The notes beneath the pieces were generated by a model, which ran no database searches, was not told the origin of the DNA, and was given only the letters and a program-made list of their open reading frames with translations. Shown piece after piece: positions 1-43,456 of a stretch of DNA of 43,456 nt. The stretch is taken from positions 1 through 43,456 of the forward strand of contig JACJJN010000028.1 in assembly GCA_016899975.1 (NCBI GenBank), read 5' to 3'. Each line of letters opens with the position of its first letter. The first letter of the stretch is position 1. The stretch is from Lacrimispora saccharolytica (lineage in GTDB: Bacteria; Bacillota; Clostridia; Lachnospirales; Lachnospiraceae). A program made the position numbers and the translations under genes.

Positions 1-38
1 GCATCCAGTTTAAACTGTTTGTCATGTTGCTTTGCCAT
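1..38 (-). CDS. IS3-family transposase OrfA, N-terminal 12 codons only
   Basis: A start codon at 36-38 follows a strong AAGGAGG-type ribosome binding site (about 47-53) at proper spacing. The readable protein starts MAKQHDKQFKLD, which resembles the beginning of IS3-type OrfA proteins, a small helix-turn-helix DNA-binding subunit that works with the OrfB DDE transposase. Only 12 codons are inside the window, so the family call rests on this short stretch plus its insertion into an older mobile element. Confidence 0.5.
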   Translation of the reverse strand, partial: MAKQHDKQFKLD

Positions 39-122
39 AATGAGATCCTCCTTCCGTACGATACTTCTATTGTATCATGTATTGTCTATTTGGAATTTTC
101 TCATTTTGACTTGCACTATTTA
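1..122 (-). mobile_element. End of an IS3-like insertion sequence (runs off the left edge)
   Basis: Reading leftward, the group II intron maturase frame loses resemblance to its family near 120-130 and is replaced by A+T-rich sequence leading into a transposase start. The stretch therefore looks like the terminal part of an insertion sequence that landed in the maturase C-terminus. The exact terminal inverted repeat cannot be fixed because the other end lies outside the window. The boundary at about 122 is an estimate. Confidence 0.6.
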
Positions 123-502
123 TATTCTAGCACCACAGAGTTCAGCGTACTCGCCGCTCTCCATGTTCCCTTCCGGCAGTTCGCCAATTCATGCACCTTC
201 CATTCTGGTAGATGTAGTGTCCGGAGTATTTTATATCTCGTCCGCACTTTCTTCCATTGTTTCCAATACACTGCACGGATTCTGTGGCGAAGCCATTCGT
301 CCGTGGTCTCCATCAGGCTTTTCATATCCGCCAGCCGATAATAGTTTATCCACCCTGTCGTATATCTCCTGAGTTTTTCTTCTCTCTCCGGGTTGCTCCA
401 CTTGTTCCCCCTTACTGTCAATTCTCTGAGATGGTTCTTCATCTTCCTGATTGACTTAGGGTGTACCCGCATACGGCATTTCCCTTTGTTTCGGTAAAAT
501 CC
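116..502 (-). pseudogene. ltrA: Group II intron reverse transcriptase/maturase, C-terminal fragment
   Basis: The frame contains maturase domain X and DNA-binding-region features: GFYRNKGKCRMRVHPKSI near 502-450, then GWINYYRLADMKSLMETTDE and the WKQWKK/RYK motif. Full-length intron proteins are usually 400-600 residues; here only about 125 remain. The N-terminal fingers and palm, including the YADD active site, are absent: upstream of GFYRNKGK the sequence passes directly into intron RNA-like sequence. The C-terminus is also abnormal, ending NSVVLEYK at a stop made by inserted IS DNA. It cannot encode a working reverse transcriptase. Confidence 0.8.
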
Positions 503-889
503 TATTGTTCCGTCCTTCCCGGGACATCTATAGCTGTTCCGGTACTATGACATCTGCTGACTTCTCATGGCAAGCTTTACTCCATGGCTACGAATGTTTT
601 ATCGTCTTTGTCATGTCCATGAGACCTCCCCGGGTACTCACACGCTCTTTCCCACTTATACCTGCCCCGTCTACTGTTGGCGTTCCGTGCAGTTATTGGA
701 CTTTGGTTTGTTTGGCAACCTCATCCACGCTTCTCAGCCTATCCGGGCAACTTTTACAGGCCAGTGATTTGCCTCCGGCTTCCTTCAGACCCCACCTCAC
801 GATGACGCCCTTGCCATTGGCTGCACCCTTCCCACTGCCGGGCGGGTCAGGGACTTTCACCCGTTAGAACGTGTGCCCGCCGGGCACAC
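123..889 (-). mobile_element. Degenerate group II intron (class C-like), 5' part plus maturase fragment
   Basis: On the minus strand the sequence from 889 begins GTGTGCCCGG and soon reads GGGTGAAAGTCCC, typical of a bacterial group II intron 5' end (GUGYG) and domain I. About 385 nt of 5' intron sequence (889-503) runs straight into the maturase C-terminal frame, so most of the RT gene is deleted. Domain V and VI are not seen: an IS-like sequence replaces the 3' side. The insertion lies immediately after the T-tract of the rlmD terminator, the known preference of class C introns. The open frame on the opposite strand at 505-867 is an artefact of the intron RNA. Confidence 0.72.
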
Positions 890-890
890 C

Positions 891-930
891 AAAAACAGCT
901 GCCAATGCATTCACGCATCAGCAGCTGCCG
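891..930 (-). terminator. Rho-independent terminator of rlmD
   Basis: On the minus strand, arms GCAGCTG (927-921) and CAGCTGC (902-896) pair, with a second inner stem ATGC/GCAT (918-915 with 908-905), followed by TTTTT (895-891). It lies about 40 nt past the rlmD stop. The intron's first base (889) is two positions after the T-tract. Confidence 0.8.
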
Positions 931-967
931 ATTTAAGTTCTGTGTATTATTTATTTGACTGTTTCTC

Positions 968-2398
968 CTAATCCTTGATCCTGTAATAGTCTTCCATATC
1001 CAGGGTCAGATCCACATGAGTATCAGGCTTTGATTTTCGGTTGCTCAAGAGGCACACAGTCTCCACATGCCCCGTCATCGGAAACATATCCACCCCTCTG
1101 ACTCTCTTCAACTCATACCCTTCCGCGCAAAGCCACTTCAGATCCCGCGCCAGCGTCGCCGAATCACAGGAAACATACACGATCCGTTCCGGCTGCATCT
1201 TCACAACCGTTTCCAGCAGCGCCGCGTCACAGCCTTTCCGCGGCGGATCCACCACGATCACATCCGCCCGTGCCTCGCCTTTCGCATACATCTCCGGCAG
1301 CACTTCTTCCGCCTTGCCGACAAAGAATTCCGCATTCGTGATGCCATTCAGTTCCGCATTTCTCCCTGCGTCCTCAATCGCCGCAGGAACGATCTCCACA
1401 CCGTATACCTTCTTCGCCTTCTGCGCCAGAAACAGAGAAATCGTCCCGATTCCGCAGTACAGATCCCAGACCGTTTCATTTCCGTCAAGTCCCGCGTACT
1501 CCAGCGCCGTTCCGTACAATTTCTCCGTCTGTACCGGATTCACCTGATAAAAGGAAAGCGGGGAAATCTGGTATTTCACCTCTCCGATATAATCGGAAAT
1601 ATACGGCGTTCCCCAAAGCGTCCGGATCTTGCTGCCCATGATCACATTGGTCCGCTCCTGATTGGTGCTGGTGGTAATACTGGTCATTCCGGAAATTTCC
1701 CGCAGCCGTTCCACCAGAGCTTCCTGCTTTGGCACCCGCTCCCCATTGATCACCAGGCAGACCATCATCTCCCCGGTTTTGAAGCCATAGCGGATCAGGA
1801 TATGGCGCACAAGCCCTGTTCCGGTCTTTTCATCATAAGCAGAAACTCCATATTTCTCCATCCAGCCCAGTACCACATCCAGTACCTGCCGGTTTTCTTC
1901 CACGCCAAGATAACAGTTCCGGTTATTGATAATATCGTGAGTACGTCCCGCATAAAATCCGGTGACCAGATTCCCTTCTTTATCTGTTCCCACCGGAAAC
2001 TGTGCCTTGTTGCGGTACCGGAACGGCTGTTCCATACCGAGGATCGGCTCCATGGGAATCTGTTCAAATCCTCCGATCCTCCGCAGATTGTCCTCGATCT
2101 TTTTCTGTTTGAAACGCAGCTGCTCCTGATAATCCATCATCTGCAGCTGGCATCCCCCGCAGGGACGTGCCATAGGACAGACCGGCTCCACCCGATGGGG
2201 AGACGGTTCGAGAATCCGCATCAGCCGCGCATAGGCATAATTTTTCTTTGCTTTCATGATCTTTGCTTCGATGACATCTCCGATCACTGCATCCTTCACA
2301 AAGAGGGTATAGCCATCTGCTTTGCCTATACCCTCTCCATCGTGTCCCATATCTTCGATTGTCACCGTCAGAATATCATTCTTCTGGTAATTCATCAT
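968..2398 (-). CDS. rlmD: 23S rRNA (uracil-5-)-methyltransferase, RlmD/RumA (RlmCD) family
   Basis: This enzyme uses SAM to methylate C5 of a uridine in 23S rRNA. The 476-residue protein has an N-terminal TRAM RNA-binding domain (about 1-60), then the iron-sulfur cysteines C74, C80 and C83 in CPMARPCGGCQLQ. The methyltransferase domain contains the DPPRKGC motif, the nucleophile C411 in YVSCDSATL and the general-base E446 in HVETVCLL, so the catalytic residues are present. In Gram-positive bacteria one such protein (RlmCD) can modify two uridines; which site applies here cannot be told. The start overlaps the upstream exoribonuclease stop as ATGA, indicating translational coupling. A terminator follows at 891-930. 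Confidence 0.93.
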   Translation of the reverse strand: MMNYQKNDILTVTIEDMGHDGEGIGKADGYTLFVKDAVIGDVIEAKIMKAKKNYAYARLMRILEPSPHRVEPVCPMARPCGGCQLQMMDYQEQLRFKQKKIEDNLRRIGGFEQIPMEPILGMEQPFRYRNKAQFPVGTDKEGNLVTGFYAGRTHDIINNRNCYLGVEENRQVLDVVLGWMEKYGVSAYDEKTGTGLVRHILIRYGFKTGEMMVCLVINGERVPKQEALVERLREISGMTSITTSTNQERTNVIMGSKIRTLWGTPYISDYIGEVKYQISPLSFYQVNPVQTEKLYGTALEYAGLDGNETVWDLYCGIGTISLFLAQKAKKVYGVEIVPAAIEDAGRNAELNGITNAEFFVGKAEEVLPEMYAKGEARADVIVVDPPRKGCDAALLETVVKMQPERIVYVSCDSATLARDLKWLCAEGYELKRVRGVDMFPMTGHVETVCLLSNRKSKPDTHVDLTLDMEDYYRIKD

Positions 2399-3345
2399 AT
2401 TTCTCCTGTCTTTCGAATGTTCGACTCAAAGAACCGGTTATAACCGATCCAGTCCCCGGACGCTTCCCCGCTGGATGCGAACAATTCCGTCAGCGTTTCC
2501 ATCTTCGCATCTGCGTTGTCGGCAAGATTCAGAGCCATAGCCTCCGCCAGTGCCGGTTTCTTCGGGGAACCATACTCCAGTTCTCCATGGTGTGCCAGAA
2601 TACAGTGTTTCAGTTTGTTTTCCAGATCTGCCGGAAAACCTTCAATCTTCCTTGCTTCGTCGTGGATCATCTCAGCGCCGATCATAATATGCCCCAGCAG
2701 CTGCCCGTCATCCGTATAGTCATTCTGAGGAAATTCGGAAAGTTCCCGTGTTTTTCCGATATCATGCAGGATTGCCCCGGTGATCAGCAGATCCCAATTC
2801 AGGATCGGATATGCTTTTGCCATATAATTGCAGAAGCGTGCCACACTGAGCGTATGCTCCAGCAGCCCTCCGACAAATCCATGATGGACACTTTTTGCGG
2901 CGGAACTCATTTTAAAGCGTTTCACCATCTGCGGATCTTTGACCAGCAGATTCTCCAGAAGCTTCCGAAGCCATGGATTTTTCACCGCATTTATGTATTT
3001 CAGAAGCTCCTGATACATTTGCTCAATATCATACCGGCTGGTGGGAAGATAGTCTGCCGGATTGTATTCTCCCTCCTGTGCTTTACGCACACGTTTGATG
3101 GAAACCTGCAGGGCGCCGTTGTAGCTGCTGACATCTCCGACGATATCCACATAATCAAACACGTCAAATTCATCGATCCCCTGGGAATTCGGCTCCCAGA
3201 TCTTCGCGTCGATGGTTCCGGTGCGATCCTGAAGGATCACATTTTCGTAAGGTTTTCCATTTTTTGTAACTGCCGCCTGACGGTGCCTGCACAGATAAAT
3301 CCCTGACATGCGGCTTCCTTCGCGCAGCTCATTGATATACTTCAT
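2395..3345 (-). CDS. 3'-5' exoribonuclease, YhaM family (OB-fold plus HD domain)
   Basis: YhaM-type enzymes degrade RNA or single-stranded DNA from the 3' end in the cytoplasm. The N-terminal half is an OB-fold nucleic-acid-binding domain, followed by an HD hydrolase domain with HHGFVGGLLEHTLSV, then AILHDIGKTREL and a later HHGELEYG motif that supply metal ligands. The start at 3345 (MKYINELREG) is preferred over an upstream in-frame ATG at 3363 because GAGGAG lies 10 nt before it. The gene is coupled to rlmD by a 4-nt overlap. A good promoter lies at 3467-3495. Length (316 aa) matches the family. Confidence 0.88.
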   Translation of the reverse strand: MKYINELREGSRMSGIYLCRHRQAAVTKNGKPYENVILQDRTGTIDAKIWEPNSQGIDEFDVFDYVDIVGDVSSYNGALQVSIKRVRKAQEGEYNPADYLPTSRYDIEQMYQELLKYINAVKNPWLRKLLENLLVKDPQMVKRFKMSSAAKSVHHGFVGGLLEHTLSVARFCNYMAKAYPILNWDLLITGAILHDIGKTRELSEFPQNDYTDDGQLLGHIMIGAEMIHDEARKIEGFPADLENKLKHCILAHHGELEYGSPKKPALAEAMALNLADNADAKMETLTELFASSGEASGDWIGYNRFFESNIRKTGEI

Positions 3346-3466
3346 ATTGTCTGTACTCCTCATTTTCCTGTCTGCCGCAGTCTCCGTAACAATGATTCTG
3401 TTTCCGCCCTGCTGCAGAATCTTTCCTGTTATGCCCGATCAGGCATTAAGAAACTTTAACTGCTTT

Positions 3467-3495
3467 ATTATATAGTATCTTTCATGAGCTTGCAA
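3467..3495 (-). promoter_or_regulatory. Sigma-A-type promoter of the yhaM-rlmD operon
   Basis: On the minus strand TTGCAA (3495-3490) and a perfect TATAAT (3472-3467) are separated by 17 nt. The start of transcription would fall near 3460, leaving a leader of about 115 nt that contains a GATTCTG/CAGAATC hairpin near 3395-3421. Confidence 0.7.
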
Positions 3496-3544
3496 TCTCT
3501 TTATGCTTATGCACAGGCATTATATTTTCATACGGTCTGCACAG

Positions 3545-3655
3545 TCAAATACCCCGCAGCAAGCTACGGGGCATCAAACTTGTAACGCAGCAGAGCTGCG
3601 GGGTATTTGACCCTCGCGACAGTCGCCAAATGGACATGCAAGCATGTCCGCTTGG
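3545..3655. repeat. Structured intergenic element: chain of hairpins
   Basis: The 356-nt gap between the HtrA-like gene and yhaM holds a highly structured block. TCAAATACCCCGCAGC (3545-3560) pairs perfectly with its complement at 3595-3610. The same bases can instead form two local hairpins (CCCCGCAGC with GCTACGGGG; CGCAGC with GCTGCG), so the structures are mutually exclusive. Next come GCGAC-A-GTCGC (3616-3626) and a 14-bp stem with two mismatches around GGACATGCAAGCATGTCC (3626-3655). No U-tract follows on either strand, so it is not a standard terminator. It resembles dispersed intergenic repeats of Lachnospiraceae, but that was not checked. Confidence 0.6.
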
Positions 3656-3701
3656 CTCGTTGCCCGCGGGAATAAATGCACAGATCTGACTGTACAGCCA
3701 C

Positions 3702-4973
3702 TCAGATTTCTCCCACCGTAACGTCAAACTCCATTTCCGCGTAACCTTCCGCGCCCTTTCGCATCGCGGTGATCCGGATTGTCTCGCCGGGGCTGCATTC
3801 GCCCAGCTGCTCCTGATACTGTTTCACCGTCTGGACTTTTTCCTCTCCGATCTTTACGATCACATCGTACTCCATCATACCGGAAAACATCGCAGGAGAA
3901 TTTTCCGCCACACTGTTGACCAGCACACCTTTTGGAATACCGGTCTGTTCGGAAAGTTCTTCCGTGACATCCTGCCCTTTGATTCCGATATACGGCCGTG
4001 CCTCATCGTTGGACAGGCTTTCGATCAGCGACTTGATCTGCGAAATCGCCAGACCAGTCACAATATTTTTACTGTCGGAACTGTAATTCTGTGCGATGAT
4101 CCCGACAATCTCTCCCTCCAGATTGATCAGAATTCCGCTTCCATCAGGACTTCCGAGAATATCCGTAGTCAGAAGCGTGTATTCCGTATCCAGCGTGGAT
4201 ATTTTATTGGTCACAGACGTCACCACTCCATACGCAACGGAATCACTGTACCCCATCGGACTTCCAAGAGCCAATACCGGATCCCCCTGGGATACACCGT
4301 AAGAATTTCCCAACGGCGCGATTTCCAGCCCATCTCTGGTAGACTGGGAAAGCTGTGCCGCTTCCACTTTCAAAACCGTCAGCCCCGTATTGGCATCATG
4401 TCTCTGGTAAATGGCATCCACCGTCGAAGAATCCCAGAAAGTCACCTGGATCCTCTCCACATTCTCCACGATCCGGTATTCGGTCAGAATAAACAGGTCC
4501 GCGCCTTTTTCCGCAACAACCAGACCTGTGATCTGCTGCTGATTTTCATAATTCTGATTGAAATAGTCCATCTGATTCGTAATCCCGATCACAGTGGCCA
4601 GGGAACGCTGTGGTTTTTCTGCCACAGAAAGCATTTCACTGTACAGATTCTGATAATCCTCAAGGGTAATTTCCCGTTCCGGTTCCGTAGTTGGCGTCGG
4701 GGACGGGGTTGGCGTCGCGGAAGCCGCCGCGCCGCTTTCCGGATCCGCATCCGGTTCCGGTTCTTCATCCGCCGGGATATCCACCTTTCCGGTTCCATGG
4801 ACCGCTGCCGAAATCTTCGGTTCCGCAATCGCGAATGTCACCGCCGCGATAAGTCCGAAGCCCACGGCTGCACATACGAAAAGTACGCTGCGGATGATCC
4901 ATTTTTTTCTGTCCGGAGGGTCTTTTTTAATCGTTTCTTTGATAAATTTATAGGATTTTGGATTACTGTCCAT
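3702..4973 (-). CDS. Membrane-anchored HtrA/DegP-like protein with PDZ domain, catalytic triad degenerate
   Basis: The 423-aa protein has a cytoplasmic N-terminus, one membrane segment (about 25-50), a Pro/Thr/Glu-rich linker (about 65-105), a trypsin-like domain (about 115-310) and a PDZ domain (about 325-420). In active HtrA the triad sits in ILTNxHV, DLAVLK and GNSGGP. Here these read ILTEYRIV (R167 for His), GLTVLKV (G197 for Asp) and DGSGILI (S279 retained). Proteolysis by the usual mechanism is therefore unlikely; a binding or sensing role is inferred. The start at 4973 follows GGGAGGA at good spacing; an upstream in-frame ATG at 5063 lacks this. Divergent from mutS2. Confidence 0.82.
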   Translation of the reverse strand: MDSNPKSYKFIKETIKKDPPDRKKWIIRSVLFVCAAVGFGLIAAVTFAIAEPKISAAVHGTGKVDIPADEEPEPDADPESGAAASATPTPSPTPTTEPEREITLEDYQNLYSEMLSVAEKPQRSLATVIGITNQMDYFNQNYENQQQITGLVVAEKGADLFILTEYRIVENVERIQVTFWDSSTVDAIYQRHDANTGLTVLKVEAAQLSQSTRDGLEIAPLGNSYGVSQGDPVLALGSPMGYSDSVAYGVVTSVTNKISTLDTEYTLLTTDILGSPDGSGILINLEGEIVGIIAQNYSSDSKNIVTGLAISQIKSLIESLSNDEARPYIGIKGQDVTEELSEQTGIPKGVLVNSVAENSPAMFSGMMEYDVIVKIGEEKVQTVKQYQEQLGECSPGETIRITAMRKGAEGYAEMEFDVTVGEI

Positions 4974-5184
4974 AGGCACAATCCTCCCGATAACAAAATG
5001 CAAAATATATATTAATAATTTACCAGAAAAATATGAACAATTTATGAAGAAATGCATGAACATTCTCCCCGGAATTTTCCACCCTTTTCAGCGTATACTG
5101 AGAAATTATTTTCTGCATGAGATACACCGCCGTTTGTAAGGAATTTGTTCGGAAAATTCCCTTTCCCTCCCAGGAATTTTACGC

Positions 5185-5190
5185 TATAAT
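5185..5190 (+). promoter_or_regulatory. Probable -10 box upstream of mutS2
   Basis: A perfect TATAAT lies 40 nt before the mutS2 start, in the divergent gap 4974-5230. No convincing -35 hexamer was found at 16-18 nt spacing, so the promoter call is tentative. Confidence 0.4.
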
Positions 5191-5230
5191 GAGATTGATT
5201 GACCTATTTTATCATCCGGAGGAAACAAAC

Positions 5231-7609
5231 ATGAATCAAAAAGCTCTTCAGACTCTTGAGTTTGATAAGATTATAGAACAACTGACCACTTACGCCAGCT
5301 CCCCGATGGGCCAGAAGCTGTGCCAGGATCTGCATCCGTCTTCCGATATTTCCGAAATCACGCATATGCAGACGGAAACCCACGATGCGCTGAACCGCCT
5401 GTTCAAGAAAGGCCATATTTCGTTCGGAGGCACAAAGGACATCCGCGGTTCTCTGAAACGCCTGGAAATCGGAAGTTCCCTGAACATTCCGGAACTGCTC
5501 CAGGTAGCCGGGCTTCTGGAAAACACCGCCCGGGTCAAATCCTACGGCCGTCATGAAAATGCCGATACCGCCGGGGATTCCCTGGATATTCTTTTCGATT
5601 CTCTGGAGCCGCTGACACCGCTCTCCACGGAAATCCGCAGATGCATTGTCTCGGAGGATGAGGTCAGCGATGACGCCAGCCCTACGCTGAAACAGATCCG
5701 GCGCTCCATCCGTGCAGCCGGCGACAAGATCCATACCCAGTTGAATTCCCTGGTCAACGGATCTTACCGCACCTACCTGCAGGATGCCGTTATCACCATG
5801 CGTGACGGCCGCTACTGTATCCCTGTCAAATCAGAATACAAAAGCCAGGTTCCGGGCATGATCCACGACCAGTCTTCCACCGGCTCCACCATCTTCGTCG
5901 AGCCGATGGCTGTTGTAAAGCTGAACAATGATATCCGCGAGCTGGAGCTGAAGGAAGAAGAAGAGATCCAGGTCATCCTCTCCAGGCTGAGCGAGCAGGT
6001 TGCCGAACATCTGGAAACCCTGCGCTATAATCTGGAAAATATGGTGGCCCTGGATTTCATCTTTGCCCGCGCTTCTCTCGCCATGGAACAGAACGCCAAT
6101 CAGCCGATCTTCAATACGGAAGGGAAGATCCATCTGAGAAAAGCCCGCCATCCGCTGATTGACAAAAAGAAGGTCGTTCCCATCGACGTTACCCTGGGCG
6201 AGGATTTTGACCTGCTGATCGTCACGGGACCGAACACCGGCGGTAAAACCGTTTCTTTGAAGACCGTAGGTCTGCTCACGCTGATGGGACAGTCCGGTCT
6301 TCACATTCCGGCTTTGGACCGCTGCTCTCTTGCCGTCTTTGATGAAGTCTATGCGGATATCGGAGACGAGCAGAGCATTGAACAGTCTCTGAGTACTTTC
6401 TCTTCCCATATGACCAACGTGGTCTCCTTCCTCTCAAAGGCAGATCCAAACTCCCTCGTCCTGTTCGACGAGCTGGGCGCAGGAACCGACCCGACGGAAG
6501 GCGCAGCCCTTGCCATCGCCATCCTCTCTTCCCTCCACGAACAGGGAATCCGGACCATGGCGACCACGCATTACAGCGAACTGAAAATTTACGCCCTTTC
6601 CACACCAGGCGTGGAAAATGCCTGCTGTGAATTCGATGTGGAAACTCTGAGTCCGACGTATCGTCTGCTCATCGGTGTCCCCGGAAAGAGCAACGCCTTT
6701 GCGATTTCCAGCAAACTTGGTCTTCCGGACTACATTATCGAAAAAGCAAAGGAACAGATCAGCGAGCAGGATGAATCTTTTGAGGACGTTCTGACAACCC
6801 TGGAGCAGAACCGCATCACAATGGAAAAAGAACAGGAGGAACTGCGCCGTTACCGTGAGGAAGTTCAGGAACTGAAGACCCGTCTTGCAAAAGAACGGGA
6901 ACGCCTGGATGAACGCCGAGACAAGATCATTGCCCAGGCTTCCGAAAAGGCGGAAGCTATCCTGCGGGAGGCAAAGGATTATGCGGACCAGACCATGCGG
7001 GACTTCCAGAAATTCGGAAAAGAAAATGTTTCCGTCAGTGAAATGGAAAAGAAACGTACCGCTCTCCGGGAAAAAATGGAGCGGATGGAAAAGAAAAAGG
7101 CAAAAGCCGAACAGCCAAAACGCACCGGAAACCTCAAGCCATCCGACCTTTCCCTCGGGGATTCCGTCAAGGTTCTCAGCATGAACCTGAAAGGAACGGT
7201 CAGCTCCAAACCGGACAGCAAAGGCTTTCTGTTCGTCCAGATGGGAATCATGCGCTCAAAGGTGCATATCTCCGATCTGGTACTGGTAGACGAGCCGGTG
7301 ATCACCGGACCTTCTCTGTCCAAAACAGGAACGGGAAAACTGAAACTCTCCAAATCCGCTTCCATCTCCACCGAGATCAATCTTCTTGGCAAGACGGTTG
7401 ACGAGGCGATCGCGGAACTGGATAAATATCTGGACGACGCTTACCTTGCGCATCTGCCAAGCGTCCGCGTTGTCCACGGAAAAGGAACCGGCGCTCTGCG
7501 CAAAGGCGTCCACAACTATCTCCGCCGCCTGAAGTACGTTTCCGAATTCCATCTCGCAGAGTTCGGCGAAGGCGACGCAGGCGTAACCATTGTCACTTTT
7601 AAAAAGTAG
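5231..7609 (+). CDS. mutS2: MutS2 ATPase/endonuclease with C-terminal Smr domain
   Basis: MutS2 binds branched nucleic acids and, in Gram-positive bacteria, collided ribosomes (RqcU). The 792-aa product has the MutS core without a mismatch-recognition domain: Walker A TGPNTGGKTV (about 332-341), Walker B LVLFDELGAGTDPTEGAAL (about 408-425), a long Glu/Lys/Arg-rich coiled coil (about 515-645), a KOW-like segment, and a C-terminal Smr domain (about 715-792) with the HGKGTGALR signature. The first Smr motif, often LDLRG, reads INLLGKTVDEA, as in many MutS2 proteins. The start at 5231 follows GGAGGA with 7 nt spacing. A small palindrome (7614-7633) follows the stop. Confidence 0.95.
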   Translation: MNQKALQTLEFDKIIEQLTTYASSPMGQKLCQDLHPSSDISEITHMQTETHDALNRLFKKGHISFGGTKDIRGSLKRLEIGSSLNIPELLQVAGLLENTARVKSYGRHENADTAGDSLDILFDSLEPLTPLSTEIRRCIVSEDEVSDDASPTLKQIRRSIRAAGDKIHTQLNSLVNGSYRTYLQDAVITMRDGRYCIPVKSEYKSQVPGMIHDQSSTGSTIFVEPMAVVKLNNDIRELELKEEEEIQVILSRLSEQVAEHLETLRYNLENMVALDFIFARASLAMEQNANQPIFNTEGKIHLRKARHPLIDKKKVVPIDVTLGEDFDLLIVTGPNTGGKTVSLKTVGLLTLMGQSGLHIPALDRCSLAVFDEVYADIGDEQSIEQSLSTFSSHMTNVVSFLSKADPNSLVLFDELGAGTDPTEGAALAIAILSSLHEQGIRTMATTHYSELKIYALSTPGVENACCEFDVETLSPTYRLLIGVPGKSNAFAISSKLGLPDYIIEKAKEQISEQDESFEDVLTTLEQNRITMEKEQEELRRYREEVQELKTRLAKERERLDERRDKIIAQASEKAEAILREAKDYADQTMRDFQKFGKENVSVSEMEKKRTALREKMERMEKKKAKAEQPKRTGNLKPSDLSLGDSVKVLSMNLKGTVSSKPDSKGFLFVQMGIMRSKVHISDLVLVDEPVITGPSLSKTGTGKLKLSKSASISTEINLLGKTVDEAIAELDKYLDDAYLAHLPSVRVVHGKGTGALRKGVHNYLRRLKYVSEFHLAEFGEGDAGVTIVTFKK

Positions 7610-7613
7610 ATAA

Positions 7614-7633
7614 CAGTTCAGCAGGCTGAACTG
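7614..7633. repeat. Small perfect palindrome, CAGTTCAGC family
   Basis: CAGTTCAGC (7614-7622), a 2-nt spacer, then GCTGAACTG (7625-7633), directly after the mutS2 stop. There is no U-tract. Related palindromes occur at 19549-19582, 34168-34183 and 35528-35659. Confidence 0.6.
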
Positions 7634-7667
7634 ATACAAAATCAGTACATGTAAAAAGGAGGCTCCC

Positions 7668-8375
7668 ATGGTATCCAAACAGAAAATCCTGATCGTCGAT
7701 GACGATAACAATATTGCAGAACTGATCTCCCTGTACCTGACGAAGGAATGCTATGATACCCAGATCGTCAATGACGGGGAGGAGGCGCTCCGGGCATTTG
7801 AAACCTTCCGCCCGAATCTGATCCTGCTGGACCTGATGCTGCCGGGAATGGACGGTTATCAGGTCTGCCGTGAGATCCGCCACAGTTCGGACGTGCCGAT
7901 CATCATGCTCTCAGCGAAAGGAGAAGTCTTCGACAAAGTCCTGGGACTGGAACTGGGCGCGGACGATTACATCATCAAACCCTTTGATTCCAAAGAACTG
8001 GTGGCACGGGTCAAAGCAGTGCTCCGCCGCTTCCAGGCGGCACGGCCGGTACCCGCAGCACAGCCAAACGCGAAGTGTGTGGAATACCCGGATCTGATCA
8101 TCAACCAGACCAACTATTCTGTCATTTACCAGGGAAAAGCCATCGATATGCCGCCAAAGGAACTGGAACTTCTGTACTTCCTCGCCTCCTCACCCAACCA
8201 GGTATTCACCAGAGAACAGCTTCTGGATCACATCTGGGGCTACGAGTATATCGGTGACACCCGCACCGTTGACGTACATATCAAACGTCTCCGGGAAAAG
8301 ATCAAAGATCATGAAACCTGGTCCATCAGCACTGTCTGGGGCATCGGATATAAATTTGAGGTCAAAACATCATGA
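7668..8375 (+). CDS. OmpR/PhoB-family response regulator
   Basis: This 235-aa two-component regulator has a receiver domain (about 5-120) with acidic residues D11-D13, phospho-acceptor D55 in LDLMLPG and the conserved lysine in IIKPFD. A C-terminal winged-helix DNA-binding domain (about 140-232) follows, with TREQLLDHIWGYEY and the TVDVHIKRLREKI recognition region. It should be phosphorylated by the histidine kinase encoded next, whose start overlaps its stop (ATGA). The ribosome binding site AAAGGAGG is strong. The regulated genes cannot be identified from the window. Confidence 0.93.
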   Translation: MVSKQKILIVDDDNNIAELISLYLTKECYDTQIVNDGEEALRAFETFRPNLILLDLMLPGMDGYQVCREIRHSSDVPIIMLSAKGEVFDKVLGLELGADDYIIKPFDSKELVARVKAVLRRFQAARPVPAAQPNAKCVEYPDLIINQTNYSVIYQGKAIDMPPKELELLYFLASSPNQVFTREQLLDHIWGYEYIGDTRTVDVHIKRLREKIKDHETWSISTVWGIGYKFEVKTS

Positions 8376-9781
8376 ACCGAACACTTTACAAAAAGTTCAT
8401 CCTTGCCTACGTCATTTTTGGCATTGCAGGATTCGTCTTTCTGTCCACCGTGGGTTCCCGCGTCATCGAACAGTATCTGATCGAATCCTGCAGTTCCTCA
8501 CTGACCAGGGAAGCGCGTAGCATCGCCAGCCGGCAGGCAAGCCTGTATTACAAGGAAGAGCGCACTCTCCAGTCCCTCTACAACACCCTGTCCGCACTTA
8601 GTTCTTTTCATGACGCCCAGATCTGGCTGATCAGCCCCGACGGGGAGATCCTGCTGAACACAGAGGAACCCCTGGATACGGAAACATACAAAACCATCCA
8701 GGGGTTTGATCCGGTGGAACTTGGCAGCAATTATTATTCTACGGGAGATTTTTTCGGGCAGTTTGACACAGAAATGCTCACTGTCATGGTTCCCGTCACC
8801 TCCAACTATTCCATCAACGGGTATGTTGCCATCCACCGGCCGCTCACCGATCTCTACCATGAACGGGAGTCCCTGCTCCTGCGGGTCGACCTGATGTTTC
8901 TGGTCATTTTCCTTCTTTCCTTCGGAATTCTGGCGCTTTTCGCCTTTACGGTTTACCGTCCGCTCCAGAAAATCATCCAGGGAGCCGACGAATACGCGGA
9001 AGGAAATCTCACCTATCAGATTCAAGTAGATTCCCAGGACGAATTAGGCTATCTGGCACGAACCCTGAACTACATGTCCGGGGAACTGAATAAGATCGGG
9101 GAATATCAGAAAAAATTCGTTGCCAACGTCTCCCACGATTTCCGTTCTCCGCTGACCTCCATCAAAGGCTATGTGGAAGCCATCGCCGACGGTACCATCC
9201 CGCCGGAAATGCAGGACCGCTATCTGAACATCGTCCTGTTCGAGACCGAACGGCTGAACAAACTGACCCAGAGCCTGCTCACACTGAACGATATCGACAG
9301 CAAAGGCAACATGCTGGAAATCACGAAATTTGATATCAACGCAGTGATCAAAAACACTGCCGCGGCATTTGAAGGCATCTGTACCTCGAGAAAAATCACG
9401 ATCAGCCTGGTGATTCCCTCCCAGACCCTGTATGTGTCAGCGGATATGGGGAAAATCCAGCAGGTACTCTACAATCTGATCGACAATGCCATCAAATTCT
9501 CCAACAACGATTCAACGATCACCGTAGAGACGACGGAAAAATACCGGAAGGTATTCGTCTCCGTGAAAGACACCGGAATCGGAATACCGAAAGAAAGCCT
9601 TTCCAAAATCTGGGAAAGATTTTACAAGATCGACGCTTCCCGCGGAAAAGACCGCAAAGGCACCGGGCTGGGACTGTCGATCGTCAAAGAGATCATCAAC
9701 GCCCATAACCAGAACATCAACGTGATCAGTACGGAAGGCGTCGGAACCGAATTCATCTTCACCCTCGACAAAGCGGAATGA
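8372..9781 (+). CDS. Membrane sensor histidine kinase
   Basis: The 469-aa protein pairs with the upstream regulator through a 4-nt overlap. It has a first membrane segment (about 8-30), an extracellular sensor of about 135 residues, a second membrane segment (about 170-195), a HAMP linker (195-250), a HisKA domain with phospho-acceptor H255 in FVANVSHDFRSPLTSIKGY, and a HATPase_c domain with the N box NLIDNAIKFSN, G1 box DTGIGIP and G2 box GTGLGLSIVKEI. All catalytic boxes look intact. The architecture is of the WalK/PhoR type; the stimulus is unknown. A large palindrome starts at the base after its stop codon. Confidence 0.92.
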   Translation: MNRTLYKKFILAYVIFGIAGFVFLSTVGSRVIEQYLIESCSSSLTREARSIASRQASLYYKEERTLQSLYNTLSALSSFHDAQIWLISPDGEILLNTEEPLDTETYKTIQGFDPVELGSNYYSTGDFFGQFDTEMLTVMVPVTSNYSINGYVAIHRPLTDLYHERESLLLRVDLMFLVIFLLSFGILALFAFTVYRPLQKIIQGADEYAEGNLTYQIQVDSQDELGYLARTLNYMSGELNKIGEYQKKFVANVSHDFRSPLTSIKGYVEAIADGTIPPEMQDRYLNIVLFETERLNKLTQSLLTLNDIDSKGNMLEITKFDINAVIKNTAAAFEGICTSRKITISLVIPSQTLYVSADMGKIQQVLYNLIDNAIKFSNNDSTITVETTEKYRKVFVSVKDTGIGIPKESLSKIWERFYKIDASRGKDRKGTGLGLSIVKEIINAHNQNINVISTEGVGTEFIFTLDKAE

Positions 9782-10154
9782 GGGACGGAGGGAAGAGGGA
9801 GACGCGGGGCGGGCGGTAGGTTTTTGGCTGGAGCCAACCCCATCGTTACCAGCCAACCACCTCCCGCCCTCACGCCGCGCGTGGGGCTGTGGCTTCGGTC
9901 GCCGGGTCTGGAGATATGGAAATGCAGTGCTTGCGACTACAGACGGACAGCACAGGGGACAATGTCCGACGGATGCAGAGCGGTCAGAAAACAACCGCTC
10001 CCACACCACGCCCGCCGCTCTGAAAGCCGGCGAACATTGTCCCCTGTGCTGTCCGAATGTGGAGTGAGCACGCATTCCATATCTCCAGGCACGGCGGCCG
10101 AAGCCACAGCCCACGCGCGGCGTGAGGGCGGCAGCGGCGGTCTTCGTCCGTCCC
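9782..10154. repeat. 373-bp nested palindromic element between convergent genes
   Basis: The entire gap between the kinase (plus) and trmL (minus) can fold on itself. The termini GGGACGGA (9782-9789) and TCCGTCCC (10147-10154) touch the two stop codons exactly. Further in, 9865-9898 matches the complement of about 10097-10130 with few mismatches; 9910-9921 matches 10075-10086 perfectly; 9945-9965 matches 10034-10054 perfectly over 21 bp; CAGAGCGG (9976-9983) matches CCGCTCTG. A side hairpin (TTGGCTGG with CCAGCCAA) occupies about 9826-9858, and GAGCGGT/ACCGCTC forms an alternative at the apex. It is visibly richer in G+C than its surroundings and has no believable coding frame. Confidence 0.85.
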
Positions 10155-10652
10155 CTACCACTGAAAGTTTCGGAGTTGGCCTTGCAGCTGCATGTGTTCG
10201 AAATTATGCTGCCGCAGCGCCTCATACAAAACGATTGCCACAGAATTGGCAAGATTCAGCGACCGGATATTCTCGTTCATCGGAATCCGGATCGCCGTGT
10301 CCGGATGCTGCACCAGGATCTCCTCCGGGATTCCTGCGCTTTCCTTTCCGAACATGATATAACAGTCTTCTTCATACTGCACTTCCGCATAGGTCTGTCT
10401 TGCCTTTGTGGTCGCCATATAAATTTTGGCTCCTGGGTTTTTTGCAAGAAAATCTTCGTAATTCAAATAAGTGGTCACATCCAGATCGTTCCAGTAATCC
10501 ATACCGGCTCTCTGGATTGCTTTTTCATTCAGCCGGAATCCCAGCGGCTCGATCAGATGGAGCCGTGTTCCCGTCGCAACGCAGGTGCGCCCGATGTTTC
10601 CGGTATTGGACGGGATTTCCGGTTCAAACAATACAATATTCAGCTTTGACAT
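10155..10652 (-). CDS. trmL: tRNA (cytidine(34)-2'-O)-methyltransferase, TrmL
   Basis: This SPOUT-fold enzyme methylates the 2'-O of the wobble nucleotide in certain leucine tRNAs. The 165-aa protein begins MSKLNIVLFEPEIPSNTGNI, the typical N-terminus, and carries MFGKESAGIPEEIL and the C-terminal knot motif IRIPMNENIRSLNLANSVAI that binds SAM. The start at 10652 follows GGAGAGGAAAG; an in-frame ATG at 10679 is less likely. It overlaps the preceding gene by 13 nt and is the last gene of a long operon. Confidence 0.92.
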   Translation of the reverse strand: MSKLNIVLFEPEIPSNTGNIGRTCVATGTRLHLIEPLGFRLNEKAIQRAGMDYWNDLDVTTYLNYEDFLAKNPGAKIYMATTKARQTYAEVQYEEDCYIMFGKESAGIPEEILVQHPDTAIRIPMNENIRSLNLANSVAIVLYEALRQHNFEHMQLQGQLRNFQW

Positions 10653-11641
10653 TCTATTCTTTCCTCTCCAGCATACCATTCATCCGTCTGCGGTTTGTCC
10701 AGATAGCGGATTTCCTCCCCGTTTCGGAGAATCCTTTCCTTCCCTTTCGTCGTCCGTCCGATGACCGCAGCCGGTATCTGTGCGCCGGCCAGCTTCCGTA
10801 CCAGCTGCGCGCCGTCAGGCACTGCCGCCAGCAGGGTGTCCGTGCAGAACATCTGATAGGGATTCAGGGAAAAATATTCGCAGATCTCAATGGTTTCCTG
10901 GCAGATCGGTATGCGTTTCAGTTCCACATCCAGTCCCACTTTTGCCTGCTCTGCCATCTCCCAAAGTGCCCCGAAGATCCCGCCTCTGGAGACTGCCTTC
11001 ATTTGGCAGACACCATTCTCTGCCGCAATCTTTACAGCCTCCGGAAGGTTTCGTTCCTCTCCTATTTTCACAGTATCGTTCAGGAACCCTTCGGAAAAGC
11101 ATTCCAGCAGCTGTTCTCTCTGATCGGCTGCAAGTCTGGCCGCAGCGGATCCCGCAATCGTTCCCGCAACAACCAGATCCAACTCCGGCTCAGCCTTCAA
11201 CGGCAGGCTTTTTGCCTTTCCCACTGCAGTTACAGTGATCACAAGTTTTACAAGTCCTGGAACCACTTCCGTATGGCCGCCCAAAATAACCGCTCCGTAA
11301 TGTCCTGCCGCCTGATCCAGTGTGGCAGTCAGCGTTTTCAGTTCCGGCTCGCTGTATTCCTCGGGCAGGAGGAGCTGTACCGTAACCCCTGTCGGTTCTG
11401 CCCCGGCGGCAAGCAGATGGCTGCATGCCTCATATACCGCAAACTCCGGGGCGCTTCCGGGAAATCCTGCGGAAGTTCCGCATGCGGTTACCGTCAGCGT
11501 CCCGCCTGCTTCCCCGCCGTTTCGGAAGGCTCCGTATCCGCATCCGTACTCCGGATACTGGACAACATCCTCCTGTTTTCCTTTCAACACCCTGAGCACT
11601 GAGCGGTCAAGCGCCGCCTGCGTTAGTTTTCCTTTTCTCAT
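10640..11641 (-). CDS. AIR synthase-related (PurM/HypE-like) protein
   Basis: The 333-aa protein has the PurM-like two-domain layout: an N-terminal half with ACGTSAGFPGSAPEFAVYEAC and AGAEPTGVTVQLLLP, then GGHTEVVPGLVKLVITVTAVG, and a C-terminal half with VSRGGIFGALWEMAEQAKVG. These match the HypE/AIR synthase C-terminal domain superfamily, which binds ATP and a phosphorylated or carbamoylated substrate. No hydrogenase maturation genes are nearby and the C-terminal HypE cysteine motif is absent, so a HypE role is unlikely and the substrate is unknown. It is coupled by ATGA to the VanW gene and by a 13-nt overlap to trmL. Confidence 0.75.
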   Translation of the reverse strand: MRKGKLTQAALDRSVLRVLKGKQEDVVQYPEYGCGYGAFRNGGEAGGTLTVTACGTSAGFPGSAPEFAVYEACSHLLAAGAEPTGVTVQLLLPEEYSEPELKTLTATLDQAAGHYGAVILGGHTEVVPGLVKLVITVTAVGKAKSLPLKAEPELDLVVAGTIAGSAAARLAADQREQLLECFSEGFLNDTVKIGEERNLPEAVKIAAENGVCQMKAVSRGGIFGALWEMAEQAKVGLDVELKRIPICQETIEICEYFSLNPYQMFCTDTLLAAVPDGAQLVRKLAGAQIPAAVIGRTTKGKERILRNGEEIRYLDKPQTDEWYAGEERIECQS

Positions 11642-13347
11642 GTGCCGCTCCCTTCTCCCGAAGTGCTGCTGTCCTGTCCGGACGTTGTCTGTTCCGATGT
11701 TCCCTGGCTGCCGTCCCCGCCGGAAGCGCCGCTTCCCTGGGACGAAGCATCCGAACCGCCCTGCGCGCCTGTACTGCCCGCATTGTTTGTGCTGTTTCCG
11801 CTGTTGGCATCTGCATTGCCCGTCTCGCCGGAATCGTCAGAAGTGTCCTCACCGGAACCTGCCGCCTGTGTCGGTGCTGCGGTTGGCTGCGGAGTCGTCT
11901 GAGGCGACTGTCCTCCCGGATAAGCGGACGCTGCAGCATCAACTTTACTCAGATCATTGGATTCGATCGCCGAACGCATCGCTGACAGTGCCGCAGAGTC
12001 ATCGGTATTTGTTCCGACAGCATAAGTGTCCGGAGTCATATTGTAGGTACTGGAATTCACCTGCTCCCTTGTCTCCTCACCATTGACCGTCACCACCTTC
12101 CACAGCCGCGCCGTGTATCCGGTATGGCCGCTGGATTTCTGAGTCACGGAACCGTAAGATGCGGAAGAATCTTCCACCAACTCCGTCGTGGATTCTGTCG
12201 TGGTCAGTGTTTCACTTTCATAAGTTACCGTCCGATTGGGATCCCTGGTCTCATGACCGTAAATGATAAATCCAATCTCACTTCCGTCCGCATATCCCAT
12301 GATATAGATCGGTGCGTCCGTATTGTTGACAAAGCGGAAATCCTTATATCCCTCTGCGATTGCCGCATCCATCGACGGTTTTACATAATTGACAATCATC
12401 GAATGGTTGGAACGCTCTGTGACCTCCAGCTCAGCCCGAAGTACCGCCAGATACAGGGTGGTGGATACCTGACAGATACCGCCGCCATAGGTTTCCACAA
12501 CGTTGCCCATTTCATAGGAGGCCGCCGGAGCATATCCGTTCTCCTCATCAAACGGCACAACCGCCTCCTCCACGGAAAATTCTTCGCCAGGATAAAGGAC
12601 CGTTCCGTTGATCAGTTCTGCTCCTCTCCGAACGTTCTGTTTCCGGTTGGAATTGCTGCTGGAATAGTCGGTACTGCTGCTTCCCAAAGCATCATGAACC
12701 AGTGCAAGCTGTTCCGTGTCCCCCTGCGCCTCATCCACATCGGTGACCAGCACAACGCCGCCGTTCCCTCCGTGCCATTCTTGAGACATGTAGTTGACAA
12801 CTTTTTCCACGGAAGCATCCGCATTGATCACATATCCGTCCTGTCCCTCGTGAACAACAAAACTGCCGTCCTCCAGCGTCAGGCTGGCGTCTACCGCCTC
12901 CGTATTCATCGCTGCGGCCTGATTTTCAATCACACTGCGCACTGCCTCCGCATCCACGGAAAACTGCAGTTCCAGAACCTCCGGTCCTGTCTCTTCCAGA
13001 TGGCGCTGTACACGGAACCGTTCCAGGACATTTCCTCTCTGTCCCGCAAACAGTGCCTGGCAGGCGATATCCGTATTCGTATAAGTCAGTCCCAGATCCC
13101 CGGCTGTGACCTGGATCGACTGGTTTCCCGCATTGAGCTGAATAGTTGAATTTTTCAGTTCCTCCACCTTTGCATTGACCGCCTGCGTGATTTCTTCCTC
13201 CGTCATTCCGCCGACACTGATATTCTCCACATAGATACCTTCCAGCGCCGTCTCCGGCTCAGCGGCAAGCACTGCCTCCGGAATCCCAAATGCAGCAAAA
13301 AGGCTGACTGCCGCAGCAGCCAGGCCCCGGATCCATTTTTTTCTCAT
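11638..13347 (-). CDS. Exported VanW-domain protein with low-complexity C-terminus
   Basis: The 569-aa product starts with a signal peptide (MRKKWIRGLAAAAVSLFAAF). Peptidoglycan-binding-like regions (about 40-210) precede a VanW domain (about 225-365) with PGEEFSVEEAV, ASYEMGNVVETYGGGICQVS and NHSMIVNYVKPSMDAAIAEG. A middle region (about 365-460) precedes a C-terminal tail of about 100 residues rich in Ser, Gly, Thr, Asp and Gln, probably disordered in the cell wall. VanW's biochemical role is unknown; first named from vancomycin-resistance clusters, it is common in Clostridia unrelated to resistance. The start at 13347 follows GGAAGGAAAG. No other van genes are present. Confidence 0.85.
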   Translation of the reverse strand: MRKKWIRGLAAAAVSLFAAFGIPEAVLAAEPETALEGIYVENISVGGMTEEEITQAVNAKVEELKNSTIQLNAGNQSIQVTAGDLGLTYTNTDIACQALFAGQRGNVLERFRVQRHLEETGPEVLELQFSVDAEAVRSVIENQAAAMNTEAVDASLTLEDGSFVVHEGQDGYVINADASVEKVVNYMSQEWHGGNGGVVLVTDVDEAQGDTEQLALVHDALGSSSTDYSSSNSNRKQNVRRGAELINGTVLYPGEEFSVEEAVVPFDEENGYAPAASYEMGNVVETYGGGICQVSTTLYLAVLRAELEVTERSNHSMIVNYVKPSMDAAIAEGYKDFRFVNNTDAPIYIMGYADGSEIGFIIYGHETRDPNRTVTYESETLTTTESTTELVEDSSASYGSVTQKSSGHTGYTARLWKVVTVNGEETREQVNSSTYNMTPDTYAVGTNTDDSAALSAMRSAIESNDLSKVDAAASAYPGGQSPQTTPQPTAAPTQAAGSGEDTSDDSGETGNADANSGNSTNNAGSTGAQGGSDASSQGSGASGGDGSQGTSEQTTSGQDSSTSGEGSGT

Positions 13348-13407
13348 TGGCAATCTTTCCTTCCTATCGTGTGTTTGAAAATTCATTCCTGTAATCTTCC
13401 GACACAC

Positions 13408-13509
13408 TCAGATTAAAAATGACATTATCGTAGGTACCACCATTGCGATCACCAAAATCACAGCAATCACTCCGGCAAAGATTCTTTTCCGTTTCGGATC
13501 TCTAAACAT
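13408..13509 (-). CDS. 33-aa single-pass membrane peptide
   Basis: A short gene encodes MFRDPKRKRIFAGVIAVIL followed by a hydrophobic stretch to its end: a basic N-terminus plus one membrane helix (about 11-33). GAGGAAA lies at good spacing, and its start overlaps the end of the exonuclease gene by 8 nt (stop at 13502-13504), which argues for coupled translation. Similar tiny membrane proteins appear at such positions in related genomes to my knowledge, but this was not searched. Function unknown. Confidence 0.6.
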   Translation of the reverse strand: MFRDPKRKRIFAGVIAVILVIAMVVPTIMSFLI

Positions 13510-14239
13510 TTCTTTTCCTCGCTATTCTTCCATAATTTGATAAAATCGAATCGATTGTTCTCGACGCCTCGTTTTTCGTCATACTTTCGATTTCCACATC
13601 CAGTGTCAGATGATGATATTCCATCAGATCCTTCAGATAGCCGATCTGCGCTCTGGTGATCGGCCCCTCTTTTTTTACTTTGCAGATCAGCGGCTTTGTC
13701 TGAAACCATTCCGGATGCTCGCCCGCAAACTGTTTTTCCAGGATCCGGTACAAATCCAGGGTCTCCATGGCATCGTCCATGGCGCGGTGGGCGTTTTCCC
13801 GGCGGATCCCATAGTAACTGCAGAGAAATTCCAGACTGCGGCTCTCCAGCTCAGGAAGCGCCCGACGGGCAATCTGCAAGGTATCCAGCGCTTCTTTTTC
13901 AAACGCAAGCCCCAGATTCACCGCATCGTGCTTGACAAAACTGTAATCAAACAGGATATTATGTCCAAGCAGCGGCAGATCCTGGCAAAACTCCACCAGA
14001 CCGCGCACCGCCTCCTCCCGGAGCGGCGCATCCTTTACCATATCCCCGGTGATCCCGGTCAGTTCCGTGATCCGTCGGGGAATCTCCATCTGAGGATTGA
14101 TAAAAGTAGAATAACGCTCTTTGATCTCCCCGTCAACCACTTTGACAGCCCCGATCTCCAGGATCCGGTCCGTTTTCGGGATCAGTCCTGTAGTCTCCAG
14201 ATCCAGCACAACAAAATTTTTCATTCTTCTCTCCATCAT
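13502..14239 (-). CDS. DEDDh 3'-5' exonuclease (DnaQ/PolC epsilon-like)
   Basis: The 245-aa protein carries the exonuclease motifs in order: ExoI VLDLETTGLIPKTDRILEIG (Asp and Glu ligands), ExoII GHNILFDYSFVKHDAVN, and ExoIII AHRAMDDAMETLDLY with the catalytic His. These enzymes excise 3' nucleotides from DNA or RNA. A C-terminal extension (about 175-245) is not part of the nuclease fold and may bind nucleic acid. It stands alone rather than in a polymerase. The start ATG overlaps the radical SAM stop (ATGA) and has GGGAG 8 nt upstream; another ATG 15 nt later (14224) also has a possible site. Confidence 0.88.
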   Translation of the reverse strand: MMERRMKNFVVLDLETTGLIPKTDRILEIGAVKVVDGEIKERYSTFINPQMEIPRRITELTGITGDMVKDAPLREEAVRGLVEFCQDLPLLGHNILFDYSFVKHDAVNLGLAFEKEALDTLQIARRALPELESRSLEFLCSYYGIRRENAHRAMDDAMETLDLYRILEKQFAGEHPEWFQTKPLICKVKKEGPITRAQIGYLKDLMEYHHLTLDVEIESMTKNEASRTIDSILSNYGRIARKRNV

Positions 14240-16053
14240 TTTTTGTACTCCCGGAAATATTCATCCATGTCTATCCGCAGGATTTCCGCGTTTCCTGTCA
14301 GCGGATCTCTTCTGCTATAGTCAAACAGCAGAACCGTCTCCCCTTCTGTTCCCTGTGGATCTGCCGGAAAAACTTCCAGATGCGTCATGCGCATCAGCTG
14401 CTTCCACTGGTAACCGTCATAGTGTTTCAGATATCTGTGTTCCTGCTCTTCACACTGGTAGAAACGGCGAATCATCTCTTTCTGTTCCGAGAGATCCGGC
14501 GCGAATGCGGGACGGGATTTCAAATTCTCCCGGGCATACAGATCGATCAGCGCCAGGGCTTCACATACCTTTCGCTCCACTTTCTTTTTCTTCATCAGAA
14601 ACTCCAGCAGAATTTCATATCTGCGGACCCGTGTATGGGAAACCCCTTCATAGCCGCCGGCTTCATAAAACTGGCCAAGCTCCGCAAAAAAGTCAAACAT
14701 ATTTTCATAGAGGCACTCTGCCAGCCCCAACAGACAGTGAAACTGACCGCTGTTGTAATAAACCTCCACCATTTCCTCCACGCTTTTCAGACGCAGCACA
14801 TCCTCGTAAGGAAGCCATCTCGTAGACAGCACCTCGTAGGGCTCCTCTTCCTGATAAAGGCACTGGTAATCCGCCGTATGCTCCGCCATATAAGATCCGC
14901 TGAGCACCTTCAAAAATCCCAGCTGCAGCTGCTGCGGCTTCAGCCGGTAGACATCCGCAAAAGACCGCCGGAAACTGTCATAATCCTCAAATGGCAGTCC
15001 GGCGATCAGATCCAGATGCTGATGAATGTTTCTCCCTTTCTGAATTTCACGGACGACGAACGATACCTTTTCAAAATCCATTTTTCTGTGAATTTCCCGG
15101 ATCGTATCCAGATTGGTGGACTGGACTCCGATTTCAAGCTGGATCAGTCCCGGTCGCATCCTTCGAAACAGCTCCAGCTCCTCCGGCGTGATCAGATCCG
15201 CCGCGATCTCAAAATGGAAATTTGTCTTCTGATTGTCATGTTCCGCCAGATACTTCCAGATCTCCATCGCATGGTCTTTTCTGCAGTTGAAGGTTCTGTC
15301 CACAAATTTCACCTGCGGCACTTCATGATCCAGGAAGAACTGCAGCTCCTTTTTCACCAGTTCCATGGAGCGGAATCTCAGCCTCTTGTCAATAGACGAC
15401 AGACAGTAACTGCAGGAAAACGGGCAGCCGCGGCTGGATTCATAATAGATGATACGATTGGAAAAATTCTCCAGATTCTCATAGGGAAACGGCACCTCGC
15501 TCAGATCCATCACTTCCCGCCAGGGATTTTCATGGATCGCTCCGTCTGCGTCCCGCCAGGTGATTCCCGGCATTCCGGTCAGTTTTTCAAAAAACTTCCG
15601 GTTTTCCGGCACGTCTGAATCATTGATCGGCATACCATTTTCGGATATCTTCTCCCAGCTTTCCGTTTCCTGATAACTCAGCGCCAGTTCAGCGAAGGTC
15701 TTTTCCCCTTCGCCTTTCATGATTCCCCGCAGGCACGGATGCTTTTCCAGCATCTGCACCGCACGGAAAGATACCTCCGGACCGCCGAGCCACAGCTCCG
15801 TCCGGGGCAGAATTTTGGAAATCTCTGTCACCAGAGCCTCCACATAAGAAATGTTCCAGATATAACAGGAAATGCAAAGCACATCCGGCCGCTTCCGGAA
15901 GAGACTTTTCAGGATCTCGTCCTTCTGCTGGTTGATCGTATACTCGGCGATCTCCACCTGAGCGCCTTTCGCTTTCGCGTAGGCGCTCAACGTGTAAACC
16001 GCAAGGTTCGAATGAATGTACTTTGCATTGACTGCTGCTAATACAATTTTCAT
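14236..16053 (-). CDS. B12-binding-domain radical SAM protein (DUF4080 family)
   Basis: The 605-aa protein has an N-terminal cobalamin-binding-like domain (about 1-135) starting MKIVLAAVNAKYIHSNLA, then a radical SAM core with cysteines C210, C214 and C217 in SRGCPFSCSYC that hold the 4Fe-4S cluster. Later motifs IQLEIGVQSTN and HLDLIAGLPFEDYDSF fit the radical SAM barrel. The C-terminal 200 residues match the DUF4080 region in order. The substrate is unknown. It is coupled to the upstream kinase and the downstream exonuclease by ATGA overlaps. Confidence 0.88.
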   Translation of the reverse strand: MKIVLAAVNAKYIHSNLAVYTLSAYAKAKGAQVEIAEYTINQQKDEILKSLFRKRPDVLCISCYIWNISYVEALVTEISKILPRTELWLGGPEVSFRAVQMLEKHPCLRGIMKGEGEKTFAELALSYQETESWEKISENGMPINDSDVPENRKFFEKLTGMPGITWRDADGAIHENPWREVMDLSEVPFPYENLENFSNRIIYYESSRGCPFSCSYCLSSIDKRLRFRSMELVKKELQFFLDHEVPQVKFVDRTFNCRKDHAMEIWKYLAEHDNQKTNFHFEIAADLITPEELELFRRMRPGLIQLEIGVQSTNLDTIREIHRKMDFEKVSFVVREIQKGRNIHQHLDLIAGLPFEDYDSFRRSFADVYRLKPQQLQLGFLKVLSGSYMAEHTADYQCLYQEEEPYEVLSTRWLPYEDVLRLKSVEEMVEVYYNSGQFHCLLGLAECLYENMFDFFAELGQFYEAGGYEGVSHTRVRRYEILLEFLMKKKKVERKVCEALALIDLYARENLKSRPAFAPDLSEQKEMIRRFYQCEEQEHRYLKHYDGYQWKQLMRMTHLEVFPADPQGTEGETVLLFDYSRRDPLTGNAEILRIDMDEYFREYKK

Positions 16054-16994
16054 AACTGTTTCAATACTTCCTCTAAAGTTGGCATTGCCGGAATCGCACC
16101 GCGCCGTTCCACACAGATTCCCGCCACCGCGTTGGCAAAACGGACGTAGATCCGGGCATTTTCTTCCGTCAGTGTCTCTGGCCTTTCATCATTCTGAGCC
16201 AGTTCATACAGCAGGCCTCCCCAGAAAGAATCTCCGGCACCGGTGGTATCCACAACCTTGCACTCTCTTCCTTTCTCCTGCACTTCTATATTCTTCGTCT
16301 TCAGAAGCGCTCCGTCTTTTCCAAGGGTAACGACCACACAGCCCACTCCCTGTGCCAGCAGCGCTTCCGCCGCTTCGTGAGGATCCGCAAAATCCGTCAG
16401 CAGCGCGGTTTCCTCATCGGAGATTTTCATAATATCGGCATATGGAATCATGGAGCGCATATATTTTTTCGCTTCTTCCTCGCTATCCCAGAGCAGCGGA
16501 CGGTAGTTGGGGTCATAGGAGATCATCGCTCCTGCCTTTTTCGCTTCCTCCACCGCATACATCGTAGCGCTTCTTGCCGGCTCATCCGTCAGTGACAGGG
16601 AACCGCAGTGAAAAATCTTTGTATTCTGCAGAACCTCTGTGGGGATTTCTTCCTTGCGAAGCTGTGTATCCGCGCCCGGTTTTCTGGCAAAGGAAAAACT
16701 TCTCTCCCCATTCTTCAGCGCCACAAACGCCAGTGTGGTAAAGTAATTGGGATCCTCGATCATCCCCTGGACATTGATCCCTTCCTTTTCCAGCGTTTCT
16801 TTCAGAAGCTTTCCATGCATATCGTCGCCGACTTTTCCGATAAAAGCCGCCGTCCCCCCAAGACGTGCCACCGCCGCCAGTACATTGGCTGGAGCTCCTC
16901 CCGGATTCTGTTCAAACAGCGCCTGTCCGCCTTCGGATGTGCCATACGGCGTAAAATCAATCAATACTTCCCCCAATGCTGTTACATCTGCCAT
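16050..16994 (-). CDS. PfkB-family sugar kinase, probably fructokinase
   Basis: The 314-aa protein starts MADVTALGEVLIDFTPYG and shows PfkB signatures: NPGGAPANVLAAVARLGG near the N-terminus and DTTGAGDSFWGGLLYELA with the catalytic Asp near the C-terminus. This pattern fits ATP-dependent fructokinases that make fructose-6-phosphate, though other ketose or nucleoside substrates cannot be excluded. The start at 16994 follows AAGGAGAGG. It is the first gene of a seven-gene operon. A palindrome (17058-17073) between promoter and start may bind a repressor. Confidence 0.88.
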   Translation of the reverse strand: MADVTALGEVLIDFTPYGTSEGGQALFEQNPGGAPANVLAAVARLGGTAAFIGKVGDDMHGKLLKETLEKEGINVQGMIEDPNYFTTLAFVALKNGERSFSFARKPGADTQLRKEEIPTEVLQNTKIFHCGSLSLTDEPARSATMYAVEEAKKAGAMISYDPNYRPLLWDSEEEAKKYMRSMIPYADIMKISDEETALLTDFADPHEAAEALLAQGVGCVVVTLGKDGALLKTKNIEVQEKGRECKVVDTTGAGDSFWGGLLYELAQNDERPETLTEENARIYVRFANAVAGICVERRGAIPAMPTLEEVLKQL

Positions 16995-17057
16995 AATTTC
17001 CCTCTCCTTATTTTTCACTGAAACCAGCACAGCGCTTCAAAGTTTTTGAAACCGGCA

Positions 17058-17073
17058 ATGCTGTTTCCAGCAT
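17058..17073. promoter_or_regulatory. Palindrome in the leader of the sugar kinase operon, possible operator
   Basis: ATGCTG, four bases, CAGCAT: a perfect 6-bp-arm palindrome between the -10-like TATAAT (17093-17088, minus strand) and the kinase start. TTGAAA lies 20 nt upstream of that TATAAT, longer than ideal for an unaided promoter. LacI-type operators of sugar operons have similar symmetry, but no regulator gene is adjacent. Confidence 0.4.
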
Positions 17074-17126
17074 GATTTTATTCTGGAATTATAGTATCAT
17101 GTGAAACGGAAAATTTCAAGAAACGA

Positions 17127-19376
17127 TCACGCTCCCTTTTCCTTCAGAAACCGCTCTTCAAATTCTGCCGCCGGAATCGGACGGCTGTAGTAGTAGCCCT
17201 GTCCGTAATCGCAGTTGATCTCCTGCAGGAAGTGTTCGTTTTCCTCGGTCTCCACGCCCTCGGCAACGGTACGGATCTTGAAATCTTTCGCGATCTGGAC
17301 CACGTTCCGCATCATTGCCTTCTGCTTTTTCTCTCTTGCGGTGCCCATCGCCAGAAGAAATTCCCTGTCCAGTTTCACCTCATCGATCTCAAGACTGGAA
17401 AGGATATTCAAAGAAGAATATCCGCTTCCGAAATCGTCCATGGAAATCTGGAAGCCCAGCTCCTTCAGACGGAAGATCGTATGGTTCAGATCATCCAGGT
17501 TTTCCGCCGCCAGACCCTCCAGAATTTCCAGCACAATGTATTTTCTGGAAATTCCATACCGGTCGGTGATCTCACACAGCCGTTCAATATAGTCTTCCTG
17601 ATAAAACAGCAGTTTGGACTGGTTCACGGAAATGGGAACGATCTCTTTTCCCATATCCAGCCACTTGCGCTGCATCTGGCAGACCAGCTCCACCATGTGC
17701 AGGTCCAGCTGAGCACAGAATCCATTCTTCTCAAACACCGGAATAAAGCGGTCCGGATAAATCATTGTGCCATCCTTCCGGATCCAGCGCACCAGCGCCT
17801 CCGCTCCGGAAATCTTTTCTCCCCGGAGATCTTTCTTTGCCTGGAGATACAGCCGAAATTCTCCGGTGTCCAACGCTTCCTGCATACTGCTCTCGATCAT
17901 AAGCCCTATTTGCTTCTCTTCGTGCATCTTCTGATCATAGAACGCAATATCATTCTCATGGCCATTCTTGATCATCTTCATGGCGAATTCCGCATGAAAT
18001 AAGAGCTTCTTTCTCAGTTCTTCTCCCTCAATCCCCTCCTGTTCCACAGAAGCTCCGCAGTACAGAGTGATCGGGTAGTTTTTGTGGAAAATAGCCGTCA
18101 GACCGCTGATTTGATCCAGGATCTTCTGCAGCCTGCTCCGTATCGCAGCCTGTTTCGTTTCCGCCAGAAGCAGATAGAACTGATCCGTTTTTCCGCGGCA
18201 GCATCTCTCGTTTTCATGGATGGATGTTTCCAGCAGCTTCGCAGTCTCTACCAGCAGTTCATCTGCCTGATCCATACCAAAAATGTCATTGATATACTGA
18301 AAATGCCGAAAATTGATAACAGCAATACAGTAATTCCTGTCTTGCGCCAGCAGCTTATCCGCTTCCTGCTGGAATTTACTGAGATTGGCAATTCCGGTAA
18401 GCTGATCCTGCTCCGCCAGGGAACGGATCTGCCGGTTGTCCTTCTTGGTATTTTTATAGGTATAAATAATGACTGTGATACATGCCAGAAACAGGATCGC
18501 AAAAGCACATGTCACCAGAATGATCATCTGGTAAATCGGGCTGTGGATATCCTTTCCATTATCGATATAAATCAGATTCCATCCATTCGTCCCCACCGAT
18601 GCACAGTAAAGGGTATAAGGTTCCCCATCCCACCGGACCGTTTTCCTTGCAATCTTTTCCCGGTCCTGCTCCGCGTCGCTTCCGAAATCCGCTTCCTCGA
18701 TCATCGCAGCTCCATATTCCGCGGCAGATTCCTCCGCCGAGGTGGTGAGCACCGTTCCATCGGATTCTGTCCAGAAGATATTGATCCTGTCCCCGGATGT
18801 CGTTTCCCCGCCGATGATATCATAAAACTGACTCAGTTCCTGAACGCCTGCAAGCGCTCCCTGCACCTCATTCTCCTGATATACCGGTATTACATAAGTG
18901 ATCACCTGGACGCCATCCTGTTCATATACCTGAGAAACCGCCATCTCACCTTCCCACGCTCTTCGAATTGCCTCCTGCGCTTCCTCCGGGCGGTTGCTGA
19001 ACTCATACTCCGGATCGCTGCCCGGAAGCTGGAACAGCTGCTCCTCCGACCGGATATCATAATAACTCAGCTTAAAAAAAGAAGAATTTTCCGACAGATT
19101 CTGAATCTGGTCTGTGACGATACTCTCCTTTGACAGAAGTCCGTCCTCCATCAGTTCTCCCATAAGTTGCAGAGTTTCAAACGCCGATGCCATCCGCTCC
19201 TCAAACCGCAGTCGGTATTCATTGACCAGCGAATCCACGTAAGCTGTATAAGAGCGTTCCTCCGCCTTCCTCACAGCCACCACTACGATCGCAGAACAGC
19301 CGATGATCACTGCGCTGATCAGTGCAAGCACCACGGTATATTTGATAACTTTTTTTCTCAGATTTTTCTCTTCCAT
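17127..19376 (-). CDS. Membrane c-di-GMP phosphodiesterase with degenerate GGDEF and intact EAL domain
   Basis: The 749-aa protein has two membrane segments (about 10-32 and 278-303) enclosing a Cache-like extracellular sensor. The GGDEF domain (about 320-480) has GKTDQF where active cyclases have GGDEF, so synthesis is unlikely. The EAL domain (about 490-745) keeps EALVRW, SVNQS, VLEILE, MDDFGSGYSS, VKLD, AEGVETEE and YGQGYYYSRP, the metal and substrate residues needed to hydrolyse c-di-GMP. It should lower c-di-GMP in response to an outside signal. The ribosome binding site is weak. A possible promoter lies upstream (TGGACA at 19479-19474, TATAAA at 19458-19453, 15-nt spacer). Confidence 0.88.
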   Translation of the reverse strand: MEEKNLRKKVIKYTVVLALISAVIIGCSAIVVVAVRKAEERSYTAYVDSLVNEYRLRFEERMASAFETLQLMGELMEDGLLSKESIVTDQIQNLSENSSFFKLSYYDIRSEEQLFQLPGSDPEYEFSNRPEEAQEAIRRAWEGEMAVSQVYEQDGVQVITYVIPVYQENEVQGALAGVQELSQFYDIIGGETTSGDRINIFWTESDGTVLTTSAEESAAEYGAAMIEEADFGSDAEQDREKIARKTVRWDGEPYTLYCASVGTNGWNLIYIDNGKDIHSPIYQMIILVTCAFAILFLACITVIIYTYKNTKKDNRQIRSLAEQDQLTGIANLSKFQQEADKLLAQDRNYCIAVINFRHFQYINDIFGMDQADELLVETAKLLETSIHENERCCRGKTDQFYLLLAETKQAAIRSRLQKILDQISGLTAIFHKNYPITLYCGASVEQEGIEGEELRKKLLFHAEFAMKMIKNGHENDIAFYDQKMHEEKQIGLMIESSMQEALDTGEFRLYLQAKKDLRGEKISGAEALVRWIRKDGTMIYPDRFIPVFEKNGFCAQLDLHMVELVCQMQRKWLDMGKEIVPISVNQSKLLFYQEDYIERLCEITDRYGISRKYIVLEILEGLAAENLDDLNHTIFRLKELGFQISMDDFGSGYSSLNILSSLEIDEVKLDREFLLAMGTAREKKQKAMMRNVVQIAKDFKIRTVAEGVETEENEHFLQEINCDYGQGYYYSRPIPAAEFEERFLKEKGA

Positions 19377-19548
19377 GTTTTTGTCCTGTCTGTTTTTTCG
19401 CTTATTTCAGGCATAAAACAGCCTGTATGCTCCCATGTTTCATTGTCCTCATTTTATAGTATCCGCGCCGGATTGTCCATTTGTTTTTATGAAAACATAG
19501 TGCCTGTGGGCATCTTGCTCCATCGCGAAGCGATTTTTCATGGGCGGA

Positions 19549-19582
19549 TTTGTAACAGTTCTGCTGGCTGAACTATTACAAA
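19549..19582. repeat. 34-bp near-perfect palindrome, CAGTTCAGC family
   Basis: Arms 19549-19564 and 19567-19582 (16 nt each, 14 matching, 2-nt loop) have the form TTTGTAACAGTTC...GAACTATTACAAA. It sits in the 328-bp gap between the divergent EAL gene and the LCP gene, just upstream of the LCP promoter. ATCGC-GAA-GCGAT lies shortly before it. Confidence 0.6.
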
Positions 19583-19600
19583 TCCTGCCTCCTTCTGTAC

Positions 19601-19629
19601 TGGACAACAGGAAAAATGAGAGATATAAT
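19601..19629 (+). promoter_or_regulatory. Promoter of the LCP-family gene
   Basis: TGGACA (19601-19606) and a perfect TATAAT (19624-19629) are separated by 17 nt. Transcription would start near 19636, about 70 nt before the start codon. Confidence 0.7.
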
Positions 19630-19704
19630 AATTTTCACAGCAATGCAGACCGGTACTCTTCGTCGGATACCGCTGTTGCTATGATACCAAAGAGAAAGGA
19701 TACT

Positions 19705-21210
19705 ATGATCATGAGTTCTAATCGTTCAAGAAAATCAAAGAAAAAACACCGGATGCCCGGAATGGTCCTTACGCTGCTGCTTCTGGTGGTTTCCATTCTT
19801 TTCCTTTTCATGCTTTCTTTGACGCAGCTGCTCACAAACACCCATGTGATCGCAGCAGCCGCCATATGTCTTCTGGCTGTCCTGCTTACTTTCCTGCTCA
19901 CCCGGAATTTCAGAAACCGGCTGACCTTCGTCCTGGGCACCGCATGGTGGCTGATCTGTCTGGGCGTGTTTGCGGTAGGCGGCGTTTATCTCTTTCAGAC
20001 TCAATCAACGCTGAGGACCATTGCAGGCATTCAAACCGAAGCGTCCAATATTTCCGCCTATGTGCTGACCGATGATCCGGCCCAGACACTCACCGATGCT
20101 TCCGGCTATTCCTTCGGAATCCTCAGTACCCTGGACCGTGAAAATACGGATACCGTGGTATCGCGTATCAACGAACAGCTCGGCACAACGATCCAGACGG
20201 CGGAATATGCGGGTTTGACCCAGTTAGCCGACGGCCTGAGAAACGGCGAAGTCGGGGCTGTCATTTTGAACGATGCCTACCTGGATCTTTATGAAGAGTT
20301 CGATGGATATACAGACTTTCCTACTTCCGTACGCGCTCTCACAACAGAGGTCGTGGAAACCACCATCGTGGATCCGGCGGATCAGGCACAGGCATCCGCC
20401 GCTCCGTCTCTCGATGAAAATCCTGTACTGAATATTTACATCAGCGGAAGCGATACACGTTCTTCCACGCTGCCTTCCCGCAGCCGCAGCGATGTCAATA
20501 TTCTGGCGAGCATCAATACCCAGACACGACAGGTACTCCTGATTTCCACGCCGCGTGATTATTATGTACCGCTGTCCATCTCCAACGGCGCTCCGGATAA
20601 ACTGACTCACGCGGGTATTTACGGCGTCCAGGTCAGCATGGATACGCTGTCCATGCTCTATGAAGTTCCTTTGGATTACTATTTCCGTGTGAATTTCAAT
20701 GGATTCGTGGATATCATCGACGCCCTTGGCGGTATTGAAGTCTATTCCGATTATACCTTCGATACCGGAAATGTTCAGGGCTATCACTTCAATGAGGGCT
20801 GGAATACCGTCAACGGAGAAGAAGCGCTTGCCTTCTGCCGGGAACGTTATGCTTTTTCTTCCGGCGACCGTCAGCGTGGAAAGAATCAGATGGCTGTCAT
20901 CCAGGGCGTGCTGAACAAAGCCACCAGCCCTGCAATCCTGACCAGCTATACTTCCGTACTGAACAGCGCGGAAGGCTGCATGGAAACGAACGTGCCTTAT
21001 GACACCATCGCTGAAATTGTCCGCCAGCAGCTGTCCGACGGTGGAAACTGGAACGTGGTAAGCTATAGTGTCGACGGAACCGGTGACAGCCAGGTGCCTT
21101 ATTCCATGAGTTCTTCCGTGTACGTAATGATCCCTGATACTTCTACCGTGGATCAGGCAAAATCCCTGCTTGCCCAGGTGGCGGCGGGAGAAATCCTTCA
21201 GCAGCCTTAA
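19705..21210 (+). CDS. LytR-CpsA-Psr (LCP) family cell-wall glycopolymer ligase
   Basis: LCP proteins transfer teichoic-acid-like or capsular polymers from a lipid carrier to peptidoglycan outside the membrane. The 501-aa protein has a basic cytoplasmic start, hydrophobic segments in the first 100 residues, a nonconserved outside region (about 110-245) and the LCP domain (about 250-450) with ISGSDTRS, RSDVNILASINTQTRQVLLI, STPRDYYV and AFCRERYAFSSGDRQRGKNQ, including Arg and Asp residues that bind the pyrophosphate lipid. Start: ATG at 19705 or 19711, both after AAAGGA. A terminator follows at 21253-21300. The convergent rfbD/rfbA genes suggest a surface polysaccharide context. Confidence 0.9.
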   Translation: MIMSSNRSRKSKKKHRMPGMVLTLLLLVVSILFLFMLSLTQLLTNTHVIAAAAICLLAVLLTFLLTRNFRNRLTFVLGTAWWLICLGVFAVGGVYLFQTQSTLRTIAGIQTEASNISAYVLTDDPAQTLTDASGYSFGILSTLDRENTDTVVSRINEQLGTTIQTAEYAGLTQLADGLRNGEVGAVILNDAYLDLYEEFDGYTDFPTSVRALTTEVVETTIVDPADQAQASAAPSLDENPVLNIYISGSDTRSSTLPSRSRSDVNILASINTQTRQVLLISTPRDYYVPLSISNGAPDKLTHAGIYGVQVSMDTLSMLYEVPLDYYFRVNFNGFVDIIDALGGIEVYSDYTFDTGNVQGYHFNEGWNTVNGEEALAFCRERYAFSSGDRQRGKNQMAVIQGVLNKATSPAILTSYTSVLNSAEGCMETNVPYDTIAEIVRQQLSDGGNWNVVSYSVDGTGDSQVPYSMSSSVYVMIPDTSTVDQAKSLLAQVAAGEILQQP

Positions 21211-21252
21211 TGATACCGTATACAGAAAAGAAAAACTTCCATAAATGATTCA

Positions 21253-21300
21253 AAAACCCCTCCGGATTTCCACATATCTCTTGAAATCCGGAGGGGTTTT
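21253..21300. terminator. Bidirectional terminator between the LCP gene and rfbD
   Basis: AAAACCCCTCCGGATTTC (21253-21270) and its exact complement (21283-21300) form an 18-bp stem with a 12-nt loop. A-rich and T-rich ends allow termination on both strands of this convergent pair. Confidence 0.9.
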
Positions 21301-21369
21301 CCACATCCTGCGTTTTATTTGTCAACAATTATGTGCACAGTAGCCGTCCAGCCGACGGAACTGCTTCGA

Positions 21370-22239
21370 TTAAACTTCAATTTCTTTCAGATACCGCTCC
21401 AGCGCATCCTGCCAGGACGGAAGATGCTCGAATCCGTTCTGAGTCAGTTTTTCTTTGCTCATCCGGCTGTTGGAAGGCCGTTTTGCCTTCGCCGGGTAAT
21501 GGCTGCTGTCCACCGGAGTTACATGCACTTTTTCGTAAACCGGATTGATCTTGGCTGCCTGACGGAAAATCTCACATGCAAATTCATACCAGGAGCAAAG
21601 TCCCTCATTGGTCGCATGGTATCTGCCATATTTGTCTGTCTCCACCATATCCACCAGCAGTCTTGCCAGGTCATAGGTATAGGTCGGAGAACCGATCTGA
21701 TCATCCACAACCGTCAGTTCCTCATGAGTCTTTCCAAGGTTCAGCATGGTCTTGATAAAGTTCTTTCCGTTCACACCGAATACCCAGGCAATGCGGACAA
21801 TGTAATATCTGGTCAGGTATTTTTCAACCGCCAGCTCACCCTCATATTTGGTCTGTCCATATACATTCAGCGGATGACGCTCATCATCCGGCTCCCACGG
21901 ACGGGTGCCCTGTCCGTCAAACACGTAATCCGTACTGATATAGATCATCTTCAGATCCAGCTCCGCGCAGACTTTTGCGATATTCTCCGTACCGCCGGCA
22001 TTGACCTGGCGCACTTTTTCAATCTTATCCTCATCCTCCGCCAGATCCACAGCCGTCCATGCCGCACAGTGAATGACTGCCTCCACGTTGGATTCCCGGA
22101 TCACACGCTCCACAGAATCCGCATCCGTGATATCCATCTCCTCAATGTCCACACCGACACCGGTATGATTCCTTTTCGCCAGTTCATTCATCACATCATG
22201 GCCAAGCTGCCCTTTGACACCTGTCACCAATACTCTCAT
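21370..22239 (-). CDS. rfbD: dTDP-4-dehydrorhamnose reductase
   Basis: This enzyme makes dTDP-L-rhamnose with NAD(P)H, the last step of the pathway. The 289-aa product is an extended short-chain dehydrogenase with the Rossmann motif VTGVKGQLGHDV, the region YISTDYVFDG, and the catalytic pair in YGQTKYEGE. Substrate-binding motifs such as RIAWVFGVNGKNF also match RfbD. The start at 22239 (MRVLVTG) follows GGAG with 9-nt spacing. It lies 84 nt after rfbA. The rfbB and rfbC genes for the middle steps are not in the window. Confidence 0.93.
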   Translation of the reverse strand: MRVLVTGVKGQLGHDVMNELAKRNHTGVGVDIEEMDITDADSVERVIRESNVEAVIHCAAWTAVDLAEDEDKIEKVRQVNAGGTENIAKVCAELDLKMIYISTDYVFDGQGTRPWEPDDERHPLNVYGQTKYEGELAVEKYLTRYYIVRIAWVFGVNGKNFIKTMLNLGKTHEELTVVDDQIGSPTYTYDLARLLVDMVETDKYGRYHATNEGLCSWYEFACEIFRQAAKINPVYEKVHVTPVDSSHYPAKAKRPSNSRMSKEKLTQNGFEHLPSWQDALERYLKEIEV

Positions 22240-22322
22240 GTCATCCATCTCCATTTCGTTTTTCAAATCTGTCTTCAGGTTTCTGCTTTCTTACTGTATT
22301 CACAGGATGCGCCTCCGCACGA

Positions 22323-23210
22323 TCAATACAGTTTTTCCATATATTTGCCATTCAAGACATCCATCAGATAGCTGCCGTACTGGTTTTTCTTCAGCGGCTG
22401 GATATCCTCCAGGAGCTGTTCCCTGCTGATCCATCCGTTCAGATAAGCAATCTCTTCCAGGCAGGCAATCTTGCGGTGCTGGTGGGTCTCCACCGTCTTG
22501 ACAAAATTGGTGGCTTCCACCAGGGACTCATGAGTACCGGTATCCAGCCAGGTAAAGCCCTGTCCCAGAAGCTCCACATTCAATTCGCCTTCTTCCAGAT
22601 AAATCCGGTTCAGATCGGTAATTTCCAGCTCACCGCGCGCGGACGGCTTCAGTTCTTTGGCATATTTTACCACCCGGTTGTCGTAGAAATACAGACCGGT
22701 CACACAATAGTTGCTCTTCGGATGTTCCGGCTTCTCTTCAATAGAAACTGCCTTTCCTTCCCCATCAAATTCCACGATTCCGAAACGCTCCGGATCGTCC
22801 ACATAATAACCGAATACGGTTGCGCCCGTCTTTCTGGACGCAGCATTTTTCAGACGCTTGTTCAGCCCATGGCCTGCAAAAATATTGTCTCCCAGAACCA
22901 TTGCCACAGAATCATCACCGATGAATTCCTCTCCGATGATAAACGCCTGCGCCAGTCCGTCCGGTGACGGCTGTACCGCATAAGACAGGGAAATACCAAA
23001 CTGATGGCCGTCTCCCAGCAGAGCTTCGAATCTCGGCGTATCGTCCGGCGTGGAGATGATCAGGATATCACGGATTCCTGCGTTCATCAGTACGGAAAGC
23101 GGATAGTAGATCATCGGTTTGTCATAAATCGGCAGCAGCTGTTTGGAGGTTACCATGGTCAGCGGATACAGGCGTGTGCCGGAACCTCCGGCAAGAATAA
23201 TTCCTTTCAT
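22323..23210 (-). CDS. rfbA: Glucose-1-phosphate thymidylyltransferase
   Basis: RfbA joins dTTP and glucose-1-phosphate to form dTDP-glucose, the first step to dTDP-rhamnose. The 295-aa protein begins [19 protein letters not shown], the nucleotide-binding signature, and has [12 protein letters not shown] with the metal-binding Asp, [19 protein letters not shown] and [11 protein letters not shown]. Length and motifs match the family throughout. GGAG precedes the start. A 190-nt leader separates it from a MerR-style promoter at 23405-23435. Confidence 0.95.
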
Positions 23211-23373
23211 TTGTCATTCGTCTCCTTTGTTTTTTCATAATACGGGTCTGAGCTTCACTGCATCCCGGCATCCGTCACGAAACATCACTTCGCAATGGAG
23301 CAGATGTCCCCACACACTATGTTTTTCATACGATCTGGTCATTGAATACACAGGCCTGGCAAAATGGTTACCC

Positions 23374-23387
23374 GAAACTGCAGTTTC
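23374..23387. promoter_or_regulatory. Perfect 14-bp palindrome in the rfbA leader
   Basis: GAAACTG followed by CAGTTTC, about 20 nt downstream of the -10 box of the rfbA promoter. It could bind a regulator near the transcription start or form a small RNA hairpin. The rest of the leader (23211-23373) shows no convincing gene. Confidence 0.4.
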
Positions 23388-23404
23388 TCTTCAAGTCTGC
23401 CCTT

Positions 23405-23435
23405 ATTATAAAAGATGACGTTACGTCATCTTCAA
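23405..23435 (-). promoter_or_regulatory. MerR-style promoter with palindrome in the spacer, upstream of rfbA
   Basis: On the minus strand TTGAAG (23435-23430) and a perfect TATAAT (23410-23405) are separated by 19 nt, too long for normal sigma-A recognition but typical of MerR-controlled promoters. A perfect 21-bp palindrome, AAGATGACGT-T-ACGTCATCTT (23412-23432), fills the spacer, where MerR operators lie. The gene just upstream encodes a MerR-family protein. Confidence 0.6.
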
Positions 23436-23477
23436 GTGTTTTCTCAAAAATTTCACAAAATTTATTGTTTTTTCCAA

Positions 23478-24662
23478 TTACGCTTTTGTACCAATAAAGA
23501 TACCGGCATCCTTCGTAATGGAAAATACGTGGGAAGTTTTCTGCTCTACATAGTTCCGGAATTCCTTATACCGTTCCAGAAGATACTGGTTCTGATTTCC
23601 ATGGCAGGACAGCACATAGTCCACCAACGGTTCCGGACGGTCCACCAGAAGGCGGTCCTCATATCGCCGTATTTCTATGTTTTCATAATACGGCTGCAGA
23701 TATTCCTTTCCATTCTCCAATCCAAAACGTTCATACAATTTATCCGCCGACAGGGTGACTCTGCTGTCAAAGTCCCGCACCAGTTCATTGATTTCTTTCA
23801 TATGACTGCTGCTGTAAGTACTGCACAGAAAAGTACCGCCCCTGCGCAGAACTCTGTACACTTCCCGGCAGACACCGTCAATATCCTCACAGTAAAACAG
23901 CACATGGTTGGCAATGACCAGATCAAACGTTTCCTCCGGAAACGGAATCCTGTGGGCATCCACATTCTCAAAGCGGAACCTGCTGTCCTCACTGCCGATC
24001 TCCCGCCTCGCATCCCGGAGCATTCCCTCCGAGATGTCCGAAACGACGATCTTCACTTCACGGGGAAGCCGATCCCTGTTTTCCGTCCAGAGGCTTCCGC
24101 TGCCGCTTCCCAGCTCCAGCACCGTCATTCCATCCCGCAGACCGCACTGCTCAAACACCCAGGGAAACCAACCCTTTGGATTCTGGGAATACAGGCTGTG
24201 GAGCCGGATCCTGGCGGAAATATTGCTGGCGTTCTGATACTGGCTCTTCAGACTCTTTTCCATACCGGTCAGACGGATCAGCTCCAGCATCTGGCTCCAG
24301 TCGATCTCATGTCCCGTCTCCAGCGCAGCCGCCGTGTCCTGGACCGCCCGCTCCACCAGCTGAAGCTGTTCAATCCTGTCCTGCACCAGTTTCTGCTGAA
24401 GCTTCAGCGAATTGAGCATATAATGCCAGTCCATATCATCCACCGTCATCTCACGGATATCGTCCAGAGAAAATCCCAGATACTTCAGCAGAAGAATCTG
24501 CTGAAGCCGCGCAAAATCCGAATCTGTATAATAGCGGATGCCCGACTCACTGACCCGGGAAGGTTTCAGGATATTCTTCTTATCATAAAACCGGATCGTC
24601 CTCACGGAAACGTTTGCCATTCCGGCGAACTCTCCGGAGGTATAGTAACCATCCTTTTTCAC
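23478..24662 (-). CDS. MerR-family regulator fused to a SAM-dependent methyltransferase
   Basis: The 394-aa protein has an N-terminal MerR helix-turn-helix (about 1-75) with YTSGEFAGMANVSVRTIRFY and GIRYYTDSDFARLQQI, a dimerisation coiled coil (about 75-130), and a class I methyltransferase domain (about 165-385) with motif I VLELGSGSGSLW and DLVIANHVLFYC. This order suggests a regulator whose activity is tied to methylation or SAM binding; the substrate is unknown. The start is GTG, overlapping the dipeptidase stop (GTGA), with GGAG upstream. The MerR-like promoter beyond its 3' end is a candidate target. Confidence 0.85.
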   Translation of the reverse strand: MKKDGYYTSGEFAGMANVSVRTIRFYDKKNILKPSRVSESGIRYYTDSDFARLQQILLLKYLGFSLDDIREMTVDDMDWHYMLNSLKLQQKLVQDRIEQLQLVERAVQDTAAALETGHEIDWSQMLELIRLTGMEKSLKSQYQNASNISARIRLHSLYSQNPKGWFPWVFEQCGLRDGMTVLELGSGSGSLWTENRDRLPREVKIVVSDISEGMLRDARREIGSEDSRFRFENVDAHRIPFPEETFDLVIANHVLFYCEDIDGVCREVYRVLRRGGTFLCSTYSSSHMKEINELVRDFDSRVTLSADKLYERFGLENGKEYLQPYYENIEIRRYEDRLLVDRPEPLVDYVLSCHGNQNQYLLERYKEFRNYVEQKTSHVFSITKDAGIFIGTKA

Positions 24663-26065
24663 GCCTGGTCTCCTTCATCCTGCTTTCTTGCAATCTCATA
24701 CATGGCCGCGGCTGTAATCTGCCAGGATTTCACCAGCTTCTCCACTTCGGCGCACTCATCCGGCTGATGGATCAGCGCCGCGTCCCCCGGAAATACCGGG
24801 CCAAATGCCGCCATGTTTTCAAAATTCTTGGCGTAGGTTCCTCCTCCGATTGCCACCGGCTCTGCCTCCGTTCCCGTCTGCTCCCGGTAGACCTTCATCA
24901 GTTTCTTCACCAGTTCGGAATCCTTCGGAAGATACAAAAGCCGCCCCTCAGCCTCCACTTCCGCCTGGAAGCCATACTCCGCAGCACAGGCTTTTACGTT
25001 TCTGATCATCTCCTCACGGTCGCCGTTCTTCGGATAACGGATATCGAGAGTCAGAGAAAGCTCCTCTTCCGTTCCCCGGGCAGTTCCAAGATTTACCGTA
25101 GTCTCGCCGGTCTCCTCGTCCTGATAACAGATTCCAAGAGAGGCTCCATTGGTCTCGGTTCCAATCTTATCCAGCACAAACCGCACCATCTGTCTCAGGC
25201 CTTCTTCCAAATCCGAATCTTCAATCGCCGCAAACAGCTTCTGTGCCGCATTGATTCCCAGCTCCGGTGTACTGCCGTGGGCGCCTTTTCCGACTGCGGT
25301 CACTGTGGTTCTTCCGTTTTCCTCCGTCACCGTAATACCCTCGCCGCTCTTCACCTTCAGTTTTCCCTCAACTTCGAGGACACATTCCGGCATCACCACA
25401 TTCTTTGCCGTTCCGCCTTCCAGCCGGATCAGCTTCGCCGCCGGCACATTGCCTTCTGCCGTTTTTCCAGCTTTCGCCGGTCTGGTAAGTTTCCAGAACA
25501 GCTGTCCCTTCTCACAGAAGATCAGCGGATAATCCGCATCGGGAGTAAATCCAATCGCGGGAAGTTCCCCTCCGTTCTGAATATAGTATTTCACACAGGA
25601 GGATCCGTTCTCCTCATCGGTTCCGAAAATCACACGGAGTCTCCTGTCCAGCTTCAGTCCGGCATCACGGATTGCCTTCAGTCCATAGATTGCCCCGATC
25701 ACAGGGCCTTTGTCGTCCAGCACTCCGCGTCCATACATTTTTCCGTCATGGATCTCACCTCCGAACGGAGGATACGTCCAGCCGCCGCCCTCCGGCACGA
25801 CATCCAGATGGCCCAGAACCGCTGCCATCTCCTCTCCCTCTCCGTACTCGATCCAGCCAACCCGGTGATCCATGCTTCCGGTCCGAAAGCCCAGTTTCCT
25901 GCCCAGCTCCAGCGCATGTTCCAGCGCATGCTTCGGTCCTTCCCCGTAAGGAGCTTCCGGTGCGGGCTCTCCCTTTACGCTCCGGATCTGAATGCTTTCC
26001 CGCACGGATGCCAGGATCTCTTCCTGCATTTCTGATATTTTTCTGTTTAATCCTTCATATTTCAT
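24659..26065 (-). CDS. pepV: M20-family dipeptidase, PepV/Sapep type
   Basis: PepV enzymes are zinc-dependent dipeptidases of the cytoplasm. The 468-aa product has metal-binding motifs VLGHLDVVPEG (His, Asp), GVLDDKGPVIGAIYGLKAI (bridging Asp), FGTDEENGSS (catalytic Glu pair), FTPDADYPLIFCEKG, and the C-terminal GGGTYAKNF with downstream His. These are in the correct order and the length matches. The start at 26065 (MKYEGLNRK) follows AGAGGAA; longer in-frame starts lack this. The gene is coupled to the MerR-methyltransferase by GTGA overlap, so a shared role is possible but untested. Confidence 0.9.
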   Translation of the reverse strand: MKYEGLNRKISEMQEEILASVRESIQIRSVKGEPAPEAPYGEGPKHALEHALELGRKLGFRTGSMDHRVGWIEYGEGEEMAAVLGHLDVVPEGGGWTYPPFGGEIHDGKMYGRGVLDDKGPVIGAIYGLKAIRDAGLKLDRRLRVIFGTDEENGSSCVKYYIQNGGELPAIGFTPDADYPLIFCEKGQLFWKLTRPAKAGKTAEGNVPAAKLIRLEGGTAKNVVMPECVLEVEGKLKVKSGEGITVTEENGRTTVTAVGKGAHGSTPELGINAAQKLFAAIEDSDLEEGLRQMVRFVLDKIGTETNGASLGICYQDEETGETTVNLGTARGTEEELSLTLDIRYPKNGDREEMIRNVKACAAEYGFQAEVEAEGRLLYLPKDSELVKKLMKVYREQTGTEAEPVAIGGGTYAKNFENMAAFGPVFPGDAALIHQPDECAEVEKLVKSWQITAAAMYEIARKQDEGDQA

Positions 26066-26251
26066 ATGCGTTCCTCTTTCTGACGTTTTCCTGCGTTTTC
26101 TTCTTTCCCCATCATATTCTGAAATCACAGCACTGTCAATATGAACGGCAGGAGCCCTTCCCATCTACAACTCAAATTATTCGGAATATTTAGATTGTTT
26201 CCTCGTTATTTTATAATTATTTTGCATTATCTTTTTGTTTATTCTTTTATT

Positions 26252-26275
26252 TTTACTTTTATCTTTACTTTTATC
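26252..26275 (+). repeat. Tandem 12-nt repeat in an A+T-rich upstream region
   Basis: TTTACTTTTATC occurs twice in perfect tandem. It lies 70-95 nt before the surface protein start, in the A+T-rich gap 26066-26344 that should contain the promoter. It may be an UP-like element or regulator site. Confidence 0.45.
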
Positions 26276-26314
26276 TGAATTTAATATATGATGAAAGTAA
26301 CAAGAGTAAGTGTG

Positions 26315-26345
26315 TAATTCCTAGGCAGAAAGGAGGTAGGAATTA
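26315..26345 (+). promoter_or_regulatory. Hairpin with the ribosome binding site in its loop
   Basis: TAATTCCTA (26315-26323) pairs perfectly with TAGGAATTA (26337-26345), which includes the A of the start codon. The 13-nt loop holds the ribosome binding site AAGGAGG (26330-26336). Folding would pair the start codon region while presenting the ribosome binding site. Confidence 0.5.
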
Positions 26346-29080
26346 TGAAGAACAGAACGAAATCACGTATTCTTTCTCTTCTGTTGTCGATGCTGATGTG
26401 TATCTGGCTTGTACAGCCGGTTCCGCTTTGGGCCGCCGAAACTGAAGATCCTTCCGGGGCTGTGTCAGTCTCAGAGACGGATGGCGCCGGTTCGGAAACA
26501 ACTGCAGATGACCTGCAGATTCTGGACAGCACCGGCGCTCCCGCTTCCAGTGGATTTACCAAGACGGACGATACACTGACCATTACCCACAATGGTACTT
26601 ATACGGTTGTGATCCAGGGAACAGACCCAACCTCAAAACTCAGCATCGCAGAGGGATTCCAGGGAACCGTCACCATTCGGAATTCCACAGACGACGCGAA
26701 TACATCAGAACGTATTTTCCTGTTTGACGGTACATCCGGAACTTTGACCCTTTCCGCCATGAAACCGGCGGATGTCTCTTCCGGCACACAGCTGACCAAC
26801 AGCCAGGGCGAAGCGGTACCTGTATTCCGGATCGACAATCCGGAGGGCATCACTTCCCTGCTTATGGATCAGCTTACTTTCTCATTCACCGCTGTGCCTT
26901 CCGGTACTGCACTCTATCTTGTTCCGCAGGCGGCAGACCATGCGATAACGCTCACCCGCGGAACCGCTGCACCGGAAACCCTGGATCTTGTCTGGAACGG
27001 AAGCGCATTTGCTGTCCGTACCCAGCAGGCCAATGAATGGGTTACCGCGCCTTCCATCGAAGGCTGGACGTTCGGACAGACCGCTTCGGCACCTGCAGGT
27101 CAGGCAAAATATGGCGAAATCATTTTTACCTATGCTTCTTCCGAGGACGGCCCGTTTGAGGCAGCGCCGCCTTCCCATGCAGGCTCCTGGTATCTGAAAG
27201 CAGAAATAGCAGAAACACCTGATTATACGGGACTTTCGGCAATCGTTCCGTTTACCGTTGCCCAGGCAGAAAGCACACTTGTAATTCTCACAGAGTCTCT
27301 GGACAAAACTTACGACGGCGAACCTCCGGTTGTTCCGGAAGTTCAGAAAACAGGAAGCGCCAAAGACGTCCGGTTCCAGTGGCAGAAGAACAACGGCTCC
27401 GAATGGGTTCCGCTGACCGATGCTTCGGTTCATGTCGGAGAATATAAAGTTATTGCCATCCTGGACGGCGACACCAACTACACCTCCGCATCCGCGGAAA
27501 AAACCTTTACCATCTCTGTCGCTGAAAATACATGGACGGAAACACCGGCGATTGCAGATATCACCTACGGAACCGCTCCGGCGCCCACTGCAAAGGCAGC
27601 CTTCGGTACCGTACAGTTCACTTACAGCAGTACGAAAGACGGCACTTACGGTGAGCTTCCGGAAAACGCACCGGTGGGTACCTGGTACCTGAAAGCCGAA
27701 GTTCCTTCCACCGAAGATTACAGCGGGCTGAGTACGATCCTGGAATTCCATATCACAAAAGCCAAAGCTCCGGAGCCGGTAATCCCGGAAGGACTTACCT
27801 CCCGTCAGGATGCTCTTCTTTACAGCATAACGCTTTCGGGTGGATGGGGTTGGCTGAACAGCAGCCAGAGAGTATCTGTAGACAGCGAAGGTTATATGGC
27901 ACGTCTGATGGTGGATGACCAAAATTACGATTACTCCGAGGTGGAAGGATACAATGCCGACGGTCATTATGTAGACCGTCTCATCCCTGTAGCTGTTGCG
28001 CAGGGAACGAACACCTGGACCGAGGAACTTACTATCGATGACTGGACTTATGGCGAGACGCCTTCCGCACCTTCCGCAAAAGCAGCTCACGGCGACGTAA
28101 TCTTTACCTACGGGGCATCTGTGGACGGCACTTTCACGGATCAGGTACCGACTCAGGCAGGCATCTGGTATGTAAAAGCCACCGTTCCCGCAAGTGACGC
28201 CTACGCAGAACTGACGCAGACCGATGAATTTGTGATCCGCAAAGCGGTTCCTGCTCCCGACCTTCCAAAGCTTCAGGCTTCCTACGGCCAGTCCCTCCGC
28301 GCACTGACCCTGCCGGAAGGATTCGCCTGGGATGACCCGTCACTTGCGGTCGGCGCTGTCGGAACCCGCAGCTTCACTGCATCCTACACACCAAAAGACA
28401 CTGCAAATTATGAATCCCTGTCCGGTCTGAAGCTTTCCGTAACGGTACAGAAAGCAGACAACCAGTGGACAGAAGAACCGGCCGTAAAAGGCTGGACCTA
28501 CGGCAGCAAGGCAAATACACCGACCGCAAAGACAGCTTTCGGCACACCATATTTCGTATACAGCAGCAAAGAGGACGGCACCTATTCCACAACCGTTCCT
28601 TCCACCGCAGGCACTTGGTACCTGAAAGGAATCACGGACGGAACGGAAAACTACAACGAAACCGTCAGCAAGGCGGTTGCGTTCACCATCGAACCGAAGG
28701 CCTATGAGGAAGACGGAAGCATCACCATTCCAAAGATCGACAGCAGCACAGACACTTCCAAACTCGAGATCAAGGACGACGATACAACACTGAAACAGGG
28801 AACGGATTACGAAATCAAAAAGACACTGAAAGACAAGACCATGTCCGTGACCATCACCTTCAAAGGCAACTATAAAGGAACCGTTGTAAGAACCTACACC
28901 GCAACAGACAAGGAGATTGAAGAATATTGGGCAGCGCAGAAGAAAATGAGCGCACAGACTTCCGATGAAAACCTGACCGAATTCTGGGCAGTCCTTACGA
29001 TCGTTTCCCTGTCCGTACTTCTGATGCTGATCTGCATCATGCGGGTCAGAAAAAGGAACCATGAGCTGACTGACTTCTAA
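26345..29080 (+). CDS. Large repeat-containing surface protein
   Basis: The 911-aa product has a signal peptide (about 1-31, ending before AAETEDP), a beta-rich N-terminal region (about 55-225), then four copies of an 80-residue module starting near residues 229, 394, 555 and 705. Each copy follows the pattern W-x-(8)-WTYG, then FxY(S/A)S-x-DG, then AGTWYLKA and a closing FxI. A YDG-containing MBG-like domain (about 310-393) lies between copies 1 and 2. The C-terminus has SAQTSDEN, a membrane segment and a basic tail (RVRKRN): sortase-signal layout with SAQTS instead of LPxTG. Likely an adhesin or cell-wall stalk; the ligand is unknown. Confidence 0.82.
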   Translation: MKNRTKSRILSLLLSMLMCIWLVQPVPLWAAETEDPSGAVSVSETDGAGSETTADDLQILDSTGAPASSGFTKTDDTLTITHNGTYTVVIQGTDPTSKLSIAEGFQGTVTIRNSTDDANTSERIFLFDGTSGTLTLSAMKPADVSSGTQLTNSQGEAVPVFRIDNPEGITSLLMDQLTFSFTAVPSGTALYLVPQAADHAITLTRGTAAPETLDLVWNGSAFAVRTQQANEWVTAPSIEGWTFGQTASAPAGQAKYGEIIFTYASSEDGPFEAAPPSHAGSWYLKAEIAETPDYTGLSAIVPFTVAQAESTLVILTESLDKTYDGEPPVVPEVQKTGSAKDVRFQWQKNNGSEWVPLTDASVHVGEYKVIAILDGDTNYTSASAEKTFTISVAENTWTETPAIADITYGTAPAPTAKAAFGTVQFTYSSTKDGTYGELPENAPVGTWYLKAEVPSTEDYSGLSTILEFHITKAKAPEPVIPEGLTSRQDALLYSITLSGGWGWLNSSQRVSVDSEGYMARLMVDDQNYDYSEVEGYNADGHYVDRLIPVAVAQGTNTWTEELTIDDWTYGETPSAPSAKAAHGDVIFTYGASVDGTFTDQVPTQAGIWYVKATVPASDAYAELTQTDEFVIRKAVPAPDLPKLQASYGQSLRALTLPEGFAWDDPSLAVGAVGTRSFTASYTPKDTANYESLSGLKLSVTVQKADNQWTEEPAVKGWTYGSKANTPTAKTAFGTPYFVYSSKEDGTYSTTVPSTAGTWYLKGITDGTENYNETVSKAVAFTIEPKAYEEDGSITIPKIDSSTDTSKLEIKDDDTTLKQGTDYEIKKTLKDKTMSVTITFKGNYKGTVVRTYTATDKEIEEYWAAQKKMSAQTSDENLTEFWAVLTIVSLSVLLMLICIMRVRKRNHELTDF

Positions 29081-29109
29081 CTCATACCCCTCACTTTTCT
29101 ACCAAAGGG

Positions 29110-29159
29110 CACTGCCCCGGACGGCGGATCCATAAGGATCCAGCCGCTCCGGGGCAGTG
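29110..29159. terminator. Hairpin terminator between the surface protein and the NifX-SlyD gene
   Basis: CACTGCCCCGG (29110-29120) pairs with CCGGGGCAGTG (29149-29159), and an inner stem GGATCC/GGATCC forms the top. It is the only strong hairpin between these convergent genes. The T-tract is weak on both sides. Confidence 0.7.
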
Positions 29160-29193
29160 TCTTTGCATCCAATTGATAAACTTCGCAAAACGA

Positions 29194-30111
29194 TTACTCG
29201 TTCACTTCCACCAATTCGATACGGAAGTTCAATTCTTTGCCAGCCATTTCATGGTTGGCGTCAAAAGTGATCGTTGTTTCTCCCTTAGCCGCTACTTTGA
29301 CAGGGAAAGGCTGGCCATACTGATTGGTCAGATACACCTGCTGGCCTGCCTCCAGTTCTTCCGAACCGGGAAGCTGTGCGATCTCAAGGGTAAAGATGGC
29401 ATTGGGATCCGGCATTCCATAGGCTTCTTCCGGCATCAGATGGACATCCACCACCTGGCCCACTTCCATGTCAGCCACAGCAGCGTCAAATCCTCTGATC
29501 ATCTGACCGACGCCGCAGATAAACTCCAGCGGCTCCCCGCGATCGTAAGAAGAATCAAACTGGGTTCCATCGTTGAACGTACCTCTGTAATGGGCGCGGC
29601 AGGTTTTTCCCACATTGCGTCCCGTGAGTACAGGCTGAGATCCACATCCGCCGCAGCTTCCTCCACAGAAATGGCCATCATCATGGCCGCCGCATCCGCC
29701 TCCGCAGGAATGGTCTTCCCCGTGACCTCCGCAGGAGTGACCTTCCTCGTGATCGCCGCAGCTGTGTCCCTCCTCATGATGATGGTGGTCACAGTTCGCT
29801 CCGGTAGATACCAGTTCGCCTTTCAGATAAGCTTCCACCGCCTGATCCGCATCCCCCTGAGCACCGGCGCAAAGCTCCACACCTGCCTCCTCAAGGGCAG
29901 CCTGCGCTCCGCCGCCAATACCGCCGCAAATCAGTACATCCACGGACTGTCCGGCAAGAAGCCCTGCCAGTGCGCCATGTCCAACGCCATTGGAACCGAT
30001 CACTTCGCTGGAAATTACCTTGTTGTCCTCCACATCATATACCTTGAAAAACTCTGTTTTTCCAAAATGCTGAAAAATATTTCCGTTATCATAAGTTACC
30101 GCTATTTTCAT
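29194..30111 (-). CDS. NifX/NifB-like domain fused to a SlyD-type FKBP prolyl isomerase through a His/Cys linker
   Basis: The 305-aa protein begins MKIAVTYDNGNIFQHFGKTE and its first 105 residues match the dinitrogenase iron-molybdenum cofactor biosynthesis domain (NifX/NifB C-terminal type). Residues 107-157 form a linker with 11 His and 8 Cys, likely to bind metal. Residues 168-302 are an FKBP with an inserted-flap domain, as in SlyD: GTFNDGTQFDSSYDRGEPLE, GMIRGFD-like QMIRGFDAAVADM, EEAYG and FDANHEMAGKELNF. SlyD chaperones nickel delivery in other bacteria, so a metal-handling chaperone is inferred. The start at 30111 follows AGGAGG; a promoter lies at 30228-30256. Confidence 0.85.
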   Translation of the reverse strand: MKIAVTYDNGNIFQHFGKTEFFKVYDVEDNKVISSEVIGSNGVGHGALAGLLAGQSVDVLICGGIGGGAQAALEEAGVELCAGAQGDADQAVEAYLKGELVSTGANCDHHHHEEGHSCGDHEEGHSCGGHGEDHSCGGGCGGHDDGHFCGGSCGGCGSQPVLTGRNVGKTCRAHYRGTFNDGTQFDSSYDRGEPLEFICGVGQMIRGFDAAVADMEVGQVVDVHLMPEEAYGMPDPNAIFTLEIAQLPGSEELEAGQQVYLTNQYGQPFPVKVAAKGETTITFDANHEMAGKELNFRIELVEVNE

Positions 30112-30227
30112 CTCTGAAATCCTCCTAAAGTATTCTGCGGGCAGCCGATCACCCCGAGTGCGTCTGAATGTTGCCTTCTGTAATCCGCAAACACGCTCTT
30201 GTATATCGACTGTTGAAATCATATTTT

Positions 30228-30256
30228 ATCATACACGTCCCGCCCCAAGTTTACAA
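30228..30256 (-). promoter_or_regulatory. Promoter of the NifX-SlyD fusion gene
   Basis: On the minus strand TTGTAA (30256-30251) and TATGAT (30233-30228) are 17 nt apart, giving a leader of about 110 nt. Confidence 0.5.
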
Positions 30257-30284
30257 TAGAATTATAAAATTTTCAAATACGCGC

Positions 30285-30884
30285 TTATACCACTTTAAAA
30301 ATCAGTATCTTCTCTCTGGAATCTTTTCCTCCAAAAAAATCCCTGCAGTCTATCTCGTCGAAAAACAGCAGCTGCTCCTGGGTCATCAGCTCGCTCACAT
30401 ACTCATCCGACGGGTAGTAGAAAAACAGACGGATCTCCCTTGAATGTTCATAAAAAGAATCATAGATCTTCGCCAGCACTTTCCGCAGAATCTCCACGGA
30501 AAACGGGTTAAAAAAGTAGCAGCAATCCACTTCCACAGGAACAGAGTAGTTCTCCGCACTGCTCATCACAAAAGAAGTTCTTCCGGCAGAGACTGCATGA
30601 TTCCGATTCTCCTCCGCCCCGGAAAAGATTCTTTCCTCGTATTCAATTCCAATGGACCGGCATCTCGTCTGATAAGACAGAAAAAAGCATACACGGCCCT
30701 TTCCCGTTCCATAATCCAGCACGACATTTTTCTTGCCGATCAGTCCACTGTTCGCCAGTCTCTCCAGGACGCAGTACGGCGTTGGTTCGTATGGATAACG
30801 ATACTGATCCGAATGGGAATCATCCCGCCCGGTTGTTTTGATCTTCAGCAGCTTATCCCACTGCAGTTCCATCTGATCCATCAT
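30285..30884 (-). CDS. Small class I SAM-dependent methyltransferase
   Basis: The 199-aa protein has motif I VVLDYGTGKGRVCFFLSY, an acidic ribose-binding residue in GIEYEERIF, and a motif IV-like CCYFFNPFSVEIL. This pattern belongs to small Rossmann methyltransferases of Firmicutes with unknown targets; it lacks the DPPY/NPPY of DNA adenine methylases, so DNA modification is not supported. Its start overlaps the stop of the 74-aa gene (ATGA), placing it in one transcript with the nuclease gene. Confidence 0.78.
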   Translation of the reverse strand: MMDQMELQWDKLLKIKTTGRDDSHSDQYRYPYEPTPYCVLERLANSGLIGKKNVVLDYGTGKGRVCFFLSYQTRCRSIGIEYEERIFSGAEENRNHAVSAGRTSFVMSSAENYSVPVEVDCCYFFNPFSVEILRKVLAKIYDSFYEHSREIRLFFYYPSDEYVSELMTQEQLLFFDEIDCRDFFGGKDSREKILIFKVV

Positions 30885-31105
30885 CGAACTTCGTCCAAAA
30901 GAACTTCTTCGATAGCGTCGTACGCATCTTCCAGTGCGTCCAGCGCTTCGGTCAGGGCGGTGACTTTTTCTTCGTCTGCATTCTGTGATTCATATTCCTC
31001 TGTCAGTTCCGCAAGGCTTGTTTTCAGCTGTTCCAGGTAACTGGAAATCTGCTCCAGTTTGTCCTCTTTGGCAGCAGCAGGTGCAAACTCTATAATTTTT
31101 TTCAT
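30881..31105 (-). CDS. 74-aa predicted coiled-coil protein
   Basis: A short acidic protein with heptad-like helical content (LEQISSYLEQLKTSLAELTE, then LTEALDALEDAYDAIEEVLL). No named domain is recognised. AAGGAGG precedes the start. The start is 17 nt after the nuclease stop, and its own stop overlaps the methyltransferase start. It may be a partner or small regulator of one of these. Confidence 0.65.
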   Translation of the reverse strand: MKKIIEFAPAAAKEDKLEQISSYLEQLKTSLAELTEEYESQNADEEKVTALTEALDALEDAYDAIEEVLLDEVR

Positions 31106-31122
31106 GATATTGTGTTTCCTCC

Positions 31123-34100
31123 TTATATTTTTTTACTTAATTCCTCTTCAAATGCTGTAATTTCTTCCAAGCACCTGTCCAGACATTCAAAAATTTCTTT
31201 TCTGTCCAATTTCTCTCCAAATGTAACCGTCTTTGTTCGAAACGGTGTACGCCATTTCCAGTCTTTATTCTCATATTTAGAAGGATAAATTTCATTGATT
31301 CTGTCACATATCTTTCGAAAGTCATCTGTAATATTCTGTGAACTGAGGGCAAGCTTTATATAAATGCTGTTACCGGTACGATTAACAATCTCATAGAAAT
31401 AATGATTGTCACAATTCCATCCGCTTGGCATATTCGGTAAGTCCGGGAGAATCTCAGACATCCTTGCGGTAGTAAACCGTGTATATGTGCGATTACATTT
31501 GTCGAGATGTTCCTGAACAGTATTTCTTTTTGCTGTCCATTCACGAAGAATGGAAGCAACCTCCATCAATCTGTCACCATTCTCCGTCTCCTCCTGCAAA
31601 TATGGCAAAATTGCATTACACATTTTATCGCTCCATTCTGCATGGAATTCCGCCATACAAGACCAGTCGTTTTCCCGTACAACGCTTACCTTAGGCAAGC
31701 AATAAGAAATCCACGATGCTTTATACTCATTGGCTCTCTCCCACTCCAAAGCCACGCCAAGTTCCTGTTCTATCTCATCTCTATGGCTGAAAAGCATATC
31801 AAAAACTTCCTTATTTTTCGCGGCATCTCCTTTACCCATATAAAAATCAACTCTGGCAGCATCATAATTCGCGATACAGTTAATGCTGAATCCGCTGATT
31901 CCAAAAAAACCTGAGATCATATTGGATGTTCCCGGATTTACATTTTGAAAAGTTCCGCGATGCATATGCTGTTTCTGGATGATCGGAAGCGCATAGGTCC
32001 AATATCTTTTTCGAATTTCCTCCCTGCCTGTACCATTTCCCATTTCACTGTCAGCATCTTTCAAAAATAATACCAGATCCATCGGATCTGCACCATAAGC
32101 GGCAAACAGACGGCGTAAAATTGATACTTTCAAAACGGTACTGGTGTTTTTTTCCATATAAATATTGTCATCAATTTTTAATGCGCTGCGCAGATTTTCT
32201 TCGGAATTGCTGATGTAATTTGTGAGTTCCACACTGCTGTCTGTATTGTAAGCAAGCGCAGAGAGAACGGACTTGTCTTTTTGATGAAGGAATTTCACTA
32301 TATGCTCAAACATATCCGCCCAGCTGGAAACGGGCTGTTCCGCATTCTGATAGCTATATTTTACAATTCCCCTTCCAACCAGATCTTTACTGTCATCCTC
32401 CAGGGTACGGGAATCATATTCTTTCACTGCCGGTTGAAAGGATGTCTGCGGATACGACCATATCTTTGCGGCAAGAGCCACCATCTCTTCATTGCGTTCC
32501 TCCAGTTCTGGCAAGCCCCAGTTCTCCTTCACGGCAATTTTCTGATTCATTTTGAGTCCACTTGCCTTATAGCCTCCCTCACTGGCATCCCGCTTCTCAG
32601 GAAAAGAATTATTACTGAGATGTGGATTATACCCCGTCAGGGTGAGGTTGGCAAGGCGATGCAGCCATGTCGCATGAATTTTTGCATAATCTTCTCCCAG
32701 CGCTTCTGTCCATGCCGGAGTCAGATGCTGCGGCATAATATGCTCGATGGTATATGTGTTGTTGTCCAGATGGGTATAAACGTCTTTTGTCTCGACAGTA
32801 CCGAAATTTTCAAAGCGCTCGAACAAATACGCCTTGTATTTCCCCCGCATCAAATACACCTGTTTGGAGGATAATGCCGCCATAAACTCTTCATCATCCG
32901 GAAATCGTCCACTTTCTTTCTTGGACAGCAGTGCATAAATAAATTTTTCCACATAATCATTTGCAGAACCATCATACCGAAGAATTTCTTTGTTCAAATT
33001 CAGAAAAATTTTATTCAGGGCATTCGTTGGCACTTCACAGATATTTCTTCGAAAAAGATAATTTTCTGTGATCAGAAAGACGTTCAATACCTCGTCAGAC
33101 GTAATTTCGCCATCCTGATTCAGTCGGAACACTTCCATAAGAAATGGGCGAGTAACAACTATTTCCAGACGTTTCATCCGATACAGACAATCGTCCAGCC
33201 GCTGTTCTTCCAAGTTGCTTTTGCAGGTCCACAGCCTTTCAAAAAACCTTGCATAGCGCAGCAAATCCTTCAACAGGTTTTCGGCTGAAAGCCTGTTTTC
33301 TTCCGCATATTTTTTGAATGCAGGATAAACATTACTGATTGTCGGAGTCATCTGCTGTTTGATGCTGAGATAATCTCTTACAAAACCGCTGACATCATTG
33401 GCGGTACATTTTTCGATCTTCGTCCAATAGTTCTCGTAGAATTCATTTTGCTCTTCCGCAGAAAGTCCCATCAAAATATAATTCCGAATCTTGTCTCCCT
33501 CTGTCAAGGCAAGACCAGTGGAATTTAAACTCTCGAAAATCAACTGCGCATTATCACTCTGATCCAGGGTAATACTGATAATTTCCAGTTTCCCGATTGC
33601 TGCGTACAAGTCGTCGACGGTTACTTCTTTTTGCAGTATTTTATCACAGAAAAACTGATAATTCAGCGTCAAATTGGAAGCACGGTCATAATCCTCTGCA
33701 TCACCAAATAACTTGGCAAGAGCCTCCCTGTCGCCTTTTACCGGACGAAGCTTTATCCGATCCTCTTCCTTTGCCCACGGGGAGATCAGAAAACGTTGGC
33801 TGATCTGCTCGTCCAGTCGCTCCTCCTGCGGAATGATTTTTCCCTGCGCTATCAGATTTCGGATCGCAAGAAGCAAAAGTGTAACCGTGGTCAGACGCTG
33901 TTGCCCATCAATAATATGATATTCAATTTTGCTTCCATTGGGAACAACGGAAGCAACAATGCTGCCGAAAAAATGACTTTCGCGTTTGTCAAAAATAATC
34001 TTTTTTAAATCTTCGTATAATTGACTGCAATTTTCACGTTTCCAATCGTATTTTCTTTGGTATACAGGTATCACATACCGCTTATCGGCACCTTCCATGA

Positions 34101-34131
34101 AACCTGTCATCTTAGCTTCTGATCCTTTCAT
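31123..34131 (-). CDS. DUF262/DUF1524 GmrSD-like nuclease, putative phage-defence protein
   Basis: The 1002-aa protein starts with a DUF262 domain: VIPVYQRKYDWKREN (about 20-34), HFFGSIVA and IIDGQQRLTTVTLLLLAI (about 73-90), the ParB-like NTP-binding motif of GmrS. A DUF1524 domain near residue 460 has EHIMPQHLTPAW and HRLANLTLTGYNPHLSNNSF, the His-Asn nuclease motif of GmrD. The C-terminal third includes a DUF4268-like part (EQELGVALEWERANEYKASW). GmrSD enzymes cut modified phage DNA; such fused forms are often found in defence regions. Here no other known defence gene is adjacent. The start follows GAGAGGAA. Its sequence looks more A+T-rich than its neighbours, consistent with transfer. 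Confidence 0.85.
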   Translation of the reverse strand: MKGSEAKMTGFMEGADKRYVIPVYQRKYDWKRENCSQLYEDLKKIIFDKRESHFFGSIVASVVPNGSKIEYHIIDGQQRLTTVTLLLLAIRNLIAQGKIIPQEERLDEQISQRFLISPWAKEEDRIKLRPVKGDREALAKLFGDAEDYDRASNLTLNYQFFCDKILQKEVTVDDLYAAIGKLEIISITLDQSDNAQLIFESLNSTGLALTEGDKIRNYILMGLSAEEQNEFYENYWTKIEKCTANDVSGFVRDYLSIKQQMTPTISNVYPAFKKYAEENRLSAENLLKDLLRYARFFERLWTCKSNLEEQRLDDCLYRMKRLEIVVTRPFLMEVFRLNQDGEITSDEVLNVFLITENYLFRRNICEVPTNALNKIFLNLNKEILRYDGSANDYVEKFIYALLSKKESGRFPDDEEFMAALSSKQVYLMRGKYKAYLFERFENFGTVETKDVYTHLDNNTYTIEHIMPQHLTPAWTEALGEDYAKIHATWLHRLANLTLTGYNPHLSNNSFPEKRDASEGGYKASGLKMNQKIAVKENWGLPELEERNEEMVALAAKIWSYPQTSFQPAVKEYDSRTLEDDSKDLVGRGIVKYSYQNAEQPVSSWADMFEHIVKFLHQKDKSVLSALAYNTDSSVELTNYISNSEENLRSALKIDDNIYMEKNTSTVLKVSILRRLFAAYGADPMDLVLFLKDADSEMGNGTGREEIRKRYWTYALPIIQKQHMHRGTFQNVNPGTSNMISGFFGISGFSINCIANYDAARVDFYMGKGDAAKNKEVFDMLFSHRDEIEQELGVALEWERANEYKASWISYCLPKVSVVRENDWSCMAEFHAEWSDKMCNAILPYLQEETENGDRLMEVASILREWTAKRNTVQEHLDKCNRTYTRFTTARMSEILPDLPNMPSGWNCDNHYFYEIVNRTGNSIYIKLALSSQNITDDFRKICDRINEIYPSKYENKDWKWRTPFRTKTVTFGEKLDRKEIFECLDRCLEEITAFEEELSKKI

Positions 34132-34167
34132 CTAAGTTCCTCTCTATCTGTTCTTCAAAACATTCCC

Positions 34168-34183
34168 GTTCAGCCAGCTGAAC
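34168..34183. repeat. Small palindrome, CAGTTCAGC family
   Basis: GTTCAGC-CA-GCTGAAC in the gap between the metallophosphoesterase (ends 34219) and the nuclease start. The right side continues TGTCACAAA, so on the minus strand it matches the 19549-19582 element over about 22 nt. Confidence 0.5.
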
Positions 34184-34218
34184 TGTCACAAACATTCAAC
34201 CATTCCCTCAACAACCGC

Positions 34219-34959
34219 TCACTCCACCACCAGCTCCGGCCGAAATCCAAGATAATCTCCCGAAACCAACAGATACCGAATCCCATGAAAGGTTCCGCGG
34301 ATACTGTCCCCAAACCGCTGCTCCCCGTGGCAATGGGAATACACCACAGCCTCCACGCCGTACTCCTCCGCAATCTCCGTAAACGGCGAGGTTTCTTCCA
34401 GAATATTCGTGGGCGGATAATGCAGAAACATCAGATACTTTCGATACCCCGCCTCCTGCGCCATGCGAAACGATTCCCGAAGCCGGGTGATTTCCCGGAA
34501 AACAAGCTTCTTCGCCTGCTCCTCCCGCTCTTCCTCCCAGCCGATTACCCTTCCCCTTCGGTCCAGATAAAACGGTCCTTCAAACGTATATCCTTTCGTC
34601 CCGACAAGGGCATAATCCTGATATACTGCAAAGTTATTCTGCAGAAAAAACATCTTTCCTGCAAACTCTTCATTGAGACGCTTTGTCTTTCCAACATCCC
34701 AGAACATATCATGGTTTCCCCGAAGCAAAATCTTTCGTCCCGGAAGCCGTTCGATAAACGCAAGATCCTCCCGGCATTCTGACAGTTTTCTGCCCCAGGA
34801 ATGATCGCCGGTGAGCACAAGCGTATCCTCCGGGCCGACGATCTGATTCACGTATTTCTCAATTTTACGTTCATGATGTTTCCATACTTTCCCGAACGCG
34901 TCCATTGGCTTATTTGCCTGAAAGCTGAGATGCAAATCTCCCAGCGCATACAATGCCAT
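34219..34959 (-). CDS. Calcineurin-like metallophosphoesterase
   Basis: The 246-aa protein begins MALYALGDLHLSF. Metal ligands appear in GDLH, VLTGDHSWG, LRGNHDMFW, MFLHYPP and YSHCHGEQRFGD, the standard order for the family. The second motif has GDHSW where many relatives have GDxSW, so it is conserved. Substrates of such proteins range from nucleotides to phosphodiesters; the specific one is unknown. GGAGG precedes the start, 62 nt after the FlaR-like gene. Confidence 0.87.
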   Translation of the reverse strand: MALYALGDLHLSFQANKPMDAFGKVWKHHERKIEKYVNQIVGPEDTLVLTGDHSWGRKLSECREDLAFIERLPGRKILLRGNHDMFWDVGKTKRLNEEFAGKMFFLQNNFAVYQDYALVGTKGYTFEGPFYLDRRGRVIGWEEEREEQAKKLVFREITRLRESFRMAQEAGYRKYLMFLHYPPTNILEETSPFTEIAEEYGVEAVVYSHCHGEQRFGDSIRGTFHGIRYLLVSGDYLGFRPELVVE

Positions 34960-35021
34960 ACCTGTCCCGCCTCCTTCTCTGCTGCGATGTCATAATCATT
35001 TCTTCCCGTTCCATTTGTCTT

Positions 35022-35510
35022 TTACGATTGATATAGAAAACGGTCCGCATCCGCCCGCTCATGAAAGATATGGATGCTTCTTCCCTCCCGGTATTTTTCC
35101 AGCAGCCTGCAGATCTCCGGCCGCTGCTCCCGGGGAAAATCCAGAATCCACTGGCGAAACTCCTGATCAAACTCTGTTTCCACCCACGGCATATCCTCTC
35201 TCTGTCTTCCAATCCGGGATTCCACTCCCTGCAGGCAGACTTCCAGTGGGTAATCCAGAAAAAACACCGTATCACATGCATTCAGCCGCATCTCCAGCGT
35301 GCGCAGGTAATTTCCATCCACGATCCAACGGTCTTTTTCCAGGATCTCACAAAGCCGCTGGTCAAATTCCTCCCGGGAGATATTGGTCCGGTCAGATCTG
35401 TGCCAGACCATATCCAGATAATACAGCGGAAGCCCCGTACCGTCTCTCAGCTTTCTTGCAAACGTACTTTTTCCCGCACCGGGACTTCCGATGACAAGCA
35501 CTCTTTTCAC
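35022..35510 (-). CDS. Adenylate-kinase-like P-loop protein (FlaR/topology-modulation type)
   Basis: The 162-aa protein has Walker A GSPGAGKSTFARKL (residues 8-21), then the acceptor region YYLDMVWHRSDRTNISREEF and IVDGNYLRTL, and a lid-like segment with basic residues. Relatives are annotated DNA topology modulation protein FlaR, but they look like small nucleotide kinases and the function is unproven. The start is GTG at 35510 with a weak AGGACA upstream. Confidence 0.78.
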   Translation of the reverse strand: MKRVLVIGSPGAGKSTFARKLRDGTGLPLYYLDMVWHRSDRTNISREEFDQRLCEILEKDRWIVDGNYLRTLEMRLNACDTVFFLDYPLEVCLQGVESRIGRQREDMPWVETEFDQEFRQWILDFPREQRPEICRLLEKYREGRSIHIFHERADADRFLYQS

Positions 35511-35527
35511 ATTCTGTCCTCATACTG

Positions 35528-35659
35528 CAACAGTTCAGCCTTGCTGAAGCGTTGCATGCAAAATCCATTTATAATCGCCTTCGGCGATGGGATTTTGCAC
35601 TCCTGAATCACGTTCTTACGGTCTGCGCAGCATGTGCGCAGACCTGGGCTGAACTGTTG
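35528..35659. repeat. 132-bp multi-hairpin element closed by a CAGTTCAGC-family stem
   Basis: CAACAGTTCAGCC (35528-35540) pairs perfectly with GGCTGAACTGTTG (35647-35659), closing an element. Inside are a 10-bp stem TGCAAAATCC/GGATTTTGCA (35557-35566 with 35590-35599) topped by ATCGCC-TTC-GGCGAT, and a perfect 10-bp stem GGTCTGCGCA/TGCGCAGACC (35620-35644). The left closing arm can instead pair locally with GCTGAAGCGTTG. It fills most of the 216-bp gap between the GNAT and FlaR-like genes. No gene is seen in it. Confidence 0.65.
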
Positions 35660-35726
35660 TCTCATACTTTCTTTTCTTCTTTTGTTCGGTCTTTCATTTG
35701 AAGCGTCTCAGGAAGCCTCTCCAATT

Positions 35727-36281
35727 TCAATTCCCGGAAGCCCTGTCTAATACCGACAGCCAGCAGTCCCTTTCTTCTCCGTAGCTGGTTTCCGTTTTGA
35801 CCAGCCTGTAATGGCGGAAACCACATTTTTCCTGTACCCTTTTCGACCGTTCATTTTCCACATAATGGCCGCAGGCAAGAAAATCCAGCCCAATCTCATC
35901 AAACAGATACCTGATAATCCTCCGGACCGCTTCCGGCATGATTCCCCTGCCCCAGTAATCCTTTGAAAGCACAAATCCCAGTTCACGACCCGCCTTTTCC
36001 TGAAATTCCGGCAGCTTTTCCTCATCGTACCGCTCAATTCCCACGGAACCAATGACTTTCCCTTCGTACTCAATGGCAAACGTCTTCTTTTCATCGATGA
36101 ACATTCTGAGAATCTTCCTGGATTCCTCTCTGTCTTTGTGCGGCAGCCATCCCGCCATCTGGCCGACGCCGTCCACTCTGGCATACTCATAGAAATCTTC
36201 CAGATCGGATTCTTTCCAAGGTCTTAGTGTCAGCCGTTCTGTTTTCAATACTACCTGTGAAACATCGATTTCCGCATTCAT
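35727..36281 (-). CDS. GNAT-family N-acetyltransferase (RimJ/RimL-like)
   Basis: The 184-aa protein begins MNAEIDVSQVVLKTERLTLR, the usual entry to RimJ/RimL-type acetyltransferases. The acetyl-CoA-binding region is IGSVGIERYDEE to LGFVLSKDYWGRGIMPEAV, with the GRGIM pyrophosphate loop, followed by FLACGHYVENERSKRVQEKCG. Targets of this group are N-terminal amines of ribosomal proteins or small molecules; here unknown. GAGAGGAA precedes the start. Confidence 0.87.
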   Translation of the reverse strand: MNAEIDVSQVVLKTERLTLRPWKESDLEDFYEYARVDGVGQMAGWLPHKDREESRKILRMFIDEKKTFAIEYEGKVIGSVGIERYDEEKLPEFQEKAGRELGFVLSKDYWGRGIMPEAVRRIIRYLFDEIGLDFLACGHYVENERSKRVQEKCGFRHYRLVKTETSYGEERDCWLSVLDRASGN

Positions 36282-36323
36282 TTTAAATTCCTCTCAAACT
36301 TTTTTCTTTTCTTGTTGTCTTTT

Positions 36324-37010
36324 TCACTCTGAAACATAATCCGTATAATAAAACTCTGTCCATCTGCCATGATAAGAAGCACATGGCAGATGTGGATGCT
36401 TCTTTCCGGATAACATGCCATTCTTCATCGCCTCTGCATCCTGAAGATTTTTGCCAATATAATCCGGAGTAATCGGGCAGTCATGATGGCAGGGCAGCAC
36501 CGTCTCCACCCTGTCCGCCAGACCCTGGAGCTTTTTCAGACTTTCTATGTACCGGTCAAGATTTCTGTGTTCCCCAAACATATAAATCGGACCATCCTTT
36601 TGCACGGAATCTCCCGGCAGCAGGAGTTTCTTTTCCCATTCCACAAAGGCAACGCTTCCATAGGTATGACCTGGTATTTCAACCACTTCTAATGTATATG
36701 ATCCGCAGTGAAAGATATCGCCTTCCCTCAGTGGCTCCGTATGAATACCCTCCGGGATCAGATTCCAGTCGCCTTTATGAATCTGACAGGCTCCAAAATC
36801 TTTCAGCCCGCCCGCGTGGTCCCTGTCCCCGTGCGTCATAAGAACCCGGACTGGCAGCTCTGTAATACTTCTCACAACATCATACACATGGCTGTCTTCA
36901 AATCCGGTGTCGATCAGAAGCGCTTCCTCTTTTCCCACGATGAGAAACTGTCTTACACGCTCATCTTCCAGGAAATAAAAATCTTCCATAAACCATCTCT
37001 TCTGTACCAT
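36324..37010 (-). CDS. Metallo-beta-lactamase-fold hydrolase
   Basis: The 228-aa protein has the MBL metal motif in modified form: THGDRDHAGGL, where many relatives have HxHxDH. The second His is Asp, a change seen in some subfamilies. Further ligands are in EIPGHTYGSVAF, LLLPGDSVQ and LPCHHDCP. Such proteins hydrolyse thioesters, phosphodiesters or lactones; the substrate is unknown. The start at 37010 follows AGGAGGAAG; an in-frame ATG at 37028 is less likely. Confidence 0.85.
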   Translation of the reverse strand: MVQKRWFMEDFYFLEDERVRQFLIVGKEEALLIDTGFEDSHVYDVVRSITELPVRVLMTHGDRDHAGGLKDFGACQIHKGDWNLIPEGIHTEPLREGDIFHCGSYTLEVVEIPGHTYGSVAFVEWEKKLLLPGDSVQKDGPIYMFGEHRNLDRYIESLKKLQGLADRVETVLPCHHDCPITPDYIGKNLQDAEAMKNGMLSGKKHPHLPCASYHGRWTEFYYTDYVSE

Positions 37011-37159
37011 TTTTCTTCCTCCTGACATATTTGCTGCGTCATCTGGGCATATTGGAAAGTTTGTTTTCCTTCCAAAGTTTTGCTCCGCTTCACAAAATCA
37101 TTTTTCACTGCTGATCACGTCGTCAAACAGCAGCATATTCACAATACTTTTCCGCATTT

Positions 37160-37576
37160 TCAGAAAAATATTCCTTCTGTCAGATTGACAAACAAATCCT
37201 CCTGTTTCAGGGCGTGTACCTTTCCTTTCCACCAGACAGAAGTTCGATTTGCCGAAACGGTAACTGTATCACCATTTTTCAGAAAATACGTTACGGTAAC
37301 AATCGGCGGACTGTCTGAAGCATCCTCTCCCAGCAAAGAATAGTTGAGGAAATCGGACAGCTGAATGACCATTTCCAAATCCTCTTTTTCCGTAAGTTCC
37401 CTCACTTCGTCTGGAAATTCTGAATACGAAATTGTTATTTTCTCCACTTCTTCAGCCTCCGGAATCCCAATCAATGCCATACCGTAGACACATAAATATA
37501 GTACGGCACAAATCAGCATCCCAATGGAGATCTTCAGTAAAAATCCGGCAGCTTTCGTAAAATATTTTCTTTTCAC
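37160..37576 (-). CDS. Small membrane-anchored protein, possible DUF5301 type
   Basis: With a GTG start at 37576 the 138-aa protein begins (M)KRKYFTKAAGFLLKI and has one membrane segment (about 9-33). The outside domain has ITISYSEFPDEVRELTEKED and VTVTYFLKNGDTVTVSANRT, patterns I associate loosely with DUF5301. GAGAGGGGA lies 7 nt before the GTG; an ATG at 37648 would add an unlikely Cys-containing leader. Function unknown. Confidence 0.6.
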   Translation of the reverse strand: MKRKYFTKAAGFLLKISIGMLICAVLYLCVYGMALIGIPEAEEVEKITISYSEFPDEVRELTEKEDLEMVIQLSDFLNYSLLGEDASDSPPIVTVTYFLKNGDTVTVSANRTSVWWKGKVHALKQEDLFVNLTEGIFF

Positions 37577-37788
37577 TGCGCCATCCCCTCTCGCCAAAGG
37601 ATCAGCTGAAAATTTCTGCTCACAGAGTACGCACACATCTGGCATCAAACATTGAACTCTTACCGTATTCTCAAGACGTCATTGCCTTCTGTTCTTTTAT
37701 TCTACCATGCTCCTTGGTAAATCACCATCTGTTTTCACATCTTTCAAAGACAAACATTTTCGCATCTTTCGCAGACAAAAACAGTATT

Positions 37789-37831
37789 ACAAAACCCCGG
37801 AAGTGCTGCTTTCACACTTCCGAGGTTTTGT
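37789..37831. terminator. Terminator after the glutaredoxin-like gene
   Basis: ACAAAACCCCGGAAGTG (37789-37805) pairs with CACTTCCGAGGTTTTGT (37815-37831), with one mismatch. T-rich sequence follows on the minus strand, the direction of the glutaredoxin-like gene. Confidence 0.8.
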
Positions 37832-37898
37832 CTGTACTCTTATCCCAACAGGTCTCTTCTCCATATTCCATGTTCAGAAACCGCTGACTGGATTTCCG

Positions 37899-38219
37899 TC
37901 AATTACATCCATTAATTCCGCAGGAAGAATGTTTCTCCACAATTTCTTCCGGCTGCACCGGCGGCTGTCCGATCCAGGAAAACGCCTCATCGATATCCAG
38001 AGTCTTTTGCCCGTCCTCATTGACAAACAGCGGAATCCCGATTCCTCCGCGTTCTTTTACCGGTGCCAGAACAGGATCATGATCTCTGATCTGAAGAAAT
38101 TCTTTCAGTTTTCCCGTATCCTCCATGATATCCACATACTCCGCTTCAAACCCGCGGCTTTTCTGGATTGCCTTATAGTTTCTGCAGTCCGCACAGATCT
38201 GTGCTCCATATACTTTCAT
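37899..38219 (-). CDS. Glutaredoxin-like protein
   Basis: The 106-aa protein begins MKVYGAQICADCRNYKAIQK, with the redox pair CADC near residues 9-12 and GGIGIPLFVNEDG as the cis-Pro loop of a thioredoxin fold. An additional C-terminal CGINGCN is not part of the usual fold and may bind metal or form a second redox pair. The start at 38219 follows AAAGGAA. A promoter lies at 38332-38360. Partner proteins are unknown. Confidence 0.8.
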   Translation of the reverse strand: MKVYGAQICADCRNYKAIQKSRGFEAEYVDIMEDTGKLKEFLQIRDHDPVLAPVKERGGIGIPLFVNEDGQKTLDIDEAFSWIGQPPVQPEEIVEKHSSCGINGCN

Positions 38220-38331
38220 ATGCTCATTCCTTTCCATTTTCTCATTTGTCGTTTGCATTGCTTCATGTCAGAAACCACCTGCAAGCAGGAAAATTATTCT
38301 GACCTTTTATGCGTCCTTTCCATATAAACGC

Positions 38332-38360
38332 ATTATACCGCACTCCTGAGCATTAATCAA
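38332..38360 (-). promoter_or_regulatory. Promoter of the glutaredoxin-like gene
   Basis: On the minus strand TTGATT (38360-38355) and TATAAT (38337-38332) are separated by 17 nt. It lies in the 372-bp divergent gap 38220-38591, in which no other gene is seen. Confidence 0.65.
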
Positions 38361-38591
38361 TCATACAATCCTTTGATCTTCCAGCAGTTCATGTAAGTTC
38401 GCTTTCTGGCTCCGTTTTCACTCGTACTTTAGACGTTCTGAGTGTATTGGAAATTTTTCAGTTGTTGTATGCTAAAACTCGTGATAAACTGGTACATTGG
38501 AAACGAAATTTCCGGTTTTCTTTCAAATAACTTTTTCAAAACCTTATACCGGAATGCCGTTCTGTATTTTACATGCCGATTGGAGTCTCTC

Positions 38592-39725
38592 ATGAAAATC
38601 CTGAAAAATCTCATTAAAAATGAAACTGTTTTCTGTGTATCGTTCCTGCTTGCGATCCTGTCCGCGTTTTTCGTCCATCCTGACGCGGTATACCTGACGT
38701 ATCCCGACTACCGGACGCTGGCGCTTCTTTTCTGCCTGATGATCATTGTCGCAGGATTACAATCTCTTGGAATCTTTTCGATGCTGAGCCAATTTCTTCT
38801 GAAAAAAGTCCATGGCATTCGCAGCCTGTCACTGGTCATGGTGCTGCTCTGCTTTTTCAGCAGTATGGTGATCACCAACGATGTGACACTGATCACCTTT
38901 GTCCCGTTTACTATCCTGATCTTCCGTATGGGCGGTCAGGTCCGGCGTGTACTGAAACTGATCGTTCTGGAAACGATCGCCGCAAACCTGGGAAGCATGG
39001 CTACGCCTATCGGAAATCCCCAGAATCTCTACCTGTATTCCGTATCCGACCTCACAACTGCTGAATTCGCCTGGGCGACACTGCCTTATGCCGGATTGTC
39101 GCTCCTCCTTCTGACCGCAGTGATCATCGCAGCAAAAGACGAACCACTTCTGGAAATTGTTGTAACGGAACCTGTGGAATCTCCAAAGGCGGGACTTCTC
39201 CGATCTGCAATCCCTTTTTTCGCCTTGTTGATCCTGTGCCTTTTGGTGGTGTTCCGGCTTCTCCCTTACCAGCCGGTTCTGATCTGTGTCATGACTGCAG
39301 TCCTGCTGCTGAAACGTAAGCTCTATCTGTCTGTGGATTATTTTCTGCTTCTGACTTTTTTGTGTTTCTTTGTCTTCATCGGAAACATGAAGCGGATTCC
39401 GGAAATCAATGCCCTTCTTGTCTCGGCAGTGCAGGGCAGAGAGCTTCTGGTCGGAATTCTTGCCAGTCAGATCATCAGCAATGTGCCCGCCGCAATCCTG
39501 CTGTCTGGATTCAGCAGTGACTTTTCTTCACTGCTGACCGGCGTGAATCTGGGCGGTCTGGGAACTCTCATTGCTTCCCTGGCAAGCCTGATCTCATTCA
39601 AATTTTTCTCCCGGGAATATCCGGATAAAAAGGGAGCGTTTCTGAAAGAATTTACCATATGGAATCTCGTGTTTCTGGCTGTTTTGACCGCCGCTGCGCT
39701 TGCGCTCGGATCCGTCACCGGATAG
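38592..39725 (+). CDS. Integral membrane anion permease-like transporter (ArsB/NhaD/SLC13 superfamily)
   Basis: The 377-aa protein is almost wholly hydrophobic with about ten membrane segments. SMVITNDVTLITFVPFTILI and GSMATPIGNPQNLYLYSVS are the hairpin motifs of the ion transporter superfamily; a second copy is in ASQIISNVPAAILLSGFS. These carry anions such as arsenite, citrate or sulfate, or Na+/H+; the substrate cannot be assigned. The start at 38592 follows GGAG; an in-frame ATG at 38442 would add a non-conserved leader. A terminator follows. Confidence 0.82.
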   Translation: MKILKNLIKNETVFCVSFLLAILSAFFVHPDAVYLTYPDYRTLALLFCLMIIVAGLQSLGIFSMLSQFLLKKVHGIRSLSLVMVLLCFFSSMVITNDVTLITFVPFTILIFRMGGQVRRVLKLIVLETIAANLGSMATPIGNPQNLYLYSVSDLTTAEFAWATLPYAGLSLLLLTAVIIAAKDEPLLEIVVTEPVESPKAGLLRSAIPFFALLILCLLVVFRLLPYQPVLICVMTAVLLLKRKLYLSVDYFLLLTFLCFFVFIGNMKRIPEINALLVSAVQGRELLVGILASQIISNVPAAILLSGFSSDFSSLLTGVNLGGLGTLIASLASLISFKFFSREYPDKKGAFLKEFTIWNLVFLAVLTAAALALGSVTG

Positions 39726-39748
39726 TCATTCCTGGATGATTCTATTAT

Positions 39749-39810
39749 AAAAATCCCTCTTAGGCAGGACAGTTCATTGTTTTCTTTGTCTGCTTAAGAG
39801 GGTTTTATTT
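39749..39810. terminator. Terminator between the transporter and the XRE operon end
   Basis: AAAAATCCCTCTTAGGCAG (39749-39767) pairs with CTGCTTAAGAGGGTTTT (39790-39806), one bulge, followed by TTTATTT on the plus strand. Confidence 0.82.
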
Positions 39811-39901
39811 ATACATATTCTACATATACATCATAGAAAACTGCAGAATATTTTCATATGTATTCTCCAAAACATATGGAAATATCATTCTCTTCGCCGG
39901 C

Positions 39902-40198
39902 TCATCCTGTAATTCCGAACCATACCAGCAGCACAATACCAGCAATCAGAAACACGATCCCCACCTGGCGAAACGGCTTTTCCTGATATTCTCCATATTG
40001 ATAGAACAAGGCAAACGCAATTCCGAAAAAGAGAATCGACAAACAGCCTTTCCACGCCGAATTACCCTTAACGAGACACATCACAGTTAATACCTGCGTG
40101 ACAGCAATCACCCATTCCAGAGCATAACTTCTTGCGCCTGTTTCAATTTGCTGATCGCGTTCGTCCTTGATCGGTCTTTGTCTTGGCTCCCGCTTCAT
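39902..40198 (-). CDS. 98-aa membrane protein
   Basis: The protein has a charged N-terminus (MKREPRQRPIKDERDQQIET) and three hydrophobic segments. No family is recognised with confidence. AGGAGG precedes the start. It lies 20 nt after the 143-aa gene and belongs to the XRE operon. Confidence 0.7.
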   Translation of the reverse strand: MKREPRQRPIKDERDQQIETGARSYALEWVIAVTQVLTVMCLVKGNSAWKGCLSILFFGIAFALFYQYGEYQEKPFRQVGIVFLIAGIVLLVWFGITG

Positions 40199-40218
40199 CG
40201 TTCATTCCTCCTATCCCT

Positions 40219-40650
40219 TTATTCATGATGTTCGTAGTAAATATTTATGACAATAAATGATATCCATGCAAATATCAGCAAGAGACAGGGACCAAAGAAC
40301 AGAAATCCCCAGGCTGTGTTTTCCGTCACCATATAGCCGATCAGGCTGACCGCCAGCAGAAAGCAAACCGCCCAGATCATCAAATCCAGCAGTCTGGCTT
40401 TTGTTTTCAGTTGAATCAGTTGATTCCTCTCATCACTTTTCTCAATAAAATCTTCACGCGATGCCTTTTTCGAGTATGCCCGCACCACCGATGTAATTCC
40501 GATTGCCAACAGAAGGACAGAAACGATAAGATCTTTTATCTGTCTGATCCGTTCCGGCTCCGGCTTGATCAGCGCATGAATCAAAAGCAAGCTTCCCATT
40601 GCCGCCCACAAAATTCCGAACACAAGCCCTTTCTTGTTATAAATCTTCAT
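40219..40650 (-). CDS. 143-aa membrane protein
   Basis: The protein has four hydrophobic segments and a central charged loop with SREDFIEKSDERNQLIQLKT, a pattern often seen in small membrane proteins next to XRE regulators. GGAGG precedes the start, which overlaps the regulator stop by 14 nt, so translation is coupled. Function unknown. Confidence 0.75.
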   Translation of the reverse strand: MKIYNKKGLVFGILWAAMGSLLLIHALIKPEPERIRQIKDLIVSVLLLAIGITSVVRAYSKKASREDFIEKSDERNQLIQLKTKARLLDLMIWAVCFLLAVSLIGYMVTENTAWGFLFFGPCLLLIFAWISFIVINIYYEHHE

Positions 40651-40867
40651 ACTGCTTATCCTCCAGTTCTTTATTTTCCTTTAAACAGCATAAATCTTCC
40701 ACCGTCACGCCAAATACTTCCGCCATTCGGTACGCAAGCATTAAAGACGGACTGTACTGCTCTTTCTCAATGGATATAATTGTTCTCGAAGAAACGTGAA
40801 CTAGATCGGCAAGCTGCTGCTGCGTCATCTTTGCCTCTGTTCGCAATTCCTTTACTTTTGTTTTCAT
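40637..40867 (-). CDS. XRE-family helix-turn-helix regulator
   Basis: The 76-aa protein is a single HTH domain with LRTEAKMTQQQLADLVHVSS and RTIISIEKEQYSPSLMLAYR. It ends with an acidic tail after LCCLKENKEL. It probably represses its own operon through the palindromes at 40887-40964. The start at 40867 follows GGAGGTG; an ATG two codons earlier is less likely. Confidence 0.9.
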   Translation of the reverse strand: MKTKVKELRTEAKMTQQQLADLVHVSSRTIISIEKEQYSPSLMLAYRMAEVFGVTVEDLCCLKENKELEDKQYEDL

Positions 40868-40886
40868 GCACACCTCCTGTCAATGT

Positions 40887-40964
40887 GAAGTTTACTTCTT
40901 GTGAAGGTAACTTCATATTATCACGCTGCTCTTATGCTGTCAATGCAAATATGAAGTTTCCTTC
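40887..40964 (-). promoter_or_regulatory. XRE operon promoter with three GAAG-N4-CTTC palindromes
   Basis: On the minus strand TTGACA (40943-40938) and TAATAT (40920-40915) are 17 nt apart. Three copies of GAAG-N4-CTTC lie at 40887-40898, 40903-40914 and 40953-40964. One sits upstream of the -35 box and two downstream of the -10 box, 16 bp apart. This is a natural layout for autoregulation by the adjacent XRE protein. Confidence 0.7.
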
Positions 40965-41009
40965 ATATTCTTAAATGCAAAACTTGCTGAATAAAGCAAA
41001 AAGAACCAT

Positions 41010-41041
41010 TCTGCACAATCTAATCCTGTGCAGAATGGTCC
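41010..41041 (-). terminator. Terminator of the 68-aa gene
   Basis: On the minus strand ACCATTCTGCACA pairs with TGTGCAGAATGGT, followed by TCTTTTT. It lies about 67 nt past the 68-aa stop. Confidence 0.78.
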
Positions 41042-41106
41042 ACTTTACAAAATTGCCCGTTTTCTAAGAAAATTGGTTAATCCTGACTGTTTCTCTGATT
41101 CTTCTC

Positions 41107-41313
41107 TCAAAAGCATCTCTTTTTTACCATCTGTCGAACCTGTTCGTAAACCTCCACATCAAAAAGAATTCCCTCGTCTCCATCCAGATACAGGCACCAT
41201 TTTCCTGTGCTTTGCTTCAGATGCTTCCGCAATACATTCCAATAACAGTCATCCACTGCAACCAGTTTCCGCCTTTCACCCTGCGGCACCTGAATCACAT
41301 GTTTATGATACAC
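41107..41313 (-). CDS. 68-aa hypothetical protein, possibly a remnant
   Basis: The frame reads from a GTG at 41313: VYHKHVIQVPQGERRKLVAV, ending KKRCF. No family is recognised and no ribosome binding site is visible. An in-frame stop lies only 24 nt upstream, near the suspected left end of the IS21 element, so this may be a 3' fragment of a gene cut by that insertion. The terminator behind it supports past expression. Confidence 0.35.
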   Translation of the reverse strand: MYHKHVIQVPQGERRKLVAVDDCYWNVLRKHLKQSTGKWCLYLDGDEGILFDVEVYEQVRQMVKKRCF

Positions 41314-41412
41314 TGAATTTACCGAAAAAAAGCGTCAGAATTCCCTGAAAAAAAGCAAGGGAATTTCCCTAAATAAAGCGGGGCATATTGAATCCCCTTT
41401 ACATTACATTTA

Positions 41413-41444
41413 TCCTTTATCTAAGCACCACCAAAGATAAAGGA
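41413..41444 (+). promoter_or_regulatory. Hairpin before istA overlapping its ribosome binding site
   Basis: TCCTTTATCT (41413-41422) pairs perfectly with AGATAAAGGA (41435-41444), covering the start of AAAGGAGG. It may reduce istA translation. Confidence 0.5.
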
Positions 41445-41454
41445 GGAAAGGAAG

Positions 41455-42795
41455 ATGCTCACTATGTCCCAAATCAATCATATCAAAGACTTGAGCAATT
41501 GTGGATACCGGATCAGTGAAATCTCTGAAAAAACAGGTGCTGATCCCAAAACGATACGCAAGTACCTTGCACAGGATGACTTCTCCCCGCGACCACCTGT
41601 TATCCAGGAGAAGCCCTCCAAGCTGGATCCCTTCAAACCCATCATCCAGGAATGGCTGGACGAAGACAAGAAACATTGGCGCAAGCAGCATCATACCGCT
41701 CAAAGAATCTATGAACGGCTTGTGGAGGAACATGGCTATACCGGGAGTTACAGCACCGTCCAACGCTACATGAAAAAATGCCGTTCCATTCAGACGGAAA
41801 AGGCCAGTCTGGAACTGATCTGGGATCCTGGCCCGGCACAAGTTGATTTTGGGGAAGCAGATTTTTACGAGACAGGAAAACTCTGCCGCAAGAAATATCT
41901 GACCGTGTCGTTCCCCTACAGCAATGATGGATACAGCCAGGTGTTCGGCGGAGAAACTGCGGAATGTGTCTGCCAGGGCCTGCAGGATATCTTTGAATTT
42001 ATCGGCGGCGTACCGCCATTACTGATCTTTGACAATGCAACCGGTGTCGGGCGGCGGATCGGCGATGCGATCCATGAATCAGAACTTTTCTCCCGTTCCC
42101 GAGCCCATTATCACTTCCGGGTGCGCTTCTGCAACCCCTATTCCGGCTGGGAAAAAGGGAATGTGGAGCGCAAAGTTGATTATAACCGTGCGAACCTGTT
42201 TGTTCCGGTCCCGCATTTCAATGAGATAGAAAAATATAACCAGAAGTTGCTTGCCCGCCATGAAAAGAAAGCTTCCGAACTCCATTATAAGAAACAGATC
42301 TCCATCCGGGAATTGTTTGAAGAGGACAGGAAAGCCCTACGGATGCTGCCGCCAAAGCGGTTCGATGTCTGTCGGTATGAATGGCTGAAAGCAGATGGTT
42401 ATGGCAAAGTCTATATGGATGGAAAGCATTTCTATTCTACCAGGCCAGAAAACGCAAACAAACAAGTCCTGGTAGGAATTCGTGCCCATACCGTTGACAT
42501 TCTTACGGATGGCGGACAGGTCATCACGACTCACCGGCGCGCTTACGGAGATAACCGCACGGATTCAGCGATTACAGTACCACGCTGGCTGTCCTGATGA
42601 AAAACTCCGGAGCATGGGGAAACAGCGGCCAGCGCTATGGAGATGGCCTGTACGAGGGGCAGTATTAACATCTGCGATGCTTCCGTACTTGCTGCAAGGA
42701 TCACCGGATATGGTATTTATACACCGCCGGAGACAGGCCCATCCCTTGCAGTATATGATGATATGTTCCAGAAGGAAGGAGGTGCTGTTTCATGA
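41455..42795 (+). pseudogene. istA: IS21 transposase IstA, disrupted
   Basis: The first 375 residues have an HTH start (ISEISEKTGADPKTIRKYLA) and a DDE core with Asp in AQVDFGEAD, Asp in LLIFDNATG and Glu in KGNVERKVDY. After AYGDNRTDSA a base is missing near 42570: adding one restores DYSTTLAVLMKNSGAWGNSG, but the actual frame stops at 42597. A further internal deletion near 42620-42645 follows, because the C-terminal piece SAMEMACTRGSINICDASVL resumes in another frame and ends at 42795, overlapping the istB start (ATGA). Intact IstA is about 500 aa. Confidence 0.85.
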
Positions 42796-43400
42796 TGACA
42801 CCGAAGATGAAAGAAGATTTCTGTACACAGATCCTTGGAGCAAGCCGACAGCTCTTCCTTTCGGGCAGGATCTCAGAGATCTGCCGGGAAAAAGGGACGC
42901 AAAAGCAGCTGGAGTTTCTTCTGGAACTGCTACAGGCGGAACTGACTTTCCGGGATGAAAACCGCCGAAAACGCCTGATCAAGCGGGCCGGGTTCCCAAC
43001 CTATAAAACCTTTGAGGAGTACAGCTATCACTGCGTGAAGTTTCCCCCTGTATTCAGCAGGGAGGAACTTGAAACCCTTGAGTTTGTCCCGGGGAAAAAG
43101 AATCTTGTACTCTATGGTCCGGTGGGCATCGGTAAAACCCATATGGCAATCGCAGCTGGTGTAAAAGCCTGCAATCTCGGTTATAAGACGAAGTTTTATA
43201 CCGTAACAGAACTTGTGCTGAAGCTTGCGGAATCGCGGAAAAACGGGACGCTGGAGCGACTTTTGCGGGATCTTCGCAGCCTGGATCTGCTCATACTGGA
43301 TGAATGGGGATATGTACCTGTCGATAAGGACGGGGCCCAGCTGCTGTTCCGTGTCATATCTGACAGCTATGAGAGCAAGTATAATGGTCTCATAAATTAA
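42792..43400 (+). pseudogene. istB: IS21 transposition helper IstB, 3'-truncated
   Basis: IstB is the AAA+ ATPase that helps IstA choose a target. Present here are the N-terminal region, Walker A LYGPVGIGKTHMAIAAG (about 116-132) and Walker B DLLILDEWGYVP. The normal sequence continues after YESK for about 50 more residues with sensor and arginine-finger parts. Here it changes after ESK into YNGLIN and a stop, caused by inserted DNA at about 43381. GGAGG precedes the start. Confidence 0.88.
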
Positions 43401-43456
43401 GACACTTTTTCGGACAATTTTTAATGAATCTGATATACTAAAATCAATACGAAAGA
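43381..43456 (+). mobile_element. Left end of another insertion sequence (runs off the right edge)
   Basis: Sequence unrelated to IS21 begins here, with TGGTCTCATAAATTAAGACA as a possible IS terminus. A promoter-like pair CGGACA (43411-43416) and TATACT (43434-43439), 17 nt apart, points rightward. The transposase lies beyond the window, so the family is unknown. Confidence 0.5.

Follow-up and report, generated by a model that had tools for sequence, protein, structure and literature searches.

A probably once-mobile family of hairpin repeats in Fusicatenibacter accounts for an inverted repeat between convergent kinase and trmL-like genes

What kind of element fills the gap between two convergent genes with complementary sequence that runs from one stop codon to the other, and how did it come to lie there? 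We analyzed such a gap, which spans 373 bp (9782-10154) in a stretch of 43,456 nucleotides (the window), together with its relatives in other genomes.

The gap between the kinase and trmL-like genes

The gap is delimited on the left by the TGA stop codon (9779-9781) of a plus-strand sensor histidine kinase gene (8372-9781; ORF of 469 aa with the Pfam domains HisKA, HATPase_c, and HAMP), which was matched in all seven genomes of the genus, and on the right by the stop codon (10155-10157) of a minus-strand gene (10155-10679; ORF of 174 aa). The latter owes its name trmL to the original prediction, and Pfam supports its membership in the SpoU methylase family (PF00588). The complementary termini GGGACGGA (9782-9789) and TCCGTCCC (10147-10154) are present as claimed, the perfect 21-bp pair was verified in the sequence, and the arm pairs said to match in order were recovered by a repeat search as three pairs running inward, of 38 nt (92%), 34 nt (88%), and 25 nt (96%). 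The stretch 9770-10166 folds at -267.8 kcal/mol vs -162.5 +/- 6.24 kcal/mol for shuffled sequences (z = -16.9; none of 100 shuffles folded as low), while the 373 bp alone fold at -264.2 kcal/mol.

The view that all of this forms one nested palindrome was rejected, because three other species carry two separate inverted hairpins in the same gap, and because the left end of the window gap matches the outer end of the left hairpin; the outermost termini are the outward-facing ends of two separate hairpins. The best reading of the aligned sequences is that 9782-10154 would comprise a complete hairpin (9861-10154) and the outer end of a second, inverted, otherwise deleted hairpin (9782 to about 9814). 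The full hairpin pair is found in G001, G003, and G005, with a GNAT gene (Pfam) between the hairpins in G003, whereas among the genomes lacking the repeat, the gap contains an ordinary bidirectional terminator in G004 and G006 and another gene in G002 (by eye). When the left ~33 nt of the window gap were aligned to the outer ends of the orthologous left copies, scores of 21 (G005), 20 (G003), and 17 (G001) were obtained, compared with 17 for the best of 67 non-orthologous copies and a mean of 13.3 (maximum 20) for 1000 shuffles, the G001 score being no better than that of the best non-orthologous copy. By parsimony, the ancestor of the carriers would have had a hairpin pair here, of which the left member shrank to its outer end in the window genome. 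The precise fit to both stop codons is real in the window but not conserved: only in the window genome does the hairpin end directly adjoin the kinase stop, and in G001, G003, and G005 about 8-13 nt (by eye) lie between the kinase stop and the same hairpin end.

The putative outer end of the collapsed left copy (9782-9814, minus orientation) was delimited by alignment to the left copies at the orthologous site, and a residual spacer with a small local hairpin (9815-9860) was assigned by exclusion between the two hairpin parts. The complete right-hand element (9861-10154, plus orientation) was recognized by its arm pairs, a covariance-model match, and the 3' end CGTCC common to other copies. 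All its parts are given on the plus strand. An inverted-repeat search yielded the arms of its outer stem, at 9861-9916 on the 5' side, where the sequence is private to the window copy, and at 10080-10134 on the 3' side. Between them lies the family core (9917-10079), matched by covariance model R1 at 163.8 bits (E = 5e-36; the window copy was in the training set). Conserved box 1 forms the 5' side of the core (9917-9941) and, in alignment A1, shows bulged A's at about 9921 and 9926, T.G/G.T wobbles, and tandem G.A partners at 9935-9936; box 1' forms the 3' side (10057-10079), with its G.A partners at 10062-10063. The inner stem is the 21-bp pair (9945-9965 with 10034-10054), inside which CAGAGCGG (9976-9983) pairs with CCGCTCTG (10015-10022) as an apical stem. 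The conserved 3' end (..TTCGTCC..; 10143-10154) abuts the stop codon of the trmL-like gene.

A hairpin family dispersed in four Fusicatenibacter genomes

The sequence, whose absence elsewhere had been named as evidence against mobility, does recur in the window genome and three relatives. The 373-bp query gave 14 matches in the window's own genome, self and its reverse included, and among 31 genomes searched (own, same genus, family, and order) four gave matches, each of them a member of the same genus. With a covariance model trained on 34 cores, 78 copies were located in four of the seven Fusicatenibacter genomes after the strands of each place had been merged by hand: 14 in the window genome (G000), 12 in G001 (one a weak, partial match), 13 in G005, and 39 in G003, with no place in G002, G004, and G006. 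Since all genomes are draft assemblies in which several contigs end in or beside copies, these numbers are lower bounds, and as copies were found by their core, those that lost it are under-counted. Contigs end at or beside hairpins at G000:C44:60, G003:C182:70, G003:C149:113, G003:C66:177, and G005:C27:6, among others; assemblies seem to break at hairpins, and assembly could have generated a few of the long arms seen at contig ends. We placed 75 of the 78 copies in loci, omitting G005:C46, G005:C27, and G001:C4.

On a wider scale, 199 of 200 genomes spread over the family gave no match under stricter filters, the exception being G000; this sample held G000 and G002 of the genus and none of the other carriers. 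An exact core 19-mer was found in 19 stretches of a collection of 84,980 species, from which records near the window genome were possibly omitted, and these belonged only to Candidatus Fusicatenibacter merdavium, Ca. F. intestinigallinarum, and Fusicatenibacter sp. MAG.350. A plasmid, phage, or viral source was rejected, as plasmids and phages gave no match by blastn and viral contigs, searched by the exact core 19-mer only, gave none either. Searches of the open-licence PMC literature brought up no such hairpin family in Fusicatenibacter or Lachnospiraceae.

In each copy, a conserved asymmetric core is flanked by arms that are private and nearly perfect, in the order C-rich leader, CAG, outer stem, core, other arm, and CGTCC from 5' to 3'. 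The CAG...CGTCC ends were seen in 59 of the 75 copies, namely those retained by filtering for flank length and for a 3' end starting with GTC/GTA/GTT, and the shared terminal letters are few. The core is mostly 140-166 nt long (shortest 68 nt; common core ~163 nt). Its boxes on both sides pair imperfectly, with two bulged A's three or four pairs apart, wobbles, and tandem G.A, and the T.G and G.T wobbles are identical in all 34 aligned copies. As a rule, copies of a dispersed hairpin repeat are alike over most of their length; here, the inner and outer stems are private to each copy. A comparison of the 3' outer arms gave 14 matches at E 1e-3, of which only one between different sites exceeded 45 bp (L040/L123, both in G003). 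Outer arms have a median length of 55 bp (range 31-160, the search having gone up to 160 nt) and are 94.7% Watson-Crick in a set of 62 copies that omits 13 of the 75: the window copy, nine at or near contig ends, and three with arms below 20 nt. The outer arms of the window copy (56 and 75 nt) were entered by hand in some tallies, the 5' arm only in the purine-direction analysis described below.

Some copies form inverted pairs with their GTCC ends outward, as in the gap studied here in three other species; ten such pairs, with spacers of 161-1059 nt, occur among the 75 copies. Pair decay is also seen at a second site (by eye), where G003 has a full pair, G005 little beyond the two outer ends, G001 a degenerate hairpin, and G000 nothing, and where G002, G004, and G006 have no element. 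Long hairpins would be prone to deletion, so that pairs would collapse to single hairpins, outer ends, or nothing. At a third site (by eye), a hairpin follows a kinase stop in G003, and plain terminators are found in G000 and G001.

The spacers contain further features. Between the G003 hairpins of L043, the GNAT acetyltransferase gene (2588-3070) is accompanied at ~3130-3290 by a second repeat with GTGTTTGAAAATTGC-like inverted ends (by eye), and similar GCGTGTTTGAAA ends are present in the L037 spacer and near L100. The spacers L042 2405-2814, L039 2521-2765, L041 2342-2694, and L105 2313-2504 contain half-hairpins along with direct repeats (by eye), an arrangement that tandem duplication and deletion at the hairpins could have produced. 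The flanks of the two members of L037, a pair in G000, match L135 and L128 on two different G003 contigs, which suggests that a large insertion or rearrangement may have occurred between the hairpins. The hypothesis that pairs carry genes as cargo was dropped, since a GNAT ORF was found in one of ten spacers, the other nine being 161-490 nt long and several of them containing half-hairpins and direct repeats (by eye).

According to crude ORF calls, the flanking ORFs are in tandem for 24 of 65 units, convergent for 18, and divergent for 13, the other 10 units being unclassified; as ORFs overlapping an element by more than 40 nt were rejected, the location between genes is partly imposed, and this tally counts the window unit as tandem although it is convergent. 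A hand tally based on the same crude ORFs, omitting the window copy, placed 22 of 37 stop-facing 3' ends within 30 nt of the stop. Start-facing ends lie 16 to 441 nt from the start, several with TTGACA shortly after the end (by eye). Among copies that stand alone in a stretch of at most 20 kb (43 kb for the window), 34 of 45 point along the G-rich strand (P = 0.0008), or about 22 of 31 when orthologous sites are merged by hand; the window copy is among the exceptions.

Evolution of cores and arms

Orthology of sites was judged from flank similarity, not trees. The kinase is 88-93% identical at the protein level between carriers (52-61% at 4-fold sites) vs 71-75% in comparison with non-carriers. 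In 14 of 16 groups of orthologous sites, core-box identity is 87-100%, and in the other two, N and O, it is 0.64-0.80; the outer arms at orthologous sites are 45-79% identical apart from one comparison that reached 97% and three that had fewer than 20 columns. Mean box identity was 0.895 (n = 29) for orthologous vs 0.825 (n = 1600) for other copy pairs, which the P value of this comparison treats as independent; the boxes were located by search expressions in which most letters of CTTGCGACT and GGAGTGAG are already specified and which failed in 5 of 75 copies. Conservation of the boxes at orthologous sites, in copies that were themselves found through the core, points to constraint at each place rather than free decay. 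Of 35 copies, only 19 have their best cross-genome core match at the orthologous site, so that exchange between copies is also conceivable.

In alignment A1, 97.9% of cells are paired vs 86.9% after shuffling, with 195 cells showing two-sided change, 11 one-sided change with the pair kept, and 36 unpaired. None of 500 shuffles matched the alignment on any of five measures, and sliding the partners out of register reduced pairing from 97.9% to 28-50%. Likewise, the inner stems of orthologous copies (28 of 31 copy pairs, 13 positions each) showed 215 unchanged pairs and 116 changes from one Watson-Crick pair to another, along with 17 one-sided changes (5 with G.T) and 16 two-sided changes with a mismatch. 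This set was drawn from the 71 of 75 copies with at least 9 of 13 complementary letters, and the orthologous pairs in it are not independent of each other.

The mismatches bear on the level at which pairing is kept. Selection at the RNA level should strongly prefer G.U over A.C. In the outer arms, we counted 92 G.T and 84 A.C mismatches (85 vs 68 in 62 of the 75 copies; P = 0.20), and in the inner stems 10 G.T and 19 A.C among 923 cells. The lack of a G.T excess over A.C makes it more likely that arm pairing is maintained in the DNA, plausibly by template switching. A single event of this process alters both sides of a stem at once; PMC8794818 proposes it for rRNA stems and predicts that its intrastrand form causes an excess of G-C and U-A pairs. 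The excess in the outer arms is in G-C (1900 vs 1087) and A-T (637 vs 369), a misfit with the simplest form of template switching. Template switching is an inference from these patterns, and selection for pairing could give similar arms.

The arms also have a direction. Purines predominate in the 5' arm of 63 of 70 copies, or of 56 of 62 in the set with exclusions, and the purine content of this arm is 0.70 in the 45 copies that lie along the G-rich strand vs 0.54 in the 23 opposite ones (Spearman 0.62). This analysis of 68 copies counts orthologous copies separately and includes some contexts of only a few kb. A purine bias of the arms that depends on the direction of the element relative to local GC skew should not be expected of a perfect palindrome.

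Origin and possible function of the repeat

The repeat is ordinary in kind but represents a new family with unusual evolution, and it was probably mobile in the past. With reasonable rather than high confidence, we regard it as an old, dispersed, once-mobile hairpin, shaped by mobile spread, recognition of its flawed core, rewriting of its arms, and, in the window, deletion of the left partner. The family would have spread as a mobile hairpin whose flawed core was recognized by a putative protein, as the conservation of the core suggests, and this protein would probably act on single-stranded or extruded DNA. Each copy's arms would since have been rewritten individually by template switching at replication, in which one arm serves as the template for the other, so that complementarity persists as the sequence drifts.

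How the family spread is the point on which several alternatives differ. A MITE-like element had been proposed, and the repeat is indeed dispersed (14 places in the window genome among the 78) and present or absent between species at some sites. A conventional MITE would consist of the ends of a DDE transposon brought together and moved in trans by its transposase; the non-coding nature of the repeat, its outward ends GGGACG/CGTCCC, and its species-specific presence agree with this, but its arms are not common to different sites, with L040/L123 as the single exception (>45 bp, E 1e-3), few terminal letters are shared, and no target duplication was recognized at the one filled/empty site read closely by eye, which makes a conventional MITE distinctly unlikely. 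A recent MITE burst was rejected, as the arms are not shared and the flanks of 11 of 13 window-genome sites resemble a copy-bearing site in another carrier (tblastx, our reading); L046 and L099 gave no such flank match. A REP/REPIN-type origin, with spread by a Y1 (RAYT-like) transposase that was later lost, is very improbable: REPs are far shorter than the hairpin units found here, and PF01797 (Y1 transposase), which was the only partner protein sought, is absent from the carriers G003, with the most copies, and G001, occurs once each in the carriers G000 and G005, and is commonest in the copy-free G002 (four, with one in the non-carrier G004). A REP/RAYT system thus fails on its transposase, which does not track the repeats, and no partner protein that moves or binds the repeat was found in this search. 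In its favor stand the preference of lone copies for the G-rich strand (34 of 45) and the inverted doublets of hairpins, which resemble REPINs as described in PMC3116915. An integron attC-like recombination site acting as a folded single strand with extrahelical bases would account for the bulged bases, the mismatch zone, and the variable end; we find it scarcely credible, as no attC core boxes were noticed and the copies are dispersed, some in inverted pairs, rather than arranged in a cassette array.

The remaining alternatives ascribe a present role to the copies. It is possible, though doubtful, that each copy is a DNA hairpin that serves the host at a transcription-unit boundary, where a protein would bind the flawed core in extruded or single-stranded form and selection would hold the core, while template switching at replication would keep rewriting the private arms, which would remain complementary free of any selection on their sequence. 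We consider it unlikely that the copies act in cis as insulators or as two-way terminators or 3' end stabilizers selected at each site. Copies do occupy spots where other species have plain terminators (two sites, by eye), the crude ORFs put a stop codon no more than 30 nt from 22 of 37 stop-facing 3' ends, the core is conserved in place, and the C-rich leader before the hairpin resembles a Rho-loading site; however, a simple scan for a G+C stem followed by a T-run found no intrinsic-terminator-like site on either strand of 9782-10154, 13 of 55 classifiable units lie between divergent ORFs, and at one site sister species lack the element or have its ends only. The suggestion of a structured RNA held insofar as the covariation is real, but the G.U excess expected of an RNA is absent. 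A multi-copy family of structured non-coding RNAs is accordingly very unlikely despite the strong covariation and the fixed internal-loop motifs, given that G.U does not exceed A.C in the outer arms or the inner stems (10 vs 19), although a scarcity of G.U would still be compatible with an RNA role if template switching operates as well. A known RNA family was rejected, as no Rfam family matched 9782-10154 at gathering level; the best of the sub-threshold matches, which were only miRNA hairpin models far below threshold, was MIR1437 (55 bits vs 168). Elsewhere in the window, positions 512-806 (minus strand) carry two Rfam group II intron matches, D1D4-3 (97.7 bits) and D1D4-1 (48 bits).

Under our preferred reading of an old, once-mobile hairpin, the 'nested palindrome' would be explained as a hairpin pair with one member deleted. 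The wider interest lies in dozens of copies that have mainly an asymmetric core in common while their long arms are individual, with differences between species at the same site that are paired and show few G.T intermediates. They provide many natural replicates for a question usually argued from rRNA, whether paired changes arise by selection or by template switching, and hence a natural experiment on how two mirror-image halves of DNA stay matched.

The family shares single features with several known systems. Like MITEs, its copies are small, non-coding, and dispersed, but they lack common inverted-repeat arms, a recognized target duplication (at the one site read), and a known parent transposon. 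ERIC, RUP, and BOX elements are likewise imperfect palindromes dispersed in one clade; they keep much the same sequence along the palindrome, whereas what the Fusicatenibacter copies have in common is for the most part the core boxes and a few terminal bases. Integron attC sites are hairpins with extrahelical bases and a variable end, a likeness that is offset by the lack of a visible cassette array. REP/REPIN (BIME) repeats likewise form inverted doublets of hairpins, as described in PMC3116915, but the Fusicatenibacter repeats are much longer, have private arms, and are not tracked by PF01797. Finally, RNA stems proposed in PMC8794818 to be maintained by template switching resemble our copies in their two-sided changes and asymmetric pair frequencies; they are rRNA helices of 2-10 bp, whereas the hairpins described here have DNA arms of 31-160 bp, with an excess of A-T rather than U-A.
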